Assembly: GCF_007679345.1 (NCBI RefSeq) | Contig: NZ_VEGH01000001.1 | Coordinates: forward strand, 434,001-498,000 | DNA from: Cellulosimicrobium cellulans | GTDB lineage: Bacteria > Actinomycetota > Actinomycetes > Actinomycetales > Cellulomonadaceae | Reading direction: 5' to 3' | Length of the DNA: 64,000 nt | Shown: piece after piece, positions 1-64,000 of the stretch | Layout of the letters: each line of letters starts with the position of its first letter | Numbering within the stretch: position 1 is the stretch's first letter | Made by a program: the position numbers and the translations under genes | The notes under the pieces: model-generated | Told to the model about the DNA's origin: nothing | The model's database searches: none | What the model saw: only the letters and a program-made list of their open reading frames with translations

Positions 1-121
1 GATGGGCGCCGAGCCGGTCGATGATCCCGAGGGAGTAGCACTCCTCGCGGCTGAGCACCGCGAGGATCGCGAGCTCGAGCACGCCCTTGCGGAGCTGTGC
101 CGTCCGCGGATTACCTTGCAT
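1..121 (-). CDS. PadR family transcriptional regulator (N-terminal part, cut by window edge)
   Basis: Reading the minus strand from an ATG at 121 gives 40 codons with no stop before the window edge. The peptide starts MQGNPRTAQLRKGVLELAIL and continues through AVLSREECYSLGII. This is the first half of a PadR winged-helix domain, in which an LRKGxLExxIL helix is followed by the segment that normally reads YGYEI (here YSLGI). PadR proteins are small cytoplasmic repressors that often sense phenolics or toxic compounds and control a neighbouring transporter. The ligand cannot be guessed because the C-terminal dimerisation part lies outside the window. No strong Shine-Dalgarno is visible. The family call is firm for such a short piece; the start is less certain. 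Confidence 0.75.
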   Translation of the reverse strand, partial: MQGNPRTAQLRKGVLELAILAVLSREECYSLGIIDRLGAH

Positions 122-185
122 GACCTACATGCTGGCATCACAAGGAACCGGCGCACAAGCCGGGACGTCCCCGGGGTGCGGTCGG

Positions 186-893
186 TCACCACACGCCGGG
201 CAGCAGCCGACGGCGGACCCGCCGGGCGTAGTCCGCGTACCCCGGCAGCTCGCGGCGGAGCATCGCGTCCTCCAGGGCCGTGCGCAGCACGACGACCACC
301 ACGATCGCCGCGGCCACGAGGCCCGCGGCCGGGCCGAACACCATCGGCACCGCCGCGCACCACAGCAGGATGACGGCGTAGCCGGGGTGGCGGACCAGCG
401 CGTAGGGCCCGGTCGTGCACACCACCTGGCCGCGGTCCCGCTGGATGCGCACGCTGGACTCGAAGCCCCGGTTGTGCAGCAGGGGCCAGACAGCGAGCAC
501 GCAGGTCACCGCGGTGATCGCCATGCCGGCCCCGAACCACCCCGCCGCCGTCGGCGGGTGCCCGAGGCGCACCGCCGCACCGGCGACCGCGTAGACGCCG
601 TAGAACGCCAGCAGCACGTAGCCGAGCAGCAGCACCCTGTCCCACGCCTCGGTGCCGGGCTGCACGCGCCGCCGCGCGTCGAGCAGCTCCGGGTCGCGCC
701 GGTGCAGCAGCGCCGCCGCCCCGGCGGTCGTCACCGTGTACACCGCGAAGTACGCGATCCCGCGGGCCTCCCACCGCCCGGCGGCCAGGAAGAAGAGCGC
801 CGCGCCCAGCGCGCGCTGGACGAGCAGGATGCCGACGTACCGCCGCGCGCCGTCGCGGACCGCGGCCTCGGGGTCGGGCGGGCGTCTGGGCAT
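186..893 (-). CDS. isoprenylcysteine carboxyl methyltransferase-like integral membrane methyltransferase
   Basis: 235 aa. Several hydrophobic segments are followed by the C-terminal signature of the ICMT/NnrU/phospholipid methyltransferase superfamily: a stretch containing TTGPYALVRHPGYA (around residues 165-180), a further membrane pair, and a terminal YADYARRVRRRLLPGVW-type segment. In the family the RHPxY motif and the trailing basic end bind S-adenosylmethionine at the membrane face. The substrate in actinobacteria is unknown, since there are no prenylated CaaX proteins. I place the start at the ATG at 893 because AGGAGG lies 7 nt upstream; an in-frame extension to 947 has no such site. 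The gene is single, divergent from the DUF1349 gene, and shares that promoter region. Confidence 0.8.
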   Translation of the reverse strand: MPRRPPDPEAAVRDGARRYVGILLVQRALGAALFFLAAGRWEARGIAYFAVYTVTTAGAAALLHRRDPELLDARRRVQPGTEAWDRVLLLGYVLLAFYGVYAVAGAAVRLGHPPTAAGWFGAGMAITAVTCVLAVWPLLHNRGFESSVRIQRDRGQVVCTTGPYALVRHPGYAVILLWCAAVPMVFGPAAGLVAAAIVVVVVLRTALEDAMLRRELPGYADYARRVRRRLLPGVW

Positions 894-979
894 GCGGACC
901 TCCTCGCCGGTGCCCCCCCCCGGTTCCGCCTCGACGGTACCGAGCACCGTCGGGCACGTCAGCCCGCTCTGGCCGGGAC

Positions 980-1047
980 TGCGTAGGTGGCGGCGCTCAC
1001 CCGCTCGCGGGTCCGGGCGGCGTGCGGGACCGGGGCACCGCTAGCGT
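980..1047 (+). promoter_or_regulatory. intergenic promoter region with TAGCGT -10 element
   Basis: TAGCGT at 1042-1047 fits the actinobacterial TANNNT -10 and lies 51 nt before the DUF1349 start codon. The decamer TGCGTAGGTG at 980-989 recurs in two other intergenic regions of the window (see findings). No convincing -35 is visible. Confidence 0.5.
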
Positions 1048-1097
1048 GCGAGCACCTGACGCGGCGCGGCCGTGCGCCGCGCGACGAGAGGACCACC

Positions 1098-1706
1098 ATG
1101 ACGTCCGGCGAGATCACCGTGCCCGCACTCCCGTTCCCGCTCACCGCGACCGGCGACGTCGCCTGGGCCGTCGGCGACGGGGCGCTGCGCGCCACCGCCG
1201 CGCCGCGGTCGGACATCTTCGCCGACCCCGCCGGCGGCGCCCCGCAGCTCGACGCGGCCCGGGTCCTGGGCGAGCTGCCTGAGGGGGACCTGAGCCTGCT
1301 CTGCCGGGTCGACGTGGACTTCGCCTCGGACTTCGACGCCGGCGTGCTGCTGCTGTGGTTCGACGACCGCCACTGGGCCAAGCTCTGCTTCGAGCGCTCC
1401 CCGGCCGGCGAGCCCACCATCGTCACCGTGGTCAACCGCGGAGTGTCGGACGACGCCAACGCCTTCACCGTGCCGAGCGGCACCGCGTGGCTGCGGGTGT
1501 CGCGCGCCGGCGCGGTGTGGGCGTTCCACGCCTCCCTCGACGGCGCGACCTGGCGGCTGGTGCGGCTGTTCGCGCTGGACGCCCCCGGCGTCCGGCCGCG
1601 GCTCGGGTTCGAGGTCCAGTCCCCGGCGGGCGACGGGTGCGACGTCACGTTCTCCGACATCCGGTTCGGCACCACCACCCTGACCGACCCGCGCGACGGC
1701 TCCTGA
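1098..1706 (+). CDS. DUF1349 domain-containing protein
   Basis: 202 aa, soluble, no signal peptide. The whole chain matches the DUF1349 layout, a concanavalin-like beta sandwich. It has an N-terminal segment where light-scattering-style proteins read SDIFxDP, a central GVLLLWFDDRHWAKLCFERS-like block (about residues 75-95), and a C-terminal VRLFALD..RLGFEVQSPAGDGC..TFSDIRF block. Family members are annotated as regulation-of-enolase-1-like or carbohydrate-binding, but no reaction is established. The ATG at 1098 is preceded by GAGAGG. It is monocistronic: the next 490 bp downstream hold only a gene remnant. The family assignment is good; the function is unknown. Confidence 0.8.
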   Translation: MTSGEITVPALPFPLTATGDVAWAVGDGALRATAAPRSDIFADPAGGAPQLDAARVLGELPEGDLSLLCRVDVDFASDFDAGVLLLWFDDRHWAKLCFERSPAGEPTIVTVVNRGVSDDANAFTVPSGTAWLRVSRAGAVWAFHASLDGATWRLVRLFALDAPGVRPRLGFEVQSPAGDGCDVTFSDIRFGTTTLTDPRDGS

Positions 1707-1754
1707 CGGCCACGCGGTCGCGCCCCCCGCGGCGCCGCCGGAGCCCCCCGGCCG

Positions 1755-2010
1755 ACGCGCTCGCGGGTGCCGCGGGCGTACCGCTCCGGACCGGCCGCGA
1801 GCTCGGCGCGGACCCCGGCGGCGAGCGCGTCGTCCGGGTGGACGTCCAGCAAGCGACGCATCGTGAGGCACTGCGCCGCCTGGTTGCGGTCCCCGCTCTG
1901 CTGGCCCGCGAGCGCCGCAGACCTCGACGGCCCCCACCCCGGGCTCGGCGGCTCGGGCACGGGCTCGCTCGGTGAACGTGACGCTGAGGTCCACGCCGGT
2001 GCCCGTCAGA
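1755..2010 (-). pseudogene. remnant of a SAM-dependent methyltransferase gene (internal deletion)
   Basis: Two blocks match the intact methyltransferase at 22346-23092, read on the same strand relative to the gene. Block 1 (about 1755-1918) matches that gene's C-terminal coding part, giving QAAQCLTMRRLLDVHPDDAL against QAAQWLTMRRWLDEHPDDEL. Block 2 (about 1958-2010) matches its SAM-binding region, giving LTGTGVDLSVTFTERARARA. In the intact gene roughly 300 bp separate these blocks; here about 40 unrelated bp do. The reading frames differ between the blocks and no start codon survives. It is a decayed, internally deleted second copy rather than an expressed gene. Block 2 is nearly identical to the parent, so the duplication may be fairly recent or may have been refreshed by recombination. 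Confidence 0.8.
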
Positions 2011-2132
2011 CGGCCGCGACGCCAGCGACGCCGCACGGCCGGGGACCGGCAGAGATCCGGAGGCGATCGCGCGTCAGCCGCCCCGGGCACGACCCGGCCC
2101 CTTGGTCCCGGCCGGCCGGCGGGGACCCGGCC

Positions 2133-2138
2133 TAGCGT
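2133..2138 (+). promoter_or_regulatory. -10 element TAGCGT upstream of VOC/GNAT pair
   Basis: TAGCGT, a TANNNT -10, sits 62 nt before the GTG of the VOC gene, in the gap after the methyltransferase remnant. No clear -35. Confidence 0.5.
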
Positions 2139-2200
2139 GGCGGGGACGACGCCGCAGCCGGCACGGAGCCGACCGCGCGACACCGAAGGGCAGGCCCGCC

Positions 2201-2587
2201 GTGGAGATCCTCGGGATCGACAACGTCTTCCGCCAGGTCGGCGACCTGGACCGCGCCGTCGCGTTCTACACCGACGTGCTCGGCTTCCGGTTGCACAGGC
2301 GGCTCGACGCGATGGGCACCGCCCTGCTCGCGGTCGGCGACGAGGTGCCGGGTCTCGGCCTCGGCGTGGCGGACGCCCCGCGCACCGACGGGCACCGGGT
2401 CTGGGTCGAGGTCCCGGACGCCCGCGCGGCCGCGGCGGAGCTGACCGCGCGCGGCGCCACCCTGTGCGCGCCGCCGTTCCAGGTCGGCACGGGGTGGACG
2501 GTCGAGGTCGCCGATCCCTGGGGCAACGTGACCGGGTTCACCGACTACCTGCTGCGCCCGGACCTCGGTCGCCCCGCCCCGGAATGA
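2201..2587 (+). CDS. VOC (glyoxalase/bleomycin-resistance) family protein
   Basis: 128 aa. It is a single VOC domain pair with paired beta-alpha-beta-beta-beta modules: it opens with IDNVFRQVGDLDRAVAFYTD (residues 4-23), the signature first module, and ends with VEVADPWGNVTGFTDYLLR, the metal-binding-region module with the usual ADPWGN. VOC proteins bind a divalent metal and act as lyases, dioxygenases or drug-binding proteins; the substrate here is unknown. The GTG start at 2201 is preceded by GAAGGGCAGG. The stop overlaps the start of the GNAT gene (ATGA), so the two are translationally coupled and possibly work together in resistance or detoxification. Confidence 0.85.
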   Translation: MEILGIDNVFRQVGDLDRAVAFYTDVLGFRLHRRLDAMGTALLAVGDEVPGLGLGVADAPRTDGHRVWVEVPDARAAAAELTARGATLCAPPFQVGTGWTVEVADPWGNVTGFTDYLLRPDLGRPAPE

Positions 2588-3126
2588 CCGTGGTGCCGCC
2601 ACGAGGCGCGGCGAAGGCTGTGCTCGAGCTGCGACCGCTCGCCGACGCCGACGTGCCGCTGGTGGAGACCTGGCTCCACCGGGAGCACGTCCGCCGCTGG
2701 TTCGAGGTGCCGCGGCTGGGCGTCACGATCGAGGACTGGCTGACCGAGATCCGTCGGCGGGACGACGAGTTCCGCTGGCTGACGCACCTCGTCGCGTCCT
2801 GGGCGGGCCGCCCGATCGGGATGGGCCAGTTCTACCGCTGCGAGGACAGCGGCGAGGACTGGGGCGCGCTGCCGCTCGCCGGCGCGTACGGCATCGACTA
2901 CCTGATCGGTGAGCCGGACTGCACCGGCCGGGGCCTGGGCGGTGCGTTGGTCCGCGCGCTCGTCGACCGCGTGCTGGCGCTGCCCGGCGCGCACCGGATC
3001 TACGCGGACGTCGACCCCGCCAACCAGCCGTCGGTGCGCACGCTGCTGTCGCTCGGGTTCGCGCACGTCGGCGACGGCCGCTACGCCCTCGACCGGACGG
3101 CGCCGCACGGGGACGGCGCCGCCTGA
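2584..3126 (+). CDS. GNAT family N-acetyltransferase, AAC(6')/IucB type
   Basis: 180 aa, cytoplasmic. It has the GNAT fold of the Acetyltransf_8 kind: an N-terminal LRPLADADVPLVETWLHREHV segment typical of AAC(6')-like aminoglycoside and siderophore acetyltransferases, a central GIDYLIGEPDCTGRGLGGAL block in which GRGLGG is the acetyl-CoA pyrophosphate loop (about residues 118-123), and a C-terminal DVDPANQPSVRTLLSLGF motif. It would transfer acetyl from acetyl-CoA to an amine. Aminoglycoside 6'-acetylation is possible by family, but chromosomal members in actinobacteria often have other roles. The start ATG at 2584 overlaps the stop of the VOC gene. Confidence 0.85.
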   Translation: MTVVPPRGAAKAVLELRPLADADVPLVETWLHREHVRRWFEVPRLGVTIEDWLTEIRRRDDEFRWLTHLVASWAGRPIGMGQFYRCEDSGEDWGALPLAGAYGIDYLIGEPDCTGRGLGGALVRALVDRVLALPGAHRIYADVDPANQPSVRTLLSLGFAHVGDGRYALDRTAPHGDGAA

Positions 3127-3144
3127 GGTCGGGCCGTGCTGCCG

Positions 3145-3756
3145 TCACCCGCCCCAGTCCCCGAGGGCGCCCTCGAGCGCGCCGAGCGCCGCGTCGACGA
3201 CCGCCCACCGCTCGTCGTCGGGGCAGCCGCGGTCCACCCAGCGCAGGCACGCCGCGTCGAGGAACCCGAAGTAGCCCCACAGCGCGTACTCGTGCCGCTG
3301 CTGCCGGTCGGTCGCGAGCAGCGCCCGGAGCCGGTCGACGTAGTCGCCGCGTGCGCGCGCACGCACGTCCGCGGCGGCCTCCGGCTCGCTGCCCGGGCCG
3401 CGCACCGGCCGGGCCCACGACTGCGGGTGCCCCGCGATGTGGTCCAGGTAGACGACCGTCGCGGCCCGGACGCGGTCGCGCACGGGGGCCCCGTCGGGCA
3501 CGGCGCCGAGGGCCACCGCCTGCCGGGCGAGGAGGTCGTCGACGGCGAGCCGCACCACCTCGGCGTACAGCGGCTCCTTGCCTGCGAAGTAGCGGTACAG
3601 CAGCGCGTCCGAGGCGCCGGCCCGCCGGGCGATGTCCGAGATCGTCACGGAGGCGTAGGAGCTCCGCGCGAACGCCTCCGCCGCCGCGGCGACGATGGCC
3701 GCCCGGCGCACGTCGGGGTCCAGGCGAACGCGGGGCTGCCGGTCGGGTCGGGTCAC
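3145..3756 (-). CDS. TetR family transcriptional regulator
   Basis: 203 aa. The N-terminal TetR_N helix-turn-helix (about residues 15-62) contains RRAAIVAAAAEAFARSSYAS followed by VTISDIARRAGASDALLYRYFAGKE, the standard recognition helix. The rest is a helical ligand-binding domain of unknown specificity. The gene is divergent from a GH13 glycosidase with only 71 bp between the start codons, and that gap holds a near-perfect palindrome, so it most likely represses itself and the glycosidase. The GTG at 3756 has no Shine-Dalgarno but lies 6 nt after a TACGAT -10 element, so a leaderless mRNA is probable. Confidence 0.9.
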   Translation of the reverse strand: MTRPDRQPRVRLDPDVRRAAIVAAAAEAFARSSYASVTISDIARRAGASDALLYRYFAGKEPLYAEVVRLAVDDLLARQAVALGAVPDGAPVRDRVRAATVVYLDHIAGHPQSWARPVRGPGSEPEAAADVRARARGDYVDRLRALLATDRQQRHEYALWGYFGFLDAACLRWVDRGCPDDERWAVVDAALGALEGALGDWGG

Positions 3757-3762
3757 CTTGTC

Positions 3763-3768
3763 ATCGTA
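3763..3768 (-). promoter_or_regulatory. -10 element (TACGAT) for the TetR gene, leaderless
   Basis: On the minus strand TACGAT ends 6 nt before the GTG at 3756, the spacing expected if transcription starts on the start codon itself. Confidence 0.55.
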
Positions 3769-3775
3769 GGCGTGG

Positions 3776-3803
3776 TGAACTACGTTCAGTAACGTTAGTG
3801 AAC
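3776..3803 (+). promoter_or_regulatory. TetR-type operator palindrome between tetR and the GH13 gene
   Basis: GTTCAGTAACGTTAGTGAAC at 3784-3803 is a 20-bp palindrome with 18 matching positions. It overlaps a second perfect repeat, TGAAC-TAC-GTTCA, at 3776-3788. TAACGT at 3790-3795 inside the palindrome can serve as the -10 of the glycosidase gene, so a bound regulator would block it directly. The length and dyad fit a TetR-family site. Confidence 0.7.
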
Positions 3804-3827
3804 CGCATTCATCAGGAGGGCGTCCGC

Positions 3828-5084
3828 ATGCACCGGGCCGATCACGCCGTGTGGTGGCACGTCTACCCGCTCGGGTTCGCCGGGGCGCCGGTGCACGGCG
3901 CGCACACCGACGCGCCGCGGCTGCGCCGCCTGATCGCGTGGCTCGACTACGCCGTCGACCTCGGCGCCTCCGGACTGCTGCTGGGTCCGGTGTTCGCCTC
4001 GCAGACGCACGGCTACGACACCCTGGACCACCACCGGATCGACCCGCGCCTGGGCACCGACGGCGATCTCGACGACCTGGTGGCGGCGTGCCGGGCGCGC
4101 GGCCTGCGCCTGGTGCTCGACGGCGTGTTCAGCCACGTCGGTCGCCGGCACCCCGCCCTGCTCCGCGCGCTGCGGGACGGGCCGGGGAGCGCGGACGCGG
4201 CGCTGTTCGACATCGACTGGGACCACCCGGGCGGCCCGTCGCCGCGGGTCTTCGAGGGCCACGACGGCCTGGCCCGGCTCGACCACCGCACGCCGCGGAC
4301 GGCCGCCTTCGTCGGCGACGTGCTGGCGCACTGGCTCGACCGCGGGATCGACGGCTGGCGCCTGGACGCCGCCTACTCCGTCGACCCGGCATTCTGGGCC
4401 ACGGTCCTGCCCCCGGTGCGGCGCGCGCACCCCGCCGCCTGGATCCTCGGGGAGGTGATCCACGGCGACTACCCCGAGATCGTCCGCGCGTCCGGCATGG
4501 ACTCGGTGACGCAGTACGAGCTGTGGAAGGCGATCTGGTCCAGCATCGCCGACCGCAACCTGTTCGAGCTCGACTGGGCGCTCCAGCGGCACACCACCTT
4601 CCTGGAGGCGTTCGTCCCCCAGACCTTCGTGGGCAACCACGACGTCACGCGCGTCGCCACCCGGGTGGGACCCGAGGGTGCGCTCGTGGCCCTGGTCGTC
4701 CTGATGACCGTGGGCGGGATCCCGTCCGTCTACTCCGGCGACGAGCAGGCGTTCACCGGGCTCAAGGAGCAGCGGCAGGGCGGCGACGACGCCGTCCGGC
4801 CCGCCTTCCCCGACCGGCCCGATGAGCTGGCCCCGTGGGGCGCGCCGACCTACCGCGCCCACCAGGACCTCATCGGGCTGCGCCGTCGGCACCCGTGGCT
4901 CACCACCGCCCGCACGCAGACGCTGCACCTGGACAACACCCGGCACGTCTACCGCTCGCGGTCCCGGGACGGGTGGGATCACCTGGACATCGAGATCGAC
5001 CTCTCCGGCGCGACGCCCGCCGCGACGGTCCGCGACGCCGCCGGCGACCGCCTGTGGCACACCCCCGGCCGGGCGACCACGTGA
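3828..5084 (+). CDS. GH13 alpha-amylase family glycosidase
   Basis: 418 aa, cytoplasmic, no signal peptide. It forms a (beta/alpha)8 GH13 barrel with the conserved regions in order: the HGYDTLDHHRIDPRLGTD block, LVLDGVFSHVG (region I), GWRLDAA with nucleophile Asp180 (region II), ILGEV with acid/base Glu209 (region III), and FVGNHD with Asp272 (region IV). It is shorter than most GH13 proteins and has almost no C-terminal beta domain. Small intracellular GH13 enzymes hydrolyse or rearrange short alpha-glucosides; the exact substrate is not visible. The ATG at 3828 is preceded by AGGAGG at 3814-3819. It is probably repressed by the divergent TetR and is coupled by GTGA overlap to the next gene. 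Confidence 0.88.
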   Translation: MHRADHAVWWHVYPLGFAGAPVHGAHTDAPRLRRLIAWLDYAVDLGASGLLLGPVFASQTHGYDTLDHHRIDPRLGTDGDLDDLVAACRARGLRLVLDGVFSHVGRRHPALLRALRDGPGSADAALFDIDWDHPGGPSPRVFEGHDGLARLDHRTPRTAAFVGDVLAHWLDRGIDGWRLDAAYSVDPAFWATVLPPVRRAHPAAWILGEVIHGDYPEIVRASGMDSVTQYELWKAIWSSIADRNLFELDWALQRHTTFLEAFVPQTFVGNHDVTRVATRVGPEGALVALVVLMTVGGIPSVYSGDEQAFTGLKEQRQGGDDAVRPAFPDRPDELAPWGAPTYRAHQDLIGLRRRHPWLTTARTQTLHLDNTRHVYRSRSRDGWDHLDIEIDLSGATPAATVRDAAGDRLWHTPGRATT

Positions 5085-5704
5085 GCGGCGCAGCCGCGGG
5101 GGCCCCGGCCCCCGCCCGCCGGCGGGCCCGATCACGCCCCACGCAGCGCCTCGACGACCTGGTGCGGGCGACGCCGTGGATGCTCCGCGTCCTGCGCGCC
5201 GCCCGGTCGGCCGACCTGCCGCAGTGCTGGGTGGGTGGCGGCGTCCTGCGCGACCTGGTGTGGGACTCCGCCGTCGGCCGCTTCGACCCCGCGCGCGTCC
5301 GGGACGTGGACGTCGCGTTCTTCGACGCCGCCGACCTCAGCCCCCACCGGGACCGGCGCGCCGACCTGGCGCTGCGGGCCGTCGAGCCGGACGTGCCGTG
5401 GGAGGCCACCAACCAGGCCGCCGTCCACACCTGGTACGCCGCCGCGTTCGGCGACGAGGTGCCGCCGCTGCGCTCGACGCTCGACGGGGTGCGGACCTGG
5501 CCGGAGACCGCGACGTCCGTGGCCGTCCGGCTCGACGACGCCGACCGGCTGCACGTGACCGGGGTGGCCGGCGGCCTGCCGGACCTGCTGGGCCTGGTGC
5601 ACCGGCGCAACCCCCGGCGGGTGAGCGTCGAGGAGTACCGTCGTCGTCTGGCGCGCCGGGACTTCGTCGACCGGTGGCCGCACGTCCAGGTGGTCCCCGA
5701 GTGA
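5081..5704 (+). CDS. nucleotidyltransferase family protein (COG3575/DUF925 type)
   Basis: 207 aa. The core has WVGGGVLRDLVWDS followed by VRDVDVAFFDAADLS, the nucleotidyltransferase-like GG...DxD arrangement of COG3575, then EVPWEATNQAAVHTWY-type and LDGVRTWPETATSVAVRL segments characteristic of that family. Homologues are uncharacterised and the target nucleotide or acceptor is unknown. The GTG at 5081 overlaps the stop of the glycosidase gene, so the two are co-translated, though I see no functional link. The N-terminal 30 residues are Arg/Ala-rich and may be disordered. Confidence 0.75.
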   Translation: MSGAAAGAPAPARRRARSRPTQRLDDLVRATPWMLRVLRAARSADLPQCWVGGGVLRDLVWDSAVGRFDPARVRDVDVAFFDAADLSPHRDRRADLALRAVEPDVPWEATNQAAVHTWYAAAFGDEVPPLRSTLDGVRTWPETATSVAVRLDDADRLHVTGVAGGLPDLLGLVHRRNPRRVSVEEYRRRLARRDFVDRWPHVQVVPE

Positions 5705-5729
5705 CGCCGCGGCCGAACAGGAGGTGCCG

Positions 5730-6452
5730 GTGACGGACCGTTCCGGTGCCGCCGCGCGCGTGCGGGTCGCCGTCGTCGACGACCAGGCCATGGTCCGGCT
5801 CGGCCTGCGGATGATCGTCGACCACGAACCGGACCTGACGGTCGTGGCCGAGGCGGCGGACGGCGCCGCCGCCCTCGACTCGATCCGCGCGACCCGGCCG
5901 GACGTGGTCCTGATGGACGTCCGGATGCCCGAGGTCGACGGCATCGAGGCGACCGGGGCCGTCCGGGCCGACCCTCGCCTGGCCGAGGTGCGGGTCGTGG
6001 TCCTGACCACGTTCGACGACGAGGAGTACGTGGCGGGCGCCCTGCGCGCGGGGGCGGACGCCTTCCTGCTGAAGGGCACCGACCCGGGCACCCTCGTCAC
6101 CGCGGTGCGCCGCGTGCACGCGGGGGGAAGCCTGCTCGACCCGGCCGTCACCCCGATGGTCCTCGACCAGTGGCGCCGCTGGGACCGGACCCGACCCGAC
6201 AGCCCGGGAGCACGATCGCGGCTCGACGCCCTCACCGACCGCGAGCGGGACGTGCTGCTCGCCGTGGCGCGCGGCCGGGCGAACCAGGAGATCGCCGAGC
6301 TGCTGGGGTTGACCCTCGCCACGGTGAAGGCCTACGTGCACGCCCTGCTGTCCAAGACGGGGTGCACGGCGCGTGCCCAGCTCGTGGTGCTGGCCTACGA
6401 GTCCGGGGCGGTCGTCCCGGGCGACAGCCCTCTCGGCCCAGAAGGGCCCTGA
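5730..6452 (+). CDS. NarL/FixJ family response regulator
   Basis: 240 aa. It has a receiver domain (about 12-130) with VVDDQ acidic pocket, phospho-acceptor Asp63 in VLMDVRMPEVDGI, the Thr of VLTTF and the Lys of FLLKG. The C-terminal LuxR HTH (about 170-230) reads LTDRERDVLLAVARG then EIAELLGLTLATVKAYVHALLSK. The GTG at 5730 sits 5 nt after AGGAGG; a GTG two codons earlier overlaps that site and is less likely. The probable partner kinase is at 8728-9939, separated from it by a MurT/GatD pair on the same strand. The output is probably an envelope or antibiotic stress regulon, inferred from the neighbours. Confidence 0.92.
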   Translation: MTDRSGAAARVRVAVVDDQAMVRLGLRMIVDHEPDLTVVAEAADGAAALDSIRATRPDVVLMDVRMPEVDGIEATGAVRADPRLAEVRVVVLTTFDDEEYVAGALRAGADAFLLKGTDPGTLVTAVRRVHAGGSLLDPAVTPMVLDQWRRWDRTRPDSPGARSRLDALTDRERDVLLAVARGRANQEIAELLGLTLATVKAYVHALLSKTGCTARAQLVVLAYESGAVVPGDSPLGPEGP

Positions 6453-6560
6453 CCGCCCCGGGGTGGGCCCGCGCCCTCACCTTCCGATAGGGGCGCCGCG
6501 CCCCGGGCGTCGGCCCGCGGCCCGACGCGGACCCGCGTGGGGCGGCGCGAGGGTCGGTGC

Positions 6561-7976
6561 ATGCTCCGCCACCGCCCTCGCCCCGCGACCGACCCCGGTC
6601 CGCTGCCCCGACCGACACCCGTCCTGCACCGCGACGCGGCCGCGCCGGCGCGCCCCCCTCGCCGGTGGCCCCGACGCGCGACCACGGCGGCCGCCGTCCT
6701 GCTCGGGCGCGCCGCGCGCGTGGTCGTCCGCCTGCTCGGCGGGTCGGGGTCGGCCCTGCCGGGCCGCGTCGTCGCGCGGGTGTTCCCGACGGCGGCGGCG
6801 GACCTGCTCGCCCAGCTGCCGCGCGGCGTGGTGCTGGTCACCGGCAGCAACGGCAAGACGACCACCACTTGGCTGATCAGCGCCCTGCTGCGGGGGCACG
6901 GCCTGGACGTGGTCAGCAACCCGACCGGCAGCAACCTCGCCCGCGGCGTCACCTCCGCCCTGGTCTCCCGGGCGCGGCTGACGGGGCGGCTCGACGGCGA
7001 CGTCGCCGTGCTGGAGGTCGACGAGGCGCACGCCCTCGCGGTCGCCGAGCAGGTCGGCCCGACCTGCGTCGTGCTGCTGAACGTCGTCCGGGACCAGCTC
7101 GACCGGTTCGCCGAGACCGACGGCGTCGCCCGGCTCCTGGGGCGGGCTGCGGCGCGGAGCACCGACGCGGTCGTGGTCAACGCCGACGACCCGCACCTGC
7201 ACGACCTGGCCCGGACCCTGGAGGTCCCACGGGTGCTGACCTTCGGTGCGGGCCCCGCCCTGCGCGACCGGGTGCCCGTCGACGCGCTGGTGGGCTCGCC
7301 GCGAACCGGTGGCCCGCCGACTCCCGGGGGCCGGGCGACGATCGAGCTCACGTGCTACGACGACGACGGCCGCGCCAGCATCGAGGGTCCGGGCGTGGGC
7401 CTCACGACCCGACTCGCCCTGCACGGCGTGCACAACGCGGTCAACGCGGCTGCGGCGGTGGCGGCCGCCCGCGCCGTCCTCGGCGCGGAGTTCGCGCCGG
7501 CGACCGCCGCCGCCGGGCTGTCGACCTCGGTCCCGGCGTTCGGGCGCGGCGAGCTCGTGCGCGTCGAGGGGCGGGACCTGCGCATCGTCCTGGTCAAGAA
7601 CCCGTGCGGGTTCCGCGCGGCGCTCGACGCCTTCGCGGCCGAGTGCTCCGAGGTCCTGGTCGCCGTGAACGACGCGTACGCGGACGGGCGGGACGCGAGC
7701 TGGCTGTGGGACGTGGACCTCCGGGCCCTGCGGCGGGTCGCCCCCGTGCACACGGCCGGCACCCGCGCGCACGACCTCGCGCTGCGCCTCGGCTACGACG
7801 GGGTGGGCGTCGCGGACGCGATCACCGACGTGCACGCGGCCGTCACGGCGTTCGTCGCGGGCCCCGCTCCCGCCGACTCCGGCCGCCCCCGGCTGGTGCT
7901 GTGCACCTACACCGCGATGCTGCAGGTCCGCCGGGCCCTCGGGGCCGTCCACCCGGTCGAGGACGGCCTGCGGTGA
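6561..7976 (+). CDS. murT: MurT-like lipid II isoglutaminyl synthase subunit (Mur ligase fold)
   Basis: 471 aa. It is the Mur-ligase-type subunit that, with GatD, amidates the D-Glu of the lipid II stem peptide. The P-loop GSNGKTTTT begins at residue 95 (Lys99). The central-domain block with VLLNVVRDQLDRF, the NADDP segment, the C-terminal KNPCGFRAALDA and the VNDAYADGRDASWLWDVD block are MurT hallmarks. It is odd in that the middle domain lacks the two CxxC pairs (zinc ribbon) usual in MurT; between NADDP and the HNAVNA segment there is only one Cys. It is also preceded by a longer basic, hydrophobic N-terminus. The ATG at 6561 follows GAGGG. Coupled by GTGA overlap to gatD. It may be a divergent second copy; I cannot see whether the genome has another. 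Confidence 0.85.
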   Translation: MLRHRPRPATDPGPLPRPTPVLHRDAAAPARPPRRWPRRATTAAAVLLGRAARVVVRLLGGSGSALPGRVVARVFPTAAADLLAQLPRGVVLVTGSNGKTTTTWLISALLRGHGLDVVSNPTGSNLARGVTSALVSRARLTGRLDGDVAVLEVDEAHALAVAEQVGPTCVVLLNVVRDQLDRFAETDGVARLLGRAAARSTDAVVVNADDPHLHDLARTLEVPRVLTFGAGPALRDRVPVDALVGSPRTGGPPTPGGRATIELTCYDDDGRASIEGPGVGLTTRLALHGVHNAVNAAAAVAAARAVLGAEFAPATAAAGLSTSVPAFGRGELVRVEGRDLRIVLVKNPCGFRAALDAFAAECSEVLVAVNDAYADGRDASWLWDVDLRALRRVAPVHTAGTRAHDLALRLGYDGVGVADAITDVHAAVTAFVAGPAPADSGRPRLVLCTYTAMLQVRRALGAVHPVEDGLR

Positions 7977-8695
7977 CCGGTGGCCTGCGCGTCCTGTGGC
8001 TCTACCCGACGCACATGAGCACCTACGGCGACGCCGGCAACGTGCAGGCCGTCCGCCGCCGGCTGGCGGACCTGGGGGTCGAGGGAACCGTCGATCGCCT
8101 GGAAGTGGGCGACCGCGCGCCGCGCGACGTCGACCTGGTGCTCGGCGGCGGGGGCCAGGACAGCGGTCAGGAGCGGGTGCACGCCGACCTGCTCGCTCAC
8201 GGTGGCTGGTTGGCGGAGCTCGCCGCGGACGGCGTGCCGATGCTGCTGGTGTGCGGCATGTACCAGCTCTTCGGACACCGGGTCAGCACCGCCTCCGGCG
8301 CCGAGCTGGACGGCCTCGGGGTGCTCGACGTCGTCACGGCGGCCGGTCGCGGGCGGCTCGTCGGCAACGTGCGGGCCCGGTCGCCCGAACTGGGCACGCT
8401 CGTCGGGTACGAGAACCACAGCGGGCGCACGGTCCTGGGGCCCCGCGCCCGCCCGCTGGCCCGGGTGTCCCGCGGGCGGGGGAACAACGGCCGGGACCGC
8501 ACCGAGGGCGCCCGGTGGCAGCATGTGGTCGGGACCTACCTGCACGGGCCGGTCCTGCCGCTGAACCCGGCGCTGCTCGACCTGATGGTGACCACCGCGG
8601 TCTCCCGGCGGTTCGGCCCCGACGCGATCGCCGGGCACGCGCCGCCGCCGGACGCCGCCGAGGCGCGCGCCGCGGCCCTGCGCCGCCCGCGATGA
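7973..8695 (+). CDS. gatD: GatD-like glutamine amidotransferase (lipid II isoglutaminyl synthase subunit)
   Basis: 240 aa class I glutamine amidotransferase domain, partner of MurT. It opens with VLWLYPTHMSTYGDAGNVQA, the GatD-specific N-terminus in which YxDxGN replaces a standard triad loop. The nucleophile is Cys94 in LLVCGMYQLFG, the GYENHSGRT segment follows, and the catalytic His191 lies in TYLHGPVLPLNP. It releases ammonia from glutamine for amidation of lipid II, a reaction important in actinobacteria for peptidoglycan cross-linking and beta-lactam tolerance. The start GTG overlaps the murT stop. The histidine kinase gene follows after 32 bp, so the kinase is probably co-transcribed. 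Confidence 0.88.
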   Translation: MTGGLRVLWLYPTHMSTYGDAGNVQAVRRRLADLGVEGTVDRLEVGDRAPRDVDLVLGGGGQDSGQERVHADLLAHGGWLAELAADGVPMLLVCGMYQLFGHRVSTASGAELDGLGVLDVVTAAGRGRLVGNVRARSPELGTLVGYENHSGRTVLGPRARPLARVSRGRGNNGRDRTEGARWQHVVGTYLHGPVLPLNPALLDLMVTTAVSRRFGPDAIAGHAPPPDAAEARAAALRRPR

Positions 8696-8727
8696 CCCGG
8701 GGGCACCGACCGACGGAGGGAGCCGAC

Positions 8728-9939
8728 GTGTGGCTCGACGGCTTCACCGCGCCGTCGTCGGACCCGCGTGCCGCGCGGAGCGACGCCCTGCTCGGGGCCG
8801 GCCTCCTGGTCGGGTGGACCGGGCTCGTCGTGCTCGCCCTCCGCTGGGACTACTGGTGGCCCCAGACCATCGAGGGGTACCTGTGGACGGGGGTCGGGTT
8901 CGCGGTCCCGGTGGCGCTGCGCCGCCTGGCCCCGCGCACCGGGTACTGGGTGACGGTGATCGGCTACCCCCTGGGCTACACCGCCGTGACCGGCGGCGGA
9001 GGGCTGGGCTCCGACCTGCACGCACTGCCGCTGGTGGCCGCCGCGTTCCTCGCGACGGCAGCGGGCCTGACCGCCTGGGTGGTCGGCCCGTGCACGAGCG
9101 TGACCGTCGTCGTGCTCCAGGTCGGTGCCACCGGCATCGGGTCCACGCTGCGCGGGTCCCCCGTGCCGCCCTTCCTGTCGCGCACCGCGCTGCTGGTGCT
9201 CCTGGTCGCCGCGGCGGCCGCGCTCGGCGCTCTCGTGCGGCGCCTGAACGGCACCCTGCGGGTGCTCGCCGACCGCAACGCCGAGCTGCGCGCGCTGCAG
9301 GAGGAGCGGACGCGCGCCGCGGTGCACGAGGAGCGGACCCGGATCGCGCGCGAGCTGCACGACGTCGTCGCGCACCACGTCACCGCGATCGTGGTGCGCG
9401 CCCAGGCCGCGGACCGGGTCGGCGACCGCGAGCCGGAGGCGTCCCGCGACGCCGTCCGGTGGATCGCGCCGACCGGCCGGGAGGCGCTGTCGGCGATGCG
9501 CTCCGCCGTCCGCGCGCTGCGGGGGGCCGGGGAGGACGGCGTCGCCCCGCTGGCGCCCGCGCCCGGCCTGGCGGACCTGCCCGCCGTCCTCGCCCGGATG
9601 CGCGGCGCCGGGCTCGCCGTGTCCGCGGACCTGCCGGAGCCGCTGCCGCCGTGCCCGCCCGCCGTGGCTCTGGCCGTCGTCCGCACGACCCAGGAGGCGC
9701 TGACGAACGTGCTCGCGCACTCGACGGCGACGCGGGCGCGGCTGCGGCTGGAGCGCGGGGGCGCCCGCTGGACGCTCGAGATCGACGATCCCGGGCCGGC
9801 GCGGGCGACCCCGACGGCGACCGGCGGGGGCCACGGGGTCGGGCACATGCGCGAGCGCGCGGCGGCGTGCGGCGGCATGCTCACCGCCGGCCCGCGGGGG
9901 GACGGCGGCTGGGTCGTGCGGATGGACCTGCCTGCCTGA
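8728..9939 (+). CDS. sensor histidine kinase, DesK/NarX (HisKA_3) type
   Basis: 403 aa. The N-terminal half has four to five hydrophobic membrane segments (about residues 20-165) with little extracellular sequence, so it probably senses the membrane or an intramembrane signal. HisKA_3 follows with RIARELHDVVAHHVTAI; His211 is the phospho-acceptor. The ATPase domain has TTQEALTNVLAHS (N box), a degenerate DDPGPA (G1) and GGGHGVGHMRERA (G2). The GTG at 8728 has GGAGGG 7 nt upstream; an in-frame ATG at 8692, overlapping the gatD stop, is an alternative. Its likely partner is the regulator at 5730-6452. Confidence 0.9.
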   Translation: MWLDGFTAPSSDPRAARSDALLGAGLLVGWTGLVVLALRWDYWWPQTIEGYLWTGVGFAVPVALRRLAPRTGYWVTVIGYPLGYTAVTGGGGLGSDLHALPLVAAAFLATAAGLTAWVVGPCTSVTVVVLQVGATGIGSTLRGSPVPPFLSRTALLVLLVAAAAALGALVRRLNGTLRVLADRNAELRALQEERTRAAVHEERTRIARELHDVVAHHVTAIVVRAQAADRVGDREPEASRDAVRWIAPTGREALSAMRSAVRALRGAGEDGVAPLAPAPGLADLPAVLARMRGAGLAVSADLPEPLPPCPPAVALAVVRTTQEALTNVLAHSTATRARLRLERGGARWTLEIDDPGPARATPTATGGGHGVGHMRERAAACGGMLTAGPRGDGGWVVRMDLPA

Positions 9940-10239
9940 CGCCGCGCCCGGGCCCCGCCGCCCGCGGTCCGCTCGACGACCTCGGCGAGGCCGGCGGCGT
10001 CCACCGCGATCTCGACGTGCGGGTGGCGACGTCGCCGTCCGGCACCTGGCCGGTGACCCACGGGACGTCCACCAGGCGCGGGTCGTGGCCGTCGGCGACC
10101 ACTGGCCAGCCGTTCTCCGCGACCGACGGCTGCGCCGGGCAGGCGCGACGCCGGTGTCGGCACCCCCCTCGCGGGTGCCGCCACCTGGATGTCGCCCTGG
10201 CACCAGAGGGGGTGCCGCGAGCGCCCTACGGTCCCCGGC
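9940..10239. other. 300-bp gap, possible unrecognised gene remnant
   Basis: There is no intact gene. On the minus strand two protein-like pieces in different frames can be read: WPVVADGHDPRLVDVPWVTG (about 10100-10040) and HVEIAVDAAGLAEVVERTA (about 10025-9968). They might be parts of a frameshifted gene, but I cannot assign a family. The far right end carries the promoter of the next gene. Confidence 0.25.
10227..10232 (+). promoter_or_regulatory. -10 element (TACGGT), leaderless
   Basis: TACGGT ends 7 nt before the ATG at 10240, and no Shine-Dalgarno is present, which fits a leaderless transcript. Confidence 0.5.
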
Positions 10240-10869
10240 ATGGCACTCGTCCACGACGCGACCCCCACCCCCAGCACGCTCGACCTGATCACCGCCTGGC
10301 TGCCGACGCAGCCGTGGTGCGACGCCGGCGGCGGCCCCGTGACGCCGGTGGGCGCGTTCCGGTTCGACGACCCCGCCGGCGAGGTCGGCATCGTGTCGCA
10401 CCTCGTGCGGTCCGGCGGGCGGGTGGTGCACGTGCCGCTGACGTACCGCGGTGCCGAGCTGGCCGGAGCGGGACGGTGGCTCGTGGGCACGATGCGGCAC
10501 CCGGTGCTGGGGACGCGGTGGGTGTACGACGGTGAGGGCGACCCGGTCTACCGCGACGAGGTGAGTCGGGTGATCCGCTGCGGCGGCACGCAGGCCCGTG
10601 AGCTCGTCGCGACCCCCGACGGTCCGGTCGAGCGGGAACCCACGGCGCGGGTGCGCGGCAGCGGGGCGCCGGGCGCCGCGGACGGCGCCCTGGTCCTCGT
10701 GCGGCGGCCGGCGCCCGCCGTCGAGGTGGTCGCGGGCGGGACGCTCACCGGCACCTGGCCCGGGCAGCAGACCCCGGCCGCGCTCGCCTACCTGTTCCTG
10801 GGTGAGGCGGGCGTGGGGGGCTCCGTGGCGCCCGGACGATCCCGGCGCGGCCGGTCGCCCGCCGGTTGA
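10240..10869 (+). CDS. maltokinase N-terminal cap-like domain protein
   Basis: 209 aa, soluble. It starts MALVHDATPTPSTLDLITAW and continues with WCDAGGGPVTPVGAFRFDDPAGEVGI and VVHVPLTYRGAEL. This is the cap domain found at the N-terminus of actinobacterial maltokinases (Mak1/Pep2), here without any kinase domain. Stand-alone versions are common in actinobacteria and uncharacterised; a ligand-binding or sugar-phosphate-related role is only inference. The ATG at 10240 directly follows a -10 element. Its 3' end overlaps by 82 bp the convergent VOC-like frame at 10788-11225, so one of the two ends may be over-extended. Confidence 0.75.
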   Translation: MALVHDATPTPSTLDLITAWLPTQPWCDAGGGPVTPVGAFRFDDPAGEVGIVSHLVRSGGRVVHVPLTYRGAELAGAGRWLVGTMRHPVLGTRWVYDGEGDPVYRDEVSRVIRCGGTQARELVATPDGPVEREPTARVRGSGAPGAADGALVLVRRPAPAVEVVAGGTLTGTWPGQQTPAALAYLFLGEAGVGGSVAPGRSRRGRSPAG

Positions 10870-11225
10870 CCACCCGCGGCGCGACGCGCCGGCAGCGTCC
10901 GGAACCACACCCGGTCGCCGTCGGGGTCGACCAGCGCCATGGAGTGAGCACCCCGCGGGCAGGTGGTCGGCGGCTCGAGCGCCTCGAGGCCCGGCGCGAG
11001 CACCCGCCCGTGCTCGGTGGCGTCGACGGCGACGACGAGCTCGGCTCGCGGCGCCCCGGCCCCGAGACCGCCGCCGGCGTCGTGCAGCGTCAGGGTGGCA
11101 CCGCGGCTGTGGATCGTCTGGTGGACGGAGTCGTCCGCGTCGGACGTCGTCGCCAGCACCGCTCGTGAGGCGGGCAACCGACGGACACCGTCCGCGCGCA
11201 GGCCGACCTCGGCCACCCGCACCAT
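10788..11225 (-). CDS. putative VOC-like protein, possibly degenerate
   Basis: 145 aa if started at the ATG at 11225, weakly preceded by GAGG. The N-terminal MVRVAEVGLRADGVRRLPAS and the later AHSMALVDPDGDRVWFRTL resemble the first strand and the DPDG loop of a VOC domain. The middle (RGATLTLHDAGGG...AELVVAVDA) also fits, but the metal ligands are not clear. The last 30 residues are Arg/Pro-rich, overlap the convergent gene, and look like read-through beyond a natural end. It could be a decaying gene. Function unknown. Confidence 0.45.
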   Translation of the reverse strand: MVRVAEVGLRADGVRRLPASRAVLATTSDADDSVHQTIHSRGATLTLHDAGGGLGAGAPRAELVVAVDATEHGRVLAPGLEALEPPTTCPRGAHSMALVDPDGDRVWFRTLPARRAAGGQPAGDRPRRDRPGATEPPTPASPRNR

Positions 11226-11378
11226 CGACCTCAGGGCGCAGGGGCCTGTCGAAGGCGGTGGACCCCCGTCCCGGAACGGCGAACCAGCGATGGACACCGA
11301 TCCTCGACCGGCCGGGGCGCCCGCGGTCCGGGATCGTGAGCCCACGGCCGGCCGACGGTGCGTGCCGGCACGGATCGG

Positions 11379-11816
11379 CTAGCCCGGCGCCCCCAGGTCC
11401 CGCGCCACCCGGGTGACGCGTTCGAGCAGCGACTTGAGCTGGTCCAGCTCGGCCGGCTCCAGAGCGGCGCCGAGCGCGGCGTCCAGCTCGGCCACCCGCC
11501 CGTCCGCCCGCTCGAACACGTCGCTCCCCTCCGGGGTCGGGCGGACCTCGATGAGCGTGCCGTGCACCGGGTGCGCGCGCCGCTCGATCAGCCCGCGGCG
11601 CTCGAGCCGCACCAGGGTGCTGTTCATCGTCTGCGGCGTGACCCCGCACCGCCGCGCCAGCTCGGCGCCCGTCATCCCGGCGTTGTCCGAGAGCACCGCC
11701 AGGACGCTCTGCTGCGCCGGGGTCATGTCGAACGGGCGCAGCGCCCGCTCTTTGGCGGCCTGCGTCGCCTGCTCGGCACGTCTGATCGAGCCGAGCAGCC
11801 GCTCCGAGTAGTGCAC
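11379..11816 (-). CDS. MarR family transcriptional regulator
   Basis: 145 aa winged-helix protein. The core reads LRPFDMTPAQQSVLAVLSDN, then GMTGAELARRCGVTPQTMNSTLVRLERRGLIER (helix-turn-helix, about residues 48-80) and the wing HPVHGTLIEVRPTPEG. MarR proteins are dimeric repressors relieved by small aromatic or oxidising ligands. It is divergent from an MFS transporter, with 92 bp between starts and an inverted repeat over the transporter's -10, so it most likely represses the MFS/HbpS/SDR operon. The GTG at 11816 is 6 nt after a TACGCT -10 with no Shine-Dalgarno, implying leaderless translation. Confidence 0.9.
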   Translation of the reverse strand: MHYSERLLGSIRRAEQATQAAKERALRPFDMTPAQQSVLAVLSDNAGMTGAELARRCGVTPQTMNSTLVRLERRGLIERRAHPVHGTLIEVRPTPEGSDVFERADGRVAELDAALGAALEPAELDQLKSLLERVTRVARDLGAPG

Positions 11817-11822
11817 ACCCGC

Positions 11823-11828
11823 AGCGTA
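11823..11828 (-). promoter_or_regulatory. -10 element (TACGCT) of the MarR gene, leaderless
   Basis: On the minus strand TACGCT ends 6 nt before the GTG at 11816; there is no Shine-Dalgarno. Confidence 0.5.
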
Positions 11829-11863
11829 TCAACACCGTACCCGGAATAAGGGGGCTGTTAGGC

Positions 11864-11882
11864 ATCAGTTCTCTGATAGCGT
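11864..11882 (+). promoter_or_regulatory. probable MarR operator overlapping the MFS promoter
   Basis: ATCAG-TTCT-CTGAT (11864-11877) is a perfect 5-bp inverted repeat, and TAGCGT at 11877-11882 is the -10 of the MFS gene. A regulator bound here would cover the -10/-35 spacer. The divergent MarR is the natural candidate. Confidence 0.55.
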
Positions 11883-11908
11883 ACGAACCAGCCCATCGAG
11901 GAGGTGCG

Positions 11909-13171
11909 ATGACTCTCGGCCCGGTGCCGGCGCAGCCGGCGACGCCCGACCCGCGGCGCTGGCTCGTGCTGGCCGTCGGCATGCTCGCCATGACCGCCGC
12001 GTGCGCGTTCCAGTTCGGGCTGGCCAACCTCATCCCCGCCCTCCGCGACGGCGGCCTCTCGCTCCACGAGGCAGGGCTCCTGGTGGCGGCCCCGAGCGCC
12101 GGTCTGCTGCTGACCCTGATCGCCTGGGGCGCCGCCGCGGACCGGTGGGGCGAGCGGGTGGTGCTGGCCACAGGTCTCACGGTCGCCGGGGTCGTGCTGC
12201 TCCTGGCCTCGCGCGTCGGGACGGCGCCGGCGATGGGCGCGTGCTTCCTGGTGGCCGGCGCGGCGGGCGCCGCCGCGCACGCCTCGAGCGGGCGGCTGAT
12301 CATGGGCTGGTTCGCCGCGGGCGAGCGCGGGCTCGCGATGGGGATCCGGCAGACCGCTCAGCCGGCGGGCGTCGCGCTGGCCGCGCTCACGCTGCCGGGC
12401 CTGGCCGGAGCGTCCACCCGGTCCGCGCTGACCTTCCTCGGCCTGCTCAGCCTGCTGGCGGCGAACGCCGTCGCCCTGCTGGTCCGCGACCCGGCCCGCT
12501 CCGCCGCGGTGCCCGGTGCGACGCCGGGTGCGGCGTCCGGTTCGCCCTACCGGACGCCGGTGCTGTGGCGGATCCACGCCGCCAGCGCGCTGCTGATCGT
12601 GCCCCAGTTCGCCGTCTCCACCTTCGCGGTGGTGCTCCTGGTCGACGGGCACGGCTTCGACCCGGTGACCGCGGGGCGCGCCCTCGCCGGTGCCCAGATC
12701 GCCAGCGCCGCGCTCCGCCTCCTCGCGGGGTGGTGGTCCGACCGGGTGCAGTCGCGCCTGCGCCCGATGCGCACGGTCGCCCTCGTCATCGGGGCGGTCG
12801 TCGGGGTGCTGGCGGTGAGCGGCGGCACCCCGCTGGCGGTCGTGGCGCTCCTGGTCGCGGCCGCCGTGACCGCGGCCCCGAACGGGCTGGCGTTCACCGC
12901 GGTGGCCGAGCACGCCGGGCGGGCCTGGTCCGGCCGTGCGCTCGGGGTGCAGAACACGGCCCAGAACGCCGTGGCCGCCGCGGCACCGCCGGTGCTCGGC
13001 GCCCTCATCGGTGCCGTCGGACCCGGACCCGCGTTCCTCGCGGTCCTGCCGCTGCCCCTGCTCGCCGCCGCGGTCGTCCCGGCACGCGCCGAACGGGACC
13101 ACGCCGACACCGCCGAGACCATCCCCGACCCGGCGCGCGCACCCGCCGCCGGGTCGGGGACCCGCCCCTGA
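11909..13171 (+). CDS. MFS transporter
   Basis: 420 aa with about twelve hydrophobic segments. Motif A lies between TM2 and TM3 (GAAADRWGERVVLATG), and a shorter copy lies in the second half (WWSDRVQSRLRPMRTVAL). The N- and C-terminal halves are joined by a cytoplasmic loop rich in Ala/Pro/Gly around residue 200. Proton-driven efflux or uptake of a small molecule is typical; the substrate is unknown. The ATG at 11909 has GAGGAGG 5 nt upstream. First gene of a MarR-controlled run: HbpS-like protein after 34 bp, then two overlapping SDR genes. The C-terminal tail is Pro/Ala-rich and cytoplasmic. Confidence 0.9.
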   Translation: MTLGPVPAQPATPDPRRWLVLAVGMLAMTAACAFQFGLANLIPALRDGGLSLHEAGLLVAAPSAGLLLTLIAWGAAADRWGERVVLATGLTVAGVVLLLASRVGTAPAMGACFLVAGAAGAAAHASSGRLIMGWFAAGERGLAMGIRQTAQPAGVALAALTLPGLAGASTRSALTFLGLLSLLAANAVALLVRDPARSAAVPGATPGAASGSPYRTPVLWRIHAASALLIVPQFAVSTFAVVLLVDGHGFDPVTAGRALAGAQIASAALRLLAGWWSDRVQSRLRPMRTVALVIGAVVGVLAVSGGTPLAVVALLVAAAVTAAPNGLAFTAVAEHAGRAWSGRALGVQNTAQNAVAAAAPPVLGALIGAVGPGPAFLAVLPLPLLAAAVVPARAERDHADTAETIPDPARAPAAGSGTRP

Positions 13172-13205
13172 CCGCGCCCGTCCGGGCGACCGACGAGGAG
13201 ATGCG

Positions 13206-13685
13206 ATGCCCCACGTCCGACACCTGCCCCACCTGACCGCCGAGGCCGCGCGCGCGGTGACCGACGCCGCCCTGGCCGCCGCCGAGGGCATCGCGTGCCG
13301 CTCCTCGATCGCGGTCGTCGACGCGGCGGGCCACCTGATGGCGTTCGCCCGGATGGACGACGCGCCGGTCATCACCGTCCAGGTGGCCACCGACAAGGCG
13401 TACACCGCCGCAGGCTTCGCGCTCTCCACAGCCGCGTGGCACGAGCTCATCAAGGATGACGCGCCGCTGGCTCTGGGCGCCCCGAGCCAGATCGACCGGC
13501 TCGTGACCTTCGGCGGGGGCGTCCCCATCACGCTCGAGGGGCACGTCGTCGGCGGGATCGGGGTGTGCGGCGGCCACTGGAGCGACGACGTCACGGTCGC
13601 CGAGGCGGGGCTCGCCGCACTGGCCCCCGACGAACGGCGCTCCGGGGCACCCCGACTCCACGACCCGGACGCGGGGCCGTCGTGA
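13206..13685 (+). CDS. GlcG/HbpS family heme-binding-type protein
   Basis: 159 aa, the full length of the family. It has the GlcG/HbpS (DUF336) fold: AAEGIACRSSIAVVDAAGHL and MAFARMDDAPVITVQVATDKAYTA, then PSQIDRLVTFGGGVPITLEGHVVGGIGVCGG, whose FGGGxP and GGIGVSG-like loops are diagnostic. HbpS binds heme and iron in Streptomyces; other members sit in alkanol or glycolate clusters with unknown chemistry. No signal peptide is visible. The ATG at 13206 follows GAGGAGATGCG. It lies between an MFS transporter and two SDR oxidoreductases, so it probably belongs to a small redox or detoxification operon. The stop overlaps the GTG of the next gene. Confidence 0.85.
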   Translation: MPHVRHLPHLTAEAARAVTDAALAAAEGIACRSSIAVVDAAGHLMAFARMDDAPVITVQVATDKAYTAAGFALSTAAWHELIKDDAPLALGAPSQIDRLVTFGGGVPITLEGHVVGGIGVCGGHWSDDVTVAEAGLAALAPDERRSGAPRLHDPDAGPS

Positions 13686-14578
13686 CGCCTGCCAGGACCA
13701 TCGTGATCACCGGCGCGAGCTCCGGCATCGGCGCCGCCGCGGCGCGGCAGCTCGCCCAGCGCGGCCACCGCCTCGTCCTGGTCGGCCGGTCCCCCGAGCG
13801 CACCCGGGCGGTCGCCGCGGAGATCGGCGCGGAGTCGCACCTCGCGGACTTCGCCGACCTCACCCAGGTGCGCCGCCTCGCCGACACGCTCGCGGCCACC
13901 TACCACCGGATCGACGTCCTCGCCAACAACGCCGGCGCCGTCGCCGAGACATGGGCCCTCACCACCGACCGGCTGGAGCGGACGTTCCAGGTCAACTACC
14001 TGGCGCCGTTCCTGCTGACCACCCGGCTGCTGCCCGTGCTCACGGCCAGCCGCGCGACGGTGATCCAGACCGCCGGCGGGGCCGCGCGGGCGCGTGCCCG
14101 GCTGACGCTCGACGACCTCCAGCGCCGCGAGGGCTACCGGCCGTCCGCGGCGTTCGGCAACGCCCGGCTCGCGTGCGTCCTGTTCACCCAGGAGCTGCAG
14201 CGCCGCCACGGCGCGCTCGGTTCGGTCCGCGGCGTGCACCCGGTCGCGTTCCATCCCGGGATCGTGGCCACCACGGCGGGTCCCGGGGCTGCCGGGCCGC
14301 CCCGGCGGTCGTCGGAGCTCGACGCCGCCCGCGGCGCCGACCCGCTCGTCTGGCTCGCGGAGGGCACGGCCGGCTCCACGTTCCTGCCGGGAACCTGCTA
14401 CGTCCGGCGAGAGCCCGCGACCTGGCTGCCCGCGGCGGCGCGAGACCCCCGGGGCGCGCGCGACCTGTGGGACCGGTCCGCGGACCTCGTCCGCAGGCGC
14501 CGCGCACCCGGTGCGGTCCGGCGCCCCGCAGGCGTCGTCGACCCACCGGCCTCCCGGACGGCGAGGGCAGGATCGTGA
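13682..14578 (+). CDS. short-chain dehydrogenase paralogue with degenerate catalytic triad
   Basis: 298 aa, retinol-dehydrogenase/WWOX-like SDR. The NAD(P) loop GASSGIG (residues 11-17) and NNAG are intact, and the sequence runs parallel to the next gene throughout. All three catalytic positions are changed: the Ser position is Gly132 (TAGG), Tyr is Phe158 and Lys is Arg162 (FGNAR). It has a longer, Arg/Pro-rich C-terminus than its neighbour. It should bind the cofactor but not reduce or oxidise by the normal mechanism. It may be a regulatory or heterodimer partner of the active copy, or be decaying. The GTG start overlaps the HbpS-like stop. Confidence 0.88.
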   Translation: MTPARTIVITGASSGIGAAAARQLAQRGHRLVLVGRSPERTRAVAAEIGAESHLADFADLTQVRRLADTLAATYHRIDVLANNAGAVAETWALTTDRLERTFQVNYLAPFLLTTRLLPVLTASRATVIQTAGGAARARARLTLDDLQRREGYRPSAAFGNARLACVLFTQELQRRHGALGSVRGVHPVAFHPGIVATTAGPGAAGPPRRSSELDAARGADPLVWLAEGTAGSTFLPGTCYVRREPATWLPAAARDPRGARDLWDRSADLVRRRRAPGAVRRPAGVVDPPASRTARAGS

Positions 14579-15456
14579 CCGCCCGGCAGGAGGCCACGGG
14601 TGCGCCCGCGACGACGCCCAAGACCGTCGTCATCACCGGCGCGAGCTCCGGGATCGGGGCCGCGGCCGCCCGGACGCTCGCGGCGCGCGGCCACCGCGTG
14701 GTCGTCGTCGGGCGCTGCCCGGCGCGCACGCGGGCGGTGGCCGAGGAGATCGGCGCGGAGCACCACGTCGCCGACTTCGCCGATCTCGCCCAGGTGCGCG
14801 GCCTGGCTGACACGCTCGCGGCGACCTGCCCGCGGATCGACGTCCTGGCGAACAACGCCGGCGCGATCATGGGGCACTGGGCGTCGACGGTGGACCGGCT
14901 CGAGCGGACCCTCCAGGTCAACCACCTGGCCCCGTTCCTGCTCACGGCCCGGCTGCTGCCCACCCTCGCCGCCAGCCGCGCCACGGTGATCCAGACCGCG
15001 AGCGAGGCCGCCCGGGTCTTCGCACGGCTGCGGTTGCAGGACCTGAACAGCGTCCGTGAGTACACGCCGCAGGTCGCCTACGGCAACGCCAAGCTCGCGA
15101 ACATCCTGTTCACCCAGGAGCTCCAGCACCGGCACGGCGCGCTCGGGACCGTCCACGGGGTGAACGCGGTCGCCTTCCACCCCGGGATCGTCGGCACCGG
15201 CTTCGCCGCCGAGACCACGCACCCGATTCGGCACGTCTACCACGGTCGGCTCCGGCGGCTGCTCACCACCGCCCCGGAACGTGGCGCCGACCAGCTCGTG
15301 CTGCTCGCCGAGGGCACGGCCGGCGTCACCTTCACGCCCGGCATCTACTACGTCCGGCGCCGACCCGCCCGGAGGGTGCACCCGCTGATGCGGGACCCGC
15401 GCGTGGCGCGCGAGCTGTGGAACAGGTCGGCGGAGCTCGTCGGGGCGCTCGCATGA
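14575..15456 (+). CDS. short-chain dehydrogenase/reductase (active copy)
   Basis: 293 aa SDR of the retinol-dehydrogenase-like class. It has GASSGIG cofactor loop, NNAG, catalytic Ser143 (TASEAARV), Tyr169 and Lys173 (YGNAKLANILFTQEL). The sequence around the triad matches the family layout, with about 26 residues between Ser and Tyr. It oxidises or reduces an alcohol/carbonyl using NAD(P)H; the substrate is unknown. The GTG at 14575 overlaps the stop of the catalytically degenerate paralogue, so the two are made together and could form a mixed dimer. Tandem duplication is the simplest origin. Confidence 0.92.
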   Translation: MTARQEATGAPATTPKTVVITGASSGIGAAAARTLAARGHRVVVVGRCPARTRAVAEEIGAEHHVADFADLAQVRGLADTLAATCPRIDVLANNAGAIMGHWASTVDRLERTLQVNHLAPFLLTARLLPTLAASRATVIQTASEAARVFARLRLQDLNSVREYTPQVAYGNAKLANILFTQELQHRHGALGTVHGVNAVAFHPGIVGTGFAAETTHPIRHVYHGRLRRLLTTAPERGADQLVLLAEGTAGVTFTPGIYYVRRRPARRVHPLMRDPRVARELWNRSAELVGALA

Positions 15457-15508
15457 CCGCGGCGCACCGACCGGTGCGCCGGGAGCACCCAGGAGGGACG
15501 GAGCGCGC

Positions 15509-15898
15509 ATGAACGTCACGCCCAACGCGTTCGGGCACTACCTCGACCCCGACCCGCCGGCGGAGCCGGCGCCGGGGGACGCCGGCCGTCTGCGGACCTG
15601 GGCGCTGCGGCTCGCGGTCGGGGCCGCGCTCTCCTCGACCCTCCTGTCGGCGATAGTCGCGCTGACGCTCGCTCCCGTGGACGAGCACGCGATCGCGACC
15701 GCGCCGACCTGGTCCGTCGTCGCCGTGCTGGGGACGCTCGCCGTCCAGGTCGCCGCGACGCTCGCGGGCATCGCCGCCCTCGTCCTCGGGGCCACCGCCG
15801 CCGTCCGCCGGCGCGGCGGCCGGGAGGTCGCCGTCGCGCTCGTCGTCGCAGCCCTCGCCCCGTTCGTGAGCCTCGGCGTCTTCCTCGTCCTGGTCTGA
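15509..15898 (+). CDS. small membrane protein, unknown function
   Basis: 129 aa. A short acidic Pro-rich N-terminus is followed by three hydrophobic segments (about residues 33-55, 70-92 and 105-128) with basic residues RRRGGR between the second and third. No recognisable domain. The ATG at 15509 has AGGAGG 12 nt upstream. It comes just before another membrane protein and an ABC exporter, so it may be an accessory of that exporter; this rests on position only. Confidence 0.65.
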   Translation: MNVTPNAFGHYLDPDPPAEPAPGDAGRLRTWALRLAVGAALSSTLLSAIVALTLAPVDEHAIATAPTWSVVAVLGTLAVQVAATLAGIAALVLGATAAVRRRGGREVAVALVVAALAPFVSLGVFLVLV

Positions 15899-15922
15899 CC
15901 CCCGTCCCCCGAAGGAGGCGCG

Positions 15923-16507
15923 ATGCCGCGCACGACCCCTACCGGACCGGCCCCCGCGCCGCACCTGCTCGCGAGCACCCTGCTGGCGCTGCTGCCGGGC
16001 GTCGTCCTCGTCACGGCCGCCCTGCTGCTCGTGCGCGCCTGGCGGCCCGACCTCACGGACCGGGTGGCGGTCCGGTTCGACACGACCCGCCCCACCCGGT
16101 ACCGCAGCCTCACCGGGTTCCTGCTCGCCCTCACCGTCACCATCGTCGTGCTCGCGCTCGGCGGCTGGCTGGTGGCGCTGCTCGGCGGTCGGACCGCGCT
16201 CGCACGCCGCTCAGCGGTCGGGTTCGCCGCGGGGATGTCCGCGTCCGGTGCCGCGCTCACGGTCGGTCCGGCGGAGGCGCACCGCGGCCTCGCCGACCCG
16301 TCGAGCGCGGCGGTCCCGACCACGGCGATCCTGGTGGCGAGCGGCCTCGGCCCGGTCGTCGCCGGGCCGGCCGTCGACGTGCAGCGGGCCGACCGCCCGC
16401 TGACGGTCGTCTCGGTGGACGACGCCGGCACCGCCGCGGCGGTGCTCGCCAGGCTCGTCGAGCGCGAACGGCAGCCGGAGCGTGGGCGGGAGGGCGGGGC
16501 GGCGTGA
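15923..16507 (+). CDS. membrane protein with DUF1648-like segment
   Basis: 194 aa. There is a signal-anchor segment at about 18-40, then RPDLTDRVAVRFDTTRPTRY, which resembles the DUF1648 motif (PDxxPxHFxxxGxPD), then two more hydrophobic stretches and an Arg/Glu-rich tail. DUF1648 proteins include SdpI-like immunity proteins; whether this one has such a role is open. The ATG at 15923 follows GAAGGAGG. The end overlaps the start of the ABC ATPase gene (GTGA), so it is translationally coupled to an exporter. Confidence 0.65.
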   Translation: MPRTTPTGPAPAPHLLASTLLALLPGVVLVTAALLLVRAWRPDLTDRVAVRFDTTRPTRYRSLTGFLLALTVTIVVLALGGWLVALLGGRTALARRSAVGFAAGMSASGAALTVGPAEAHRGLADPSSAAVPTTAILVASGLGPVVAGPAVDVQRADRPLTVVSVDDAGTAAAVLARLVERERQPERGREGGAA

Positions 16508-17484
16508 GCGCGGGAACGGCGACGGCCGAGGTCCTGCGGATCCGGGGGCTGCGCAAGCGGTACCGCGGGCGGGACGGGGTGCAGGCGAACGGTGGGATCG
16601 ACCTCGACGTGCTCCCCGGGCAGGTGGTCGGGCTGCTGGGGCACAACGGCGCGGGCAAGACCACCCTGGTCAACCAGGTCGTCGGCCTGGTCCGGCCCGA
16701 CGACGGCACCGTGCACGTCGACGGCGTGGACGCGGTGGCCCAGCCGCACCTCGCCCGCGCGCGGACCTCGGTCCAGGCCCAGGCCGCCGTCCCCATCACC
16801 GGGCTGACCCCACGCCGCGCGATCGAGCTCGTCGGCCGCATCCGCGGCGGGCCCAGGACCCGGGTGCGCACCCGCACCGGCGAGCTGCTGGACGCCCTCG
16901 ACCTGACCACCTGGGCCGACACCCCCGCCGAGCGGGTCTCCGGGGGCGTCGCCCGCCTCACCGCGTTCGCCATGACCGTCGTGCACCCCGGCCCCCTGGT
17001 CGTCCTCGACGAACCCACCAACGACGTCGACCCCGTCCGCCGCCGGCTGCTCTGGCAGCAGATCCGCACCCTGGGCGACCACGGCCACGGCGTCCTGCTC
17101 GTCACCCACAACGTCCGCGAAGCCGAACGCGTCGTCGACCGGCTCGCCATCCTCGACCACGGGGTCGTCCTGGCCCAGGGCACCCCCGCCGAGCTGACCG
17201 CCGACCTCCGCGGCTCGCTGACCGTCGAGGTCGACCTGGCCGGCGACGGCACCGGGTTCGCGTGGCACCCCGCCGTCCGGCCCGGCGCGATCGCCCGCGG
17301 CCGGGCCGTCGGAACCGTCCCGGCGCAGGACGCCGCCGAGGTCGTCGCCTGGGCGCAGTCCCAGGTCGGGTCCGGAGGGCTGGAGCGGTACGCCCTCACC
17401 CCGGCCTCCCTCGAGGACGTCTACGTCGCGCTGGCGGGCCGGCCGCAGGACCGCGCCGACCCGGCGACCGGGGTGGTCGCATGA
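16504..17484 (+). CDS. ABC transporter ATP-binding protein (exporter, DrrA/CcmA type)
   Basis: 326 aa. Walker A GHNGAGKTT lies near residue 47, a variant signature VSGGVARL replaces LSGGQ, Walker B is LVVLDEPTNDVDPVRRR, and the H-loop is VTHNVREAE. The C-terminal extension of about 80 residues (DLRGSLTVEVDLAG...ASLEDVYVAL) is typical of DrrA-like exporters. The missing Gln in the signature motif (GGVAR instead of GGQxR) is unusual but seen in some members. It works with the permease at 17481, with which it overlaps by 4 bp. The substrate is unknown: drug, lipid or antimicrobial peptide. Confidence 0.9.
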   Translation: MSAGTATAEVLRIRGLRKRYRGRDGVQANGGIDLDVLPGQVVGLLGHNGAGKTTLVNQVVGLVRPDDGTVHVDGVDAVAQPHLARARTSVQAQAAVPITGLTPRRAIELVGRIRGGPRTRVRTRTGELLDALDLTTWADTPAERVSGGVARLTAFAMTVVHPGPLVVLDEPTNDVDPVRRRLLWQQIRTLGDHGHGVLLVTHNVREAERVVDRLAILDHGVVLAQGTPAELTADLRGSLTVEVDLAGDGTGFAWHPAVRPGAIARGRAVGTVPAQDAAEVVAWAQSQVGSGGLERYALTPASLEDVYVALAGRPQDRADPATGVVA

Positions 17485-18215
17485 CCGCCGTCCACCAGAC
17501 CCTGCTGCTCACGCAGTGGCGGCTGCGCCGGCAGACCGCGATGCTCCCGATCATCGTCGTCGAGCAGACGTTCTTCGCGATCGCGGCCGTCCTCGGGTAC
17601 GGCCTGCTCATCGGCGACCCGGACCCCGCCACGGCGACCTACCTCGCGACGGGCGCCCCGACGATCATGCTCGTGATCGTGGGCATGGTGACGGCCCCGC
17701 ACGAGCTGGTCGTGTCGCGGGCCGAGGGCAGCATGGACTGGATCCGCACCCTTCCGGTCCCGCGACTGTCCTACCTCGTCGCGGACCTGCTCATGTGGGT
17801 CCTGATCGCCCTCCCCGGCACCGTGCTCGGCATCGTCACCGGCGTGCTGCGGTTCGACGTGGACCTGTCGATCGCGCCGTGGGTGGTCCCCGGGGCGCTG
17901 CTCGTCTCGCTCGGCGCCGCCTCGGTCGGCTACGCCATCGGAACCCTGCTCCCCCCGACCCTGGCCCAGACGACCACCCAGGTGCTGCTCTTCGTCGTCC
18001 TGCTGTTCTCCCCGGTCTCGTACCCCGCCGACCGGCTCCCCGGCTGGCTGCAGGGGCTGCACGACTGGCTCCCGATCCAGCCGATGGCCGACCTGATGCG
18101 CGCCGGGCTCGCGCAGGACACGTTCGACCTGCCCGCACGGTCCCTCGTCGTGCTGCTGTCCTGGTGCGCGGTCGGCGTCGCCGGCGCGACCTGGGCGCTG
18201 CGGCGTCGGGCGTGA
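17481..18215 (+). CDS. ABC-2 type transporter permease
   Basis: 244 aa with six hydrophobic segments in the ABC-2 order. After the second segment comes PHELVVSRAEGSMDWIRTLPVPRLSYLVADL, the cytoplasmic coupling region where ABC-2 permeases read R..GT...L..LP. Near the end, SPVSYPADRLPGWLQGLHDWLPIQPMADLMRAGL is the conserved late-loop segment. It pairs with the ATPase encoded immediately upstream, and the ATGA overlap ensures equal production. It may be the last gene of the run that begins at the MFS gene or at 15509. Confidence 0.9.
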   Translation: MTAVHQTLLLTQWRLRRQTAMLPIIVVEQTFFAIAAVLGYGLLIGDPDPATATYLATGAPTIMLVIVGMVTAPHELVVSRAEGSMDWIRTLPVPRLSYLVADLLMWVLIALPGTVLGIVTGVLRFDVDLSIAPWVVPGALLVSLGAASVGYAIGTLLPPTLAQTTTQVLLFVVLLFSPVSYPADRLPGWLQGLHDWLPIQPMADLMRAGLAQDTFDLPARSLVVLLSWCAVGVAGATWALRRRA

Positions 18216-18232
18216 CCCGACCGGAGCGTGCG

Positions 18233-19048
18233 ATGACCGGCACGACGCCGAGCGGCCGAGGAGCCCGAGGCCGACGGCCCGCTCGTGACCTGGCGGTCAC
18301 GACCGCCGTCGAGCGGCACCGCGCCGCCCTGCGACTGCTGACGCCGACCGAGGTCCCCGGGTACCTGTCCGCGCACTCGGGGCTGCCCGGTCGTCGCTGC
18401 GACCTGGACGCGCTCACCGCGTTCGGCAACGTGGCTCCCCCGGCCCTGATCCGCGACCTGGCGCACCACGAGGACGAGTACCTGCGCGCGTGCGGCACCG
18501 CCGCCCTCGGCGGCCTGGTGGGCGATCTGGAGAGGTGCGTCAGCACGCGCACCGCTGCCCGGCGCGCCCTGGTGCTGGCCGTGCTGCACGCCCGCGCGAG
18601 CGACCCGCTCTGGCGCGTCCGCGAGGCCGCCGCCCTGGCGCTGCACCGGGTGGGCGACCGTCGTGCGGGCAGCCTGCGGCTGCTGGTCGCCGACTGGATC
18701 CACGACCCCGACCCGCTGGTGCGCCGTGCGGCGCTCGCCGGCATCTGCGAGCCACGCCTGCTCACCGACCCGCGCTCGGCCGCCGTCGCGCTCGAGGCGT
18801 GCCACATCGCGACCCGGTCGATCACCACGCTCCCGGGAACCGACCGCCGCGACCCGGCCGTGCGCGCCTTGCGCACCGCACTCGGCTCCTGCTGGAGCAT
18901 CGCCGTCGCGGCCGGACCTGAGGCGGGCCTGCCGGCCTTCCGGGAGCTCGAGGAGTCCACCGACCCCGACGCCTGCTGGATCACCCGGATGAGCCGCACC
19001 AAGCCGCGCCTCGCCCGGCTCCTGCGGCCCCGGCCGCCGGCGCGCTGA
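18233..19048 (+). CDS. HEAT-repeat-like helical protein, unknown function
   Basis: 271 aa, soluble, all-helical in appearance. The stretches LIRDLAHHEDEYLRACGTAALGGL, HARASDPLWRVREAAALALHRVG and WIHDPDPLVRRAALAGIC repeat a pattern of paired helices with conserved Pro/Asp/Arg turns, as in HEAT/PBS-lyase repeats. Such repeats mediate protein-protein contact. No enzyme motif. The ATG at 18233 has GGAG 7 nt upstream; an in-frame GTG at 18212 overlapping the permease stop is an alternative start. It may belong to the exporter operon, but I see no functional tie. Confidence 0.65.
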   Translation: MTGTTPSGRGARGRRPARDLAVTTAVERHRAALRLLTPTEVPGYLSAHSGLPGRRCDLDALTAFGNVAPPALIRDLAHHEDEYLRACGTAALGGLVGDLERCVSTRTAARRALVLAVLHARASDPLWRVREAAALALHRVGDRRAGSLRLLVADWIHDPDPLVRRAALAGICEPRLLTDPRSAAVALEACHIATRSITTLPGTDRRDPAVRALRTALGSCWSIAVAAGPEAGLPAFRELEESTDPDACWITRMSRTKPRLARLLRPRPPAR

Positions 19049-19116
19049 CCGGGTGCGGGCTCGCGGCACGTCGCGAGGCGCAAGGGCGGGCGGGCGCCGG
19101 AGCTGCGGAGACAGCG

Positions 19117-19737
19117 TCACCGCAGGTGCTCGACGGCCAGCACCACCGCGAGGAGCACGTAGCAGCCCGAGAAGCCCTTCATCACCGCGGCGAGCAGGCT
19201 CGGCCGACGGATCAGGACAGGCCGGAGTACCGAGGCGGTGATCCCGTAGACCGCGAACACGACCCACGTCATCATCATGAACAGCGCACCCAGCGCGGCC
19301 ATCTGGACCGTGGCCTCCGCCGGGCGGGTGCCGCCGACGAACTGCGGCAGGAACGCGACGAAGAACACCGTCAGCTTCGGGTTGAGCACGTTGAGGACGA
19401 TCCCGTCGCGGAGGACTCCACCCGGGGTGCGTGCCGCGACCCCGTCCACACCCAGCCCCTCACCCCCCGCGGAGCGCCACGTGCTCCAGGCGAGGTGCAG
19501 CAGGTAGGCGACGCCGGCCCACACGACCACCCCGTAGAGCGCGGCGCTCGCGTGCAGCACCGCCGCGAGGCCGCTGATCGCCGCGAGCAGGTGCGGCACG
19601 ATGCCCAGGGTGCAGGCGAAGGCGGCCCAGACCGCCGCGCGGCGCCCGCGGACCAGCCCGGCGCCGAGGGTGTAGACCACCCCCGTCCCGGGCGTCGCGA
19701 CCACCACCAGGCTCGTGATCAGGAACGACCAGGACAC
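19117..19737 (-). CDS. LysE/RhtB family amino-acid exporter
   Basis: 206 aa, six hydrophobic segments. The N-terminus, LVVVATPGTGVVYTLGAGLVRG, carries the LysE-family motif TPGP..........G...G with Thr-Gly in place of Gly-Pro. LNVLNPKLTVFFVAFLPQFV (about residues 113-132) is the other signature, LNPKxxLFFxxFLPQF. It exports an amino acid or derivative by proton antiport; specificity cannot be read. The GTG at 19737 follows GGGGGCGC. The 300-bp leader contains a small hairpin but no riboswitch I recognise. Confidence 0.88.
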   Translation of the reverse strand: MSWSFLITSLVVVATPGTGVVYTLGAGLVRGRRAAVWAAFACTLGIVPHLLAAISGLAAVLHASAALYGVVVWAGVAYLLHLAWSTWRSAGGEGLGVDGVAARTPGGVLRDGIVLNVLNPKLTVFFVAFLPQFVGGTRPAEATVQMAALGALFMMMTWVVFAVYGITASVLRPVLIRRPSLLAAVMKGFSGCYVLLAVVLAVEHLR

Positions 19738-20050
19738 CGCGCCCCCGATCGACGCCGTCCCGGGATCGTCGCGTGAGCCGGGGACACCGCCCCGATGTCC
19801 CGGTCGTCCCGCTCGTCACCCACGTCGACCTCCTCCACCGCGCACCGCACGCGGTGCGCACCTGATGTCCGCGCCGAGCGTACGAACGGCGCAGGGCTGC
19901 GACGGGAGGTCCGCCGCGCCCGGGTGGTGCCGACGACCAGTGCGTAGGTGGAGCGGCGTCGATCGCGCTGCGTGCCGGCGGCCCACGGGGCAGCAGCCGC
20001 GGAGCGCTAGCGTCGGGACGACGTGACCGAGTTCGCGGAGGGGAGGACGG
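19738..20050. other. 313-bp divergent intergenic region
   Basis: It separates the minus-strand exporter from the plus-strand nucleotidyltransferase-like gene. Contents: an 8-bp perfect stem with 4-nt loop at 19840-19859 (GCGCACCG/CGGTGCGC), the recurring decamer TGCGTAGGTG at 19941-19950, and TAGCGT at 20008-20013 as the -10 for the rightward gene. No coding sequence seen. Confidence 0.4.
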
Positions 20051-20626
20051 GTGCCGGGTTGGGAGCGCGCGCTCGAGGCCTACCTCGCGATCGCCGACGA
20101 GGACGTCCCGTGGATGCTCGTCGGCAGCGCCGCCACCCGGGTGCAGGGCGTCGCCGTCGAGCCGGGTGACGTCGACGTGCTCGTGCACCCGGGCACCACG
20201 GACGACGCCGTGCGGGCCCTCGCCGAGCGGCTGACGGCGTTCGCCGTCCCGGGCCCGGGTACGGCGGACCTCGCGACGTTCCGGAGCACACCCGATCGCC
20301 CCCTGGCCGCGACGCCCGACCGGCAGTGGCTGTTCGGCCGCTGGTGCGTCGACGGCGGGACGCTCGAGATCGCGCGGATCCGCGCCGATGTCCCCGCGCC
20401 GGCCGTCGTCGAGACGATGGGGACCGGGGTGTGGGCGACCCGACGCACGATCGGCTGGCGGGGGCAGGAGGTTCCGGTCGTCCCCCTGGAGGTCCAGCTC
20501 GCGACCGTGCTGCTGCGCGGTCAGCGGGACCGGGAGCGGGCCGTCCGCGCGCGGCTCGCCGCCGTGGGGACGGACGAGGCGCTGCTGGCGCGGGCGCTCG
20601 CCGACCGCGGGCTGCCGGCGGCCTGA
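20051..20626 (+). CDS. nucleotidyltransferase-fold protein
   Basis: 191 aa. The start VPWMLVGSAATRVQGVAVEPGDVDVLVHP (about residues 20-48) is a nucleotidyltransferase-fold core of the GS...D-x-D kind, as in MNT/DUF-type minimal nucleotidyltransferases. The remainder has EVPVVPLEVQLATVLLRGQRDRERAVRARL, matching proteins annotated as nucleotidyltransferase domain-containing. No antitoxin partner (HEPN) is adjacent. The GTG at 20051 follows GGAGGACG, with the TAGCGT promoter element 38 nt further up. The reaction and acceptor are unknown. Confidence 0.65.
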   Translation: MPGWERALEAYLAIADEDVPWMLVGSAATRVQGVAVEPGDVDVLVHPGTTDDAVRALAERLTAFAVPGPGTADLATFRSTPDRPLAATPDRQWLFGRWCVDGGTLEIARIRADVPAPAVVETMGTGVWATRRTIGWRGQEVPVVPLEVQLATVLLRGQRDRERAVRARLAAVGTDEALLARALADRGLPAA

Positions 20627-20968
20627 CCCGGCCCTTCGTCCGCGCCGGAGGACCGGCGAGGGGAGCGCGGGCCGGGAAGCGCGGGGCGGGGGCCGCGAGG
20701 CGGCAGCAGGGGTACGGCGTCCACGGCCGGCGCGGCCTGGGCCGCGCGCCCGAACGGGAGCGGCCCGCCGCGAGGTCGGGCGACATGCTGGGCCAGGTGC
20801 GCCTGACCGCGTCGAGGGAGATGCACGCCCGGAACGCTGCCGAGGCCCGGCGCGCCGTGAGCCGCCACTGGACCGCGATCGACCGCGGCCCTTGTCCGGG
20901 TACCGGCGCGCCCCCGGCGCCGAACCCCTCCCTCACTGACCTCGCGCAGACGCCGGAGGCGTTCGACC
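20627..20968. other. 342-bp gap upstream of the repeat-containing surface protein
   Basis: Very GC-rich and purine-biased in its first half, with no gene that I can support. Near the right end, CTTGTCCGGGTACCGG (about 20892-20907) could hold a -35-like TTGTCC, and GGAGG precedes the start codon at 20969. Confidence 0.35.
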
Positions 20969-22303
20969 ATGACCGAGACGAGCACGCGCACCCCACCGCG
21001 ATCCGCCCTGCTGTGGATCCTGTTCGCAACCACCTGCTGCCTGGCCGGGTGGATCCTCAGCGACCTCACCCGGGCGGACGCCGCGCCAGGCCCGGCGGCA
21101 CCGGCGACCGCAGCGAGCCTCGCGCCCGAACCGACCCCGCCCGCGGCCGCTCCCGAGTCTGCCCCCGCACCGACGGTCGTGGTGGTCACGGTGCCGGAGG
21201 CGGCTGCGCTGCCCGCCGACCGACTGACCGACGCCGTGCGGGTCATGGCCGTGGCGCCCGCGACGGCGCCCGCCCGACCCACCGCCGTCCCGGCCCCCCG
21301 CGCGCCCGGCGACCGGCCGTCCGCAGACGCGGACGCGGTTCCGCTGCGCACGCCGGGTGGCGGAGCCGCGTCCGCGCTCGCACCCTCCGCGCCCTCGACC
21401 TGGGTCTCCTGGCTGCAGGTCGTCGCGAGCGACGGCGCCGTCGTCCTGGTGGGGCCGGACGGGCAGCTCGTCGCGAACACGGGCGACGCCTCGACCGGCG
21501 GGGCGGTCGTCCTGGAGCCGCAGGGGTCGGTGGTGGCGACCACCCCGGACGGGTCGGGTGCGACGCCGGGCTCGTCGACCTCCGCGCAGCCGGGCCTCAC
21601 GTCCGTCCGGACGACGACCGGACCGACGACCGGACCGACGGCCGCGACGGCGACCGGGGCGGCGACCGGGGCGGTCTCCGTCGCCCAGGGCGCGATGCCC
21701 GATCCCCGCGTGGCCGCGCAGGCCACGTTCGACCACGTCGCGTTCTCCGGCTACGAGGACCACTCCCTGCGCGTCGGCGGCGACCGCAACCTCATCGCCT
21801 ACGACGACGCCAACCTGTTCGTGGACCATGTCGGGCGCATCGACGCGAACACCGGCGACACCGACTCCAGCGGGATCAACGCGGTCGACGTGACGGGGTC
21901 GGTGATCCGGTCCGGAGCCTCCGGCGGCGTCGAGGACGAGCCGGGCGAGGAGCCCGAGGAGGAGGAGTCCGTGGAGCCGGAGAGCCCCGACGACGCGGCC
22001 ACGGCCCCGGCGGGGACGAGCGCACCGGCCCAGGGTGCGGGGGTCGCGACGTCGCCGACCCCGGCCACCCCCGCGCCGGCCGGCAGCACCTCGCTCTCGG
22101 TCTCCGGCGACGGCTTCGACGACCTGTCCGTGCACACCTCGGGCGACGGCAACGTCATCTCCGACGAGGACTCCAACCTCGTCGTCGGCGGGACGGGACC
22201 GGTCACGGCGCAGGTCGGCGACGCGGACACGGCGGGCGTGCTCGTCATGGGCGTGCACGACTCCACCGTGGTCAGCGGCTGCGCGGCCGAGGTGTGCCCC
22301 TGA
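20969..22303 (+). CDS. signal-anchored surface protein with a repeated GD-rich module, unknown
   Basis: 444 aa. A single hydrophobic segment at residues 14-29 acts as signal or anchor. Then comes a long Ala/Pro-rich linker and three related modules. The two clearest are about residues 262-310 (GGDRNLIAYDDANLF then GRIDANTGDTDSSGINAVDV) and 388-437 (SGDGNVISDEDSNLV then GPVTAQVGDADTAGVLVMGV). They share the pattern GDxNxIxxxDxNLxV-x(4-6)-G-x-V-x-A-x(2)-GDxDxxG. A weaker copy lies near 152-195 (GQLVANTGDASTGGAVVL). An acidic Glu-rich spacer separates the modules. The pattern suggests stacked beta-solenoid turns, possibly Ca2+-binding through the Asp/Asn positions. It has no sortase signal. Function unknown. 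Confidence 0.7.
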   Translation: MTETSTRTPPRSALLWILFATTCCLAGWILSDLTRADAAPGPAAPATAASLAPEPTPPAAAPESAPAPTVVVVTVPEAAALPADRLTDAVRVMAVAPATAPARPTAVPAPRAPGDRPSADADAVPLRTPGGGAASALAPSAPSTWVSWLQVVASDGAVVLVGPDGQLVANTGDASTGGAVVLEPQGSVVATTPDGSGATPGSSTSAQPGLTSVRTTTGPTTGPTAATATGAATGAVSVAQGAMPDPRVAAQATFDHVAFSGYEDHSLRVGGDRNLIAYDDANLFVDHVGRIDANTGDTDSSGINAVDVTGSVIRSGASGGVEDEPGEEPEEEESVEPESPDDAATAPAGTSAPAQGAGVATSPTPATPAPAGSTSLSVSGDGFDDLSVHTSGDGNVISDEDSNLVVGGTGPVTAQVGDADTAGVLVMGVHDSTVVSGCAAEVCP

Positions 22304-22349
22304 CGGACCGACCCGGCGCGTCTCCCGACCGGTTCCCGTCGTCCGTCAG
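22300..22349. terminator. bidirectional terminator whose arms contain both stop codons
   Basis: CTGACGGAC (22300-22308) and GTCCGTCAG (22341-22349) are perfect complements. The left arm contains the TGA of the surface-protein gene and the right arm that of the convergent methyltransferase gene. No U tract, as in other hairpins of this window. Confidence 0.6.
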
Positions 22350-23092
22350 CGCATCTGGAGGGCGAACACCCCCCAGCCGACGTGCTCCCGCGTGGTCGCG
22401 GCGTACCGCGCGGGCCCGGTCGCGAGCTCGTCGCGGACCTCCGCGGCGAGCTCGTCGTCCGGGTGCTCGTCGAGCCAGCGACGCATCGTGAGCCACTGCG
22501 CCGCCTGGTACCGGTCCCAGGACTGCTGGTCGGCGAGCACCATCTCGACCACGTCGTAGCCGAGCCCGCCGAGGTGCGCGAGCAGCTGCGGCAGGGGCAG
22601 GAAGTCGTCGGGTGCGGCGGCACCGCAGGCCTCGGCGGTGGCGCGGTCCGGGGGCGTGACCCGCCAGTAGGGCTCGCCGATCAGCATCGTGCCACCGGGG
22701 CGCAGGCTCTGCTGCAGCAGCGCGACGGTCCCGGCGACGCCCCCGCCGATCCACGTCGCACCCACGCAGGCCGCGAGGTCGACGGGCTCGTCGCTGCGCC
22801 ACCCGGCGGCATCCCCGTGCACGAACGTGACGCGGTCCGCGACGCCGAGCTCGACGGCGCGCGCGCGGGCGCGCTCGGTGAACGTGACGCTGAGGTCAAC
22901 GCCGGTGCCGGTGAGGCCGTGGTCCCGCGCCCAGGTGCACAGCATCTCGCCCGAGCCGCTGGCCAGGTCCAGCGCCGTCGACCCGGGCGCGAGCCGCAGC
23001 GCCTCGCCGAGCACGGCGTACTGCTGGGCGGTGAACGGGTTGTGGATCCGGTGCTCGCTCTCGCGCACGGTGAAGATGCGGGGGATGTCCAA
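22346..23092 (-). CDS. class I SAM-dependent methyltransferase
   Basis: 248 aa, cytoplasmic. The Rossmann motifs appear in order: STALDLASGSGEMLCTWA (motif I, about residues 36-53), GTGVDLSVTFTERARARA (motif II, acidic Asp), FVHGDAAGW (motif III), then CVGATWIGGGVAGTVALLQQSLRPGGTMLIGEPYW. It resembles small actinobacterial methyltransferases of unclear substrate. I choose the TTG at 23092 (LDIPRIF) because CAGGAG lies 8 nt upstream; longer in-frame starts read Arg/Pro-rich upstream sequence. A minus-strand TAGCGT -10 lies 42 nt before. A decayed, internally deleted copy of this gene lies at 1755-2010. Confidence 0.88.
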   Translation of the reverse strand: MDIPRIFTVRESEHRIHNPFTAQQYAVLGEALRLAPGSTALDLASGSGEMLCTWARDHGLTGTGVDLSVTFTERARARAVELGVADRVTFVHGDAAGWRSDEPVDLAACVGATWIGGGVAGTVALLQQSLRPGGTMLIGEPYWRVTPPDRATAEACGAAAPDDFLPLPQLLAHLGGLGYDVVEMVLADQQSWDRYQAAQWLTMRRWLDEHPDDELAAEVRDELATGPARYAATTREHVGWGVFALQMR

Positions 23093-23134
23093 GGCCGGCT
23101 CCTGGCGGGGTCGCGGGTGGGGGGTGCGCGGGAC

Positions 23135-23140
23135 GCTACC
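23135..23140 (-). promoter_or_regulatory. -10 element (TAGCGT) of the methyltransferase gene
   Basis: Read on the minus strand, TAGCGT lies 42 nt before the TTG start at 23092. Confidence 0.5.
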
Positions 23141-23404
23141 GGCGCCGCACCGTGGCGGACCAGGGGATTCCCGGGGGCCGACGCCGGACCCCGCGCCGGA
23201 TGGACCATGTCGGGCGCGTCCGCGGCTGGGCCCCCGGCCCCGTCGCGGTTGCCACACCTACAGGGCAGGACCGGGGGTCCACGCACGGGACGCTAGCGGC
23301 CGCGGTCGCAGCCGCCCGGGACCCGGACTCGCCGGTGCGGACCCCTGCCCGGGCTCCCGGGACCGTCCCCGCTGCCACCCACTCCAACGCGCCTTCGCGG
23401 CTTC

Positions 23405-23432
23405 TTGAGTGGCGTCTGCGCCGCCCTAGCGT
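23405..23432 (+). promoter_or_regulatory. promoter of the serine protease gene
   Basis: TTGAGT (23405-23410), a 16-bp spacer and TAGCGT (23427-23432) form the clearest two-box housekeeping promoter in the window, 108 nt before the protease start. Confidence 0.65.
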
Positions 23433-23540
23433 TCGACGCGTCCCACCTGGTCGGCGTCGCTCGCCGCGCTCGGAGAGCGCAGGGCGTCGGAGCACCACGT
23501 GGGGCGCGCGGGGGGCCGCCGACGAGGGTGAGGATCCGTC

Positions 23541-25496
23541 ATGTCAGCAAGGTGGAAGGGCCGGGTCACGTTCCTGGCCGTGGGGACGCTCGCCGCGGCG
23601 AGCCTGACCGGTGCCGTCGGCACCGCGGCGTTCGCCGAGGACGGCGACGCGGTGACGCCGACGTCCGGCGCGGAGTTCGACGCGACCGCGCGGGCGCTGC
23701 TCGCGCTCGACGGCGTCGAGGCGGTGACGGTGGACGCCGACGGCACCGTCGTCGTGGCGACCACGGAGGACGTCGGGGACCTGCCCGCGGAGGCGGAGCA
23801 GTTCGTCGACGAGCACCGGAACGTCGACGTGCTCGTGCTGGACGGCCCCGTGGAGGCGCTGGCCGCGACCGACGTCGTGGGCGGCGCGGGCTACGCGTCG
23901 TTCGACCCGGCGTCCCTGGACGGCGACTCCGAGGACGTCCCCGTCGGGCTGTGCTCGATCGGGTTCTCCGGGTTCACCCCCTCGGGGGCGCCCGCCGTGA
24001 TCTCGGCCGGGCACTGCGCCAAGGACGGGCTGTTCTCCGAGAGCGTCCTGTCGGTCCCGGCGGGCGACCCCGCCGGTGGCGGCTCCGCGTTCGATGTGCT
24101 CGCGCCGCTCGGCACGCTCGGCTTCGCGCAGTACGGCGGGCCCGGCAACACGCACGGCAGCGACGGCGACACCGCGAGCACGGACGTCTCCGTGATCGAC
24201 GTGACCAACGCCGGCCTGACGCTGCGGCCCGCCGTCACCGACTGGACCACCGTGTCCGACCTGTCGCTGTCGACCCGGCCCGTGACCGCCGTCGGCCGCG
24301 CGCAGCTGGGCCAGCCGGTGGTGAAGAGCGGCCGGACGACCGGGTTCACCTCCGGGACCGCGCTGTCCTCCGGCTGGGCCGAGGTCTCGGGCCGCTACGT
24401 GTACGGGTTCTTCAGCGCCGTCGTGTCCGACAGCGGCGACTCCGGCGGCGCCGTGCTGCAGGGCGGCACCGCGATCGGGCTGGTGTCCGGCGGCACCACG
24501 GCCGGCGGGCAGCCGGTGATGTTCGCCGCGGACCTGGAGACCGCCCTGGCCCGCACCGGCGGGTACACGGTGGCGCTCGACCTCGCCGCGCCCGTCCTCA
24601 CCGGACCGGCGTCCGGCGCGACGATCGTGCCCGGGGCCATGATCAGCGGCACCGCCCCCGCGGGCACGGTGCTGTCGGTCGACAGCGACCGGGAGGCGCC
24701 GCAGACCGTGACCGTCGCCGCCGACGGCACCTGGTCGTTCGCCGCGCCCACCACCCGCGGCCCCGTCTCCTACACGCTGGTCGCCCGGAGCGGGTACTCG
24801 GCGTCCCCGGCGGTGCAGATCGCCTACGACGTCGTGCCGGCCACCGTCGTGACCCGCCCCGGTGACGGCGAGCGGGTCCTGACCGCCCTGCAGCGGATCG
24901 CCGGCGTCGGAGAGCCGGGCGAGACGGTCGAGCTGTCCGGCGCGGTCGCCGCGACGCTCGTGGTCGCCGACGACGGCACCTGGGAGCACCCCGTCGACCT
25001 GTCCTACGGCCGGTACTCGGTCACCGTGGCCCAGGTCAGCGGCGTGCCGTCGGTGCCCATGACGAACGCCTTCGAGGTCGTCCCGGTCGCGCCCGCGATC
25101 ACCGGCCTCGACGACGGCGCGACCTTCCCCGAGGGCGCCGCCCCGACCACCGTCTCCGGGACCGGCCTGGACGGCGCCACCGTCGAGGTCACCGTCGGCG
25201 ACCGCGCGGCGGTGCCGGCGGACGTCACGGCGGGCGGCTGGGCCCTGGCGCTCGGCGACGCGCTCGGCGCGGGTCACCACGTCATCGCCGCGACCCAGAC
25301 CATCAACGGCGCGGTCAGCGACGCGACCGCGGTCGGGATCACCGTCACCGCGACCGCCGCGCCCGCGGTGACGGCGACCGACGACCCGCTCGCCCGGACG
25401 GGTGCCGGGACGGCCGGCCTGATCGCCGCGATCGCGGCGGTCCTGCTGCTGGGCGGCGCCGCCGCGACCTACGCCGCGCGCCGTTCCGCGGCGTAG
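23541..25496 (+). CDS. secreted chymotrypsin-like serine protease anchored by LARTG
   Basis: 651 aa. A signal peptide (residues 1-32, ending TAAFAED) precedes a short pro-region (about 33-130) and an S1-family protease domain of the streptogrisin/alpha-lytic kind. His is in VISAGHCAKDG, the Asp region is DGDTASTDVSVIDV, and the Ser is in SDSGDSGGAVLQGG. After about residue 350 come three Ig-like Big repeats (LTGPASGATIVPG..., VVTRPGDGERVLT..., ITGLDDGATFPEG...). The C-terminus has LARTG at about 617, a hydrophobic stretch and AARRSAA, a class-E-sortase LAXTG signal. It is therefore covalently attached to the cell wall and acts outside. The ATG at 23541 follows GAGGATCCGTC. Confidence 0.88.
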   Translation: MSARWKGRVTFLAVGTLAAASLTGAVGTAAFAEDGDAVTPTSGAEFDATARALLALDGVEAVTVDADGTVVVATTEDVGDLPAEAEQFVDEHRNVDVLVLDGPVEALAATDVVGGAGYASFDPASLDGDSEDVPVGLCSIGFSGFTPSGAPAVISAGHCAKDGLFSESVLSVPAGDPAGGGSAFDVLAPLGTLGFAQYGGPGNTHGSDGDTASTDVSVIDVTNAGLTLRPAVTDWTTVSDLSLSTRPVTAVGRAQLGQPVVKSGRTTGFTSGTALSSGWAEVSGRYVYGFFSAVVSDSGDSGGAVLQGGTAIGLVSGGTTAGGQPVMFAADLETALARTGGYTVALDLAAPVLTGPASGATIVPGAMISGTAPAGTVLSVDSDREAPQTVTVAADGTWSFAAPTTRGPVSYTLVARSGYSASPAVQIAYDVVPATVVTRPGDGERVLTALQRIAGVGEPGETVELSGAVAATLVVADDGTWEHPVDLSYGRYSVTVAQVSGVPSVPMTNAFEVVPVAPAITGLDDGATFPEGAAPTTVSGTGLDGATVEVTVGDRAAVPADVTAGGWALALGDALGAGHHVIAATQTINGAVSDATAVGITVTATAAPAVTATDDPLARTGAGTAGLIAAIAAVLLLGGAAATYAARRSAA

Positions 25497-25506
25497 CCGG
25501 TGCGCT

Positions 25507-25562
25507 GAGAGGGCAGGAGGTGCGCGCTTCCCGGCCGGGAGGCCCGCACCTCCTGCCCTCTC
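25507..25562 (+). terminator. 18-bp perfect stem terminator after the protease gene
   Basis: The arms 25507-25524 and 25545-25562 are exact reverse complements over 18 bp (left arm GAGAGGGCAGGAGGTGCG). The 20-nt loop itself contains the palindrome TCCCGGCCGGGA. There is no T run after it. It lies 10 bp past the protease stop. Confidence 0.8.
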
Positions 25563-25631
25563 GGCGTCGCGCGTGCGGCCGCGGGGGCGTGTCGGGTCGG
25601 GCAGGTCCTCGCCCGGCCGACCGGCCGCTTC

Positions 25632-26315
25632 GTGCGGTTCGCGGCCGTCGCCGACCAGGACGCGACCCCCGCGGAGGTCGTCGAGATGGCGGTCACCGGG
25701 GCCGGCGTGCTCGCCGCCGTCGTCCGCACCGCGGCACCGGGCGTGCGGGCGTTCCACCCCGCGGGAGCCGCGGACGCCGAGGGTTTCGCCGACCTCACGG
25801 TCCCCGGCGACGCCGTCACCGGACTCTGGGAGGTGCAGGGGACCTCGGTGGCCCCGGTGCCGTACGACGGCGTCCTCGCCGTCGACCACGCCACCTCCGC
25901 GTCCCTGGCGGGCGCGCTGGCGGTGCACTACGGCGAGGTCGGCGCCGACGGGCAGGTGGCGCGGTGGCACTCCGCCGGGACGCTCGCCGAGCCGGTCCCC
26001 TACGGCGACGCCCTCACCCGCGTGCCCGCCGTCAGCGCGGAGCGGCCCGCCGTCATCCCGGTGCGCGTCTCGCTGCCCGACCCGAGCCTCGTCACGGGCG
26101 ACCCCGGCCAGACGCTCGCCGTGACGGCGACCTTCACGGTGAGCTACCTCGACGGCGGTGGGGGTGGCGGAGAGGCCGTGCCCCCGCCGGTCGGGCCGCC
26201 CGGCGGCGGCGACCTCGCGGTCACCGGCGCCGGGCCGTGGGCCGGGCTGCTCGCCGCCCTGCTGCTCGCGGCGGGCGCGTACCTGCGCAGCCGGCGCCGA
26301 CGGGCCACCGGCTGA
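25632..26315 (+). CDS. LAVTG-anchored surface protein lacking a signal peptide (probably 5'-truncated)
   Basis: 227 aa from the first available start (GTG 25632). The body is beta-rich (VVEMAVTGAGVLAAVV, LTVPGDAVTGLWEVQG, SERPAVIPVRVSLPDPSL, LAVTATFTVSYLDGGGGG), and the C-terminus has LAVTG at about residue 195, a hydrophobic segment and SRRRRATG, a clear sortase signal. But the frame is open only back to 25509, where it enters the protease terminator. No signal peptide, no Shine-Dalgarno and no better start exist. A wall-anchored protein needs secretion, so the 5' end was probably lost. It lies tail-to-tail with the signal peptidase operon, 12 bp away, and may be a relic of that surface system. 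Confidence 0.55.
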   Translation: MRFAAVADQDATPAEVVEMAVTGAGVLAAVVRTAAPGVRAFHPAGAADAEGFADLTVPGDAVTGLWEVQGTSVAPVPYDGVLAVDHATSASLAGALAVHYGEVGADGQVARWHSAGTLAEPVPYGDALTRVPAVSAERPAVIPVRVSLPDPSLVTGDPGQTLAVTATFTVSYLDGGGGGGEAVPPPVGPPGGGDLAVTGAGPWAGLLAALLLAAGAYLRSRRRRATG

Positions 26316-26327
26316 CGCCGCACGTCG

Positions 26328-26918
26328 TCATGGTTCGGCCGGGCTTTCGGCAGCCGGGCCCGCGGACTCGCCTCCACGGGCCCGGCCGTTCTGCTTCCCC
26401 GCCCGGACGGGGTACGTCGCCAGCGCCGTGATCCCGACGAGCACCGCGACAGCCAGCACGACGTGCTGCTGCAGCGCCGCGACCGCCCGGCCCAGGCCCG
26501 GCACCGTCCACAGCACCCGCCCCACCTCGGTCACGGTGTACGGCCGGGCGTCTCGCTCGTCGTTCGCGTCGCCCTGCAGCACCAGCTCGACCGCGGTCCC
26601 GCCCGAGGTGCCGGCGACCGTGCCGGCAGGCGTGACCTGCACGACCCGGTGGGTGACCAGGCCGTCGCGCTCGTGGCGCGGGACGGTCACGACGTCGCCG
26701 ACCGCGACGGTGTCCGCCGGCACGGTGCGGGCCAGGGTGAGCGCCCCCACCGGGATGGTGGGCTCCATCGAGCCGGACACGACGATCGCCGGCCGGACGG
26801 AGAGCAGCAGGCACAGCACGACCGCCAGGAGGCTGAGGACGCCGACGACGGCGGCCACGTCGAGCAGCACCCGCTGCGCGCCGAGCAGGACGCGCGTCGG
26901 CCGGTCGGTCGCCGTCAC
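26328..26918 (-). CDS. SipW/ER-type signal peptidase I (Ser/His)
   Basis: 196 aa. An N-terminal membrane segment (about 15-42) is followed by VVSGSMEPTIPVGALTLAR with the nucleophile Ser. Later, DVVTVPRHERDGLVTHRVVQV carries the conserved His that replaces Lys in the archaeal/ER/SipW class. The LQGDANDERD box and a second membrane segment near the C-terminus complete the family pattern. It cleaves the AFTDAA-type signal peptides of the proteins encoded upstream in the same operon. Last of seven genes; the GTG overlaps the stop of the preceding gene (GTGA). By analogy SipW processes TasA and TapA in Bacillus biofilm fibres; the role here is inferred from family and gene order. Confidence 0.9.
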   Translation of the reverse strand: MTATDRPTRVLLGAQRVLLDVAAVVGVLSLLAVVLCLLLSVRPAIVVSGSMEPTIPVGALTLARTVPADTVAVGDVVTVPRHERDGLVTHRVVQVTPAGTVAGTSGGTAVELVLQGDANDERDARPYTVTEVGRVLWTVPGLGRAVAALQQHVVLAVAVLVGITALATYPVRAGKQNGRARGGESAGPAAESPAEP

Positions 26919-27604
26919 GCGGCAGCCACGGACGTCGCGTCGAACCGCACCGTCAGGTGCGCCTGGCCCCCGTTGAGGGCGGTCGTGGCCGGGTCCTCGA
27001 GGTAGTGCACCAGCAGGGTGAGCGTGGTGTCGGACCCCGCGGCCCCCGCCGTCCACGGCTCCCCGTCCTCGACGGGGTCGGCGGCCCGCGCGGCCAGCAC
27101 GCCGAGGTCGGCGGTCGCGCCGAGCGGCACGCCGCCCTGCGGGTCGTCCGGGCCGGTACCGAGCAGCACCTCGCCGCCCGGGCCGAGGACGGTGACGCGG
27201 AGGTACGGGGTGATGTCGGGGGTGCCGGCCACCGCCTCCCCCGCCACCGTCGCCAGCACGTCGGCGGCGAGCTCCGGGTGGTTCGCCGCCACCCGGACCT
27301 GGGACTGCACCGTCCGGCCCGGGACCAGCGCGTCGCGGTCCGGGACGTCGACCGGCATCGGCGCGCCGGGCTCGGCGTCGTGCGCGACGCCGCCGGCGTC
27401 CACCAGCACGATCTCGAACGGGTCGGCCGAGCCGACGCCCTCCGTGCCGAGGTTCAGGTGGGCGGCGTCGGTGAACGCCGCCGCGGTGGCGACGGTGCCG
27501 GCGACCAGCACGAGCGCGAACGCCGCGAGCGGCGCCAGCCGGCGCCGTGCCGGCCACCGGGGGGGCCGGGGTCCGCGTGCGCTCCCCCGGGGCGCGCGGC
27601 TCAT
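26915..27604 (-). CDS. TasA/camelysin-like protein with SipW-dependent signal peptide
   Basis: 229 aa. A basic N-terminus is followed by a long hydrophobic segment ending GTVATAAAFTDAAHLNLGT (about residues 35-55), the actinobacterial SipW-dependent signal. The mature part is beta-rich (VDVPDRDALVPGRTVQSQVRVAANHPEL, YLRVTVLGPGGEVLL, LTLLVHYLEDP), ending HLTVRFDATSVAAA. Similar ends (TFDGESV, FDGSTS) occur in its operon paralogues. It has no anchor, so it is probably secreted and assembled. The ATG at 27604 overlaps the RCC1-gene stop; the signal peptidase gene follows by overlap. Confidence 0.85.
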   Translation of the reverse strand: MSRAPRGSARGPRPPRWPARRRLAPLAAFALVLVAGTVATAAAFTDAAHLNLGTEGVGSADPFEIVLVDAGGVAHDAEPGAPMPVDVPDRDALVPGRTVQSQVRVAANHPELAADVLATVAGEAVAGTPDITPYLRVTVLGPGGEVLLGTGPDDPQGGVPLGATADLGVLAARAADPVEDGEPWTAGAAGSDTTLTLLVHYLEDPATTALNGGQAHLTVRFDATSVAAA

Positions 27605-29073
27605 GACGTCGCCGCCACGGTGCCCGGCATGATCAGGTTCGTCAGGCCCTGGTTCGACCCGGTGGGCGTGCTCGTGGTCGCGAACCCGTCCCGCACCAGG
27701 GAGTTGGTGTTGTTGCGCGCTCCCTGCTGCCCGCCGCCCCAGAGCCCGATCGACCCGTCCGCGCGCAGGGCCGCGCCCGTGTACCCGGTGCCGGCGACGG
27801 ACTCGACCACGCCGAGCGAGTCGAGCCGGGTCGGCAGGGTGGGGTTGGTGGTCGACGCGCCGCCGGTGGCCGGGTCCAGGCCGCCCGCCAGGGTGTACCG
27901 ACCCCAGACCCAGGCGTAGCCCTGCGTGTCGAGCGCGATCACGTAGTCCACGGTGGGGGCGATCATCTGCGCTCCGATCGGCATCTCGACCGGGGTCGGG
28001 GTGTTGTTCACCGCGGCCGTGCCGCTGGGCCGCCCGGTGCCCCAGAAGCTCGCGTTGCCCCAGCCGAGCACGGTCCCGTCGGCGAGGATGGCCTGATTGC
28101 CGTAGTAGTGCCCGGTCAGCGACCGGATGCCGCAGGTGTCCTCGGGCGAGTTCGCCACGACGCCGACGGCCTCGCAGCCCGAGGTGGTGTAGGTGGACAG
28201 GGAGGCCGACTGGATCGGGCTGTTCGCGTTGGCGGTGGTGTTGTCGCCGCCAGGGGCGCCGGCCAGCGTGCCGGCGGCGTTCGAGAACCCCCACCAGAGC
28301 ACGCCGCTGAGCGGGTCGGCGGGGTCGGTGTTCCCGCGGATCGCCCAGCCGTTCCACATGCCGGCGCCGATGGAGTGCACCCCGGTGAGGATGCGGGTCG
28401 GGGTGGCGCTGGAGGTCGAGGAACCGCCTTGGCCCGTGATGCCGCGGGCCTGGGCGTAGCCCCAGGTGTAGACGTCGCCGGTGTCCGTGAGTGCCATGAA
28501 CACGCCGGACGAGGACGTGAGGTCGACGACCGTGCCCGGGATGTCGACCTGGCCCGGCTGGGTGAACGGGACGGTGGTGCTCGGCCGGCCCATCACGTTG
28601 TTGGACTGGTTGCCGCCCCAGGTGTAGACCCGACCGTCGTCGGACAGGGCCGCGATCCCCGTGTACGCCACGTTCGTGGGGTAGAAGTTGTCGAGGCTGG
28701 TGCCGGCGGTCTCGACCACCCGCCGCGCGCCGTCGGGGTGGTCGTCGGACGGCAGGGTCAGCAGGGTGACCGCCGCGTTCGACGCGACGGTGGCGGCCCC
28801 GGTCCCGGACAGCCCGTTGCCCCGGAAGCCCCAGATCGCCAGCGTGCCGTCGTCCTGCACGGCGGTGAAGGTGCCGTTGAGGTAGGTCACCTGGGGGACG
28901 AACGTGGTGGTGGGGGTGCGGAACACGTCGGTCGTGGCGGTGGCGCGGTCGGTGTACGCCGCGGTGGTCGCCGGCACCGCCGTGGCGGCCAGCCCGAGGA
29001 GGACCAGTCCGGCGGTGCCGGCCAGGACGCGGCGAGCGCCGCGGCGGCGGCTACGGACGCGGGCGGGCCTCAC
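27601..29073 (-). CDS. secreted RCC1-repeat (beta-propeller) protein
   Basis: 490 aa. A signal segment ends AATAVPATTAAYTDRATATTDVF, a SipW-like AYTD variant. The rest is a series of about 50-residue RCC1 repeats: each has a GxAALSDDGRVYTWGGNQ-like core (FTAVQDDGTLAIWGFRGNG, IAALSDDGRVYTWGGN, VFMALTDTGDVYTWGYA, NQAILADGTVLGWGN, YVIALDTQGYAWVWGRY, GAALRADGSIGLWGGGQ), consistent with a seven-bladed propeller. Extracellular RCC1 proteins in bacteria are thought to bind proteins or sugars. Here it is embedded in a TasA/SipW operon, suggesting an adhesive or tip component of the fibre. The GTG at 29073 overlaps the stop of the LATTG protein. Confidence 0.88.
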   Translation of the reverse strand: MRPARVRSRRRGARRVLAGTAGLVLLGLAATAVPATTAAYTDRATATTDVFRTPTTTFVPQVTYLNGTFTAVQDDGTLAIWGFRGNGLSGTGAATVASNAAVTLLTLPSDDHPDGARRVVETAGTSLDNFYPTNVAYTGIAALSDDGRVYTWGGNQSNNVMGRPSTTVPFTQPGQVDIPGTVVDLTSSSGVFMALTDTGDVYTWGYAQARGITGQGGSSTSSATPTRILTGVHSIGAGMWNGWAIRGNTDPADPLSGVLWWGFSNAAGTLAGAPGGDNTTANANSPIQSASLSTYTTSGCEAVGVVANSPEDTCGIRSLTGHYYGNQAILADGTVLGWGNASFWGTGRPSGTAAVNNTPTPVEMPIGAQMIAPTVDYVIALDTQGYAWVWGRYTLAGGLDPATGGASTTNPTLPTRLDSLGVVESVAGTGYTGAALRADGSIGLWGGGQQGARNNTNSLVRDGFATTSTPTGSNQGLTNLIMPGTVAATS

Positions 29074-29687
29074 GATCCCGCCCCCCTGGTCGCAGCGGCG
29101 CGGCGCCGGTGCACGACGCGCAGCAGCAGGCCCGTCGCGGTGAGCGCGGCGGCCAGCAGCACCAGCGCGAGCACCTGCCCGCCGGTGGTGGCGAGGACCT
29201 CGGACTGGAACGGCGGTGCGGGCGGCGCGCCGGGCGGCGACTCCTGCGTGGCCACCAGCCCGAAGGTGAGCGTCAGCCCCACCCCCTGCACCGCGTCGGT
29301 CGCCGTCGCCGGCAGCGTCGCGGTGCCGCGCACGGTGATCCCCTCGGCGGGCAGGACACCGAGGTCGACGGGCGTCGCCCCCAGCTCCGCGGCGGTGCCC
29401 TCCGCCAGCACGTCGCCCGCCGGGTCGCTGAGGGTGAGCTGCAGCGCGTCCGGCCCGTCGGCGAGCGGCCCGGTCCCGCCCTCGACGACGAGGACCAGGT
29501 CGGTCGGGGCGGTGGCGTCGGCGGGCCGGGCGGTGACGTCGAAGCCGGTGCTGTGGCCCGGGTAGGGCACGGCGACCTGCACGGTGGTCGTCGACCCGGA
29601 CACCAGGTCCGGGCCGGCCGCGCCGGGCAGGGCGATCCCGCCGGCGGTCAGCGCGGCGGCGAGCAGCACCGCGCCCACGGCGATCAT
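29070..29687 (-). CDS. LATTG-anchored surface protein of the SipW operon
   Basis: 205 aa. A signal peptide (residues 1-24, GAVLLAAALTAGGIALPGAA) precedes a beta-sandwich-like body with GFDVTARPADATAPTDLVLV and ALQLTLSDPAGDVLAEGT. The sorting signal LATTG is at about 165, followed by LVLLAAALTATGLLL and RVVHRRR. It is the only wall-anchored product of the operon, so it is the natural candidate for tying the assembled material to peptidoglycan. A clear paralogue without the anchor lies at 35117-35707 (shared FHITARPADGGPEALTLVLG-like blocks). The ATG overlaps the preceding stop and the following GTG overlaps its own stop. Confidence 0.85.
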   Translation of the reverse strand: MIAVGAVLLAAALTAGGIALPGAAGPDLVSGSTTTVQVAVPYPGHSTGFDVTARPADATAPTDLVLVVEGGTGPLADGPDALQLTLSDPAGDVLAEGTAAELGATPVDLGVLPAEGITVRGTATLPATATDAVQGVGLTLTFGLVATQESPPGAPPAPPFQSEVLATTGGQVLALVLLAAALTATGLLLRVVHRRRAAATRGAGS

Positions 29688-30286
29688 GAGGTGCTCCCGT
29701 CGAACTGCAGGCCGAGGACCATCGCCCGGCCGTAGTAGTAGGGGTTGCCGAGCGCCGTCTCGAGCGTCACCGACACCTGGACGCGCCGGGCCACGCCCTG
29801 GGTCCACTCGCCGGGCAGCGCGACCGGTCCGTCATCGGGGTCGTGGTCGGTGACGACCGGCTCGCCGTCGACGGCGACGGTGAACAGCGCGACGTCGTAC
29901 GGTTCGGCGCCCGGCCCGTCGACGCCGGGGTCGGGCGGCAGCGGCTCGGGCCTCAGGTTCAGCAGCGTGAGCACGACCGGGCCGGTGGCGGGCGTCGTCG
30001 TCACGACGTCGGCCTCGACCGCCGGCGCCCCGCCCGGACCCGGGACCACGGTGTCGATCACGTACGGGTCCGGGTTGCCCTGCACGACGGTCCCGGTGGT
30101 GTCGAGGAAGGCGATGTCGTACGCCCCGCCGAGGTTCCCGAGGTCGGCCTCGGCGGCGTCGGTGAACGCCGCGTCCGTGATCGCGGTGCCGCCGACCAGC
30201 AGGACGACCCCGGCGGCGGCCGCGAGGGCCAGCGCCCGCCGGTCGAATCCCGTCCGCGTGGCCGGTCGCCACCTCCGCGCGGTCAC
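29684..30286 (-). CDS. TasA/camelysin-like protein with AFTDAA signal
   Basis: 200 aa. The signal segment (about residues 18-45) ends AITDAAFTDAAEADLGNLG, the SipW-type cleavage region. The mature part has beta-strand-rich stretches (YDIAFLDTTGTVVQGNPDPY, GPVVLTLLNLRPEPLPP, VALFTVAVDGEPVV, VQVSVTLETALG), ending YYYGRAMVLGLQFDGSTS. The final FDG motif resembles the other operon proteins. Predicted secreted subunit. It is translationally coupled on both sides (GTGA at its start, ATGA at its end). Confidence 0.82.
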   Translation of the reverse strand: MTARRWRPATRTGFDRRALALAAAAGVVLLVGGTAITDAAFTDAAEADLGNLGGAYDIAFLDTTGTVVQGNPDPYVIDTVVPGPGGAPAVEADVVTTTPATGPVVLTLLNLRPEPLPPDPGVDGPGAEPYDVALFTVAVDGEPVVTDHDPDDGPVALPGEWTQGVARRVQVSVTLETALGNPYYYGRAMVLGLQFDGSTS

Positions 30287-30825
30287 CGGCTCGTCCCCTC
30301 GAACGCGACCTGCACCCCGGTGCGCCAGTCGGGCAAGGTGTTCAGCGGCAGGGTGATGCTCAGGTCGAGCACCCGCTCGTCGGCGCGGTCGGCCCCCACC
30401 TCGCCCGCCAGGGGCACCCGGATGGTGTCCGCGGGACCGGCCGCCAGGACGGCGCCGTCCTCGGCGACGGTCACCTGCAGCGCGGCGAACAGGTCGCCGG
30501 TCTCCGGGTCCGGGTCCACGAGGTCGAGCACCACGTCGGCGGGCGTGCCCGAGGCGTTGCGCACCGCGACCCGCACGTCGAGCGTGCCGCCCGGGGGCAG
30601 CGTGTCCTCGGCGAGCACGAGGTCCCACGGCGCGGTGCTCGGGTGCCAGTCCGCTGCGGCGGGCTGCCAGTCCGGGGCGGTGCCGGCCGCGGACTCCAGG
30701 GCGAACGTCACCCCGGTGAACTCCACGCGGACGTCCTCGCGCTCGACGACCTGGGCCGCCGTGACCGCGACGAGCAGGCACACCGGGACCACGAGCACCG
30801 CAGCACGGCGCAGCGACGCGCGCAT
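30283..30825 (-). CDS. secreted beta-rich protein of the SipW operon
   Basis: 180 aa. The signal segment (residues 8-24, VLVVPVCLLVAVTAAQ) lacks the AFTD signature, so it may use the ordinary signal peptidase or remain as a membrane anchor. The mature chain has WDLVLAEDTLPPGGTLDVRVAVRN, PADVVLDLVDPDPETGD and LDLSITLPLNTLPDWRTGVQVAFEGTSR, a CARDB-like beta sandwich by appearance. The ATG at 30825 has GGAGGAGG 6 nt upstream, the strongest Shine-Dalgarno in the operon. It starts the block of six overlapping genes, 71 bp after the first gene. It could be the assembly or minor subunit analogous to TapA, but that is only a positional guess. Confidence 0.75.
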   Translation of the reverse strand: MRASLRRAAVLVVPVCLLVAVTAAQVVEREDVRVEFTGVTFALESAAGTAPDWQPAAADWHPSTAPWDLVLAEDTLPPGGTLDVRVAVRNASGTPADVVLDLVDPDPETGDLFAALQVTVAEDGAVLAAGPADTIRVPLAGEVGADRADERVLDLSITLPLNTLPDWRTGVQVAFEGTSR

Positions 30826-30896
30826 CCGACCTCCTCCGGGTCCGGGGCCCGGCCGGGCCGCCGACGGGCCGCCCGACCGGGTGACGACGATCCGGG
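30826..30896 (-). other. GC-rich spacer after the first fibre gene
   Basis: This is the only real gap inside the operon (71 bp). It contains the 14-bp palindrome GGCCCGGCCGGGCC and several complementary G/C runs, so the transcript could fold and partly stop RNA polymerase. That would make the first gene more abundant than the rest, as expected for a major subunit. Confidence 0.35.
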
Positions 30897-31556
30897 TCAG
30901 ACGGACTCGCCGTCGAAGGTCGCCTGCAGGAAGGCGCCCTTGCCGGACAGGTCGTTGTCGGGGAAGGTCGCGCCGGACTCGGTCTGCGACAGCAGCCGGA
31001 TCGCGATGGTGACCGTGCTCTCCTCGTCGGCCGCCAGGTCGTTCAGCGCCAGCGCCGACACCTCGGCGAACGTCAGGTCCGTCTCGGCGATCGCGGTGGC
31101 GCCCAGCGAGGTGGCGGGCATGCTGATGCTGAACCGGAGGCTCGACAGGTAGTTCGCGTCGGTGACCACGCCGTTCGCCGCGTCGTCGGGCAGCTGGCTC
31201 AGCGTCAGCGTGAGCGACGAGTTGAACACCGGCGAGTCGTTGCGCACCGGGATGACGACGCTGATCGGGTCGGACCCCGGGAACACGGCCTGGGCGCCGT
31301 CGATGGCGATCGGCACGCCCGCGGGGTCGTCGGCCTCCTGCCACTGGCCGGCGATGAACGCGCCCTCCGCGTCCGTGGCGCCCACCTGGATGTTGTAGGT
31401 GCTGTCCGCGCCGCCGATGCCGTTGGTGCCCAGGTTCAGGTGGGCGGCGTCGGTGAACGCTGCGGTGGTGATCAGGGCGGCAGCCGCGGCGAGCGACCCC
31501 CAGGCCAGCAGCGCCTTGCGCTGCCGTGCCTTGTCCACGACGGTCTCGGTGCTCAT
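30897..31556 (-). CDS. putative major TasA/camelysin-like fibre protein, SipW-dependent
   Basis: 219 aa. The short N-terminus MSTETVVDKARQRKALLAWG leads into a hydrophobic segment ending ALITTAAFTDAAHLNLGTNG, the textbook SipW-dependent signal (cleavage before or within AFTDAA). The mature part is a single beta-rich domain of about 175 residues, with VSVVIPVRNDSPVFNSSLTL and ESTVTIAIRLLSQTE, ending FLQATFDGESV. It is relatively acidic. It is the first gene of the operon, with its own Shine-Dalgarno (GGGGGACG) and a promoter with an inverted repeat. Position and composition suggest the main structural subunit of an extracellular fibre, by analogy to TasA/CalY. Confidence 0.85.
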   Translation of the reverse strand: MSTETVVDKARQRKALLAWGSLAAAAALITTAAFTDAAHLNLGTNGIGGADSTYNIQVGATDAEGAFIAGQWQEADDPAGVPIAIDGAQAVFPGSDPISVVIPVRNDSPVFNSSLTLTLSQLPDDAANGVVTDANYLSSLRFSISMPATSLGATAIAETDLTFAEVSALALNDLAADEESTVTIAIRLLSQTESGATFPDNDLSGKGAFLQATFDGESV

Positions 31557-31599
31557 CTCGTCCCCCAACGCGGCTGCAGGAGTCAGTGTGGCGCAGATC

Positions 31600-31642
31600 A
31601 CACTACGCGCGGGAATGGGTGACGACTACCCCTTTCGGGTGA
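31600..31642 (-). promoter_or_regulatory. promoter and inverted-repeat site of the TasA/SipW operon
   Basis: On the minus strand TAGTGT (31605-31600) is a TANNNT -10. Upstream, at about -35, lies TACCCCTTTCGGGTGA (31627-31642 on the plus strand), an inverted repeat around a TTTC centre (ACCC/GGGT). Its place at the -35 edge fits an activator such as a NarL/LuxR-type regulator. Confidence 0.5.
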
Positions 31643-31706
31643 CTGCCGGGTCGGGCCGGCGCTGCGTAGGTGCTCCCGGCCGCGGCGCTGGACCACTCAC
31701 CACCCG

Positions 31707-31712
31707 TAGCGT
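31707..31712 (+). promoter_or_regulatory. -10 element (TAGCGT), leaderless DUF368 transcript
   Basis: TAGCGT ends 6 nt before the GTG at 31719. No Shine-Dalgarno is present, so the mRNA probably begins at the start codon. Confidence 0.6.
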
Positions 31713-31718
31713 CGACGG

Positions 31719-32627
31719 GTGCCCGACGACGCCCCCGCCGCCACCACGTCCCGCTCCGCCACCCTCTGGTCGCTCGCCCGCGGCGTCCTCGTCGGCGGCG
31801 CCGAGGCCCTCCCCGGCATCAGCGGCGGCACCGTCGCCCTGGTGACCGGCGTCTACGAGACCGCGGTGACCGGAGCGGGCCACGCGGTGACCGCTGCGCG
31901 GCTCGCGCTCACGGACCGCGCCCGCGCCCGCACCGAGCTGGCACGGGTGCGCTGGTCGGTGATCGTGCCGCTGCTGATCGGCATCGTGCCCGGGCTGCTG
32001 GTCACGGTGCGGTTCCTCGCCCCGATGCTGGAGGAGCACCCGGTCCCGCTGTACGGGCTGTTCCTCGGCATGACCGCGGCGGCACTGGTGGTGCCGGTGC
32101 GGATGGCGGGCGCTGGGTGGTCGGCCGGCGAGGTCGCCCGGGCGCTCGTCGTGGCGGCGGTCGTGTTCGTGCTCGTCGGCCTGCCGCCGCAGCACCTGAC
32201 CCCGACCTACCCGGTGGTGCTGGTCGCGGCGGCCGTCGCCGCGTGCGCCCTGGCGCTGCCCGGGACGTCCGGCTCGTTCCTGCTGCTGACGTTCGGGCTG
32301 TACCAGCCGACGCTCGCCGCGGTGAACGACCGGGACTGGGGCTACGTCGCGGTGTTCCTCGCCGGGATGGTGCTCGGGCTGGCGTGCTTCGTGAAGGCCC
32401 TGCAGTGGCTGCTCGAGCACCGGCGCCGCCCGGCCCTCGTGCTGCTGTCGGGCGTGATGGCCGGGGCCCTTCGGGCGCTCTGGCCGTGGCAGGAGGACGA
32501 CCGGACGCTGCTCGCACCCGGTGACCAGGCGGGGCTCGCGGCGGCGATGTTCGTCCTCGGCGCGGCCGCGGTGCTGGGGCTGATCGCCGCGGAACGGCGA
32601 TCGCGGGCGCTGCCCGCCGCCGTCTGA
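31719..32627 (+). CDS. DUF368 family undecaprenyl-phosphate translocase
   Basis: 302 aa polytopic membrane protein. The N-terminus LARGVLVGGAEALPGISGGTVALVTGVY is the DUF368 hallmark (GxxxGxAxxxPGxSGGTxAxxxGxY). A second copy of the theme lies in ALALPGTSGSFLLLTFGLY (about residues 183-205), reflecting an inverted-repeat fold. DUF368 proteins (PopT) were shown to return undecaprenyl phosphate to the cytoplasmic face for peptidoglycan and wall polymer synthesis. GTG at 31719, leaderless by the -10 spacing. It shares its upstream region with the divergent fibre operon, which may matter because both concern the cell surface. Confidence 0.88.
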   Translation: MPDDAPAATTSRSATLWSLARGVLVGGAEALPGISGGTVALVTGVYETAVTGAGHAVTAARLALTDRARARTELARVRWSVIVPLLIGIVPGLLVTVRFLAPMLEEHPVPLYGLFLGMTAAALVVPVRMAGAGWSAGEVARALVVAAVVFVLVGLPPQHLTPTYPVVLVAAAVAACALALPGTSGSFLLLTFGLYQPTLAAVNDRDWGYVAVFLAGMVLGLACFVKALQWLLEHRRRPALVLLSGVMAGALRALWPWQEDDRTLLAPGDQAGLAAAMFVLGAAAVLGLIAAERRSRALPAAV

Positions 32628-32712
32628 CCACCCGGTCCCCGGCGGGCGTCGCCCCAGGCCACGGCGTTCCGTCCCACGATGAGGACGACCCGGCCCGCTC
32701 CGCGCGCCCGGC

Positions 32713-32735
32713 TTATTCTGGAGTCATTCCAGTAA
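32713..32735 (+). promoter_or_regulatory. inverted repeat upstream of the DUF2180 gene
   Basis: CTGGA-GTCAT-TCCAG (32718-32732) is a perfect 5-bp inverted repeat flanked by TTA and TAA, 21 nt before the start codon, so it overlaps the presumed promoter. It is A/T-rich for this genome. A Fur/PerR-like or other repressor could bind; the family is not determined. Confidence 0.45.
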
Positions 32736-32753
32736 CGAGCACGAGGAGAACCC

Positions 32754-32948
32754 ATGCACTGCTTCGAGGACGCGCGGACCGGCCAGGAGGTGCCCGCCGT
32801 GGCGATGTGCCAGGCCTGCGGGGCCGGCGTGTGCGCCGCGCACGTCGCGCAGCGCACCGTGTCCGGGGTGCGCACGAACGCCGTGGGCGCGCCCAGCGCG
32901 GGCCCCGACCGCCGGGTGCTGCACTGCCTGGCGTGCGCCCGGCCCTGA
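32754..32948 (+). CDS. DUF2180 family small zinc-ribbon-like protein
   Basis: 64 aa. It has Cys and His pairs typical of DUF2180: MHCF, then MCQACGAGVCAAHV, and CLAC near the C-terminus, enough for one or two zinc sites. DUF2180 members in archaea and actinobacteria are uncharacterised; metal binding is inferred from spacing. The ATG at 32754 has GAGGAG 6 nt upstream, and an inverted repeat lies over the promoter, so expression may respond to a specific signal. Single gene. Confidence 0.75.
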   Translation: MHCFEDARTGQEVPAVAMCQACGAGVCAAHVAQRTVSGVRTNAVGAPSAGPDRRVLHCLACARP

Positions 32949-33084
32949 CCACCGGCCCCCGGTCGCGACCACCCGCCCGGGGGCGACCACCGGCCGCCGG
33001 ATCGCGACTGCAGGCCGCCGGGCCCGGCTCGGCGCTCCGAGGTAGCCGGGCCGTCGGGGGGTGCGGCGGAGCCCGGCGCCACGC

Positions 33085-34038
33085 TCAGCCGCAGGCCACC
33101 AGGACCGCGTCCGGCTCCACCTCGACCGGGTGGAGCTCGGGCCGCGCGCGCAGGAACTGCGCCGGCCGCGCCAGCGCCCCGTCGGCCCACGGCACGTCCG
33201 CGGACACCTCGACGACCAGCGGCGCGATCCGGGTCGCGATCGCGGACGGCGCGCCTCCCGGCGGCGCGAGGGGCGTGATCTGCCGCCCGAGCGCGAGCCC
33301 CGCCGCCAGGCCGAGCGACCCGGACCTCCCGACCAGGACCAGCTCGCCGTCGAGGGGCAGCGCCAGCAGCAGCGCACCCGGCTGGACGGCGGAACCGGTG
33401 ACCGCGGTGGCCACCAGGTCGACCACCGACCGGTGCTTGACCTTGCGCCAGTCCCGCGTCCCGGGCCGGTAGGGCTGGTCGAGGCCCTTGGCCACCAGGC
33501 CGTCGACCCCCAGCCCGGCGAGGTCCCGGAACCAGCGCGCCGCCAGGTCGACGTCGCCGGTCAGCGGGGACGTCGACAGGGCACCGGACCACCCGGCGGC
33601 GAGCTCCTCCAACGCGATCCGCCGCTCGATGAACGGCTGGGGCCGCAGGTCGACGTGCTCGCGCTGGATGACGTCGAACACGACGAACTCGGCCGGCAGC
33701 TGCGCGGCGAAGGCGTCGGGCCGGGCGGCCGCGGCCCGGCGCTGGAGGGCGCCGAAGTCGACGCGCCCGGAGCGCCGGACCACGAGCTCTCCGTCGAGCA
33801 CGGTCCCCGGCGGCACCTGGGCCGCGACGGCCCCCGCCACCTCGGGGAAGTCGGGGGTCAGGTCCGCGCCGTGCCGGGAGCGCAGCAGCGTGCGCGGGCC
33901 GTCGGCGAGCGCGAGCAGCCGCATGCCGTCCCACTTGGGCTCCCAGGCCGTGCCGCCGGGCAGCCCCACGGTCTCGTGCAGGCCGGGCACCGGGCGCGCC
34001 AGGGCCAGGCCGCTGGAGTCCTCCGGGGTGCGGGGCAC
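33085..34038 (-). CDS. ATP-dependent DNA ligase, LigC-like (copy 1)
   Basis: 317 aa. It has the adenylation domain with motif I EPKWDGMR (nucleophile Lys35), RSRHGADLTPDFPEV (motif Ia), DGELVV (motif III region), FVVFDVIQRE, motif IV DGLVAKGLDQPY and motif V WRKVKHRS. A short OB domain follows. There is no polymerase or nuclease domain, so it is the small stand-alone type related to mycobacterial LigC, seals nicked DNA, and may act in repair or alternative end joining. The GTG at 34038 is 6 nt after a TACAGT -10 and has no Shine-Dalgarno, so it is probably leaderless. A close paralogue lies immediately upstream. Confidence 0.9.
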   Translation of the reverse strand: MPRTPEDSSGLALARPVPGLHETVGLPGGTAWEPKWDGMRLLALADGPRTLLRSRHGADLTPDFPEVAGAVAAQVPPGTVLDGELVVRRSGRVDFGALQRRAAAARPDAFAAQLPAEFVVFDVIQREHVDLRPQPFIERRIALEELAAGWSGALSTSPLTGDVDLAARWFRDLAGLGVDGLVAKGLDQPYRPGTRDWRKVKHRSVVDLVATAVTGSAVQPGALLLALPLDGELVLVGRSGSLGLAAGLALGRQITPLAPPGGAPSAIATRIAPLVVEVSADVPWADGALARPAQFLRARPELHPVEVEPDAVLVACG

Positions 34039-34044
34039 GCGCGA

Positions 34045-34050
34045 ACTGTA
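34045..34050 (-). promoter_or_regulatory. -10 element (TACAGT) of DNA ligase copy 1, leaderless
   Basis: On the minus strand TACAGT ends 6 nt before the GTG at 34038. Confidence 0.5.
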
Positions 34051-34080
34051 CGCCCGCTTTCCTCCGGATATGTGGCGTTT

Positions 34081-34100
34081 CGTCCGATTTCGTTCGGACG
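34081..34100 (-). terminator. hairpin between the two DNA ligase genes
   Basis: CGTCCGA-TTTCGT-TCGGACG: 7-bp perfect stem, 6-nt loop, 20 bp past the stop of ligase copy 2. It would separate that transcript from copy 1, which has its own promoter. Confidence 0.5.
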
Positions 34101-34120
34101 GGTGAGCGGACCGCCGCCCG

Positions 34121-35086
34121 TCAGGCGTCGGGCCGGCCGGCGGGGTCCGGGTCCACCTCGTCCGGGTGCAGCTCGGGTCGCGCGCGCAGGAACTGCGCGG
34201 GACCGGCCAGAGCGCCCCGGGACCAGCGCACGTCCGCGGAGACCTCGACGACGAGCGGCGCGATCGCCGTGGCCACGGTGGACCCCGGGTCGGCGGTCGC
34301 ACCGCGGCCCGCCACCGGCGTCAGCACCCGCGCGAGAGCCAGGGCGGCGACGGCACCCACGGCCCGGGACCGGCCGACGGGCACCAGCTCCCCGCCGACG
34401 GGCAGCGCGAGGAGCAGGGCGTCCGGCTGGTCGACCGGTCCGGTCACCGCCGTGGCCACGAGGTCGACGGCCGAGCGGTGCTTGACCTTGAGCCAGTCGC
34501 GCGCGCCGCCGCGGTACGGCTGGTCGAGGCCCTTGGCGACGAGCCCGTCGGCGCCGGTGCCGGCGAGGTCGCGGAACCAGCCGGCCGCGACGTCGACGTC
34601 CGCCGTCAGCGGCGACAGCGAGAGCGCGGCCGGCCAGCGCTCCGCCAGCTCGGCGAGCGCCCGCCGCCGCTCGAGCAGCGGCTGGTCGCGCCGGTCGACG
34701 TGCTCGCGCAGCAGCAGGTCGAACGCCAGGTACTCCGCCGGGGCGTGCCGTGCGGCGTACCCCGCCGTCCGGCTGGTCGCGAGCCGGTGCTGCAGCGCGC
34801 CGAAGTCGAGCCGCCCGTCCCGCCGCACCACGAGCTCGCCGTCCAGCACGGTGCCCGCGGGGACGTGGGCCGCGACCGCGGCGACCACCTCGGGGAACGC
34901 CAGGGTCAGGTCCTCGCCGTGCCGGGAGCGCAGCGCCGTGGCGGCCCCGTCCGCGAGCGCCAGCACCCGCATCCCGTCCCACTTCGGCTCCCAGGCGGTG
35001 CCGCCGGGCAGGCCCTGGGTGTCGGCGATGCTCCGGACCGGGCGGGCCAGGGCCGGCTCGACGGGCTCCTCGCGGGCGTGGCGCAC
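34121..35086 (-). CDS. ATP-dependent DNA ligase, LigC-like (copy 2)
   Basis: 321 aa, collinear with copy 1 and clearly homologous over the whole length. Motif I is EPKWDGMR with Lys35 at the identical residue number. RSRHGEDLTLAFPEV, DGELVV, YLAFDLLLREHV, DGLVAKGLDQPYRGG and WLKVKHRS follow. Both copies keep the nucleotidyl-transfer residues, so both should be active. Divergence is greatest in the N-terminal 25 residues and in the linker before the C-terminus. The GTG at 35086 has GAGGAG 8 nt upstream, so it has a normal leader, unlike copy 1. Tandem duplication is evident. Confidence 0.9.
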   Translation of the reverse strand: MRHAREEPVEPALARPVRSIADTQGLPGGTAWEPKWDGMRVLALADGAATALRSRHGEDLTLAFPEVVAAVAAHVPAGTVLDGELVVRRDGRLDFGALQHRLATSRTAGYAARHAPAEYLAFDLLLREHVDRRDQPLLERRRALAELAERWPAALSLSPLTADVDVAAGWFRDLAGTGADGLVAKGLDQPYRGGARDWLKVKHRSAVDLVATAVTGPVDQPDALLLALPVGGELVPVGRSRAVGAVAALALARVLTPVAGRGATADPGSTVATAIAPLVVEVSADVRWSRGALAGPAQFLRARPELHPDEVDPDPAGRPDA

Positions 35087-35116
35087 GGGCGTCTCCTCGG
35101 GTCGGGTCGGGTCGGG

Positions 35117-35707
35117 TCAGGCGCTCGTGGCCGGGCGCGGCGTCGGCACCGCCGGCCCGGTGCGGACCACGCGCACCGCGGCGCCCGTCCCGCGGCCGCC
35201 GGGGGCGTGGTCGCCGGTGCCGGGCGACCAGCGGTGGCCGCCGGGGGTGGCGGCGACCCGCACCCCGAGCACCACCGTGCCGCCCGCCGCGGCCGCCGGG
35301 GCCGACTCCGGCAGGGTCGCGGTGCCGTGCACGGTCACCGGCTCGTCACCCGCGGGCCCCAGCGCCACCTCGGCACCGCGCAGCCCGCGCGTGCTCCCGG
35401 TGGCCAGCACCGCGCCCGTGTCGTCGCTCAGGGTGAGCTCGAGGTGGGCGTCGGCGGGACCGGTGGCGTCGCCCAGCACGAGCGTGAGGGCCTCGGGGCC
35501 GCCGTCCGCGGGGCGCGCCGTGATGTGGAAGCTCGACGAGCCGCCGGGGGCCGGGACGGGCACGGGCACCTGGCCGCCCGCGCCGGCGCGCAGGTCGACG
35601 CCCGCGGTCGGCAGGGCGATCGACGCGCCGAGGGCGCCGGCGCCGAGCACGCCGCCGACGGTCAGGGCGATCGCCGCCGCGACCACCCGCGACACGAGCA
35701 TCCGCAT
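35117..35707 (-). CDS. secreted paralogue of the LATTG operon protein, without anchor
   Basis: 196 aa. The signal peptide (residues 3-28, VAAAIALTVGGVLGAGALG) is followed by a body with FHITARPADGGPEALTLVLG, HLELTLSDDTGAVLATG, EPVTVHGTATLPESA and GTVVLGVRVAAT. Each block aligns with the protein at 29070-29687 (FDVTARPADATAPTDLVLV, LQLTLSDPAGDVLAEG, ITVRGTATLPA). Unlike that protein it ends in an Arg/Pro/Gly-rich tail with no LPXTG and no membrane segment. It could be a soluble component of the same surface system. The ATG at 35707 has GAGGGGACGGAG just upstream. Confidence 0.75.
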   Translation of the reverse strand: MRMLVSRVVAAAIALTVGGVLGAGALGASIALPTAGVDLRAGAGGQVPVPVPAPGGSSSFHITARPADGGPEALTLVLGDATGPADAHLELTLSDDTGAVLATGSTRGLRGAEVALGPAGDEPVTVHGTATLPESAPAAAAGGTVVLGVRVAATPGGHRWSPGTGDHAPGGRGTGAAVRVVRTGPAVPTPRPATSA

Positions 35708-36054
35708 CTCCGTCCCCTCCCGTCGTCGTCGTGCGGCGCCAGGGCGCCGTCGTTGCGCGGGACGCGTGACCCGCCGGCCGGGGCGCAGCGTGCCGGTGGG
35801 CTCGGCGGCGGTCGGCCCTGGCCGGCCGTGCGCGGCGGCCGGGGTCCCTGGAGAAGATGTCCCGTCCCGCCGCGCGCACCGCACGCCGGTCGCGGCGCGG
35901 GATCGCGTCCCTGGCGCGCCTCGACGTCCTCGACGCTACGTCGGCGGCACCACTCAGCCGCGGGGGACCCGGGCCTTTGAGGGGTCCACCCGGGCCGGCA
36001 CCTGGGGCGCGAGCTCCCTGTAGGTGGCAGGCAGCGGGTCGGGGCGCGGGCCCC
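35708..36054. other. 347-bp gap with minus-strand promoter element
   Basis: There is no gene I can support. It contains a minus-strand TAGCGT at 35933-35938, which could start a long (about 225-nt) leader for the gene at 35707, and GC-rich complementary stretches (around 35825-35850) that could fold. Confidence 0.35.
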
Positions 36055-37737
36055 TCAGAGCGCCGCCGCCACCGCGCGCCCGGCCGTCCGCCCTGTCAGC
36101 AGGCACCCGCCCAGGAACGTGCCCTCCAGCGCCCGGTAGCCGTGCGCCCCGCCGCCGCCGAACCCCGCGGCCTCGCCCGCCGCGTACAGGCCCGGGACCG
36201 GCGCGCCGTCCAGCCCGAGCGCCCGGCTGTCGAGGTCCGTCTGGATGCCGCCGAGCGTCTTGCGCGTGATGACCCGCAGCCGCACGCCGATCAGCGGCCC
36301 GGCGGCGGGGTCGAGCACCCGGTGCGGCCGGGCGACCCGCAGCAGCCGGTCGCCGCGGTACCGCCGCGCGTTCCGGATGCTCTGCAGCTGCGCGTCCCTC
36401 CCGAACGGGTTCGCCAGCTCGGCGTCCCGCTCGCGGACCTGGCGCTCGATCGCGCCGGCGTCCAGCAGCGGCTCGGCGGTGAGGGCGTTCATCCCGGCGA
36501 CCAGCTCTCGGAGCGAGCCCGCGACGACGAAGTCCTCGCCGCGCTCCTTGAACGCCTCGACCGGACCCGGGGCCCCGCGGCCCAGCCGCGTGCGGAGCAG
36601 CAGCCGGTAGTCGCGGCGGGTGATGTCGGGGTTCTGCTCCGACCCGGACAGCGCGAACTCCTTCTCGATGACCTTCTGGGTCAGCACGAACCAGGAGTGG
36701 TCGTACGGCTGCAGGTCCGGGTCCGCCCGCAGCAGCCGGAGGGTGCCGACCGTGTCGTGGCCGGGGAGCCCGGGCGGCGGCAGCCGCCGGCCCAGCGCGT
36801 CGAACCACACCGAGGACGGCCCGGGCAGGATGCGGATGCCGTGCCCCGGCCACACCGGCGCCCAGTTCGCGATCCCCTCGGTGTAGTGCCACATGCGGTC
36901 CCGGTTCACCAGCCGCACCCCGTCGGCGGCCGCGATGTCGAGCATCCTCCCGTCCACGGACGCCGGCACGCCGGTCAGCATCGTGCGGGGCGGCGTGCCC
37001 AGCCGGTCGGGCCACCAGCGGCGCACCCGCTCGTGGTCGCCGCCGATGCCGCCGGTCGCGAGCACGACCGCCTGGGCGGTCAGCGTGAAGTCCCCGACGA
37101 CGTCGCGATTGGTCCGGACCCCGCGGGGGGCGCCGTCGCCGGCGAGGACCGCGCCGTGCACGCCGGTGACCGCCCCGTCGGTGCGGACCAGGCCGTCCAC
37201 CCGGTGCCGGAACCGCAGCACCAGCCGCCCGTCCGCCGCGGCCGTGCGCACCCGGTCCGCGAACGGCTCGCTGATCCCGGTGCCGCTCCCCCACGGCACG
37301 TGGAACCGCGGCACCGAGTTGCCGTGCCCGCCGGGCAGCCCGTCGCCCCGCTCCGCCCAGCCGACCACCGGCGTGAACCGCACGCCGCGCTCGTGCAGCC
37401 ACGGCAGGGCGTCCCCCGCGGCGAACTCCACGAACGCGCGCCCCCAGCGCACCGCCCAGGCGTCCTCGGGCAGGTCGCCGTCCAGCCGGTCCCAGCCCGC
37501 CGTGCCCTGCCAGTCCCGCCACGCCAGGTCGAGCGAGTCCCGGACGCCGAACCGGCGCTGCATCGGGCTGCCGACCAGGAAGATCCCGCCGAACGACCAC
37601 CACGCCTGGCCGCCGAGGTTCGCCGGGCTCTCCTGCTCGACGAGGACCACCCGCCGGCCGGCCCGCACCAGCTCGTCGGCGGCGACCAGCCCCGCCAGGC
37701 CGCCGCCCACCACGATGACGTCCGCGTCCACGCGCAC
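36055..37737 (-). CDS. FAD-binding dehydrogenase (fumarate reductase/ketosteroid dehydrogenase-like)
   Basis: 560 aa flavoprotein. The N-terminal ADP-binding loop is VIVVGGGLAGLVAADELVRAG with the following VVLVEQE (ribose-binding Glu). QAWWSFGGIFLV, the VVLATGGIGGDHE loop and the C-terminal GLYAAGEAAGFGGGGAHGYRALEGTFLGGCLLTGR complete the FAD-binding half. Internal segments such as KVIEKEFALSGSEQNPDI, LRTRLGRGAPGPVEAFKERGEDFVV and TRKTLGGIQTDLDSRAL mark the group annotated as FAD-binding dehydrogenase. It probably oxidises or reduces a cyclic or keto substrate; specificity is unknown. GTG at 37737 after GGGGGG. It follows the SLC13 and ldh genes on the same strand (82-bp gap). Confidence 0.85.
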   Translation of the reverse strand: MRVDADVIVVGGGLAGLVAADELVRAGRRVVLVEQESPANLGGQAWWSFGGIFLVGSPMQRRFGVRDSLDLAWRDWQGTAGWDRLDGDLPEDAWAVRWGRAFVEFAAGDALPWLHERGVRFTPVVGWAERGDGLPGGHGNSVPRFHVPWGSGTGISEPFADRVRTAAADGRLVLRFRHRVDGLVRTDGAVTGVHGAVLAGDGAPRGVRTNRDVVGDFTLTAQAVVLATGGIGGDHERVRRWWPDRLGTPPRTMLTGVPASVDGRMLDIAAADGVRLVNRDRMWHYTEGIANWAPVWPGHGIRILPGPSSVWFDALGRRLPPPGLPGHDTVGTLRLLRADPDLQPYDHSWFVLTQKVIEKEFALSGSEQNPDITRRDYRLLLRTRLGRGAPGPVEAFKERGEDFVVAGSLRELVAGMNALTAEPLLDAGAIERQVRERDAELANPFGRDAQLQSIRNARRYRGDRLLRVARPHRVLDPAAGPLIGVRLRVITRKTLGGIQTDLDSRALGLDGAPVPGLYAAGEAAGFGGGGAHGYRALEGTFLGGCLLTGRTAGRAVAAAL

Positions 37738-37819
37738 CCCCCGCCGCCCGCGGCTCCGCCCCGTCGCGGTGCCGGCTGCTGGGAGCCTAGCGAGAGGGCC
37801 GGGCGCGGCGCCGACCCCG

Positions 37820-39076
37820 TCAGGGGTGCAGCGGCCAGACCACCGGCACGACGAGCACGACGACCACGAGCCAGGCCACCGTGATCACGGCGCCCAGTCG
37901 CCAGTAGTCGCCGAACCGGTAGCCGGCCGGGTCCTTCACGATCATGTTCGCCGGGGTGGCCACCGGGGTGAGGAACGACGCCGCCCCGGCGGCCGCCACC
38001 AGCATCAGGACCGGCGCCGGGGCGACGCCGACGTGCTCCGCCGAGGCCAGCGCGATCGGCGCCACGACCAGCACCGTCGCCGCGTTCGACACGAACTGCC
38101 CGAGCGCGACCGTGAGCACGAACAGCGCGACGAGCAGCACCCGCCCGTCGCCCTCGGGCACCAGCCCGACCACCACGTCCGCCACCAGGTCGGCGGCGCC
38201 GGACTCCGCGATCGCGACGGACAGCGGGATCAGCCCGCCGATGAGGATCAGCGTCTCCCAGGGCACCGCCCGCAGCGCCCGGGGCACCTGCACGACCCCG
38301 GCCAGCACCATCGCGACCGCGCCGACCAGCCCCGCGGTGGCGGGGGCGACCGCGCCGGACGCCAGCAGCGCGATCGTCGCGACCAGCACCAGCACGGCGC
38401 GGGCGGCCGGCCACCCGAGCCGCGGGTCCTCGTGCACCGTCGCGCCCGCGGGCGGCGTCGCGGGCACGCGGTCCGGGAGCAGCCGCCCGCCGAGCAGCAC
38501 GGTGACGGCGACGGTGACCAGCGTCAGCGGCACGCCGAGCCAGGCGAACTCGACGAACCCGAACCGCTCCCCCGTCGCCTCGGCCAGAGCGTCGGACACG
38601 ATGACGTTCACCGGGCTGCCGCTGAGGGTCAGCAGGGCCCCGGCGCTCGCCGCGTACGCCAGCGGGATCGCGAGCCGGGACGTCGCGAGGCCGGCCCGGC
38701 GGGCGACGAGCGCCGCGACCGGCAGCACCGCGGCGGCGGCCCCGTTGGGGGTGACGAGCGCCGAGGAGAGGGCCGCGAGCGCCATGACGGCCACCAGCAC
38801 CCGGCCGCGGGAGGTGCCGGCCCGCTCGAGCAGGCGGTCCCCCGCCCAGGCGGTGACCCCGGTGGCCTGCAGCCCCTCGCTGAGCACGAACAGCGTGGCG
38901 ATGAAGAGGACGACGGGGTCGCCGAAGCCGGCCAGCGCCTGCTGCTGCGTCAGCACCCCGGTGGCGGCCAGCGCGAGGGCGGTGAGCACGGCGACCAGCG
39001 CTGCCGGCAGCCGGTTCCAGACGAGCAGCACGACGGCCGCGGCCAGCACGAGCAGACTGACCGCGGCGTCCGACAC
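37820..39076 (-). CDS. SLC13/DASS family anion permease
   Basis: 418 aa with about eleven hydrophobic segments. Two copies of the DASS substrate-binding theme are visible: SSALVTPNGAAAAVLPVAAL with TLSGSPVNVIVSDAL, and QFVSNAATVLVVAPIAL with FLTPVATPANMIVKDPAGY. The S-N/T-x-x motifs at paired hairpins bind Na+ and carboxylate or sulfate-type anions. It has no TrkA-C insert, unlike larger relatives. Likely substrates include dicarboxylates, citrate or sulfate. The GTG at 39076 lies 12 bp after the ldh stop, so the two are in one operon. That suggests uptake of an organic acid linked to lactate or malate-type metabolism. Confidence 0.88.
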   Translation of the reverse strand: MSDAAVSLLVLAAAVVLLVWNRLPAALVAVLTALALAATGVLTQQQALAGFGDPVVLFIATLFVLSEGLQATGVTAWAGDRLLERAGTSRGRVLVAVMALAALSSALVTPNGAAAAVLPVAALVARRAGLATSRLAIPLAYAASAGALLTLSGSPVNVIVSDALAEATGERFGFVEFAWLGVPLTLVTVAVTVLLGGRLLPDRVPATPPAGATVHEDPRLGWPAARAVLVLVATIALLASGAVAPATAGLVGAVAMVLAGVVQVPRALRAVPWETLILIGGLIPLSVAIAESGAADLVADVVVGLVPEGDGRVLLVALFVLTVALGQFVSNAATVLVVAPIALASAEHVGVAPAPVLMLVAAAGAASFLTPVATPANMIVKDPAGYRFGDYWRLGAVITVAWLVVVVLVVPVVWPLHP

Positions 39077-39088
39077 GTCCCGGCCCGC

Positions 39089-40105
39089 TCAGAGACCGAA
39101 CGGCCGCGCGACCTCGCGGAGGGTGTCGGCGGAGTGCCGCAGCGCGGCGGCCTCCTCGTCGGACAGCGGCACCCGCAGCGGGGTGCCGGCCCCGGCGTGG
39201 CTCACGACCGTCGGTACCGACAGGCACACGTCGCCGAGATCCCCGTACCCGTCCAGCCGGGAGGACACCGGCATGACCCGGTGCTCGTCGTTCGTGATCG
39301 CCTCGACGATCCGGGAGCCGGCGAGCCCGATCGCGTAGCTGGTGGCGCCCTTGCCGGCGATGATCTCGTACGCCGCGTGCACCACGTCGTGCGCGATCCG
39401 GTCCCGGACCTCCCGGGTCAGCGGCTCCCGGCCCGGCAGCGGGTCCAGCTCCAGCAGCGGGACGCCGCCGATCGTCGCCGCCGTCCACAGCGGGACGGCG
39501 GTGTCGCCGTGCTCGCCGGCCACGTAGGCGTGCACGTTCTGCACCGCGACCCCGACGTGCTGCGCGATCAGGTACCGGAACCGCGACGAGTCGAGCACGG
39601 TGCCCGAGCCCAGGACCTGCTCCCGCGGCAGCCCGGAGTACCGGAGCGCGGCACGGGTGACGACGTCGACCGGGTTGGTCACCATCACGTACACCGCGTC
39701 CGGCGCCACCTCGGCGAGCCGCGGCATCATCGTCCGCATCAGGCCGATCGTCGCGCGGGCCAGGTCGGTCCGGCTCTGGCCGGGCTCCTGCTTGGCGCCC
39801 GCCGTCACCACCACGACGTCCGACCCCGCGCAGGCCGTGATGTCGTCGGTGCCGACGACGTGCGCCATCGGCATGAACTGGATGCCGTGCGCCAGGTCGA
39901 GCGCCTGCGCCCGGACCTTCGTCGTGTCGATGTCGTGCAGCACGACCTCCCGGGCCGCCCCACGCATGAGCACGGCGTACGCGAGCGTCGCGCCGACGGA
40001 GCCCGCGCCGATCACCGACACCTTCGCCGTGGGCGGGCGGACCGGCACGGTCCCGCCCTCCGCCGGCCGGTCGAGCCCCTCGACGTGTCCGTGCTCCTCT
40101 GCCAC
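39089..40105 (-). CDS. ldh: L-lactate dehydrogenase
   Basis: 338 aa, slightly longer than usual because of an N-terminal extension of about 27 residues (EEHGHVEGLDRPAEGG). It has the NAD loop VSVIGAGSVGATLAYAV, the Asp of LHDI for NAD specificity, the mobile loop GAKQEPGQSR with the Gln that marks lactate rather than malate specificity, VTNPVDVVT, DSSRFRYLIAQ and catalytic His in VAGEHGDT. It interconverts pyruvate and L-lactate with NADH and is cytosolic. The GTG at 40105 follows GAGGGGGG; an internal start near VPVRPPTAKVS is conceivable. First gene of the ldh/SLC13/FAD dehydrogenase group. Confidence 0.93.
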   Translation of the reverse strand: MAEEHGHVEGLDRPAEGGTVPVRPPTAKVSVIGAGSVGATLAYAVLMRGAAREVVLHDIDTTKVRAQALDLAHGIQFMPMAHVVGTDDITACAGSDVVVVTAGAKQEPGQSRTDLARATIGLMRTMMPRLAEVAPDAVYVMVTNPVDVVTRAALRYSGLPREQVLGSGTVLDSSRFRYLIAQHVGVAVQNVHAYVAGEHGDTAVPLWTAATIGGVPLLELDPLPGREPLTREVRDRIAHDVVHAAYEIIAGKGATSYAIGLAGSRIVEAITNDEHRVMPVSSRLDGYGDLGDVCLSVPTVVSHAGAGTPLRVPLSDEEAAALRHSADTLREVARPFGL

Positions 40106-40259
40106 AGCAGCCCCCCTCGCCGCGCGAACGCCGGCACCCCCGGCGCGCTCCAGGCTAGGCCGCGCGGCGCCCGCTGGGAACGGGCCGCGGCTGCCCCGTC
40201 CCGCCGAGGGCCTGCGCCGACGCTCTCCGGCCCGCCCGCGCCCCGAGCGGCCCCGCGGG

Positions 40260-43079
40260 TCAGGCGGGCGACCGGCGGAGGCGGCGCGCCGCGACCAGCG
40301 CCGCGCCGGCCGCGACCAGCGCCAGGGCGGCCGCGGCGGCGGCGTCGGCCTCCGCGCCCGTGACGGCGAGGCGCCCGGCGCCGGTGATCCTCAGGTCGTC
40401 CCAGCCGATCAGCGTGCCGTCGGCCGCGACCACCGCCACCCGGTGCGCGCCCGCGGGGGCGTCCGCCGGGAGGGCGACCCGCACGGTGCCGTCCGTCGCC
40501 ACGACCACCCGTCCGAGGTGCACCGGGGTGGAGTGCAGCCACACGTCGACCGTCTCGCCCGCGTGCGCCGTCCCGACGGTGATCGTGATCGTCCCGCCCG
40601 GTGCCGCGGAGGACGGGACCCGGACCTGGCCGCGGGTGGCCTCGGTCAGCGCGCCGGGCGCGACCGGGGCGGGAGCGGCCGGTGCGGCCGGCCCGGCGCC
40701 CGTGCCGGGGGTGGCCGGCGTCGTCCCCGGGCCGGCGCCGGGACCCGCGCCCGGACCGGCGCCGGGGCCGGTCCCGGGCCCCGTCCCCGGGTCGGTGCCC
40801 GGGTCCGTCCCGGGGTCCGTCCCCGGGTCGACCGGGTCGCAGTCGAGCGTCCCGCCGCGCAGCGAGTGCCCGTCGGTCGCCGCGTCGTCCGCGTAGAACG
40901 TCGCCACCGTGCCGTCGGTGCACTCCGCCCGGGGCGCGAGCGCGAAGCCCTCGTTCGCGATGTTCGCCGAGCCGGCGGGCCGGTCGTACACGTGCGTGGC
41001 GGCGAACGCGCCGTCGGCGCCGATCTCGTACAGCGCCGTCCGGCCCTCGCAGGCCTCGTCGCAGACGACCCACAGCGCGGCGCGGTCGGCGTCGAACTGC
41101 ACGTCGGCGACGAGCGCGAGGTCGGTCTCGATGGTCGCGACCCGGGTGGACCCGCCGTCGTCGGCGAGGGCGTAGGCGTAGACCGCCGCGGTGCCCTCGA
41201 CGCCGACGAGGAACAGGCCGGTGCCGTGCCCCGGGTACCGGGACGGCTGGTAGGCGGCGCCGGTCGTGGCGTCGACGAAGCCCCGCGCGACCAGGAAGCT
41301 GTCCGGGACCCAGGTGATGCCCTCGAGCCCCGCGTTGGCACCGAGCCCCGGGAAGTCCGCGGCGAGGTTCCACTCCCGGGTGGCGGTGAGCGTGCCGCTG
41401 GTGCCGGTCGCGTCGTAGCGCAGCACCGACGGCCGGCTGACCTTGCTCGCGGCGCCGCCGTCGCGCTCGGACGACACGTAGATCCCGTTCGCGCTGTCGT
41501 CGCCCACCAGGGTGACGCCCTCGGCGTCGACCACCGAGCCCGGCAGGCCGGTGCCCGCGGGGTAGGCGAGCACCTTGCCGGCGCCCCAGCCCTGCGTGGC
41601 GTCCGGGGCCCAGCCGCCCTGCCCGTCCGGGACGATCCGGTAGAGCAGGCCGTCGCCGTTCTGCACGGCCCACAGCGTGCCCGGGGCGCTCGTGCCGGAC
41701 GGCTCGTAGTCGAGGCCGCTCAGGTCGCCGGCGAAGGTGCCCTCGGCGTCGAGCGTGCGCACGTCCGCGCCACCCGGCCAGGTCTCGGAGGTGATGATCC
41801 CTGCGCACTCGTTGCGCGCGCCCTTGGTGGGGGCGGCGGTGCTGGCGAACTCACCCGCGCCGTCGGGGCAGCGGCCGTACGTGGTGCCGGCGTGCGCCGT
41901 CCAGGAGTACGCGTCGACGACCGTGGCGCCGTCCGGCGTCAGCAGCCGCGCGCTGTCCGCGCCGCCGAGGCCGAAGCCGAACGCCGCCTCGTCGAGCACG
42001 AGGTAGCCGCCGGCGGCGATCGTGGTGCCGGCCGGGACCGGGTACCGGTGGGTGTCGTCCGCGTCGGCGAAGAGGTAGCCGGACAGGTCGACCTCGGCCA
42101 CGCCGGTGTTCACGAGCTCGACCCAGTCGCCCGGGGTGCCGCCGCTCGACTCGACCTCGTTGATCCGCACCGGGACGCGGCAGTCGTTCGGTGCGCCCTT
42201 CGTCGAGACGCTGGTCGTGGCGAACGCGCCCGTGCCGTCCGGGCAGCGCCCGTAGGTGGTGCCGACGGCGTGCGCCGTCCAGGTGTAGGACGCGACCTCC
42301 GTCACGCCGTCCGGCAGGAAGATCCGCGCGGCGTCGGCACCGCCGAGACCGAAGCCGAAGTCGGGGTCGGTGGCGGTCTCGCCCTCGAGCACGAGGAGCG
42401 CCCCCGGCTCGACGACGGTGCCCGCGGCGATCCGGTCGGTCCGGCCGTCGTCGTCGTCCTTGACGACGTAGCCGGACAGGTCGAGGGCGGTCGTGCCCGT
42501 GTTCATCAGCTCGATCCAGTCGGTGTCGTCGCCGTTGGACTCGACCTCGTTGATCACCAGGGCACCCCCGGCGGCGGGCGGGGCGCAGTCGTTCGCGGCG
42601 CCCTTCGTGGCCGAGGCGGTCGTGGTGAACTCCCCCGTGCCGTCGGCGCACCTGCCCCAGCTCGTCGCCGGCTCCTGGGTCCAGGCGTACGCGTCGAGCA
42701 GCGTGGTCCCGTCCGCGGCGTACAGCCGGGCCGTGTCGGCCTTGCCGAGCCCGAACCCGGCGGGGTCCCCGTCCGTGTCCGTGTCCACCGCCAGGTACCC
42801 GCCGGGCGCCAGCACCGTGCCCGGGGGCAGCGCGAGCGTGCGGTCGTCCTTGTCGTCCTTCAGCACGTAGCCGGAGACGTCGACCGGCGCGGAGCCGGTG
42901 TTCACCAGCTCGACCCAGTCCTGCGCGACGTCGACCTCGTTGATCGCGACGGTGCCCAGGACGGGGGCCGCCGCGGGCACCCCGCCCGCCGCGAGCGCCG
43001 GCGCCGCGGTGCCGAGCGCGGAGGTGAGCAGGAGGGTCACGGCGGCGGCGGTCGCCGGGGATCGCCAGGTCTGTCGCAC
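40260..43079 (-). CDS. LAVTG-anchored surface protein with three lamin-tail domains and phytase-like domain
   Basis: 939 aa. A signal peptide (residues 1-30) is followed by three lamin-tail domains of about 125 aa, each starting INEV and containing DWVELVNTG, DLSGY and FGFGLGGAD and ending WGRCADGTGEF-like then TKGAxNxC. After about 410 comes an esterase-like-activity-of-phytase/SdiA-regulated-type beta propeller (GLDYEPSGTSAPGTLWAVQN, VVDAEGVTLVGDD, LEGITWVPDSFLVARG). A PGT/PGA repeat linker (about 745-795) and a small beta domain follow. The sorting signal LAVTG is at about 904 with a membrane segment and RRLRRSPA. It is anchored outside and may hydrolyse phosphate esters or bind DNA/phytate, by domain. 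The GTG at 43079 follows GAAAGG. PHO-box-like repeats lie upstream. Confidence 0.8.
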   Translation of the reverse strand: MRQTWRSPATAAAVTLLLTSALGTAAPALAAGGVPAAAPVLGTVAINEVDVAQDWVELVNTGSAPVDVSGYVLKDDKDDRTLALPPGTVLAPGGYLAVDTDTDGDPAGFGLGKADTARLYAADGTTLLDAYAWTQEPATSWGRCADGTGEFTTTASATKGAANDCAPPAAGGALVINEVESNGDDTDWIELMNTGTTALDLSGYVVKDDDDGRTDRIAAGTVVEPGALLVLEGETATDPDFGFGLGGADAARIFLPDGVTEVASYTWTAHAVGTTYGRCPDGTGAFATTSVSTKGAPNDCRVPVRINEVESSGGTPGDWVELVNTGVAEVDLSGYLFADADDTHRYPVPAGTTIAAGGYLVLDEAAFGFGLGGADSARLLTPDGATVVDAYSWTAHAGTTYGRCPDGAGEFASTAAPTKGARNECAGIITSETWPGGADVRTLDAEGTFAGDLSGLDYEPSGTSAPGTLWAVQNGDGLLYRIVPDGQGGWAPDATQGWGAGKVLAYPAGTGLPGSVVDAEGVTLVGDDSANGIYVSSERDGGAASKVSRPSVLRYDATGTSGTLTATREWNLAADFPGLGANAGLEGITWVPDSFLVARGFVDATTGAAYQPSRYPGHGTGLFLVGVEGTAAVYAYALADDGGSTRVATIETDLALVADVQFDADRAALWVVCDEACEGRTALYEIGADGAFAATHVYDRPAGSANIANEGFALAPRAECTDGTVATFYADDAATDGHSLRGGTLDCDPVDPGTDPGTDPGTDPGTGPGTGPGAGPGAGPGAGPGTTPATPGTGAGPAAPAAPAPVAPGALTEATRGQVRVPSSAAPGGTITITVGTAHAGETVDVWLHSTPVHLGRVVVATDGTVRVALPADAPAGAHRVAVVAADGTLIGWDDLRITGAGRLAVTGAEADAAAAAALALVAAGAALVAARRLRRSPA

Positions 43080-43127
43080 GACGGAGGGCCTTTCGCAGGT
43101 CAGGAGGGTCGTGCGCAGGGTCGCGTG

Positions 43128-43149
43128 CGGGCGCGAACGGCCGGTGAAC
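43128..43149 (-). promoter_or_regulatory. PHO-box-like direct repeats upstream of the phytase-like surface protein
   Basis: On the minus strand GTTCACCGGCC is directly followed by GTTCGCGCCCG: two 11-nt units each starting GTTC, the spacing used by PhoP boxes in actinobacteria. It lies about 50 nt before the start codon. Confidence 0.4.
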
Positions 43150-43173
43150 GGCGGGCGACGCGGCGGCGGCCGG

Positions 43174-43192
43174 CGCCCGGACAAACCGGGCG
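43174..43192. promoter_or_regulatory. 19-bp palindrome in the divergent promoter region
   Basis: CGCCCGGACAAACCGGGCG is a 7-bp perfect inverted repeat around ACAAA. It lies between two divergent genes, where a terminator has no purpose, so a protein-binding site is more likely. Confidence 0.45.
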
Positions 43193-43239
43193 GGCGTAGC
43201 AGGAGCCCGGAGGCGACGGGGACCGCACGGCCACGTGCA

Positions 43240-43284
43240 TTGACGGGGGCCCTGGTGGCGTTCTACCGTGCTGCTTCGTATTAG
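43240..43284 (+). promoter_or_regulatory. lacI promoter with operator 1
   Basis: TTGACG (43240-43245), 18-bp spacer, TACCGT (43264-43269). CTGCTTCGTATTAG follows at 43271-43284, right over the transcription start. It matches the operator at 44373 in reverse orientation (11 of 14 positions). Confidence 0.6.
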
Positions 43285-43296
43285 CGAGGAGGTCCG

Positions 43297-44331
43297 GTGA
43301 CGACGAAGTCGCGCAAGCCCAGCCAGCGCGACATCGCGCGCGTCGCCGGGGTGTCGCAGGCGGCGGTGTCCATGGTGCTCAACGGCAAGGCCGACCAGTA
43401 CCACCTGGCCGCCGCCACCCAGGAGCGCGTGCGCGCCGCGATCTCCGAGCTCGGGTACGTCCCGGACGTCGCCGGGCGCTCGCTGCGCGGCGGTCGCAAC
43501 GGGCTGCTGGGGGTGCACACCTACGAGTCGGTGTTCCCGGTCGCGGTGGAGGACTACTACCACGAGTTCCTCGTCGGTATCGAGCAGGCGGCGGTACGGC
43601 TGCGCCAGGACCTCATCCTGTTCGCGTCCACCGAGCGCGCCGACGGCACCCGCCGGATCTACGGCGAGCGGGGCAACCGTCTGCGGCTCGCCGACGGCGC
43701 CGTGATCCTCGGCCACCGCCAGTCCAGCGAGGAGGTCGCGATGCTCGCGGCCGAGGGCTACCCGTTCGTGTTCATCGGCCGGCGCCAGGTGCCGGGCGCC
43801 CCCGCGCCGTACGTGACGGCGGACTACGCCGCCGGGACCACTACCGTCGTGGACGCGGTGGCCGCCGCCGGGCACCGCCGTGTCGCCTACCTCGGGCCCG
43901 CTGCTCGGTTCTCGCCGCAGCACGAGCGGCACGCTGCCTTCACCGCGGCCGCCGCGGCGCGCGGGCTGACGGTCACGGCGGAGGAGTTCGCCGAGCCGAC
44001 GTCCTTCGACGCCGATCGACTGGCGGCGCTGCTCGCCGACGGCACGACCGCCCTGCTGCTGGAGACCCCCGAGGTCGGACAGGCCGTGGCTCGCGCGGCC
44101 GGGGAGCGTGGGCTCGCGCTGCCGCGCGACCTGTCCGTCGTCGTCCTGGACCAGGTGTCCGGGGCGCTCGCCGGATGGAGCCACCTGGACGTGCCTCGGC
44201 GCGAGATGGGCGACCGGGCGGTGAGCGTCCTGCTCGGCGTCCTGGACGGGCAGCTCGGCCCCGAGCACCGCGACGTCGTCCCGTGCGGCCCGTTCGACCC
44301 GGTCACCGTCGCCGCCCCGCCCCACCCGTAG
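43297..44331 (+). CDS. LacI family transcriptional repressor
   Basis: 344 aa. The N-terminal HTH is PSQRDIARVAGVSQAAVSMVLNGK (residues 8-31), followed by the hinge VRAAISELGYVPDVAGRSLRGGR. The periplasmic-binding-like sensor domain ends with LSVVVLDQVSGALAGWSHLDVPRREMG, a conserved LacI C-terminal stretch. It represses the downstream carbohydrate operon until a sugar or sugar derivative binds. The GTG at 43297 has AGGAGG 5 nt upstream. Sites of the same pattern at 43271-43284 (its own start) and 44373-44386 (binding-protein gene) suggest autorepression as well as control of the operon. Confidence 0.92.
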   Translation: MTTKSRKPSQRDIARVAGVSQAAVSMVLNGKADQYHLAAATQERVRAAISELGYVPDVAGRSLRGGRNGLLGVHTYESVFPVAVEDYYHEFLVGIEQAAVRLRQDLILFASTERADGTRRIYGERGNRLRLADGAVILGHRQSSEEVAMLAAEGYPFVFIGRRQVPGAPAPYVTADYAAGTTTVVDAVAAAGHRRVAYLGPAARFSPQHERHAAFTAAAAARGLTVTAEEFAEPTSFDADRLAALLADGTTALLLETPEVGQAVARAAGERGLALPRDLSVVVLDQVSGALAGWSHLDVPRREMGDRAVSVLLGVLDGQLGPEHRDVVPCGPFDPVTVAAPPHP

Positions 44332-44372
44332 ACCCGTTCCACCCTCCACCCACATGGCAGGCCCCCGGCTTG

Positions 44373-44386
44373 CTGTTACGAATCAG
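44373..44386 (+). promoter_or_regulatory. LacI-type operator 2 before the sugar operon
   Basis: CTGTTACGAATCAG is a palindrome around a central CG, as in LacI/GalR operators, 12 nt before the ATG of the binding protein and partly over the ribosome-binding region. Confidence 0.65.
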
Positions 44387-44398
44387 GAAGGACACTCG

Positions 44399-45721
44399 AT
44401 GACGAGCACCTCCCACCGCCGGACCGCGGCGGTCGCCGTGGTCGCTGCTCTCGGGCTGCTCACCACCGGCTGCGCCCAGGGCGCGCCGGCCGGAGACGAC
44501 AGCCCGGGCGGCGACGCCGACAGCATCACCGTGTGGTTCCCGGGTGCCAACCAGGCGGAGATCGACCTGGTCAACGGCACCATCGTCCCCGCGTTCGAGG
44601 AGGAGACCGGCGCGGACGTCGAGGTGACCTTCGTCGACTGGGGCGACCTGTCGCCCAAGCTGAACGCCGCGTTCGCGGCCGGCACGGCGCCCGACGTGTT
44701 CGGTCACGGGCCGGCTGCGGTCGCGGATTTCGTGGCCAACGACCGCGTCGCCGACCTCACGCCGTACCTCGACCAGCTGGACCCGGCGCTGGCCGAGGAC
44801 GTCGCCGCGGGCCTGCCCGGTGGGCAGGTGGACGGAACGCAGTACCTGATCCCGCTGTCCCTGCAGGGCATGCTCGTGGCCTACGACGCCGACGCGTTCA
44901 CCGCAGCGGGCCTCGACCCGGACGACCCGCCCACCACCTGGGAGGGCGTGCTGGAGGCCGCGCAGCAGCTGACCGAGCGCGACGGCGGCACGGTGACCCG
45001 GTCCGGGCTGCTCGTGCCGTCGAACCCGATCGGCACGGAGCAGGCGTTCGCCGGCTTCCTGTCCGCTGCGGGCGGCGCGCTGCTCTCCGACGACGGGGGC
45101 GAGGTCGCCTTCGACTCGCCGGAGGGCGAGCAGGCGCTGCAGTACTACGTCGACCTGTTCACGGGCGACCAGCCGGTCGCCGGGATGCTCGGCGAGGACT
45201 ACGTCAACCTCCCGCCGGCGCAGCAGCCGCTGGTGCTCGGCGACGCCGCGATGGCGCTGCTGACGCCGCCCGCCATGAAGCAGGCGTTCGAGGCGGCACC
45301 GGACAAGGACCTGCGCGTCCTGCCGGCCCTGTCGTTCGAGGGCGCGGACCCCGCGATGTGGGGCGGGGCCGGGCCCGGCCTGATGATCAACGCCGACTCG
45401 CCGGCGCCGGACCTCGCCTGGGACTTCATCTCGTACATGCTCGACCCCGACGTCGCGGCGCAGTACACCGAGGGGATCGGCGCGGTGCCCGTGCACGCCT
45501 CGGCGGCCGAGTCCAACTACGTCAGCGGCAGCCCCGTGATGCAGGCGTTCGTCGAGGCCGCGCCGACCTTCGTGCCCAACCCGAACGTGACCGGCTGGGT
45601 GGGCATGCGCGACGCGCTCGACGCCCGGCTGCAGGAGGCGCTGTTCGGCAGCGCGGACGTCCCGACCACGCTGTCGACGGCCGCCGACGAGGTCGGGGCG
45701 CTCATCGGGGCCGAGGGCTGA
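44399..45721 (+). CDS. carbohydrate ABC transporter substrate-binding lipoprotein
   Basis: 440 aa. The lipoprotein signal (residues 1-24) has the lipobox LLTTGC. The mature part is a family-1 extracellular solute-binding protein: ITVWFPGANQAEIDLVNGTIVPAFEEETG, VTFVDWGDLSPKLNAAFAAGTAPDVF, then Y-rich sugar-contact segments, WGGAGPGLMINADSPAPDLAWDFISYML near the C-terminus, and a typical GM...DARLQEALFG end. It binds an oligosaccharide outside the membrane for the two permeases downstream. No ATPase is in the operon, so a shared MsmK-like ATPase elsewhere is likely. The ATG at 44399 follows AGGAAGG. Expression is probably controlled by the LacI operator just upstream. Confidence 0.92.
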   Translation: MTSTSHRRTAAVAVVAALGLLTTGCAQGAPAGDDSPGGDADSITVWFPGANQAEIDLVNGTIVPAFEEETGADVEVTFVDWGDLSPKLNAAFAAGTAPDVFGHGPAAVADFVANDRVADLTPYLDQLDPALAEDVAAGLPGGQVDGTQYLIPLSLQGMLVAYDADAFTAAGLDPDDPPTTWEGVLEAAQQLTERDGGTVTRSGLLVPSNPIGTEQAFAGFLSAAGGALLSDDGGEVAFDSPEGEQALQYYVDLFTGDQPVAGMLGEDYVNLPPAQQPLVLGDAAMALLTPPAMKQAFEAAPDKDLRVLPALSFEGADPAMWGGAGPGLMINADSPAPDLAWDFISYMLDPDVAAQYTEGIGAVPVHASAAESNYVSGSPVMQAFVEAAPTFVPNPNVTGWVGMRDALDARLQEALFGSADVPTTLSTAADEVGALIGAEG

Positions 45722-45732
45722 GGACACCACCC

Positions 45733-46671
45733 GTGAGCGCTGTCGTCTCCACTCCCGCCGGGGTCGCCGCAGCGACGACCCCGGCGGGGGGCCCGCCGCC
45801 CCGCCGTCGCCGCAGGGGCCGGTTCACCGGCCTGTGGTTCGTCCTGCCCGCCGCCGTCGTGGTGGTGGCCTTCACCCTCGTCCCGGTCGTGTACGGCCTC
45901 GGGCTGTCGTTCACCGAGTACTCGCCGCTGGGCCGCACCGGCCCGCAGCCCGTCGGGTTCGACAACTACGTCGCCCTGGCGCAGGACGCCGGCTTCCGCC
46001 GGTCGATCGGGGTGACGCTGCGGTACGTCCTCCAGGTCCTGCCCGTGCTGGTGCCGCTGGCGCTGGTGCTCGCGATCCTGGCCAACCGGCCGTTCCGCGG
46101 CGTGGGGCTGTTCCGGTCGGCGCTGTACCTGCCGCACATCGTGTCCCTGACCGCGGTGTCGATGGTCTGGCTGTGGATCTACTCCCGCAACGGCCTGGTC
46201 AACGAGCTGCTCGACGTGCTGGGGATGGGGCCGCAGCGCTGGCTGTACGAACCCGACACCGCGCTGTCGGCCGTGTCGGTGATGCGGGTGTGGAAGGCCC
46301 TCGGCTCCAACATGGTGCTGCTGCTCGCCGGCCTGCAGTCCATCCCGCGGCACCTGTACGAGGCCGCCCGGATGGACGGCGCCAACGCCTGGCAGCAGTT
46401 CTGGCACGTCACCCTGCCCGGGCTGCGGCCGATGCTCACCTACGTCGTGACGATGGACATCATCTTCCTGTCCCAGTCGTTCGCCGAGATCTTCGTGCTG
46501 ACGCAGGGCGGCCCGCTCGGGTCCACCACCACGGTCAACGTGCTGATCTACGAGCAGGCGTTCCAGTACAACCAGATGGGCACGGCCTCGGCGATGGCGT
46601 TCGTGCTGTTCGCGCTCATCATCGGCTTCTCGTTCCTGTCCATCCGCGGGCTGCAGGGGAGGAACCGATGA
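45733..46671 (+). CDS. carbohydrate ABC transporter permease, MalF type
   Basis: 312 aa with six hydrophobic segments after an Arg-rich cytoplasmic N-terminus. The coupling EAA loop reads LYEAARMDGANAWQQFWHVTLPGLRPML (about residues 208-235). Family-specific blocks such as LYLPHIVSLTAVSMVW and FVLTQGGPLGSTTTVNVLIYEQAF confirm the MalF/UgpA class. It partners the permease gene at 46668 (4-bp overlap) and the binding protein upstream (11-bp gap). The GTG at 45733 follows GAGGACA. Confidence 0.92.
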   Translation: MSAVVSTPAGVAAATTPAGGPPPRRRRRGRFTGLWFVLPAAVVVVAFTLVPVVYGLGLSFTEYSPLGRTGPQPVGFDNYVALAQDAGFRRSIGVTLRYVLQVLPVLVPLALVLAILANRPFRGVGLFRSALYLPHIVSLTAVSMVWLWIYSRNGLVNELLDVLGMGPQRWLYEPDTALSAVSVMRVWKALGSNMVLLLAGLQSIPRHLYEAARMDGANAWQQFWHVTLPGLRPMLTYVVTMDIIFLSQSFAEIFVLTQGGPLGSTTTVNVLIYEQAFQYNQMGTASAMAFVLFALIIGFSFLSIRGLQGRNR

Positions 46672-47573
46672 CCGCGCTCGCCCCCACCCGCTCCCGACGC
46701 GTCCCGCGGCGCACCCGCGGCGACCGGCGCAGCCCGGGCTCGATCCTCGTCCTGGTCGTGGCCACGGCGCTGGTGCTCGTGCCGTTCCTGTGGATGGTGT
46801 CCCTGGCGTTCACGCCGGAGGAGGCGGCATTCGGGTCGGCCCGGCTGGTGCCCGAGGACCCGACGATCCAGAACTTCGTGCGGGCGCTGTCCGGCGGCGG
46901 GCTCGGCCGGGCGTTCCTGAACTCGCTGGTCGTCACCCTGATCGCGGTCGGGACCAACTGCGTCCTGGCGATCGCCGCCGGGTACGCGTTCGCGCTGCTG
47001 CCGTTCCGGGGCAGCACGGCGATCTTCTACACGCTGGTCTCGACGGTCGCGATCCCCGTGTCGGTGACGCTGATCCCACTGTTCCTCATGGCCAAGACGT
47101 TCCCCCTGACCGGGGGCAACGACGTGTTCGGCCAGGGCGGGACCGGGCTGCTCGACTCGCTCGGCGGAGTCGTCCTGCCCTACCTGATCATGCCGATGAA
47201 CATCTTCCTGGCGAAGCAGTTCTTCTCGGCCTTCGACCTGGACATGGCCGAGGCCGCCCGGATCGACGGCGCGGGCGAGCTGCGGGTCTTCCGGCAGATC
47301 TACCTCCCGCTGGCCCGCCCGCTGGTCGCGGTCGTCGCGATCTTCACCTTCACCGGCGTCTGGGACGACTTCCTCTGGCCGCTGGTCGTCACCAGCTCGC
47401 AGGACATGCAGACGGTGCAGCTCGCGCTCACGCGGTTCCTGGGGAGCGGCAACGTCCAGTACGGCGCCCTGATGGCCGCCGCCGTGCTCGTGACGCTGCC
47501 CGTCCTGATCGTCTTCCTGTTCAACCAGCGCCACTTCATCTCCGGCCTCACCGAGGGCTCCGTCAAGGGCTGA
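46668..47573 (+). CDS. carbohydrate ABC transporter permease, MalG type
   Basis: 301 aa, six hydrophobic segments. The EAA loop is MAEAARIDGAGELRVFRQIYLPLARPLV (about residues 193-220). The C-terminal FNQRHFISGLTEGSVKG is the standard end of the MalG/UgpE class. It forms the second half of the membrane channel with the MalF-type permease. The ATG at 46668 overlaps the previous stop. The next gene starts 75 bp downstream in the same orientation, still within the carbohydrate operon. Confidence 0.92.
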   Translation: MTALAPTRSRRVPRRTRGDRRSPGSILVLVVATALVLVPFLWMVSLAFTPEEAAFGSARLVPEDPTIQNFVRALSGGGLGRAFLNSLVVTLIAVGTNCVLAIAAGYAFALLPFRGSTAIFYTLVSTVAIPVSVTLIPLFLMAKTFPLTGGNDVFGQGGTGLLDSLGGVVLPYLIMPMNIFLAKQFFSAFDLDMAEAARIDGAGELRVFRQIYLPLARPLVAVVAIFTFTGVWDDFLWPLVVTSSQDMQTVQLALTRFLGSGNVQYGALMAAAVLVTLPVLIVFLFNQRHFISGLTEGSVKG

Positions 47574-47647
47574 GCCCCCCGTCCGACCCACCCGACCGCG
47601 CACCACGCGGGCCGGCCACGCGGCCGCGCCCGGAGAGAGAGCCACAC

Positions 47648-49297
47648 GTGTCCCACGACCTGCACGCCGACCTCGTCGTCCTCGGCGGCGGCCTCGGCGG
47701 CGTCGCCGCCGCCCTCACCGCCGCCGACCTGGGCCTGCGGGTGGTCCTGACCGAGGAGCACGCGATGCTCGGCGGTCAGCTCACCACCCAGGCCGTCCCG
47801 CCCGACGAGCACCCCTGGGTCGAGAGCGACCTCACCTCTCCGAGCTACCGGCGGCTGCGCGACGGCATCCGCGACTGGTACCGCGACGGGTACCCGCTGA
47901 CCCCGGCAGCCGCGGCCGACCCCGAGCTGAACCCGGGGCTCGGCTTCGTGTCCCGGGTGTGCGCGGAGCCGTGGGTAGGCGGTGCGGTCCTGGACCGGAT
48001 GCTCGCGCCGCACATCGCCGCCGGGCGGGTGCGGGTGCTGCGCGGCTGGGTGCCCGACGCCGCCGACGTCGACGGCGACGCGGTGCGTGCCGTCACCGTG
48101 CGGCACGTGGCGTCCGGCGAGGCCCGGACTCTCACGGCGCCCCTGTTCGTCGACGCCACCGAGCTCGGCGACGTGCTGCCGCTGGCCGGCGTCGAGCACG
48201 TCGTGGGCGCCGAGGCACGGGAGGAGACCGGCGAGCTGCACGCCCCCGACGTCGCGGACCCGCGGGACCAGCAGGCGGTCTCCTGGTGCTTCGCCGTGGA
48301 GTACCGCCCGGGAGAGGACCACACCATCGACCGCCCGGCGGGCTACGACCACTGGCGCAGCCACGTCGACCCGTTCTGGCCCGGGCCGCAGCTGTCCTGG
48401 GAGGACGTGGAACCCATCACGCTCGAGCGGCGCACCCGACCGATCTTCGACGGACCGACCGACGCGCCGCGGGTCGAGGACCTGTGGCACTACCGCCGCA
48501 TCCTCGCGCGGACCCAGTTCCGGCCCGGGTTCCTCGAGCACGACGTCTCCCTGGTCAACTGGCCGCAGATCGACTACTGGGCCGCCCCGCTGGTCGGCGG
48601 CACCGCCGAGGACCGCGCGACGGCGCTGGCCGGGGCGCGGGACCTGTCGCTGTCGTTCCTGTACTGGATGCAGACCGAGGCACCCCGGCACGACGGCGGC
48701 ACCGGCTACCCCGGTCTGCGCCCCCGCGGGGACCTGCTCGGCTCCGACGACCACCTGGCCGTCGCCCCGTACATCCGCGAGTCCCGCCGGATCCGCGCCC
48801 GGTTCACGGTGACCGAGGCGCACATCGGCCGCGAGATGCGCGGCCCGGGCGTCCCCGCCGAGCAGTTCGCCGACACCGTCGGGCTGGGCTACTACCGGAT
48901 CGACCTGCACCCGAGCACGTCCGGGCGCACGTACGTCGACATCGACTCGCTGCCGTTCCAGATCCCGCTGGGCGCTCTCGTGCCCGTCCGGGTGCGCAAC
49001 CTGCTGCCCGCGGGCAAGAACATCGGCACCACGCACATCACGAACGGCGCCTACCGCCTGCACCCCGTGGAGTGGTCGATCGGGGAGGCCGTCGGCGCGC
49101 TCGCCGAGCACTGCGCCCGCACCGGTCTGGCCCCGCAGGACGTGCACGCGGACCCCGAGCAGGTCGCCGCCGTCCAGGCGACGCTGACCGGTCGTCTCGG
49201 GGTCACCCTGCACTGGCCGCGCGAGGTGCTCGAGTGGAGCCCGGTGCAGGACCACGTCCCCACCGAGGAGACCGTGCTGGCCGGGGACGCCCGGTGA
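47648..49297 (+). CDS. FAD-dependent oxidoreductase (FAD_oxidored family) in a glycoside operon
   Basis: 549 aa. The FAD loop LVVLGGGLGGVAAALTAADLGLRVVLTEE leads into HAMLGGQLTTQAVPPDEH, the signature of the PF12831 FAD_oxidored family. The C-terminal RNLLPAGKNIGTTHITNGAYRLHPVEWSIGEAVG binds FAD again. No signal peptide, so cytoplasmic. Its substrate is unknown. Placed between sugar permeases and glycoside hydrolases, it may oxidise the imported sugar or glycoside, for example creating a keto-sugar before cleavage; that is inference from position. The GTG at 47648 follows GGAGAGAG. The stop overlaps the GH1 start, so the two enzymes are co-produced. Confidence 0.87.
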   Translation: MSHDLHADLVVLGGGLGGVAAALTAADLGLRVVLTEEHAMLGGQLTTQAVPPDEHPWVESDLTSPSYRRLRDGIRDWYRDGYPLTPAAAADPELNPGLGFVSRVCAEPWVGGAVLDRMLAPHIAAGRVRVLRGWVPDAADVDGDAVRAVTVRHVASGEARTLTAPLFVDATELGDVLPLAGVEHVVGAEAREETGELHAPDVADPRDQQAVSWCFAVEYRPGEDHTIDRPAGYDHWRSHVDPFWPGPQLSWEDVEPITLERRTRPIFDGPTDAPRVEDLWHYRRILARTQFRPGFLEHDVSLVNWPQIDYWAAPLVGGTAEDRATALAGARDLSLSFLYWMQTEAPRHDGGTGYPGLRPRGDLLGSDDHLAVAPYIRESRRIRARFTVTEAHIGREMRGPGVPAEQFADTVGLGYYRIDLHPSTSGRTYVDIDSLPFQIPLGALVPVRVRNLLPAGKNIGTTHITNGAYRLHPVEWSIGEAVGALAEHCARTGLAPQDVHADPEQVAAVQATLTGRLGVTLHWPREVLEWSPVQDHVPTEETVLAGDAR

Positions 49298-50727
49298 CCG
49301 CCCGGTTCCCGGCCGACTTCCTCTGGGGCGCGGCCACCGCGGCCTACCAGGTGGAGGGCGCGGCGCACGAGGACGGGCGCACCGACTCGATCTGGGACGC
49401 GTTCGCCCGGGTCCCGGGCGCGGTGCTCGGCGGCGACGACGGCGAGGTGGCCTGCGACCAGTACCACCGGTACCGCGAGGACGTCGCCCTGATGGCCGAC
49501 CTCGGGCTCGGGGCGTACCGGTTCTCCACCTCCTGGGCCCGGGTGCGCCCGGACGGCGTGACCGGCCCCGGCGGTGTGAACCGGCGGGGCCTGGACTACT
49601 ACTCCCGCCTGGTGGACGCCCTGCTCGAGCACGACATCGACCCCTGGGTGACGCTCTACCACTGGGACCTGCCGCAGGCGCTGGAGGAGCGCGGCGGCTG
49701 GGCCGAGCGCGACACCGCGGAGCGCTTCGTCGAGTACGCGCTCACGGTGCACGACGCGCTGCGCGACCGGGTACGGGTGTGGACCACGCTGAACGAGCCG
49801 TGGTGCTCGGCGTTCCTCGGCTACACCGCGGGCGAGCAGGCCCCCGGGCGGCAGTCGCCCGCGGACGGCCTGCGCGCCGCGCACCACCTGCTGCTCGCGC
49901 ACGGCCTCGCGACGCGCGAGCTGCGCTCCGTCGACCCCGGGGCGACGCTCGGCGTGACCCTGAACTTCGCACCCCAGACCCCGGTCGACCCGACCGACGC
50001 CGCAGACGTGGACGCCACCCGGCGGATCGACGCGCAGAAGCACCGGGTGTTCCTCGACCCGCTGTTCCGCGCCGCGTACCCCGCGGACCTCCTCGAGGAC
50101 CTGGCCGCCGGCGGGCTGGGCGACGTGCTGCCCGGTGTCGTCCGCGACGGCGACCTCGCCGCCATCGCGACGCCCGTGGACGTGCTGGGCCTCAACTACT
50201 ACGCGGGCGAGGCCGTCTCCGCGCGTCCCGATCCGCACCCCCCGGTCCCCCTGCCCACCGGCGGGCGGCCGACCTCGTCGCCGCTGCCGCTGCCGGACGG
50301 GATCCACCTGCACTCGCGCGGGCTGCCGCGCACCGGCATCGGCTGGGAGGTCCAGCCGGACGGCCTCACCGCGCTGCTGCTCCGGTTGCACCGCGAGTAC
50401 ACCGGCCCTGCCGGCGTCCGGCTGGTCGTGACCGAGAACGGCTCCGCGTGGCCGGACGAGGTCGGTGCCGACGGCCGCGTCGCCGACCTGCCGCGGCAGG
50501 ACTACCTGGTGCGGCACCTGCGCGCGGTCGCCGACGCGGTCGGCGCCGGGGCCGACGTGCTGGGGTACTTCGCCTGGTCGCTGCTCGACAACTTCGAGTG
50601 GGCCTGCGGCTACAGCCAGCGCTTCGGGCTCGTGCATGTGGACTACGCCACCCTGGCCCGCACCGTGAAGGACAGCGGCCGGCTCTACGCACGGGTGGCC
50701 GCGACAGGCGTCGTCCCCGACGCCTGA
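49294..50727 (+). CDS. GH1 family beta-glucosidase/beta-glycosidase
   Basis: 477 aa, full length for GH1. It has FLWGAATAAYQVEGAAHEDGRTDSIWD at the N-terminus, WTTLNEPWCSAFLGY with the acid/base Glu, NYYAGE, VVTENGSAW with the nucleophile Glu, and YFAWSLLDNFEWACGYSQRFG forming the aglycone site. It cleaves terminal beta-linked glucose (or galactose/fucose) from short oligosaccharides or aryl glycosides inside the cell. The GTG at 49294 overlaps the stop of the FAD enzyme. A strong hairpin lies between its stop and the next gene. Confidence 0.94.
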   Translation: MTARFPADFLWGAATAAYQVEGAAHEDGRTDSIWDAFARVPGAVLGGDDGEVACDQYHRYREDVALMADLGLGAYRFSTSWARVRPDGVTGPGGVNRRGLDYYSRLVDALLEHDIDPWVTLYHWDLPQALEERGGWAERDTAERFVEYALTVHDALRDRVRVWTTLNEPWCSAFLGYTAGEQAPGRQSPADGLRAAHHLLLAHGLATRELRSVDPGATLGVTLNFAPQTPVDPTDAADVDATRRIDAQKHRVFLDPLFRAAYPADLLEDLAAGGLGDVLPGVVRDGDLAAIATPVDVLGLNYYAGEAVSARPDPHPPVPLPTGGRPTSSPLPLPDGIHLHSRGLPRTGIGWEVQPDGLTALLLRLHREYTGPAGVRLVVTENGSAWPDEVGADGRVADLPRQDYLVRHLRAVADAVGAGADVLGYFAWSLLDNFEWACGYSQRFGLVHVDYATLARTVKDSGRLYARVAATGVVPDA

Positions 50728-50733
50728 CCACCG

Positions 50734-50760
50734 GGCCGGCCGGGCACGCCCCGGCCGGCC
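50734..50760 (+). terminator. hairpin between GH1 and GH36-like genes
   Basis: GGCCGGCCGGG-CACGC-CCCGGCCGGCC: 11-bp perfect stem, 5-nt loop. It could terminate or attenuate before the secreted enzyme gene, whose own AGGAGG Shine-Dalgarno follows within 10 bp. Confidence 0.55.
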
Positions 50761-50783
50761 GCACACCAGGAGGAGGCACGACG

Positions 50784-53132
50784 ATGACGTCAGACCCGAA
50801 CCGCGGACAGGGCGCGTGGTGGACCACGAGGCCGGTGCCGCGCAGGACCGTGATGGCGGGGATCGTCGCGGCCTCCGCCGCGGCCGCGCTCCCGCTCGGC
50901 GCCGGCAGCGCCGCCGCCGGGACGGTCACCTCTCAGGACGCGTCCGTGACCTACGACGCCGCGGCGGGGACCTGGACGCTGCGGACGGCCACCCTGGAGC
51001 GCGTCCTGCGCTTCTCCGCAGGCACGTTCCAGCAGACCTCGCTGCTCAACCGGGCGACCGGTCGCCAGTTCCAGCAGTCCGGCGTGTCGGCCGAGTTCCG
51101 GGTGCGCGCGGGCGGCGTCGACCACCGGGGCTCGTCCGGCGGGTGGACGCTCGTGGGCCAGACCACCGGCCGCCGCGCGGACGGGGTGCTCGTGCTGACG
51201 ATCGACCTGCAGAACGCCGTCCTCGGCGTGCGCCGCACCTACCTGCTCTACCCCGGCACGGCGTTCGTCGAGGACCGGACGCACGTGACCAACCGCACCG
51301 CCGGCCCGCTCGAGGTCACCGACTGCTCGGCCGTGAGCATGCGCGTCCTCGGTGGCGACGCCTCCCGGGTCCAGCTGTACACGATGACGGGTGACAAGGC
51401 GTCGACCAGCCCGTGGCACCAGCTCCAGGGGCCGTTCTCAATGGCCTCCGGGCTGCGCAACCCGGGAGGGCGCGGAGGCAACGGCCACGCGGAGTTCCTC
51501 ACGCTTCGCGACCCGGACACCGGCGACGGCATCGTCGTGACCTGGGACTACACCGGCAACTGGGTCCTGAACGTGGGCGACTCCTACGGCAAGATCCTCG
51601 TGGAGCCACGCACGACCACCGCGACGGCGCTCGCGCCCGGTGCCACCATCCACGGCCCGCTCGGCCGCATCGGCCTGTACCGCGGCGACATCGACGACAT
51701 GGGCAACGCCCTGCTCGGCTTCACGTACCGCTACCTGTGGGAACACACGCACGACGCCTACTTCCCGATGATCAGGTACGGCGGATACGGCTCCGACCGC
51801 ACCACGATCGTGCAGAAGATCGAGCAGCTCGCCTACCTCGGGGGCGACATGGTGTGGATCGACGACGGCTGGCAGGACGCGGTCGGCGACTGGAACGACC
51901 GCCCGGACGAACCGCTCGCCGAGTACCGAGCCCACGCAGCACGGCACGGTCAGCACCTCGGCCTCTGGCTCGTCCCGTGGGGCGCTGAAGCCGGTTCGGC
52001 GGTGGCGGCGGCGCACCCGGGCTGGATGGTCGACCCGACCGACCGCAAGGCCGGGCTGGACATCCGGCGACCCGACGTCGTCGCCCACATCCGGCAGGTC
52101 GTCAACGCCCGTCAGGCGGAGTTCGGGCCGTTCCAGCTGAAGACCGACTTCGGGGCCGACTCCGGCGACCCGGTCAAGGCGCACGCGACCATGCAGGTCC
52201 TGCGGACGTTCGTCGAGGACAACCCCGACGCGTCGCTCCAGCTCTGCTCGGACGGCGGCGGCCTGCTCACCATGGGCACCGCCGCACTGTCCGACCTGGT
52301 GCTGCAGCAGGACGGCCCGGCCTCGCGCGCCGAGGGGTACTGGTCGTCGCTGCTGTACCCGACCGAGAAGCTGATCTGCTCCTACGGGCGCTCCAACATT
52401 GGCGCGCCCTACCAGCCGGCCAACCGCCACCTGCTCAGCTTCCACCTGACCGTCGCCGGGGACACCACCGCCGGCCCCGCTGCACTGGAGCCGCTGCGCA
52501 AGGACGCGGACCTGTACCGGTACCTGCGCGCCCGCGGAGTCCTCGGCCGGGGCGTCAGGGTGTACCGGCCGACCGTGGACGCGGGACAGGACCCCACGGG
52601 CATCCTGCTCAAGCTCAGCGAGGACGGCGTGCGTGGCTACATCACGTTCCCGATGGGCGCGTTCGCAGCGGGCGCGTCGGTCGTGGTCGTGCCGAAGGGC
52701 CTGACCCCGGACCGGTCCTACACGGTGTCGTCGCAGGAAGGCACCGTCGCCCGAGCGACCCGGACCGGTGCCGAGTGGACGAGTCAGGGCTTCGCGATCA
52801 CCGGCTACCGGGACGGCGAGGTCATCTACCTCAACCTCGAGGACCGGCCCGGTGCCGGCTACGACCGCACGCCGCCCGGCGCGCCCTCCTCCGCGACGGC
52901 TGCTCCCGCACGGCGGGTCGGCTTCGACGGCGTCGAGCTGTCCTGGGCCCCCGGTACCGATGACACCTGGGTCTCGTACGTCGAGCTGCTGAAGAACGGG
53001 GCTCCGTTCTGGAAGGTCAGCAGGGGCGACTACTACTTCGACCGAGCAGGCACCACGTCCGACACCTACGACCTGCGGACCGTGGACGGCGACGGCAACG
53101 CGTCGAGCCTCGTCCGCGCGCTGTGGGCGTGA
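50784..53132 (+). CDS. Tat-exported GH36/GH-D-like alpha-galactosidase family protein with FN3-like tail
   Basis: 782 aa. The N-terminus RPVPRRTVMAGIVAASAAAALP is a twin-arginine signal. A beta-sandwich domain (about 45-330) precedes a barrel with YGGYGSDRTTIVQKIEQLAY, GGDMVWIDDGWQDAVGDW, LGLWLVPWGAEAGS, KTDFGAD (nucleophile Asp position) and LCSDGGG (acid/base Asp position), the clan GH-D arrangement. An FN3-like domain with GFDGVELSWAPGTDDTWVSYVELLKNG closes the chain. It probably releases alpha-linked galactose or related sugar outside the cell, feeding the ABC importer. The ATG at 50784 follows AGGAGGAGG. Exact specificity is not readable. Confidence 0.82.
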   Translation: MTSDPNRGQGAWWTTRPVPRRTVMAGIVAASAAAALPLGAGSAAAGTVTSQDASVTYDAAAGTWTLRTATLERVLRFSAGTFQQTSLLNRATGRQFQQSGVSAEFRVRAGGVDHRGSSGGWTLVGQTTGRRADGVLVLTIDLQNAVLGVRRTYLLYPGTAFVEDRTHVTNRTAGPLEVTDCSAVSMRVLGGDASRVQLYTMTGDKASTSPWHQLQGPFSMASGLRNPGGRGGNGHAEFLTLRDPDTGDGIVVTWDYTGNWVLNVGDSYGKILVEPRTTTATALAPGATIHGPLGRIGLYRGDIDDMGNALLGFTYRYLWEHTHDAYFPMIRYGGYGSDRTTIVQKIEQLAYLGGDMVWIDDGWQDAVGDWNDRPDEPLAEYRAHAARHGQHLGLWLVPWGAEAGSAVAAAHPGWMVDPTDRKAGLDIRRPDVVAHIRQVVNARQAEFGPFQLKTDFGADSGDPVKAHATMQVLRTFVEDNPDASLQLCSDGGGLLTMGTAALSDLVLQQDGPASRAEGYWSSLLYPTEKLICSYGRSNIGAPYQPANRHLLSFHLTVAGDTTAGPAALEPLRKDADLYRYLRARGVLGRGVRVYRPTVDAGQDPTGILLKLSEDGVRGYITFPMGAFAAGASVVVVPKGLTPDRSYTVSSQEGTVARATRTGAEWTSQGFAITGYRDGEVIYLNLEDRPGAGYDRTPPGAPSSATAAPARRVGFDGVELSWAPGTDDTWVSYVELLKNGAPFWKVSRGDYYFDRAGTTSDTYDLRTVDGDGNASSLVRALWA

Positions 53133-53171
53133 GGCGTCGGAGCGATCGCGGCCTCGTCGCCGCCCATTGAG

Positions 53172-53225
53172 GAGGCCCGCCACCTCCGACCAGCGTTATC
53201 GCTGGTCAGGAGGCTGGCGGGCCTC
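53172..53225 (+). terminator. long hairpin terminator at the end of the carbohydrate operon
   Basis: A 10-bp outer stem (GAGGCCCGCC/GGCGGGCCTC) and an 8-bp inner stem (GACCAGCG/CGCTGGTC) are joined through CCTCC/GGAGG pairing, with a TTAT loop. There is no T run. It lies 40 bp past the GH36 stop, before the tRNA. Confidence 0.8.
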
Positions 53226-53232
53226 GTCACGC

Positions 53233-53320
53233 GGAGACGGTGGGATTTGAACCCACGGAAGGGTTGCCCCTTCACGACCTTAGCAGGGTCGCGCACTAGA
53301 CCTGGCTATGCGACGTCTCC
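53233..53320 (-). tRNA. tRNA-Ser (anticodon GCT)
   Basis: 88 nt on the minus strand. The acceptor arm pairs GGAGACG with CGTCTCC. The anticodon stem CGACC/GGTCG encloses CTGCTAA, giving anticodon GCT (reads AGC/AGU). The long variable arm GAAGGG-GCAA-CCCTTC is typical of serine tRNAs, and the T arm is GTGGG-TTCAAAT-CCCAC. The 3' CCA is not encoded. It stands alone between a long terminator and the ThrE-type gene; no integrase is near, so there is no sign of an occupied attachment site here. Confidence 0.97.
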
Positions 53321-53396
53321 AGACTGCGACACAGTACCGGGCGTCCCGGGCACCCGGCAAAGCGGCCCGCGCGGGCCGCCCGCGGCACGCGACGGG

Positions 53397-54671
53397 TCAG
53401 TGCTCGAAGCCCCACTCCCGGTCGGTCAGCATCCGCGCGACGGCCAGCCCGACCGACAGCGCGACGACCACCAGGCCCGCCTGGACGCCGTACGCCAGGG
53501 CCTGGGTGGTGTCGCCGTTCGACAGGTAGAACACCGACCGGTAGGCCGAGACCCCCGGGACCATGATGACGACGGCGGGGACGGACACGGTGATCCGCGG
53601 GACCCCCAGCCGCGGCGCGATCACGGCGGCGAGCAGCCCGACCAGCAGCGCCGCCCCCGCCGCCGCGGCCTGCGGCGCGACCTCCCCGACGAGGTACAGC
53701 CGCCCCGTGTTGGCCACCATCCCGACGACGGCGGCACCCAGGGCCATCCGCCAGGGGCTGTTGAACATCAGCGCGAAGCCGAGCACGCCGACGAAGCTCG
53801 CGACCATCCGCAGCGCCAGGAGCAGCCCCGAGTGCAGCACCGGGCCGGCCTCGGGGTCCGGGGACAGCCCGACCGCGATCGACACGCCCCAGACCGCGAG
53901 CGCCGCCGAGGTGAGGATCATCAGCGCGTAGGTCAGCCGGGCGACGCCCGCCGAGAAGTCGAGCTTCGCGAGGTCGAGCCCCCCGGTGACCAGCGGGAAG
54001 CCGGGCACCAGGAACAGCACCGCCGAGACGTAGCCGGCCGCGTGCCGCACCTCCGTGGCGCCGAGCTCGTGCACGGCCGACACCAGCCCCAGGTACGCCA
54101 GGCAGGCCAGCGCGGCGGCCAGCATGGTGACGCCGAACTGGTTGAACCCGCGGTGCAGCAGCAGCCGCCGGGTCAGCTGCCCGAGCCAGGCCGCGACGAA
54201 GGCGCCGGCCATCTCGACCGGGCCGCCGTTGTTGAGGAACGCGAACGCCGCGCACGCGACCGCCGCCCACAGCGCGTTGACGGCGTCGGGGTAGAGCGGC
54301 CGCTTGCGCTCGATCCGGTCGAGCTCGGCGGACACCTCCTCGACGGTCGCGCGCCGGCCCGACCGGGCGAGGTCCCCGGCGAGGTGCTCGAGCTCCGCCA
54401 GCCGGTCCGCGTTGATGCCGACGGACCGGACCTCGGCGACCTCGGTGCGGAAGCTCGGGCCGCGGTGCGACGTCGTGGTGATCTCGGTGAGGGTCACGTG
54501 CGCCTCGTGCCGGTCGACGCCGATCGCGCGCGCGATCCGCGCCATCGACGACTTGACCCGGTACGACCCGGTCCCGGCGGACAGGCTCAGCCGGCCGACG
54601 CGCAGGGCGACGCCGGACTGGCGGATGAGCTCGAGCTCGTCGTCGGTCGGTTGGGTCGGCACGCGCACCAT
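53397..54671 (-). CDS. ThrE family threonine/serine exporter
   Basis: 424 aa. The N-terminal cytoplasmic ThrE domain reads LIRQSGVALRVGRLSLSAGTGSYRVKSSMARIARAIGV with EVRSVGINADRLAEL. Membrane segments then carry NALWAAVACAAFAFLNNGG, TRRLLLHRGFNQFGVTMLAA and VSAVLFLVPGFPLVTGGLD. The C-terminal ThrE_2 part has ITVSVPAVVIMVPGVSAYRSVFYL. About ten membrane segments, both halves fused in one chain as in the Corynebacterium protein. It exports L-threonine/serine or related compounds. The ATG at 54671 has no clear Shine-Dalgarno; a GTG directly follows it. Confidence 0.9.
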   Translation of the reverse strand: MVRVPTQPTDDELELIRQSGVALRVGRLSLSAGTGSYRVKSSMARIARAIGVDRHEAHVTLTEITTTSHRGPSFRTEVAEVRSVGINADRLAELEHLAGDLARSGRRATVEEVSAELDRIERKRPLYPDAVNALWAAVACAAFAFLNNGGPVEMAGAFVAAWLGQLTRRLLLHRGFNQFGVTMLAAALACLAYLGLVSAVHELGATEVRHAAGYVSAVLFLVPGFPLVTGGLDLAKLDFSAGVARLTYALMILTSAALAVWGVSIAVGLSPDPEAGPVLHSGLLLALRMVASFVGVLGFALMFNSPWRMALGAAVVGMVANTGRLYLVGEVAPQAAAAGAALLVGLLAAVIAPRLGVPRITVSVPAVVIMVPGVSAYRSVFYLSNGDTTQALAYGVQAGLVVVALSVGLAVARMLTDREWGFEH

Positions 54672-54770
54672 GATGACGGGCCCGCACGCTGGTGAGCGGG
54701 ACGTCGGTACCGGGTGGCGCGGTGCCCGGGCGCCGCCCCGCCACGCCTCGCCGCCGGGCGCGCCTGTCGG

Positions 54771-54776
54771 TACCGT
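54771..54776 (+). promoter_or_regulatory. -10 element (TACCGT) of the LPRTG surface protein gene
   Basis: TACCGT, a TANNNT -10 identical to that of lacI, lies 49 nt before the proposed GTG at 54826. Confidence 0.4.
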
Positions 54777-54825
54777 GGCCGGACGCGCTGGTCGGGGGAC
54801 CGGCGGACGAGGCATCGGGGGCACG

Positions 54826-57654
54826 GTGCGGGCGAGGTCGGGTAGCAGCGCGCGGCAGGACGGCACGACGACGGCACGGGCGGCGGCGGGGCGCGCCCGC
54901 GGCCGGTGGGCCGTCGCGGCGCTCGCCGGGCTGCTGCTCGGCGCGCTCGCACCGGGCGCCGGCCCCGCGCAGGCCGCGCCGGCGGACGACTGCGCCGCGC
55001 CGACCCGGACCGTCACCGGCTCCGCGTCCGGCACCGCCCTCGACGTCGCCCCGGGCGAGGTCGTGCTGCTCGCCGGCGGGACCCAGGCCGGCGGCGTGAA
55101 CGCGCTGCCCGCGGGGGCGACCCTGTGCGTCGCGGCCGGCGCGACCCTCGCCCCGGCCTACCTGAACAACGCCGCCGGCACCCTGTACGTGGCGCCCGGC
55201 GGCACCGCGACCATGCCGTCCACCGCCGTCAACGCGGGCTTCGTGCTCGACAACGCCGGCACCGCCACGTTCGCCGGGCTCGCCCTCAACGGCCCCGGGA
55301 CGGTGACCAACCGGGCCGGCGCCACCCTGACCGTCACCGGTGCGTTCACCCCGGCCGCCGGCACGATCGTCAACGACGGCACGCTCGCGCTGCCGGGCGG
55401 GGCGACGCTGAACTCCCCGGTGTCGCTCACCAACAACGGCACCCTCACCGCCGCGGGCACGACGATCGTCAACGGGCCGTTCGTGAACGCGGGCACCGCG
55501 ACGCTCGGCGGGGACCTCGTGGTCAACGGCTCCGGCTCGCTGACCAACCTCTGCGTGCTCAGCGCCGCCGGCGGCTTCACGAACAGCGGCGGTTCCAGCA
55601 GCACCGGCCTGGTCGCGCTCGGCGGAGGCTTCGTGAACCAGGCCACCTGGCGGCAGACGCCCGCCGCCGCGCTCACCGCGACGACGCTCGCGGACGACGG
55701 CACGGTCACCGGGTTCGGCCGGTACGTGTTCACCGGGACGACCAGCGTGCAGGGCGGGTTCGACGGCGACACCCGGTTCATCCCGATCTTCGTCGACGTC
55801 CCCGGCACCACGTTCCCCGACACCGGCGCGGGTTCGGTCACGAACGTCGACGTGCGGGACCTGGCGGTGCCGGGGCCCGCCGACTACCCGGCGCTCGACT
55901 GCGCCGACCCGGCCGCGCCGGCGTCCGCCGACGTGCAGGTCACCAAGACCGGGCCGGCGGACGTCGGCCCCGGCGGGCAGCTCACGTACACGATCGACGT
56001 GACGAACGCCGGGCCCGACCCCGCGGCGGGCGTCACCGTCACCGACGACCTGCCCGCCACGCTCACCGGCGTCACCGCCTCGGCCGGCGGGGTGGTCGCG
56101 CCGCCCACGGTCACCTGGTCGCTCGGCACGCTGGCCGTCGGCGACACCGTCACGCTCACCGTGACCGGGACCGCCCCGGCGGACGGGGTGCTGGTGAACA
56201 CCGCGCGAGCGTCCGCCACGACCCCCGACCCCGACGCCTCGAACAACGACGGCACCGCCGCTTCGGAGACGGTGACGACCGAGGTCGCGCCCGGCCCCGA
56301 CGTGGCCGGCCCGCCCACCGCCGACGACCTCGTGCGCGAGACGGTCGTGGGCCGCCCGGTCGTCTCCGCCGTGACCGGGAGCAGCCCCGACCCCGACCTG
56401 CAGCTGCGGTTCAGCACCGTGACCGGACCGTCCGACGGCACGCTGATCCTGCTGCCGGGCGGGAGGTTCGGGTACCTGCCGGACGCCGGGTTCGTCGGCA
56501 CGGACACGTTCACCTACCGCGTCTGCGACAACCAGACCCCCGCGCAGTGCAGCGCGCCCGCGACCGTGACGCTGATCGTGCACCCGCTCGCGGTCGACGA
56601 CGAGACCACCACGCTCGTCGACCGACCCGTCACCATCGACGTGCTGGCCAACGACCCGCCCGGCGCCGCGCTGTCGACCACCCTGGTCGACCCGCCCGAC
56701 CACGGCCTGGTGACCGTGGACCCCGCGACGGGCACCGTCGTCTACACGCCGGGACCGGGGTACCTCGGCACCGACTCGTTCACCTACCAGGCGTGCGCCC
56801 CCGACGACCCGACCGACTGCGCCACCGCGGTCGTCACCGTGCACGTCTGGCCGGACAACGCGCCGCCGGTCGCACCGCCGCTGTTCCTGGAGACCGCCGT
56901 CGACACCCCGGTCGCGGGCGACCCCGCCGTCAGCGACCCGGACGGGGACGCCGTCGCGATCACGTCGACGTTCCCGACGTCCGCCGGGGGGACCGTGACC
57001 GTCTCCGGCGGGACCACCACGTACACGCCGCCACCCGGGTTCGCGGGGCGGGACCTGTATCAGTACACGGTGTGCGACGACGGGACGCCGGTGCTGTGCA
57101 GCACCGGCCTGGTCACCGTGCTGGTCGACCCGGTCGCCGTCGACGACGCCGCCACGACACCCGAGGGCACGCCCGTGACCATCGACGTCGCCGCGAACGA
57201 CCGGGGCACGGTGCTGGCGCCGGACGTCACCGCCGGGCCCGGGCACGGGTCGGTCGCGCTCGTGGACGGGGCGCTCGTGTACACGCCGGCGCCCGGGTTC
57301 GTCGGGACGGACACCTTCACGTACCGGGTGTGCGCGGCCGACGTGTCACCGGCGTGCGCGAGCGCGGTGGTCACGGTGACGGTCACCGGGGCGGGCGGTG
57401 GCGACGACGGCGGGACCGGAGGCGGCGGCGGGACCGGGGGCGGCGGCGGGACCGGGAGCGGCGGGTCGGGCGGGTCGGGCGGCAGCGGGGGCTCGACCGG
57501 CGGGACCGGCGCGCCCGTGGCCGGGGACACCCTGCCGCGGACCGGCGCGGACAGCGCGCCGCTCGCGGCGGTCGCGCTCGCCCTGGCAGGGGGCGGCATC
57601 GCCCTGCGCACGGCCACGGGCCGGCTCCGTCGGGGACACCGCGCGCGACGCTGA
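54826..57654 (+). CDS. LPRTG-anchored surface protein with DUF11 and tandem Ig-like domains
   Basis: 942 aa. A long basic signal (residues 1-50, hydrophobic AVAALAGLLLGALAPGAG) leads to a repetitive beta-helix-like region rich in N/G/T (about 60-300: AGTLYVAPGGTATM, NAGTATFAGLALNGPGTVTN, VNGPFVNAGTATLGG). A DUF11 domain follows (ADVQVTKTGPADVGPGGQLTYTIDVTN...). Four Big-9/cadherin-like modules each end GTDTFTYRVC or similar. The Gly/Thr/Ser linker (GGGGGTGGG) and LPRTG at about 903 with membrane segment and GRLRRGHRARR give wall anchoring. It is likely an adhesin or stalk. The GTG at 54826 has GGGGG upstream; the start is uncertain by a few tens of codons. Only this protein has LPXTG rather than LAXTG. 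Confidence 0.82.
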   Translation: MRARSGSSARQDGTTTARAAAGRARGRWAVAALAGLLLGALAPGAGPAQAAPADDCAAPTRTVTGSASGTALDVAPGEVVLLAGGTQAGGVNALPAGATLCVAAGATLAPAYLNNAAGTLYVAPGGTATMPSTAVNAGFVLDNAGTATFAGLALNGPGTVTNRAGATLTVTGAFTPAAGTIVNDGTLALPGGATLNSPVSLTNNGTLTAAGTTIVNGPFVNAGTATLGGDLVVNGSGSLTNLCVLSAAGGFTNSGGSSSTGLVALGGGFVNQATWRQTPAAALTATTLADDGTVTGFGRYVFTGTTSVQGGFDGDTRFIPIFVDVPGTTFPDTGAGSVTNVDVRDLAVPGPADYPALDCADPAAPASADVQVTKTGPADVGPGGQLTYTIDVTNAGPDPAAGVTVTDDLPATLTGVTASAGGVVAPPTVTWSLGTLAVGDTVTLTVTGTAPADGVLVNTARASATTPDPDASNNDGTAASETVTTEVAPGPDVAGPPTADDLVRETVVGRPVVSAVTGSSPDPDLQLRFSTVTGPSDGTLILLPGGRFGYLPDAGFVGTDTFTYRVCDNQTPAQCSAPATVTLIVHPLAVDDETTTLVDRPVTIDVLANDPPGAALSTTLVDPPDHGLVTVDPATGTVVYTPGPGYLGTDSFTYQACAPDDPTDCATAVVTVHVWPDNAPPVAPPLFLETAVDTPVAGDPAVSDPDGDAVAITSTFPTSAGGTVTVSGGTTTYTPPPGFAGRDLYQYTVCDDGTPVLCSTGLVTVLVDPVAVDDAATTPEGTPVTIDVAANDRGTVLAPDVTAGPGHGSVALVDGALVYTPAPGFVGTDTFTYRVCAADVSPACASAVVTVTVTGAGGGDDGGTGGGGGTGGGGGTGSGGSGGSGGSGGSTGGTGAPVAGDTLPRTGADSAPLAAVALALAGGGIALRTATGRLRRGHRARR

Positions 57655-58095
57655 GGCGGGACCCCGGAGGGCGCTCGACCGGCAGCGCCGGCGTGCGCTG
57701 GAGCGGGGACGGCCGGGGCCGATACTGGACCCCGTGCCGACCCCGACCCGCTGCCCCTGCCTGAGCGGCCTGACTTACGACGAGTGCTGCGGCCCGCTGC
57801 ACCGCGGGGAGCGGGCCGCCCCGACCGCGGAGGCGCTGATGCGGTCGCGGTACAGCGCGTTCGCCGTGGGTGACCCCGCCTACCTGCTGGCGACGTGGCA
57901 CCCGTCCACCCGGCCCGCGGCGATCGACCTGGACGACGCGACGGTGTGGCGCCGGCTCGACGTGCTCGCGACCTCCGACGGCGGGCCGTTCGACACCGGG
58001 GGGACGGTCGAGTTCCGGGCCTCGTACAGCGACCCGAGCGGTCGCGGGTCGCTGCACGAGGTGAGCCGGTTCGTCCGCGAGGACGGCGCGTGGAC

Positions 58096-61023
<2,928 letters not shown>

Positions 61024-61356
61024 CTGCGTGTCCTCCTCCGGACGGCTCCCGCGCCGTCGTCTGGACCGCATGCCAGCGCAGCGCGACGCACGATGTCTGG
61101 GCCCGTAGGTGGACGATGGGACTTTTGCGTATCACCACCGGTGCAGCAACGTCGTAGTTGAGTGGTTCCACAGAGGTCGAGTAGGTGGTCGCGCGGTGAT
61201 TGAGCGCCACGACCGCCACGCAATTCCGGCGTCGGCCGCCAGGGCGGTTCGACTGTTTCGTCCGGTTTCTCCGGCAGTTCACCGGCGATACACAGCCGAC
61301 GCCGAGGGTCGAGGAGGCGAGTGACCGCTCGCCGTGACTCGACAGGAAAAGAGATC
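61024..61356. other. 333-bp divergent promoter region
   Basis: It separates the lectin-like surface gene (minus) from the alkaline phosphatase (plus). No coding sequence seen. The right half has PHO-box-like repeats (61266-61287) and GATACA as a possible -10; the left half has CCCGTAGGTGG near 61102-61112, close to the decamer noted elsewhere. Confidence 0.4.
61266..61287 (+). promoter_or_regulatory. PHO-box-like direct repeats of the alkaline phosphatase gene
   Basis: TTTCTCCGGCA is directly followed by GTTCACCGGCG, two 11-nt units agreeing at 8 positions, with GATACA right after as a likely -10. This arrangement is expected for PhoP activation. CCGGTTTCTCCGG overlapping it resembles the palindrome at 43177-43189. 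Confidence 0.45.
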
Positions 61357-63249
61357 ATGACCCGACGACCCAGCCGGTGGCTCTCCCTCGCGGGGACGAG
61401 CGCGATCGCCGCCGCCGTCGCCCTGACCTCGGCCGTGCCCGCGGCCGCTGCCGACCCCACCAGCCCGAAGAACGTCATCGTCCTCATCGGCGACGGCATG
61501 GGCTACAACCACATCGACGCCGCGTCGCTCTACGAGCACGGCACCACCTATGCCCAGGTCGACGTCGACCCGCAGGCCGGCACGATCCGGCACCTGCCCG
61601 GGACGGCGTCGCAGGTGTTCCAGTCGTTCCCCGTCCAGGTCGCCATGTCGACCCACTCGGCCAACGGCCGCGCGGAGTACGACCCGACCAAGGCCTGGGC
61701 CGACTTCGACTGGATCTCCGAGGGCGCCACCGACTCCGCCGCCGCGGGGACCGCGCTGGCCACGGGGGTGAAGACGAACAACGGCATGCTCGGCCTCGAC
61801 CCCGAGGGCAACCGGGTCGAGAACGTCGCCGAGCGCGCCGCCGAGCTCGACAAGGCCACCGGCGTGGTCACGTCGGTGCAGTTCTCGCACGCGACGCCCG
61901 CGTCGTGGGGCGCGCACAACGCCAGCCGCAACGACCTGCACGGCATCTCCGACGAGATGATCGCGGGCCCGCTCGACGTCATCATGGGCGCCGGTCACCC
62001 GTACTTCGACGACGACCACCAGGCGATCGGCACCGGCCGGTTCGACTACCTCAGCGAGGGCGCCTGGAACAAGCTCACGGACGGCCAGACCCCGTTCACC
62101 CTGATCGAGGACAGGGCCGAGTTCGAGGCGCTGGCCGCGGGCGGCGACGTCCCCGAGCAGGTCTTCGGCCTCGCCCAGGTCGCCTCCACGCTGCAGCAGG
62201 CGCGCTCCGGCGGTGCCGAGGGGCAGCTGCCGTTCGAGGTCGCGCAGAACGACGTCGCGTCCCTCGCCACGATGACCCAGGGTGCGCTCAACGTGCTGGA
62301 GCAGGACGAGGACGGGCTGTTCCTCATGGTCGAGGGCGGCGCCATCGACTGGACCGGCCACGCCAACGAGACCACCCGGAACATCGAGGAGACGGTCGAG
62401 TTCAACCGCGCCGTCGAGACGGTCGTCGACTGGGTCGAGGCCGAGTCCTCCTGGGACGAGACCCTCGTCATCGTCACCGCCGACCACGAGACGGGCTACC
62501 TCGACGGGTCGCAGTCCGACCCGACCTGGACGCCGATCACCGGCGCCAAGGGCCAGCTGCCGGACGAGGCCTGGTTCTCCGGCAACCACACCAACCAGCT
62601 CGTCCCGCTGTTCGCCAAGGGCGCCGGGTCGGAGCTGCTCGCCTCCTACGCGACGGGGACCGACCCGGTCCGCGGCGCCTACCTGGACAACGTCGACGTC
62701 GCCCGGGTGGCGTTCGAGTCCTGGGGCCGCGAGGACGCGCCGGAGGCCGGTGAGATCCCGCTGACCGCGACCGTGCCGCAGGCCGGCGAGGTCGAGGGCT
62801 CGCTCACCATGTCGGTGGCCGACTTCGGCGAGGGCGTGGCCCTCGGCGGCGGCGCCGACGTCGGCGACCGGCTCCGGTTCGGCGGCGCGCTGCCGACGGT
62901 GTCGGTGACCGACTCCCGCTCGAACGCCCAGGCGGGGACGGGCGGCTGGACCGTCTCCGGCCAGGCGGCGGACCTGTCCACCGGCTCGCAGGTCCTGCGG
63001 GCGCAGCACCTCGGCTGGACGCCGGGCCTGCTCACCACCAGGCCGGGCGTCACGCCCGGCTCGCCGGTCGCGACCGTCCTCGGCGGCGGCGCGGGCCTCG
63101 CCACCCCGGCGACGCTCGCGACGGCGACCTCGGACGGCCGGCTCGGCACCACCCACCTCACCGCCGAGCTCGCGCTCGAGGTCCCCGTCGACACCCGCGC
63201 CGGCGAGTACGCCGGCTCGCTCACGGTGTCGCTGTTCCCGGTCGACTGA
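61357..63249 (+). CDS. secreted alkaline phosphatase with C-terminal WxL-like domain
   Basis: 630 aa. The signal peptide (1-32, ending AAAADP) is followed by a phosphatase core with KNVIVLIGDGMG (metal Asp), the nucleophile motif GATDSAAAGTALATG (phosphorylated Ser), DWTGHAN, VTADHETGYL and GNHTN for zinc and magnesium ligands. After about residue 465 a second domain begins: GSLTMSVADFGEG, VSVTDSRSNAQAGTGGWTVSGQ, LRAQHLGWTPGL, ending AGEYAGSLTVSLFPVD. It resembles actinobacterial WxL-like domains that bind peptidoglycan. Non-covalent wall attachment is inferred. ATG 61357 preceded by ACAGGAAAAGAG. The next gene encodes a DUF916-type partner. Confidence 0.9.
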   Translation: MTRRPSRWLSLAGTSAIAAAVALTSAVPAAAADPTSPKNVIVLIGDGMGYNHIDAASLYEHGTTYAQVDVDPQAGTIRHLPGTASQVFQSFPVQVAMSTHSANGRAEYDPTKAWADFDWISEGATDSAAAGTALATGVKTNNGMLGLDPEGNRVENVAERAAELDKATGVVTSVQFSHATPASWGAHNASRNDLHGISDEMIAGPLDVIMGAGHPYFDDDHQAIGTGRFDYLSEGAWNKLTDGQTPFTLIEDRAEFEALAAGGDVPEQVFGLAQVASTLQQARSGGAEGQLPFEVAQNDVASLATMTQGALNVLEQDEDGLFLMVEGGAIDWTGHANETTRNIEETVEFNRAVETVVDWVEAESSWDETLVIVTADHETGYLDGSQSDPTWTPITGAKGQLPDEAWFSGNHTNQLVPLFAKGAGSELLASYATGTDPVRGAYLDNVDVARVAFESWGREDAPEAGEIPLTATVPQAGEVEGSLTMSVADFGEGVALGGGADVGDRLRFGGALPTVSVTDSRSNAQAGTGGWTVSGQAADLSTGSQVLRAQHLGWTPGLLTTRPGVTPGSPVATVLGGGAGLATPATLATATSDGRLGTTHLTAELALEVPVDTRAGEYAGSLTVSLFPVD

Positions 63250-63256
63250 CCCCACC

Positions 63257-63299
63257 GCGAGGGCCCGGCGCCGCCCGCACGGGCACGCCGGGCCCTCGC
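63257..63299 (+). terminator. 14-bp stem hairpin after the phosphatase gene
   Basis: GCGAGGGCCCGGCG (63257-63270) and CGCCGGGCCCTCGC (63286-63299) are exact complements with a 15-nt loop. No T run. The downstream DUF916-type gene is 45 bp further, so it may depend on partial read-through. Confidence 0.7.
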
Positions 63300-63344
63300 C
63301 CCGCCCTCCCCCGCCACCTCCCCCGCGACCCGCTGGAGACCGCC

Positions 63345-64000
63345 GTGCCGCGCACCACCACCCCGCGACGCCGTCGGGCGTCCGCCGCCCTCGCCCTCGC
63401 CGCCGCCCTGGCGCTGCCCACCGCCGGGCACGCCGCCGCGCTCGCGCCCGCCGCGGGCGACCCGGCGCCCGCCGCCGAGGCCGCCGCCCGCACCACCTGG
63501 GCCCTGGAGCCGGCCACCGCCGACGGCCCCGACGGCCGGGTGTCGTTCCGGCACGACGTCGACCCCGGCACCGAGATCGCCGAGCACGTCACGCTCACCA
63601 ACTTCTCCGACCACGCGGCGACCTTCGAGGTGTACGCCGGCGACGGGCTCCTCACCGCCGACGGGCAGTTCGACCTGCCGCCGACCGGGTCCGAGGCCGA
63701 GGCCGCCGGGGCCTGGATCGCGCTCGGCGACGCGGCAGGCGCGCTCGCCGAGCCCGGTGCGGTCCACCGCGTCGAGGTGCCGGCCGCGTCGGCGGTGACG
63801 CTGCCGCTCGTCGTCCGCGTGCCCGCCGACGCCACCCCCGGCGACCACCCCGCCGGCGTCGTCGCCGCGCTCGCCACCGACGCGGGCGCGGGCGTCGCGA
63901 TGGACAGCCGGGTCGGGGCGCGCCTGCACCTGCGGGTCACCGGCGACCTCGCCCCGGCGCTGGCCGTGCAGGACGTGCGCACGACGTGGACCCCGTCGTG
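63345..64000 (+). CDS. DUF916-like (WxL-interacting) cell-surface protein, partial
   Basis: 218 codons from a GTG at 63345, still open at the window end. A signal peptide (RRRRASAALALAAALALPTAGHAAA) precedes TTWALEPATADGPDGRVSFRHDVDPGTEIAEHVTLTNFSDHAATFEVYAGDG, the DUF916 start (W.l.Pa...G...v.pG......v.N.s...v.v.vy). VHRVEVPAASAVTLPLVVRVPADATPGDHPAGVVAAL follows as in the family. These membrane-anchored proteins bind WxL proteins at the wall in Gram-positives. GGAGA lies 5 nt upstream of the start. Its position next to a WxL-tailed phosphatase suggests that it holds that enzyme on the surface. The C-terminal part (DUF3324-like, membrane anchor) is beyond the window. Confidence 0.8.
   Translation, partial: MPRTTTPRRRRASAALALAAALALPTAGHAAALAPAAGDPAPAAEAAARTTWALEPATADGPDGRVSFRHDVDPGTEIAEHVTLTNFSDHAATFEVYAGDGLLTADGQFDLPPTGSEAEAAGAWIALGDAAGALAEPGAVHRVEVPAASAVTLPLVVRVPADATPGDHPAGVVAALATDAGAGVAMDSRVGARLHLRVTGDLAPALAVQDVRTTWTPS

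Follow-up and report, generated by a model that had tools for sequence, protein, structure and literature searches.

The seven-gene operon described here, located in the window (the whole 64,000-nucleotide stretch of DNA analyzed), probably encodes, with an estimated likelihood of about 0.55, a TasA-type surface fiber in which a propeller of RCC1 repeats would be a binding subunit processed by a SipW-type signal peptidase, a function that we infer from sequence comparison and structure prediction. The pairing of RCC1 with SipW, as judged from compared gene neighborhoods, is not a one-off but recurs across the bacterial family of the host. As the preliminary description of this DNA had it, no characterized system is known to combine a SipW-dependent fiber with an RCC1 protein: none was found in the literature searched, where the characterized TasA-type fibers, as far as the available accounts extend, are those of Bacillus and Clostridium and have relatives in archaea. 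If correct, the proposed reading would mean that this conserved actinobacterial version shows how TasA-type fibers can gain a defined binding head, and that there is a second way to display RCC1 propellers on the cell, besides direct wall anchoring.

Operon layout, signal peptidase, and the hairpin after G1

The reading frames at 26328-31556 bear out the seven minus-strand genes of the preliminary description (Table 1); the gene set it assigned to 26328-31642 stands, whereas the upper end of that span probably does not, the likely start of G1 being 31556. Six of the genes, G2 to G7, are indeed joined by 4-bp overlaps, five in number, and G1 is set apart by the G1-G2 gap. A scan of 26000-32000 for a consensus promoter and a T-tailed terminator found neither of these consensus types. 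Conservation speaks against a chance arrangement: homologs of G1 were detected in 9 of 98 related genomes. The same gene order does occur elsewhere: all seven genes are in this order in six loci from two genera, including the window (the others are L076, L077, L081, L084, and L184), and in four more loci (L086, L087, L167, and L171) the layout is the same except that the third gene cannot be clearly equated with G3; one further relative from a contig scan, probably the same as L076, was left uncounted.

Table 1 Coordinates (stop codons included) and assignments of the operon features
Feature	Assignment	Position	Strand	Size or remark
G1	TasA-like protein, AFTDAA SipW-type signal	30897-31556	minus	219 aa
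G1-G2 gap	14-pair stem	30826-30896	minus	71 bp; shuffle test
G2	Small secreted protein without AFTD motif	30283-30825	minus	180 aa
G3	AFTDAA protein, paralog of G1 and G6	29684-30286	minus	200 aa
G4	Accessory protein with LATTG motif, putative sortase substrate	29070-29687	minus	205 aa
G5	RCC1 propeller, AYTD SipW-type signal, proposed binding subunit	27601-29073	minus	490 aa
G6	AFTDAA protein, paralog of G1 and G3	26915-27604	minus	229 aa
G7	SipW-type (Ser/His) signal peptidase I	26328-26918	minus	196 aa

The assignment of the last gene to Ser/His signal peptidases I holds: G7 scores 62.5 bits with TIGR02228 (cut-off 51.85), and the serine of its SGSM motif and the histidine of THRV are kept in all 15 aligned relatives. 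With the equivalog model of Bacillus SipW, NF046067, it remains below the cut-off (37.8 vs 190 bits). The claim of SipW-dependent signals was worded too strongly. The motifs are present as described, AFTDAA following a hydrophobic stretch in G1, G3, and G6 and AYTD in G5, whereas the curated SipW-signal model, TIGR04088, gives 16 bits for G6 against a cut-off of 19 and reports no match for G1, G3, or G5.

The 14-pair stem in the G1-G2 gap contains one mismatch and a loop of 4 and was reached by 21 of 500 shuffles. Across the operons compared, a strong hairpin (25 or fewer of 500 shuffles) lies 3' of G1 in 13 of 14 cases, the exception being L082 (384 of 500), and in none of six other gaps of the same operons, although the hairpin of the window is the weakest of the 13 and its folding energy (z -0.15) lends no support there. 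The recurrence of the hairpin at this place suggests that G1 makes the major subunit, and we propose that the stem is an attenuator or a processing/stability element. The four-gene RCC1 cassettes L092 and L117 lack such a hairpin (48 and 75 of 100 shuffles). In a wider survey with a threshold of 5 or fewer of 100 shuffles, hairpins were found in 17 of 30 gaps after genes with SipW-type signals, some of these not first gaps, compared to 6 of 29 control gaps (Fisher p 0.007, computed without regard to kinship).

Predicted fold of G1 and its paralogs

The predicted fold of G1 is closest to that of Bacillus TasA, by modest margins, so the relationship assumed in the preliminary description survives, for G1, a comparison that could have returned unrelated folds. 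With Foldseek, the TasA fiber (8aur, E 1.2e-3) ranks first and an archaeal bundling pilus (7ueg, E 1.6e-3) second, both with a probability of 1.00 and neither with an E-value below 1e-3; the next match is a viral P-domain (E 2.4e-3). With VIA-align, TasA chains occupy ranks 1-3 (Z 8.2, 8.0, and 7.7 over 127, 139, and 144 residues), where models that have no clear match also commonly reach a top Z of 7-8, and the first seven rows are all fiber or pilus proteins, namely, TasA, CanA, the PapG pilin domain, and the archaeal bundling pilus. As far as the model goes, the link to TasA is structural only, with no sequence similarity to TasA detected: G1 matches none of the NCBIfam and Pfam families, and a PDB sequence search yielded no relative of G1 or G6, with one chance-level match each.

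G1, G3, and G6 are paralogs by profile-profile comparison (probabilities of 98.8% for G1-G6, 96.4% for G1-G3, and 97.5% for G3-G6). The fold search for G3 returned generic jelly-roll matches, many equally good, and is not specific to TasA. Camelysin (PF12389, Peptidase_M73) was considered as the family of the three proteins and rejected: G1 and G6 match no Pfam family, G3 does not match PF12389, and the profiles of G1, G3, and G6 reach probabilities of only 0.4, 5.0, and 14.5% with camelysin-type proteins of Cellulomonas. Another protein of the same genome, in locus L095, does match PF12389 (34.5, cut-off 22.5).

RCC1 and SipW in the host's family

G5 passes the cut-off of the Pfam model RCC1_2 (39.5 vs 22) and stays below those of PF00415 (20.6 vs 21.7) and PF25390 (88.6 vs 150). 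A profile of SipW-linked RCC1 proteins matches the structures of RCC1, HERC2, and UVR8; BLIP-II does not appear by name among its 32 PDB matches. The sequence of G5 contains no sorting signal, and its first propeller-type motif lies about 35 residues beyond the N-terminal AYTD segment.

Of the 40 RCC1 places found in the host's family, 37 were examined, and 28 of these (23 genomes, five genera) include a SipW gene within the gene run of RCC1, a count that leans towards linked proteins because the RCC1 search profile was built from SipW-linked members. Recurring across five genera, the pairing is characteristic of the family and not peculiar to a single strain. The signal type follows the linkage: the SipW-type motif is found in 19 of 26 SipW-linked RCC1 proteins and in 0 of 28 unlinked ones, after 10 of 64 RCC1 rows (shorter than 280 aa or lying at the edge of a locus) were dropped and with L076 and L082 assigned as linked by hand. 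Thus, in sequence, G5 looks like a SipW substrate, as the preliminary description had it from the AYTD variant. The aromatic residue of the motif is missing from three linked RCC1 proteins, one of which is the second RCC1 protein of the host genome (L095). By the rule applied, a signal-like hydrophobic N-terminus is present in 26 of the 28 unlinked proteins; the export of RCC1 proteins thus frequently bypasses SipW. The family has eight unlinked loci in which an RCC1 gene was called; four of them carry their own sorting-signal tag, whereas, among the matches listed, no SipW-linked RCC1 protein does. In one locus, L182, RCC1 is apparently fused to a SipW-type signal and to a stretch resembling camelysin (71.7%, compared to 0.1% for the reversed control), the latter not listed by Pfam.

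On a quick SipW tree computed without bootstrap, for which L076, L083, L169, and L182, where they occur, received the RCC1 label manually, this label needs four changes, at least two of them forced by starred branches. Outside the family, co-location of the two genes was seen in 0 of 10 genomes holding both in a class-wide search that scored only five RCC1 candidates per genome, with many of the genomes in pieces. The codon-usage gene caller missed SipW in L076 and most of RCC1 in L169, both of which were seen otherwise; the absence of SipW is weakly established in L183, because the caller found neither SipW nor RCC1 there, and in L175 and L181, because their contigs are under 5 kb.

Proposed fiber and related systems

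Under the proposed reading, G7 would cleave the signals of G1, G3, G5, and G6, such that each mature protein would start near the aromatic-x-Asp segment. The N-terminal segment of TasA is described as a donor strand that is passed to the next subunit (PMC9674648). G1 would serve as the major subunit and be produced in excess, as the hairpin would lower the expression of the genes behind it, and G3 and G6 would be minor fiber subunits. A beta-sandwich would not fit into the short distance between the AYTD segment and the first propeller motif of G5; if the fiber forms by donor-strand exchange, G5 would be able to donate a strand but not to accept one, which would put it at one fiber end. Should subunits be added at the membrane, G5 would be the binding domain at the tip; alternatively, it may sit at the fiber base, as proposed for TapA. 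Such a fiber would also yield a testable rule for donor-strand fibers, namely, that a donate-only subunit must sit at an end. A broader generalization, which we put forward tentatively and would not favor as it stands, is that the family carries a modular donor-strand platform: a TasA-like fiber capped at one end by an RCC1 propeller that has a SipW-exposed donor strand and no acceptor groove, a head slot that was gained or lost on more than one occasion and is taken by other large proteins in some SipW loci, an optional G2-G4 wall module, and a hairpin that sets the subunit ratio.

A TasA-type fiber might be made with the RCC1 protein being a separate secreted binder or inhibitor that shares only the peptidase, in the way BLIP-II relates to beta-lactamase. 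We consider this unlikely, even if soil bacteria are described as making BLIP-II, a secreted binder that belongs to the propellers of the RCC1/BLIPII group (PMC9218822), G5 carries no sorting signal, and nearly all unlinked RCC1 proteins have signal-like N-termini devoid of the SipW motif. The same N-termini indicate that for export alone an ordinary signal would do, and the apparent fusion in L182 unites the propeller with a SipW-type signal and the stretch resembling camelysin; the missing BLIP-II name is a weak point against a separate binder. Somewhat less probable still is a surface-protein cassette in which G1, G3, G5, and G6 are individual SipW-processed wall or matrix proteins that form no polymer, with a common beta-sandwich behind the TasA matches. 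The sequence distance from TasA, the modest fold scores, and the many equally good jelly-roll matches of G3 are consistent with such a cassette, and TapA, also cleaved by SipW, is reported to be accessory (PMC9674648, PMC10151520), so a SipW-type signal alone does not make a fiber subunit. Yet, the uninterrupted series of fiber and pilus proteins at the top of the VIA-align ranking of G1 argues for a polymer, and the SipW-associated TasA, CalY, and BsaA are reported to form filaments (PMC9674648, PMC13082335, PMC7395162), TapA being an exception (PMC10151520).

The proposed RCC1-bearing fiber resembles the tapA-sipW-tasA operon of Bacillus subtilis, as described (PMC9674648, PMC10151520), in the Ser/His SipW-type peptidase, the SipW-type signals, the overlapping genes within one operon, and the predicted TasA-like fold of G1, and differs from it in the several TasA-like paralogs, the RCC1 propeller, the LAXTG protein, and the hairpin after the first gene. 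Like the TasA-CalY-CapP system of Bacillus cereus, with its two fiber paralogs and an accessory protein in one locus, the operon encodes putative fiber paralogs together with an accessory protein; the Bacillus cereus system is described as sortase-independent, in an account that does not mention RCC1 (PMC13082335). In Clostridium perfringens sipW-bsaABCRSD, SipW is needed for the polymer-forming major subunit, and a predicted terminator after bsaA, with read-through into the accessory genes, parallels the hairpin after G1; only there does sipW come first and the operon include a two-component system, and the account describes no RCC1 protein (PMC7395162). Among propellers, G5 shares its repeats with the RCC1/BLIP-II group and departs from it in the SipW-type signal and in an operon with fiber-type proteins. 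The LPxTG-anchored RCC1-repeat proteins of honeybee Bifidobacterium are likewise actinobacterial propellers with predicted surface display; each has its own wall anchor and SipW goes unmentioned in that report, in contrast to G5, with its SipW-type signal and no anchor (PMC4449606).

The LATTG motif noted earlier is indeed at the C-terminus of G4, followed by a hydrophobic stretch and basic residues. This arrangement matches the LAXTG pattern described for class E sortase substrates of actinobacteria (PMC5148588); the curated LAVTG model scores 10.4, below its cut-off of 27. The idea that this protein is a fixed wall anchor did not hold up, and a difference from those substrates is that G4 is missing from some operons: G2 and G4 occur together or not at all in the operons compared, which makes the anchor optional, and both are absent from L080, L166, and L082, which keep G1, G3, G5, G6, and G7. 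Two of these genomes, those of L080 and L166, nevertheless contain another operon in which G2 and G4 are present (L087 and L167, respectively). G2, which is weakly related to G1 and G6 and found only where G4 is found, might be the counterpart of TapA, and the two genes together could be an optional module tying the fiber to the wall via a LAXTG sortase. In Clostridium perfringens, deletion of a nearby sortase gene is reported to leave pellicle formation and BsaA polymers unchanged (PMC7395162). The host genome of the window contains three sortase-family matches.

Operon layout and distribution of the RCC1-SipW pairing

The operon (31556-26328, minus strand) consists of seven genes, G1 to G7 (see table), in which five 4-bp overlaps connect G2 through G7 and the 71 bp between G1 and G2 are the only gap. 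Judged by the operon, the closest named relative is Cellulomonas sp. ACRRI, whose RCC1 protein is 92% identical to G5 in the best segment (residues 22-489).

Features of the operon, its surroundings and loci compared with it (window positions unless a locus or contig is named)
Feature	Position	Strand	Observation
G1	30897-31556	-	AFTDAA downstream of hydrophobic stretch
G2	30283-30825	-	
G3	29684-30286	-	AFTDAA downstream of hydrophobic stretch
G4	29070-29687	-	C-terminal LATTG, hydrophobic stretch, basic tail
G5	27601-29073	-	AYTD; RCC1 repeats (39.5 bits, cut-off 22)
G6	26915-27604	-	AFTDAA downstream of hydrophobic stretch
G7	26328-26918	-	Signal peptidase I, above TIGR02228 cut-off; Ser and His invariant in 15/15 aligned relatives
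Neighbouring gene	23541-25496	+	LARTG end; convergent with operon
Neighbouring gene	25632-26315	+	LAVTG end; convergent with operon
Tandem gene pair	33085-34038, 34121-35086	-	ATP-dependent DNA ligase domain
Lone G4 paralogue	35117-35707	-	39% identical, without LATTG; about 3.6 kb upstream of operon
L095 cassette	contig C11, about 187696-190659		Second SipW-RCC1 cassette of the window's genome
L112 large protein	L112:2599-4167	-	Beside SipW, locus without RCC1; DUF285 repeats (103 bits)
L182 fusion	L182:3120-5810	-	SipW-type signal, camelysin-like segment and RCC1 propeller, apparently in one protein

Homologues of G5 were found in 14 of 98 related genomes searched, with E below 1e-100 in eight genomes, the window's own included. 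Comparison of locus neighbourhoods showed several architectures in which a single gene run contains both RCC1 and SipW. The seven-gene order occurs at six loci in two genera (the window, L076, L077, L081, L084, L184); at four further loci (L086, L087, L167 and, in a third genus, L171), the third gene is not clearly G3; L080, L166 and L082 have only five genes, G2 and G4 being absent; and L085 is a variant. The four-gene forms combine a sorting-signal protein, RCC1 and SipW with either an AWTD, QWTD or LWSD protein or a camelysin. L095 is of the camelysin form (Pfam PF12389, 34.5 versus a cut-off of 22.5 bits); its sorting-signal-type protein has an LGATG-type end.

Across 221 Cellulomonadaceae genomes, the RCC1 profile matched 40 places with E values of 1e-20 or lower; among the 37 examined, SipW lies in the same run at 28 (23 genomes, five genera; at one, G049, linkage is deduced across a contig break) and is absent from the run at 9. 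Class-wide (296 genomes), 62 genomes besides the window's own contain RCC1 matches and 10 of these also contain SipW; the two genes are never co-located in those 10. The pairing looks, so far, like a trait of this family.

In the open-licence literature, we found no paper combining SipW with RCC1 or RCC1 with camelysin, and, among the papers listed for SipW in actinobacteria or for SipW-type terms, none describes such an operon in its title or abstract opening. RCC1 display on the actinobacterial surface is not itself new because honeybee Bifidobacterium is already described as having RCC1-repeat proteins that are wall-anchored, each by an LPxTG signal of its own (excerpts of PMC4449606), and NCBIfam already holds models for SipW-type signals and peptidases. 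The novelty is the combination; the individual parts are known.

The RCC1 protein as a candidate SipW substrate

A published hallmark of TasA is an aromatic residue at P2', and SipW cleaves TasA, which an ordinary peptidase processes poorly (excerpts of PMC10269814). Among the RCC1 proteins retained for this comparison, an aromatic-x-Asp motif after the hydrophobic stretch is present in 19/26 encoded in the same run as SipW versus 0/28 unlinked ones (Fisher p 4e-9, computed without regard to kinship). Among the seven linked misses, L168 and L173 carry the motif just beyond the searched segment; L171, where the start had been missed, contains it as well; L182 has ALWND; and L095, L101 and L102, all of one type, lack the aromatic. 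At four of the eight unlinked family loci with a called RCC1 gene (L174, L177, L178, L179), the RCC1 proteins, which are large, carry their own sorting-signal tag (LAATG, LATTG or LAVTG), and no tag occurs in the listed linked proteins (that of L169 is not called); as a pattern match only, this distribution fits the split between linked and unlinked proteins.

Four changes suffice to explain the RCC1 label on a 68-protein SipW tree, versus a shuffled mean of about 21, and at least two of the four are forced by starred branches; thus, the label is clustered, yet gained or lost more than once.

The L182 gene lies beside SipW and another gene whose start is camelysin-like. In profile comparison, its camelysin-like segment reaches 71.7% versus 0.1% for the reversed control and 10% or less against the G1, G2, G3 and G6 profiles; Pfam gives no camelysin match. 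With this modest support, it seems to be a fusion of SipW-type signal, camelysin-like segment and RCC1.

Predicted folds and arrangement of the putative fibre

The preliminary description took the TasA/camelysin-SipW operon for a surface-fibre or coat system with the RCC1 propeller as adhesive subunit. Pairwise comparison of profiles, built from alignments of related operons, connects G1 with G6 (98.8%), G1 with G3 (96.4%) and G3 with G6 (97.5%); G2 is more weakly related (79% with G1, 88% with G6) and G4 is unrelated to G1 (0.4%). Pfam camelysin matches none of G1, G3 and G6. For the G1 model (11 input sequences; mean pLDDT 71.7, low at residues 1-52), VIA-align placed TasA chains at ranks 1-3 (Z 8.2, 8.0, 7.7), followed by CanA, the PapG pilin domain and an archaeal bundling pilus, and Foldseek ranked the TasA fibre (E 1.2e-3) and the archaeal bundling pilus (E 1.6e-3) before a type 1 pilus complex and a viral P-domain. 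The predicted G1 fold thus appears closest to TasA, by modest margins. The G3 model (mean pLDDT 69.8) gave no specific match in the fold search, the TasA fibre being at rank 7 (Z 6.1), tied with many others.

A TasA subunit contributes its N-terminal residues 28-38 to complete the following subunit, and TapA is proposed to supply the first strand (excerpts of PMC9674648, PMC10151520). In G5, AYTD begins at residue 39 and is followed at residue 74 by the first propeller-type motif, too close for a beta-sandwich to fit in between. G5 could donate a strand, not accept one, and, as a donor-only protein, would be positioned at one fibre end. Some SipW loci without RCC1, such as L112, encode other large proteins near SipW, which fits, but does not prove, an exchangeable head.

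In 13 of a set of 14 non-independent operons (L086, L087 and L167 belong to one type, L080 resembles L166, and the window resembles L076), the gap after G1 contains a stem of 13-18 pairs that at most 25 of 500 dinucleotide-shuffled sequences reach; by this test, neither the corresponding gap of L082 nor six other gaps of these operons contain such a stem. Folding energy reaches z -2 or lower in 10/14 operons and does not support the window's gap (z -0.15). In SipW operons without RCC1, a strong hairpin (0-1 of 100 shuffles) follows the first SipW-signal gene at L105, L113, L114, L119, L124 and L126; other such gaps (for example, L088, L091, L099, L134) have no strong hairpin in the 100-shuffle test, and the four-gene RCC1 cassettes L092 and L117 have none. 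In Clostridium perfringens, a predicted terminator behind bsaA, the polymer subunit gene, yields short and read-through transcripts (excerpts of PMC7395162); by analogy with this terminator, the hairpin suggests that G1 is the major subunit.

The G2-G4 module and its surroundings

Eleven operons (the window, L076, L077, L081, L084-L087, L167, L171, L184) carry both G2 and G4, four (L080, L166, L082, L169) carry neither, and none of these 15 has one gene without the other; L078/L079, split over contigs, lacks G4, and its G2 status cannot be judged. The genomes with L080 and L166 hold a second operon with both genes (L087 and L167, respectively). This joint presence or absence shows G4 to be a module that the operon can lack, and G2 is probably its partner. 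LAXTG is the actinobacterial class E sorting signal (excerpts of PMC5148588), and the window's genome yields three sortase-family matches.

Because the LARTG and LAVTG genes adjoin the operon, three genes of the sorting-signal type lie within 7 kb. A fragment related to the lone G4 paralogue is found at the edge of L076.
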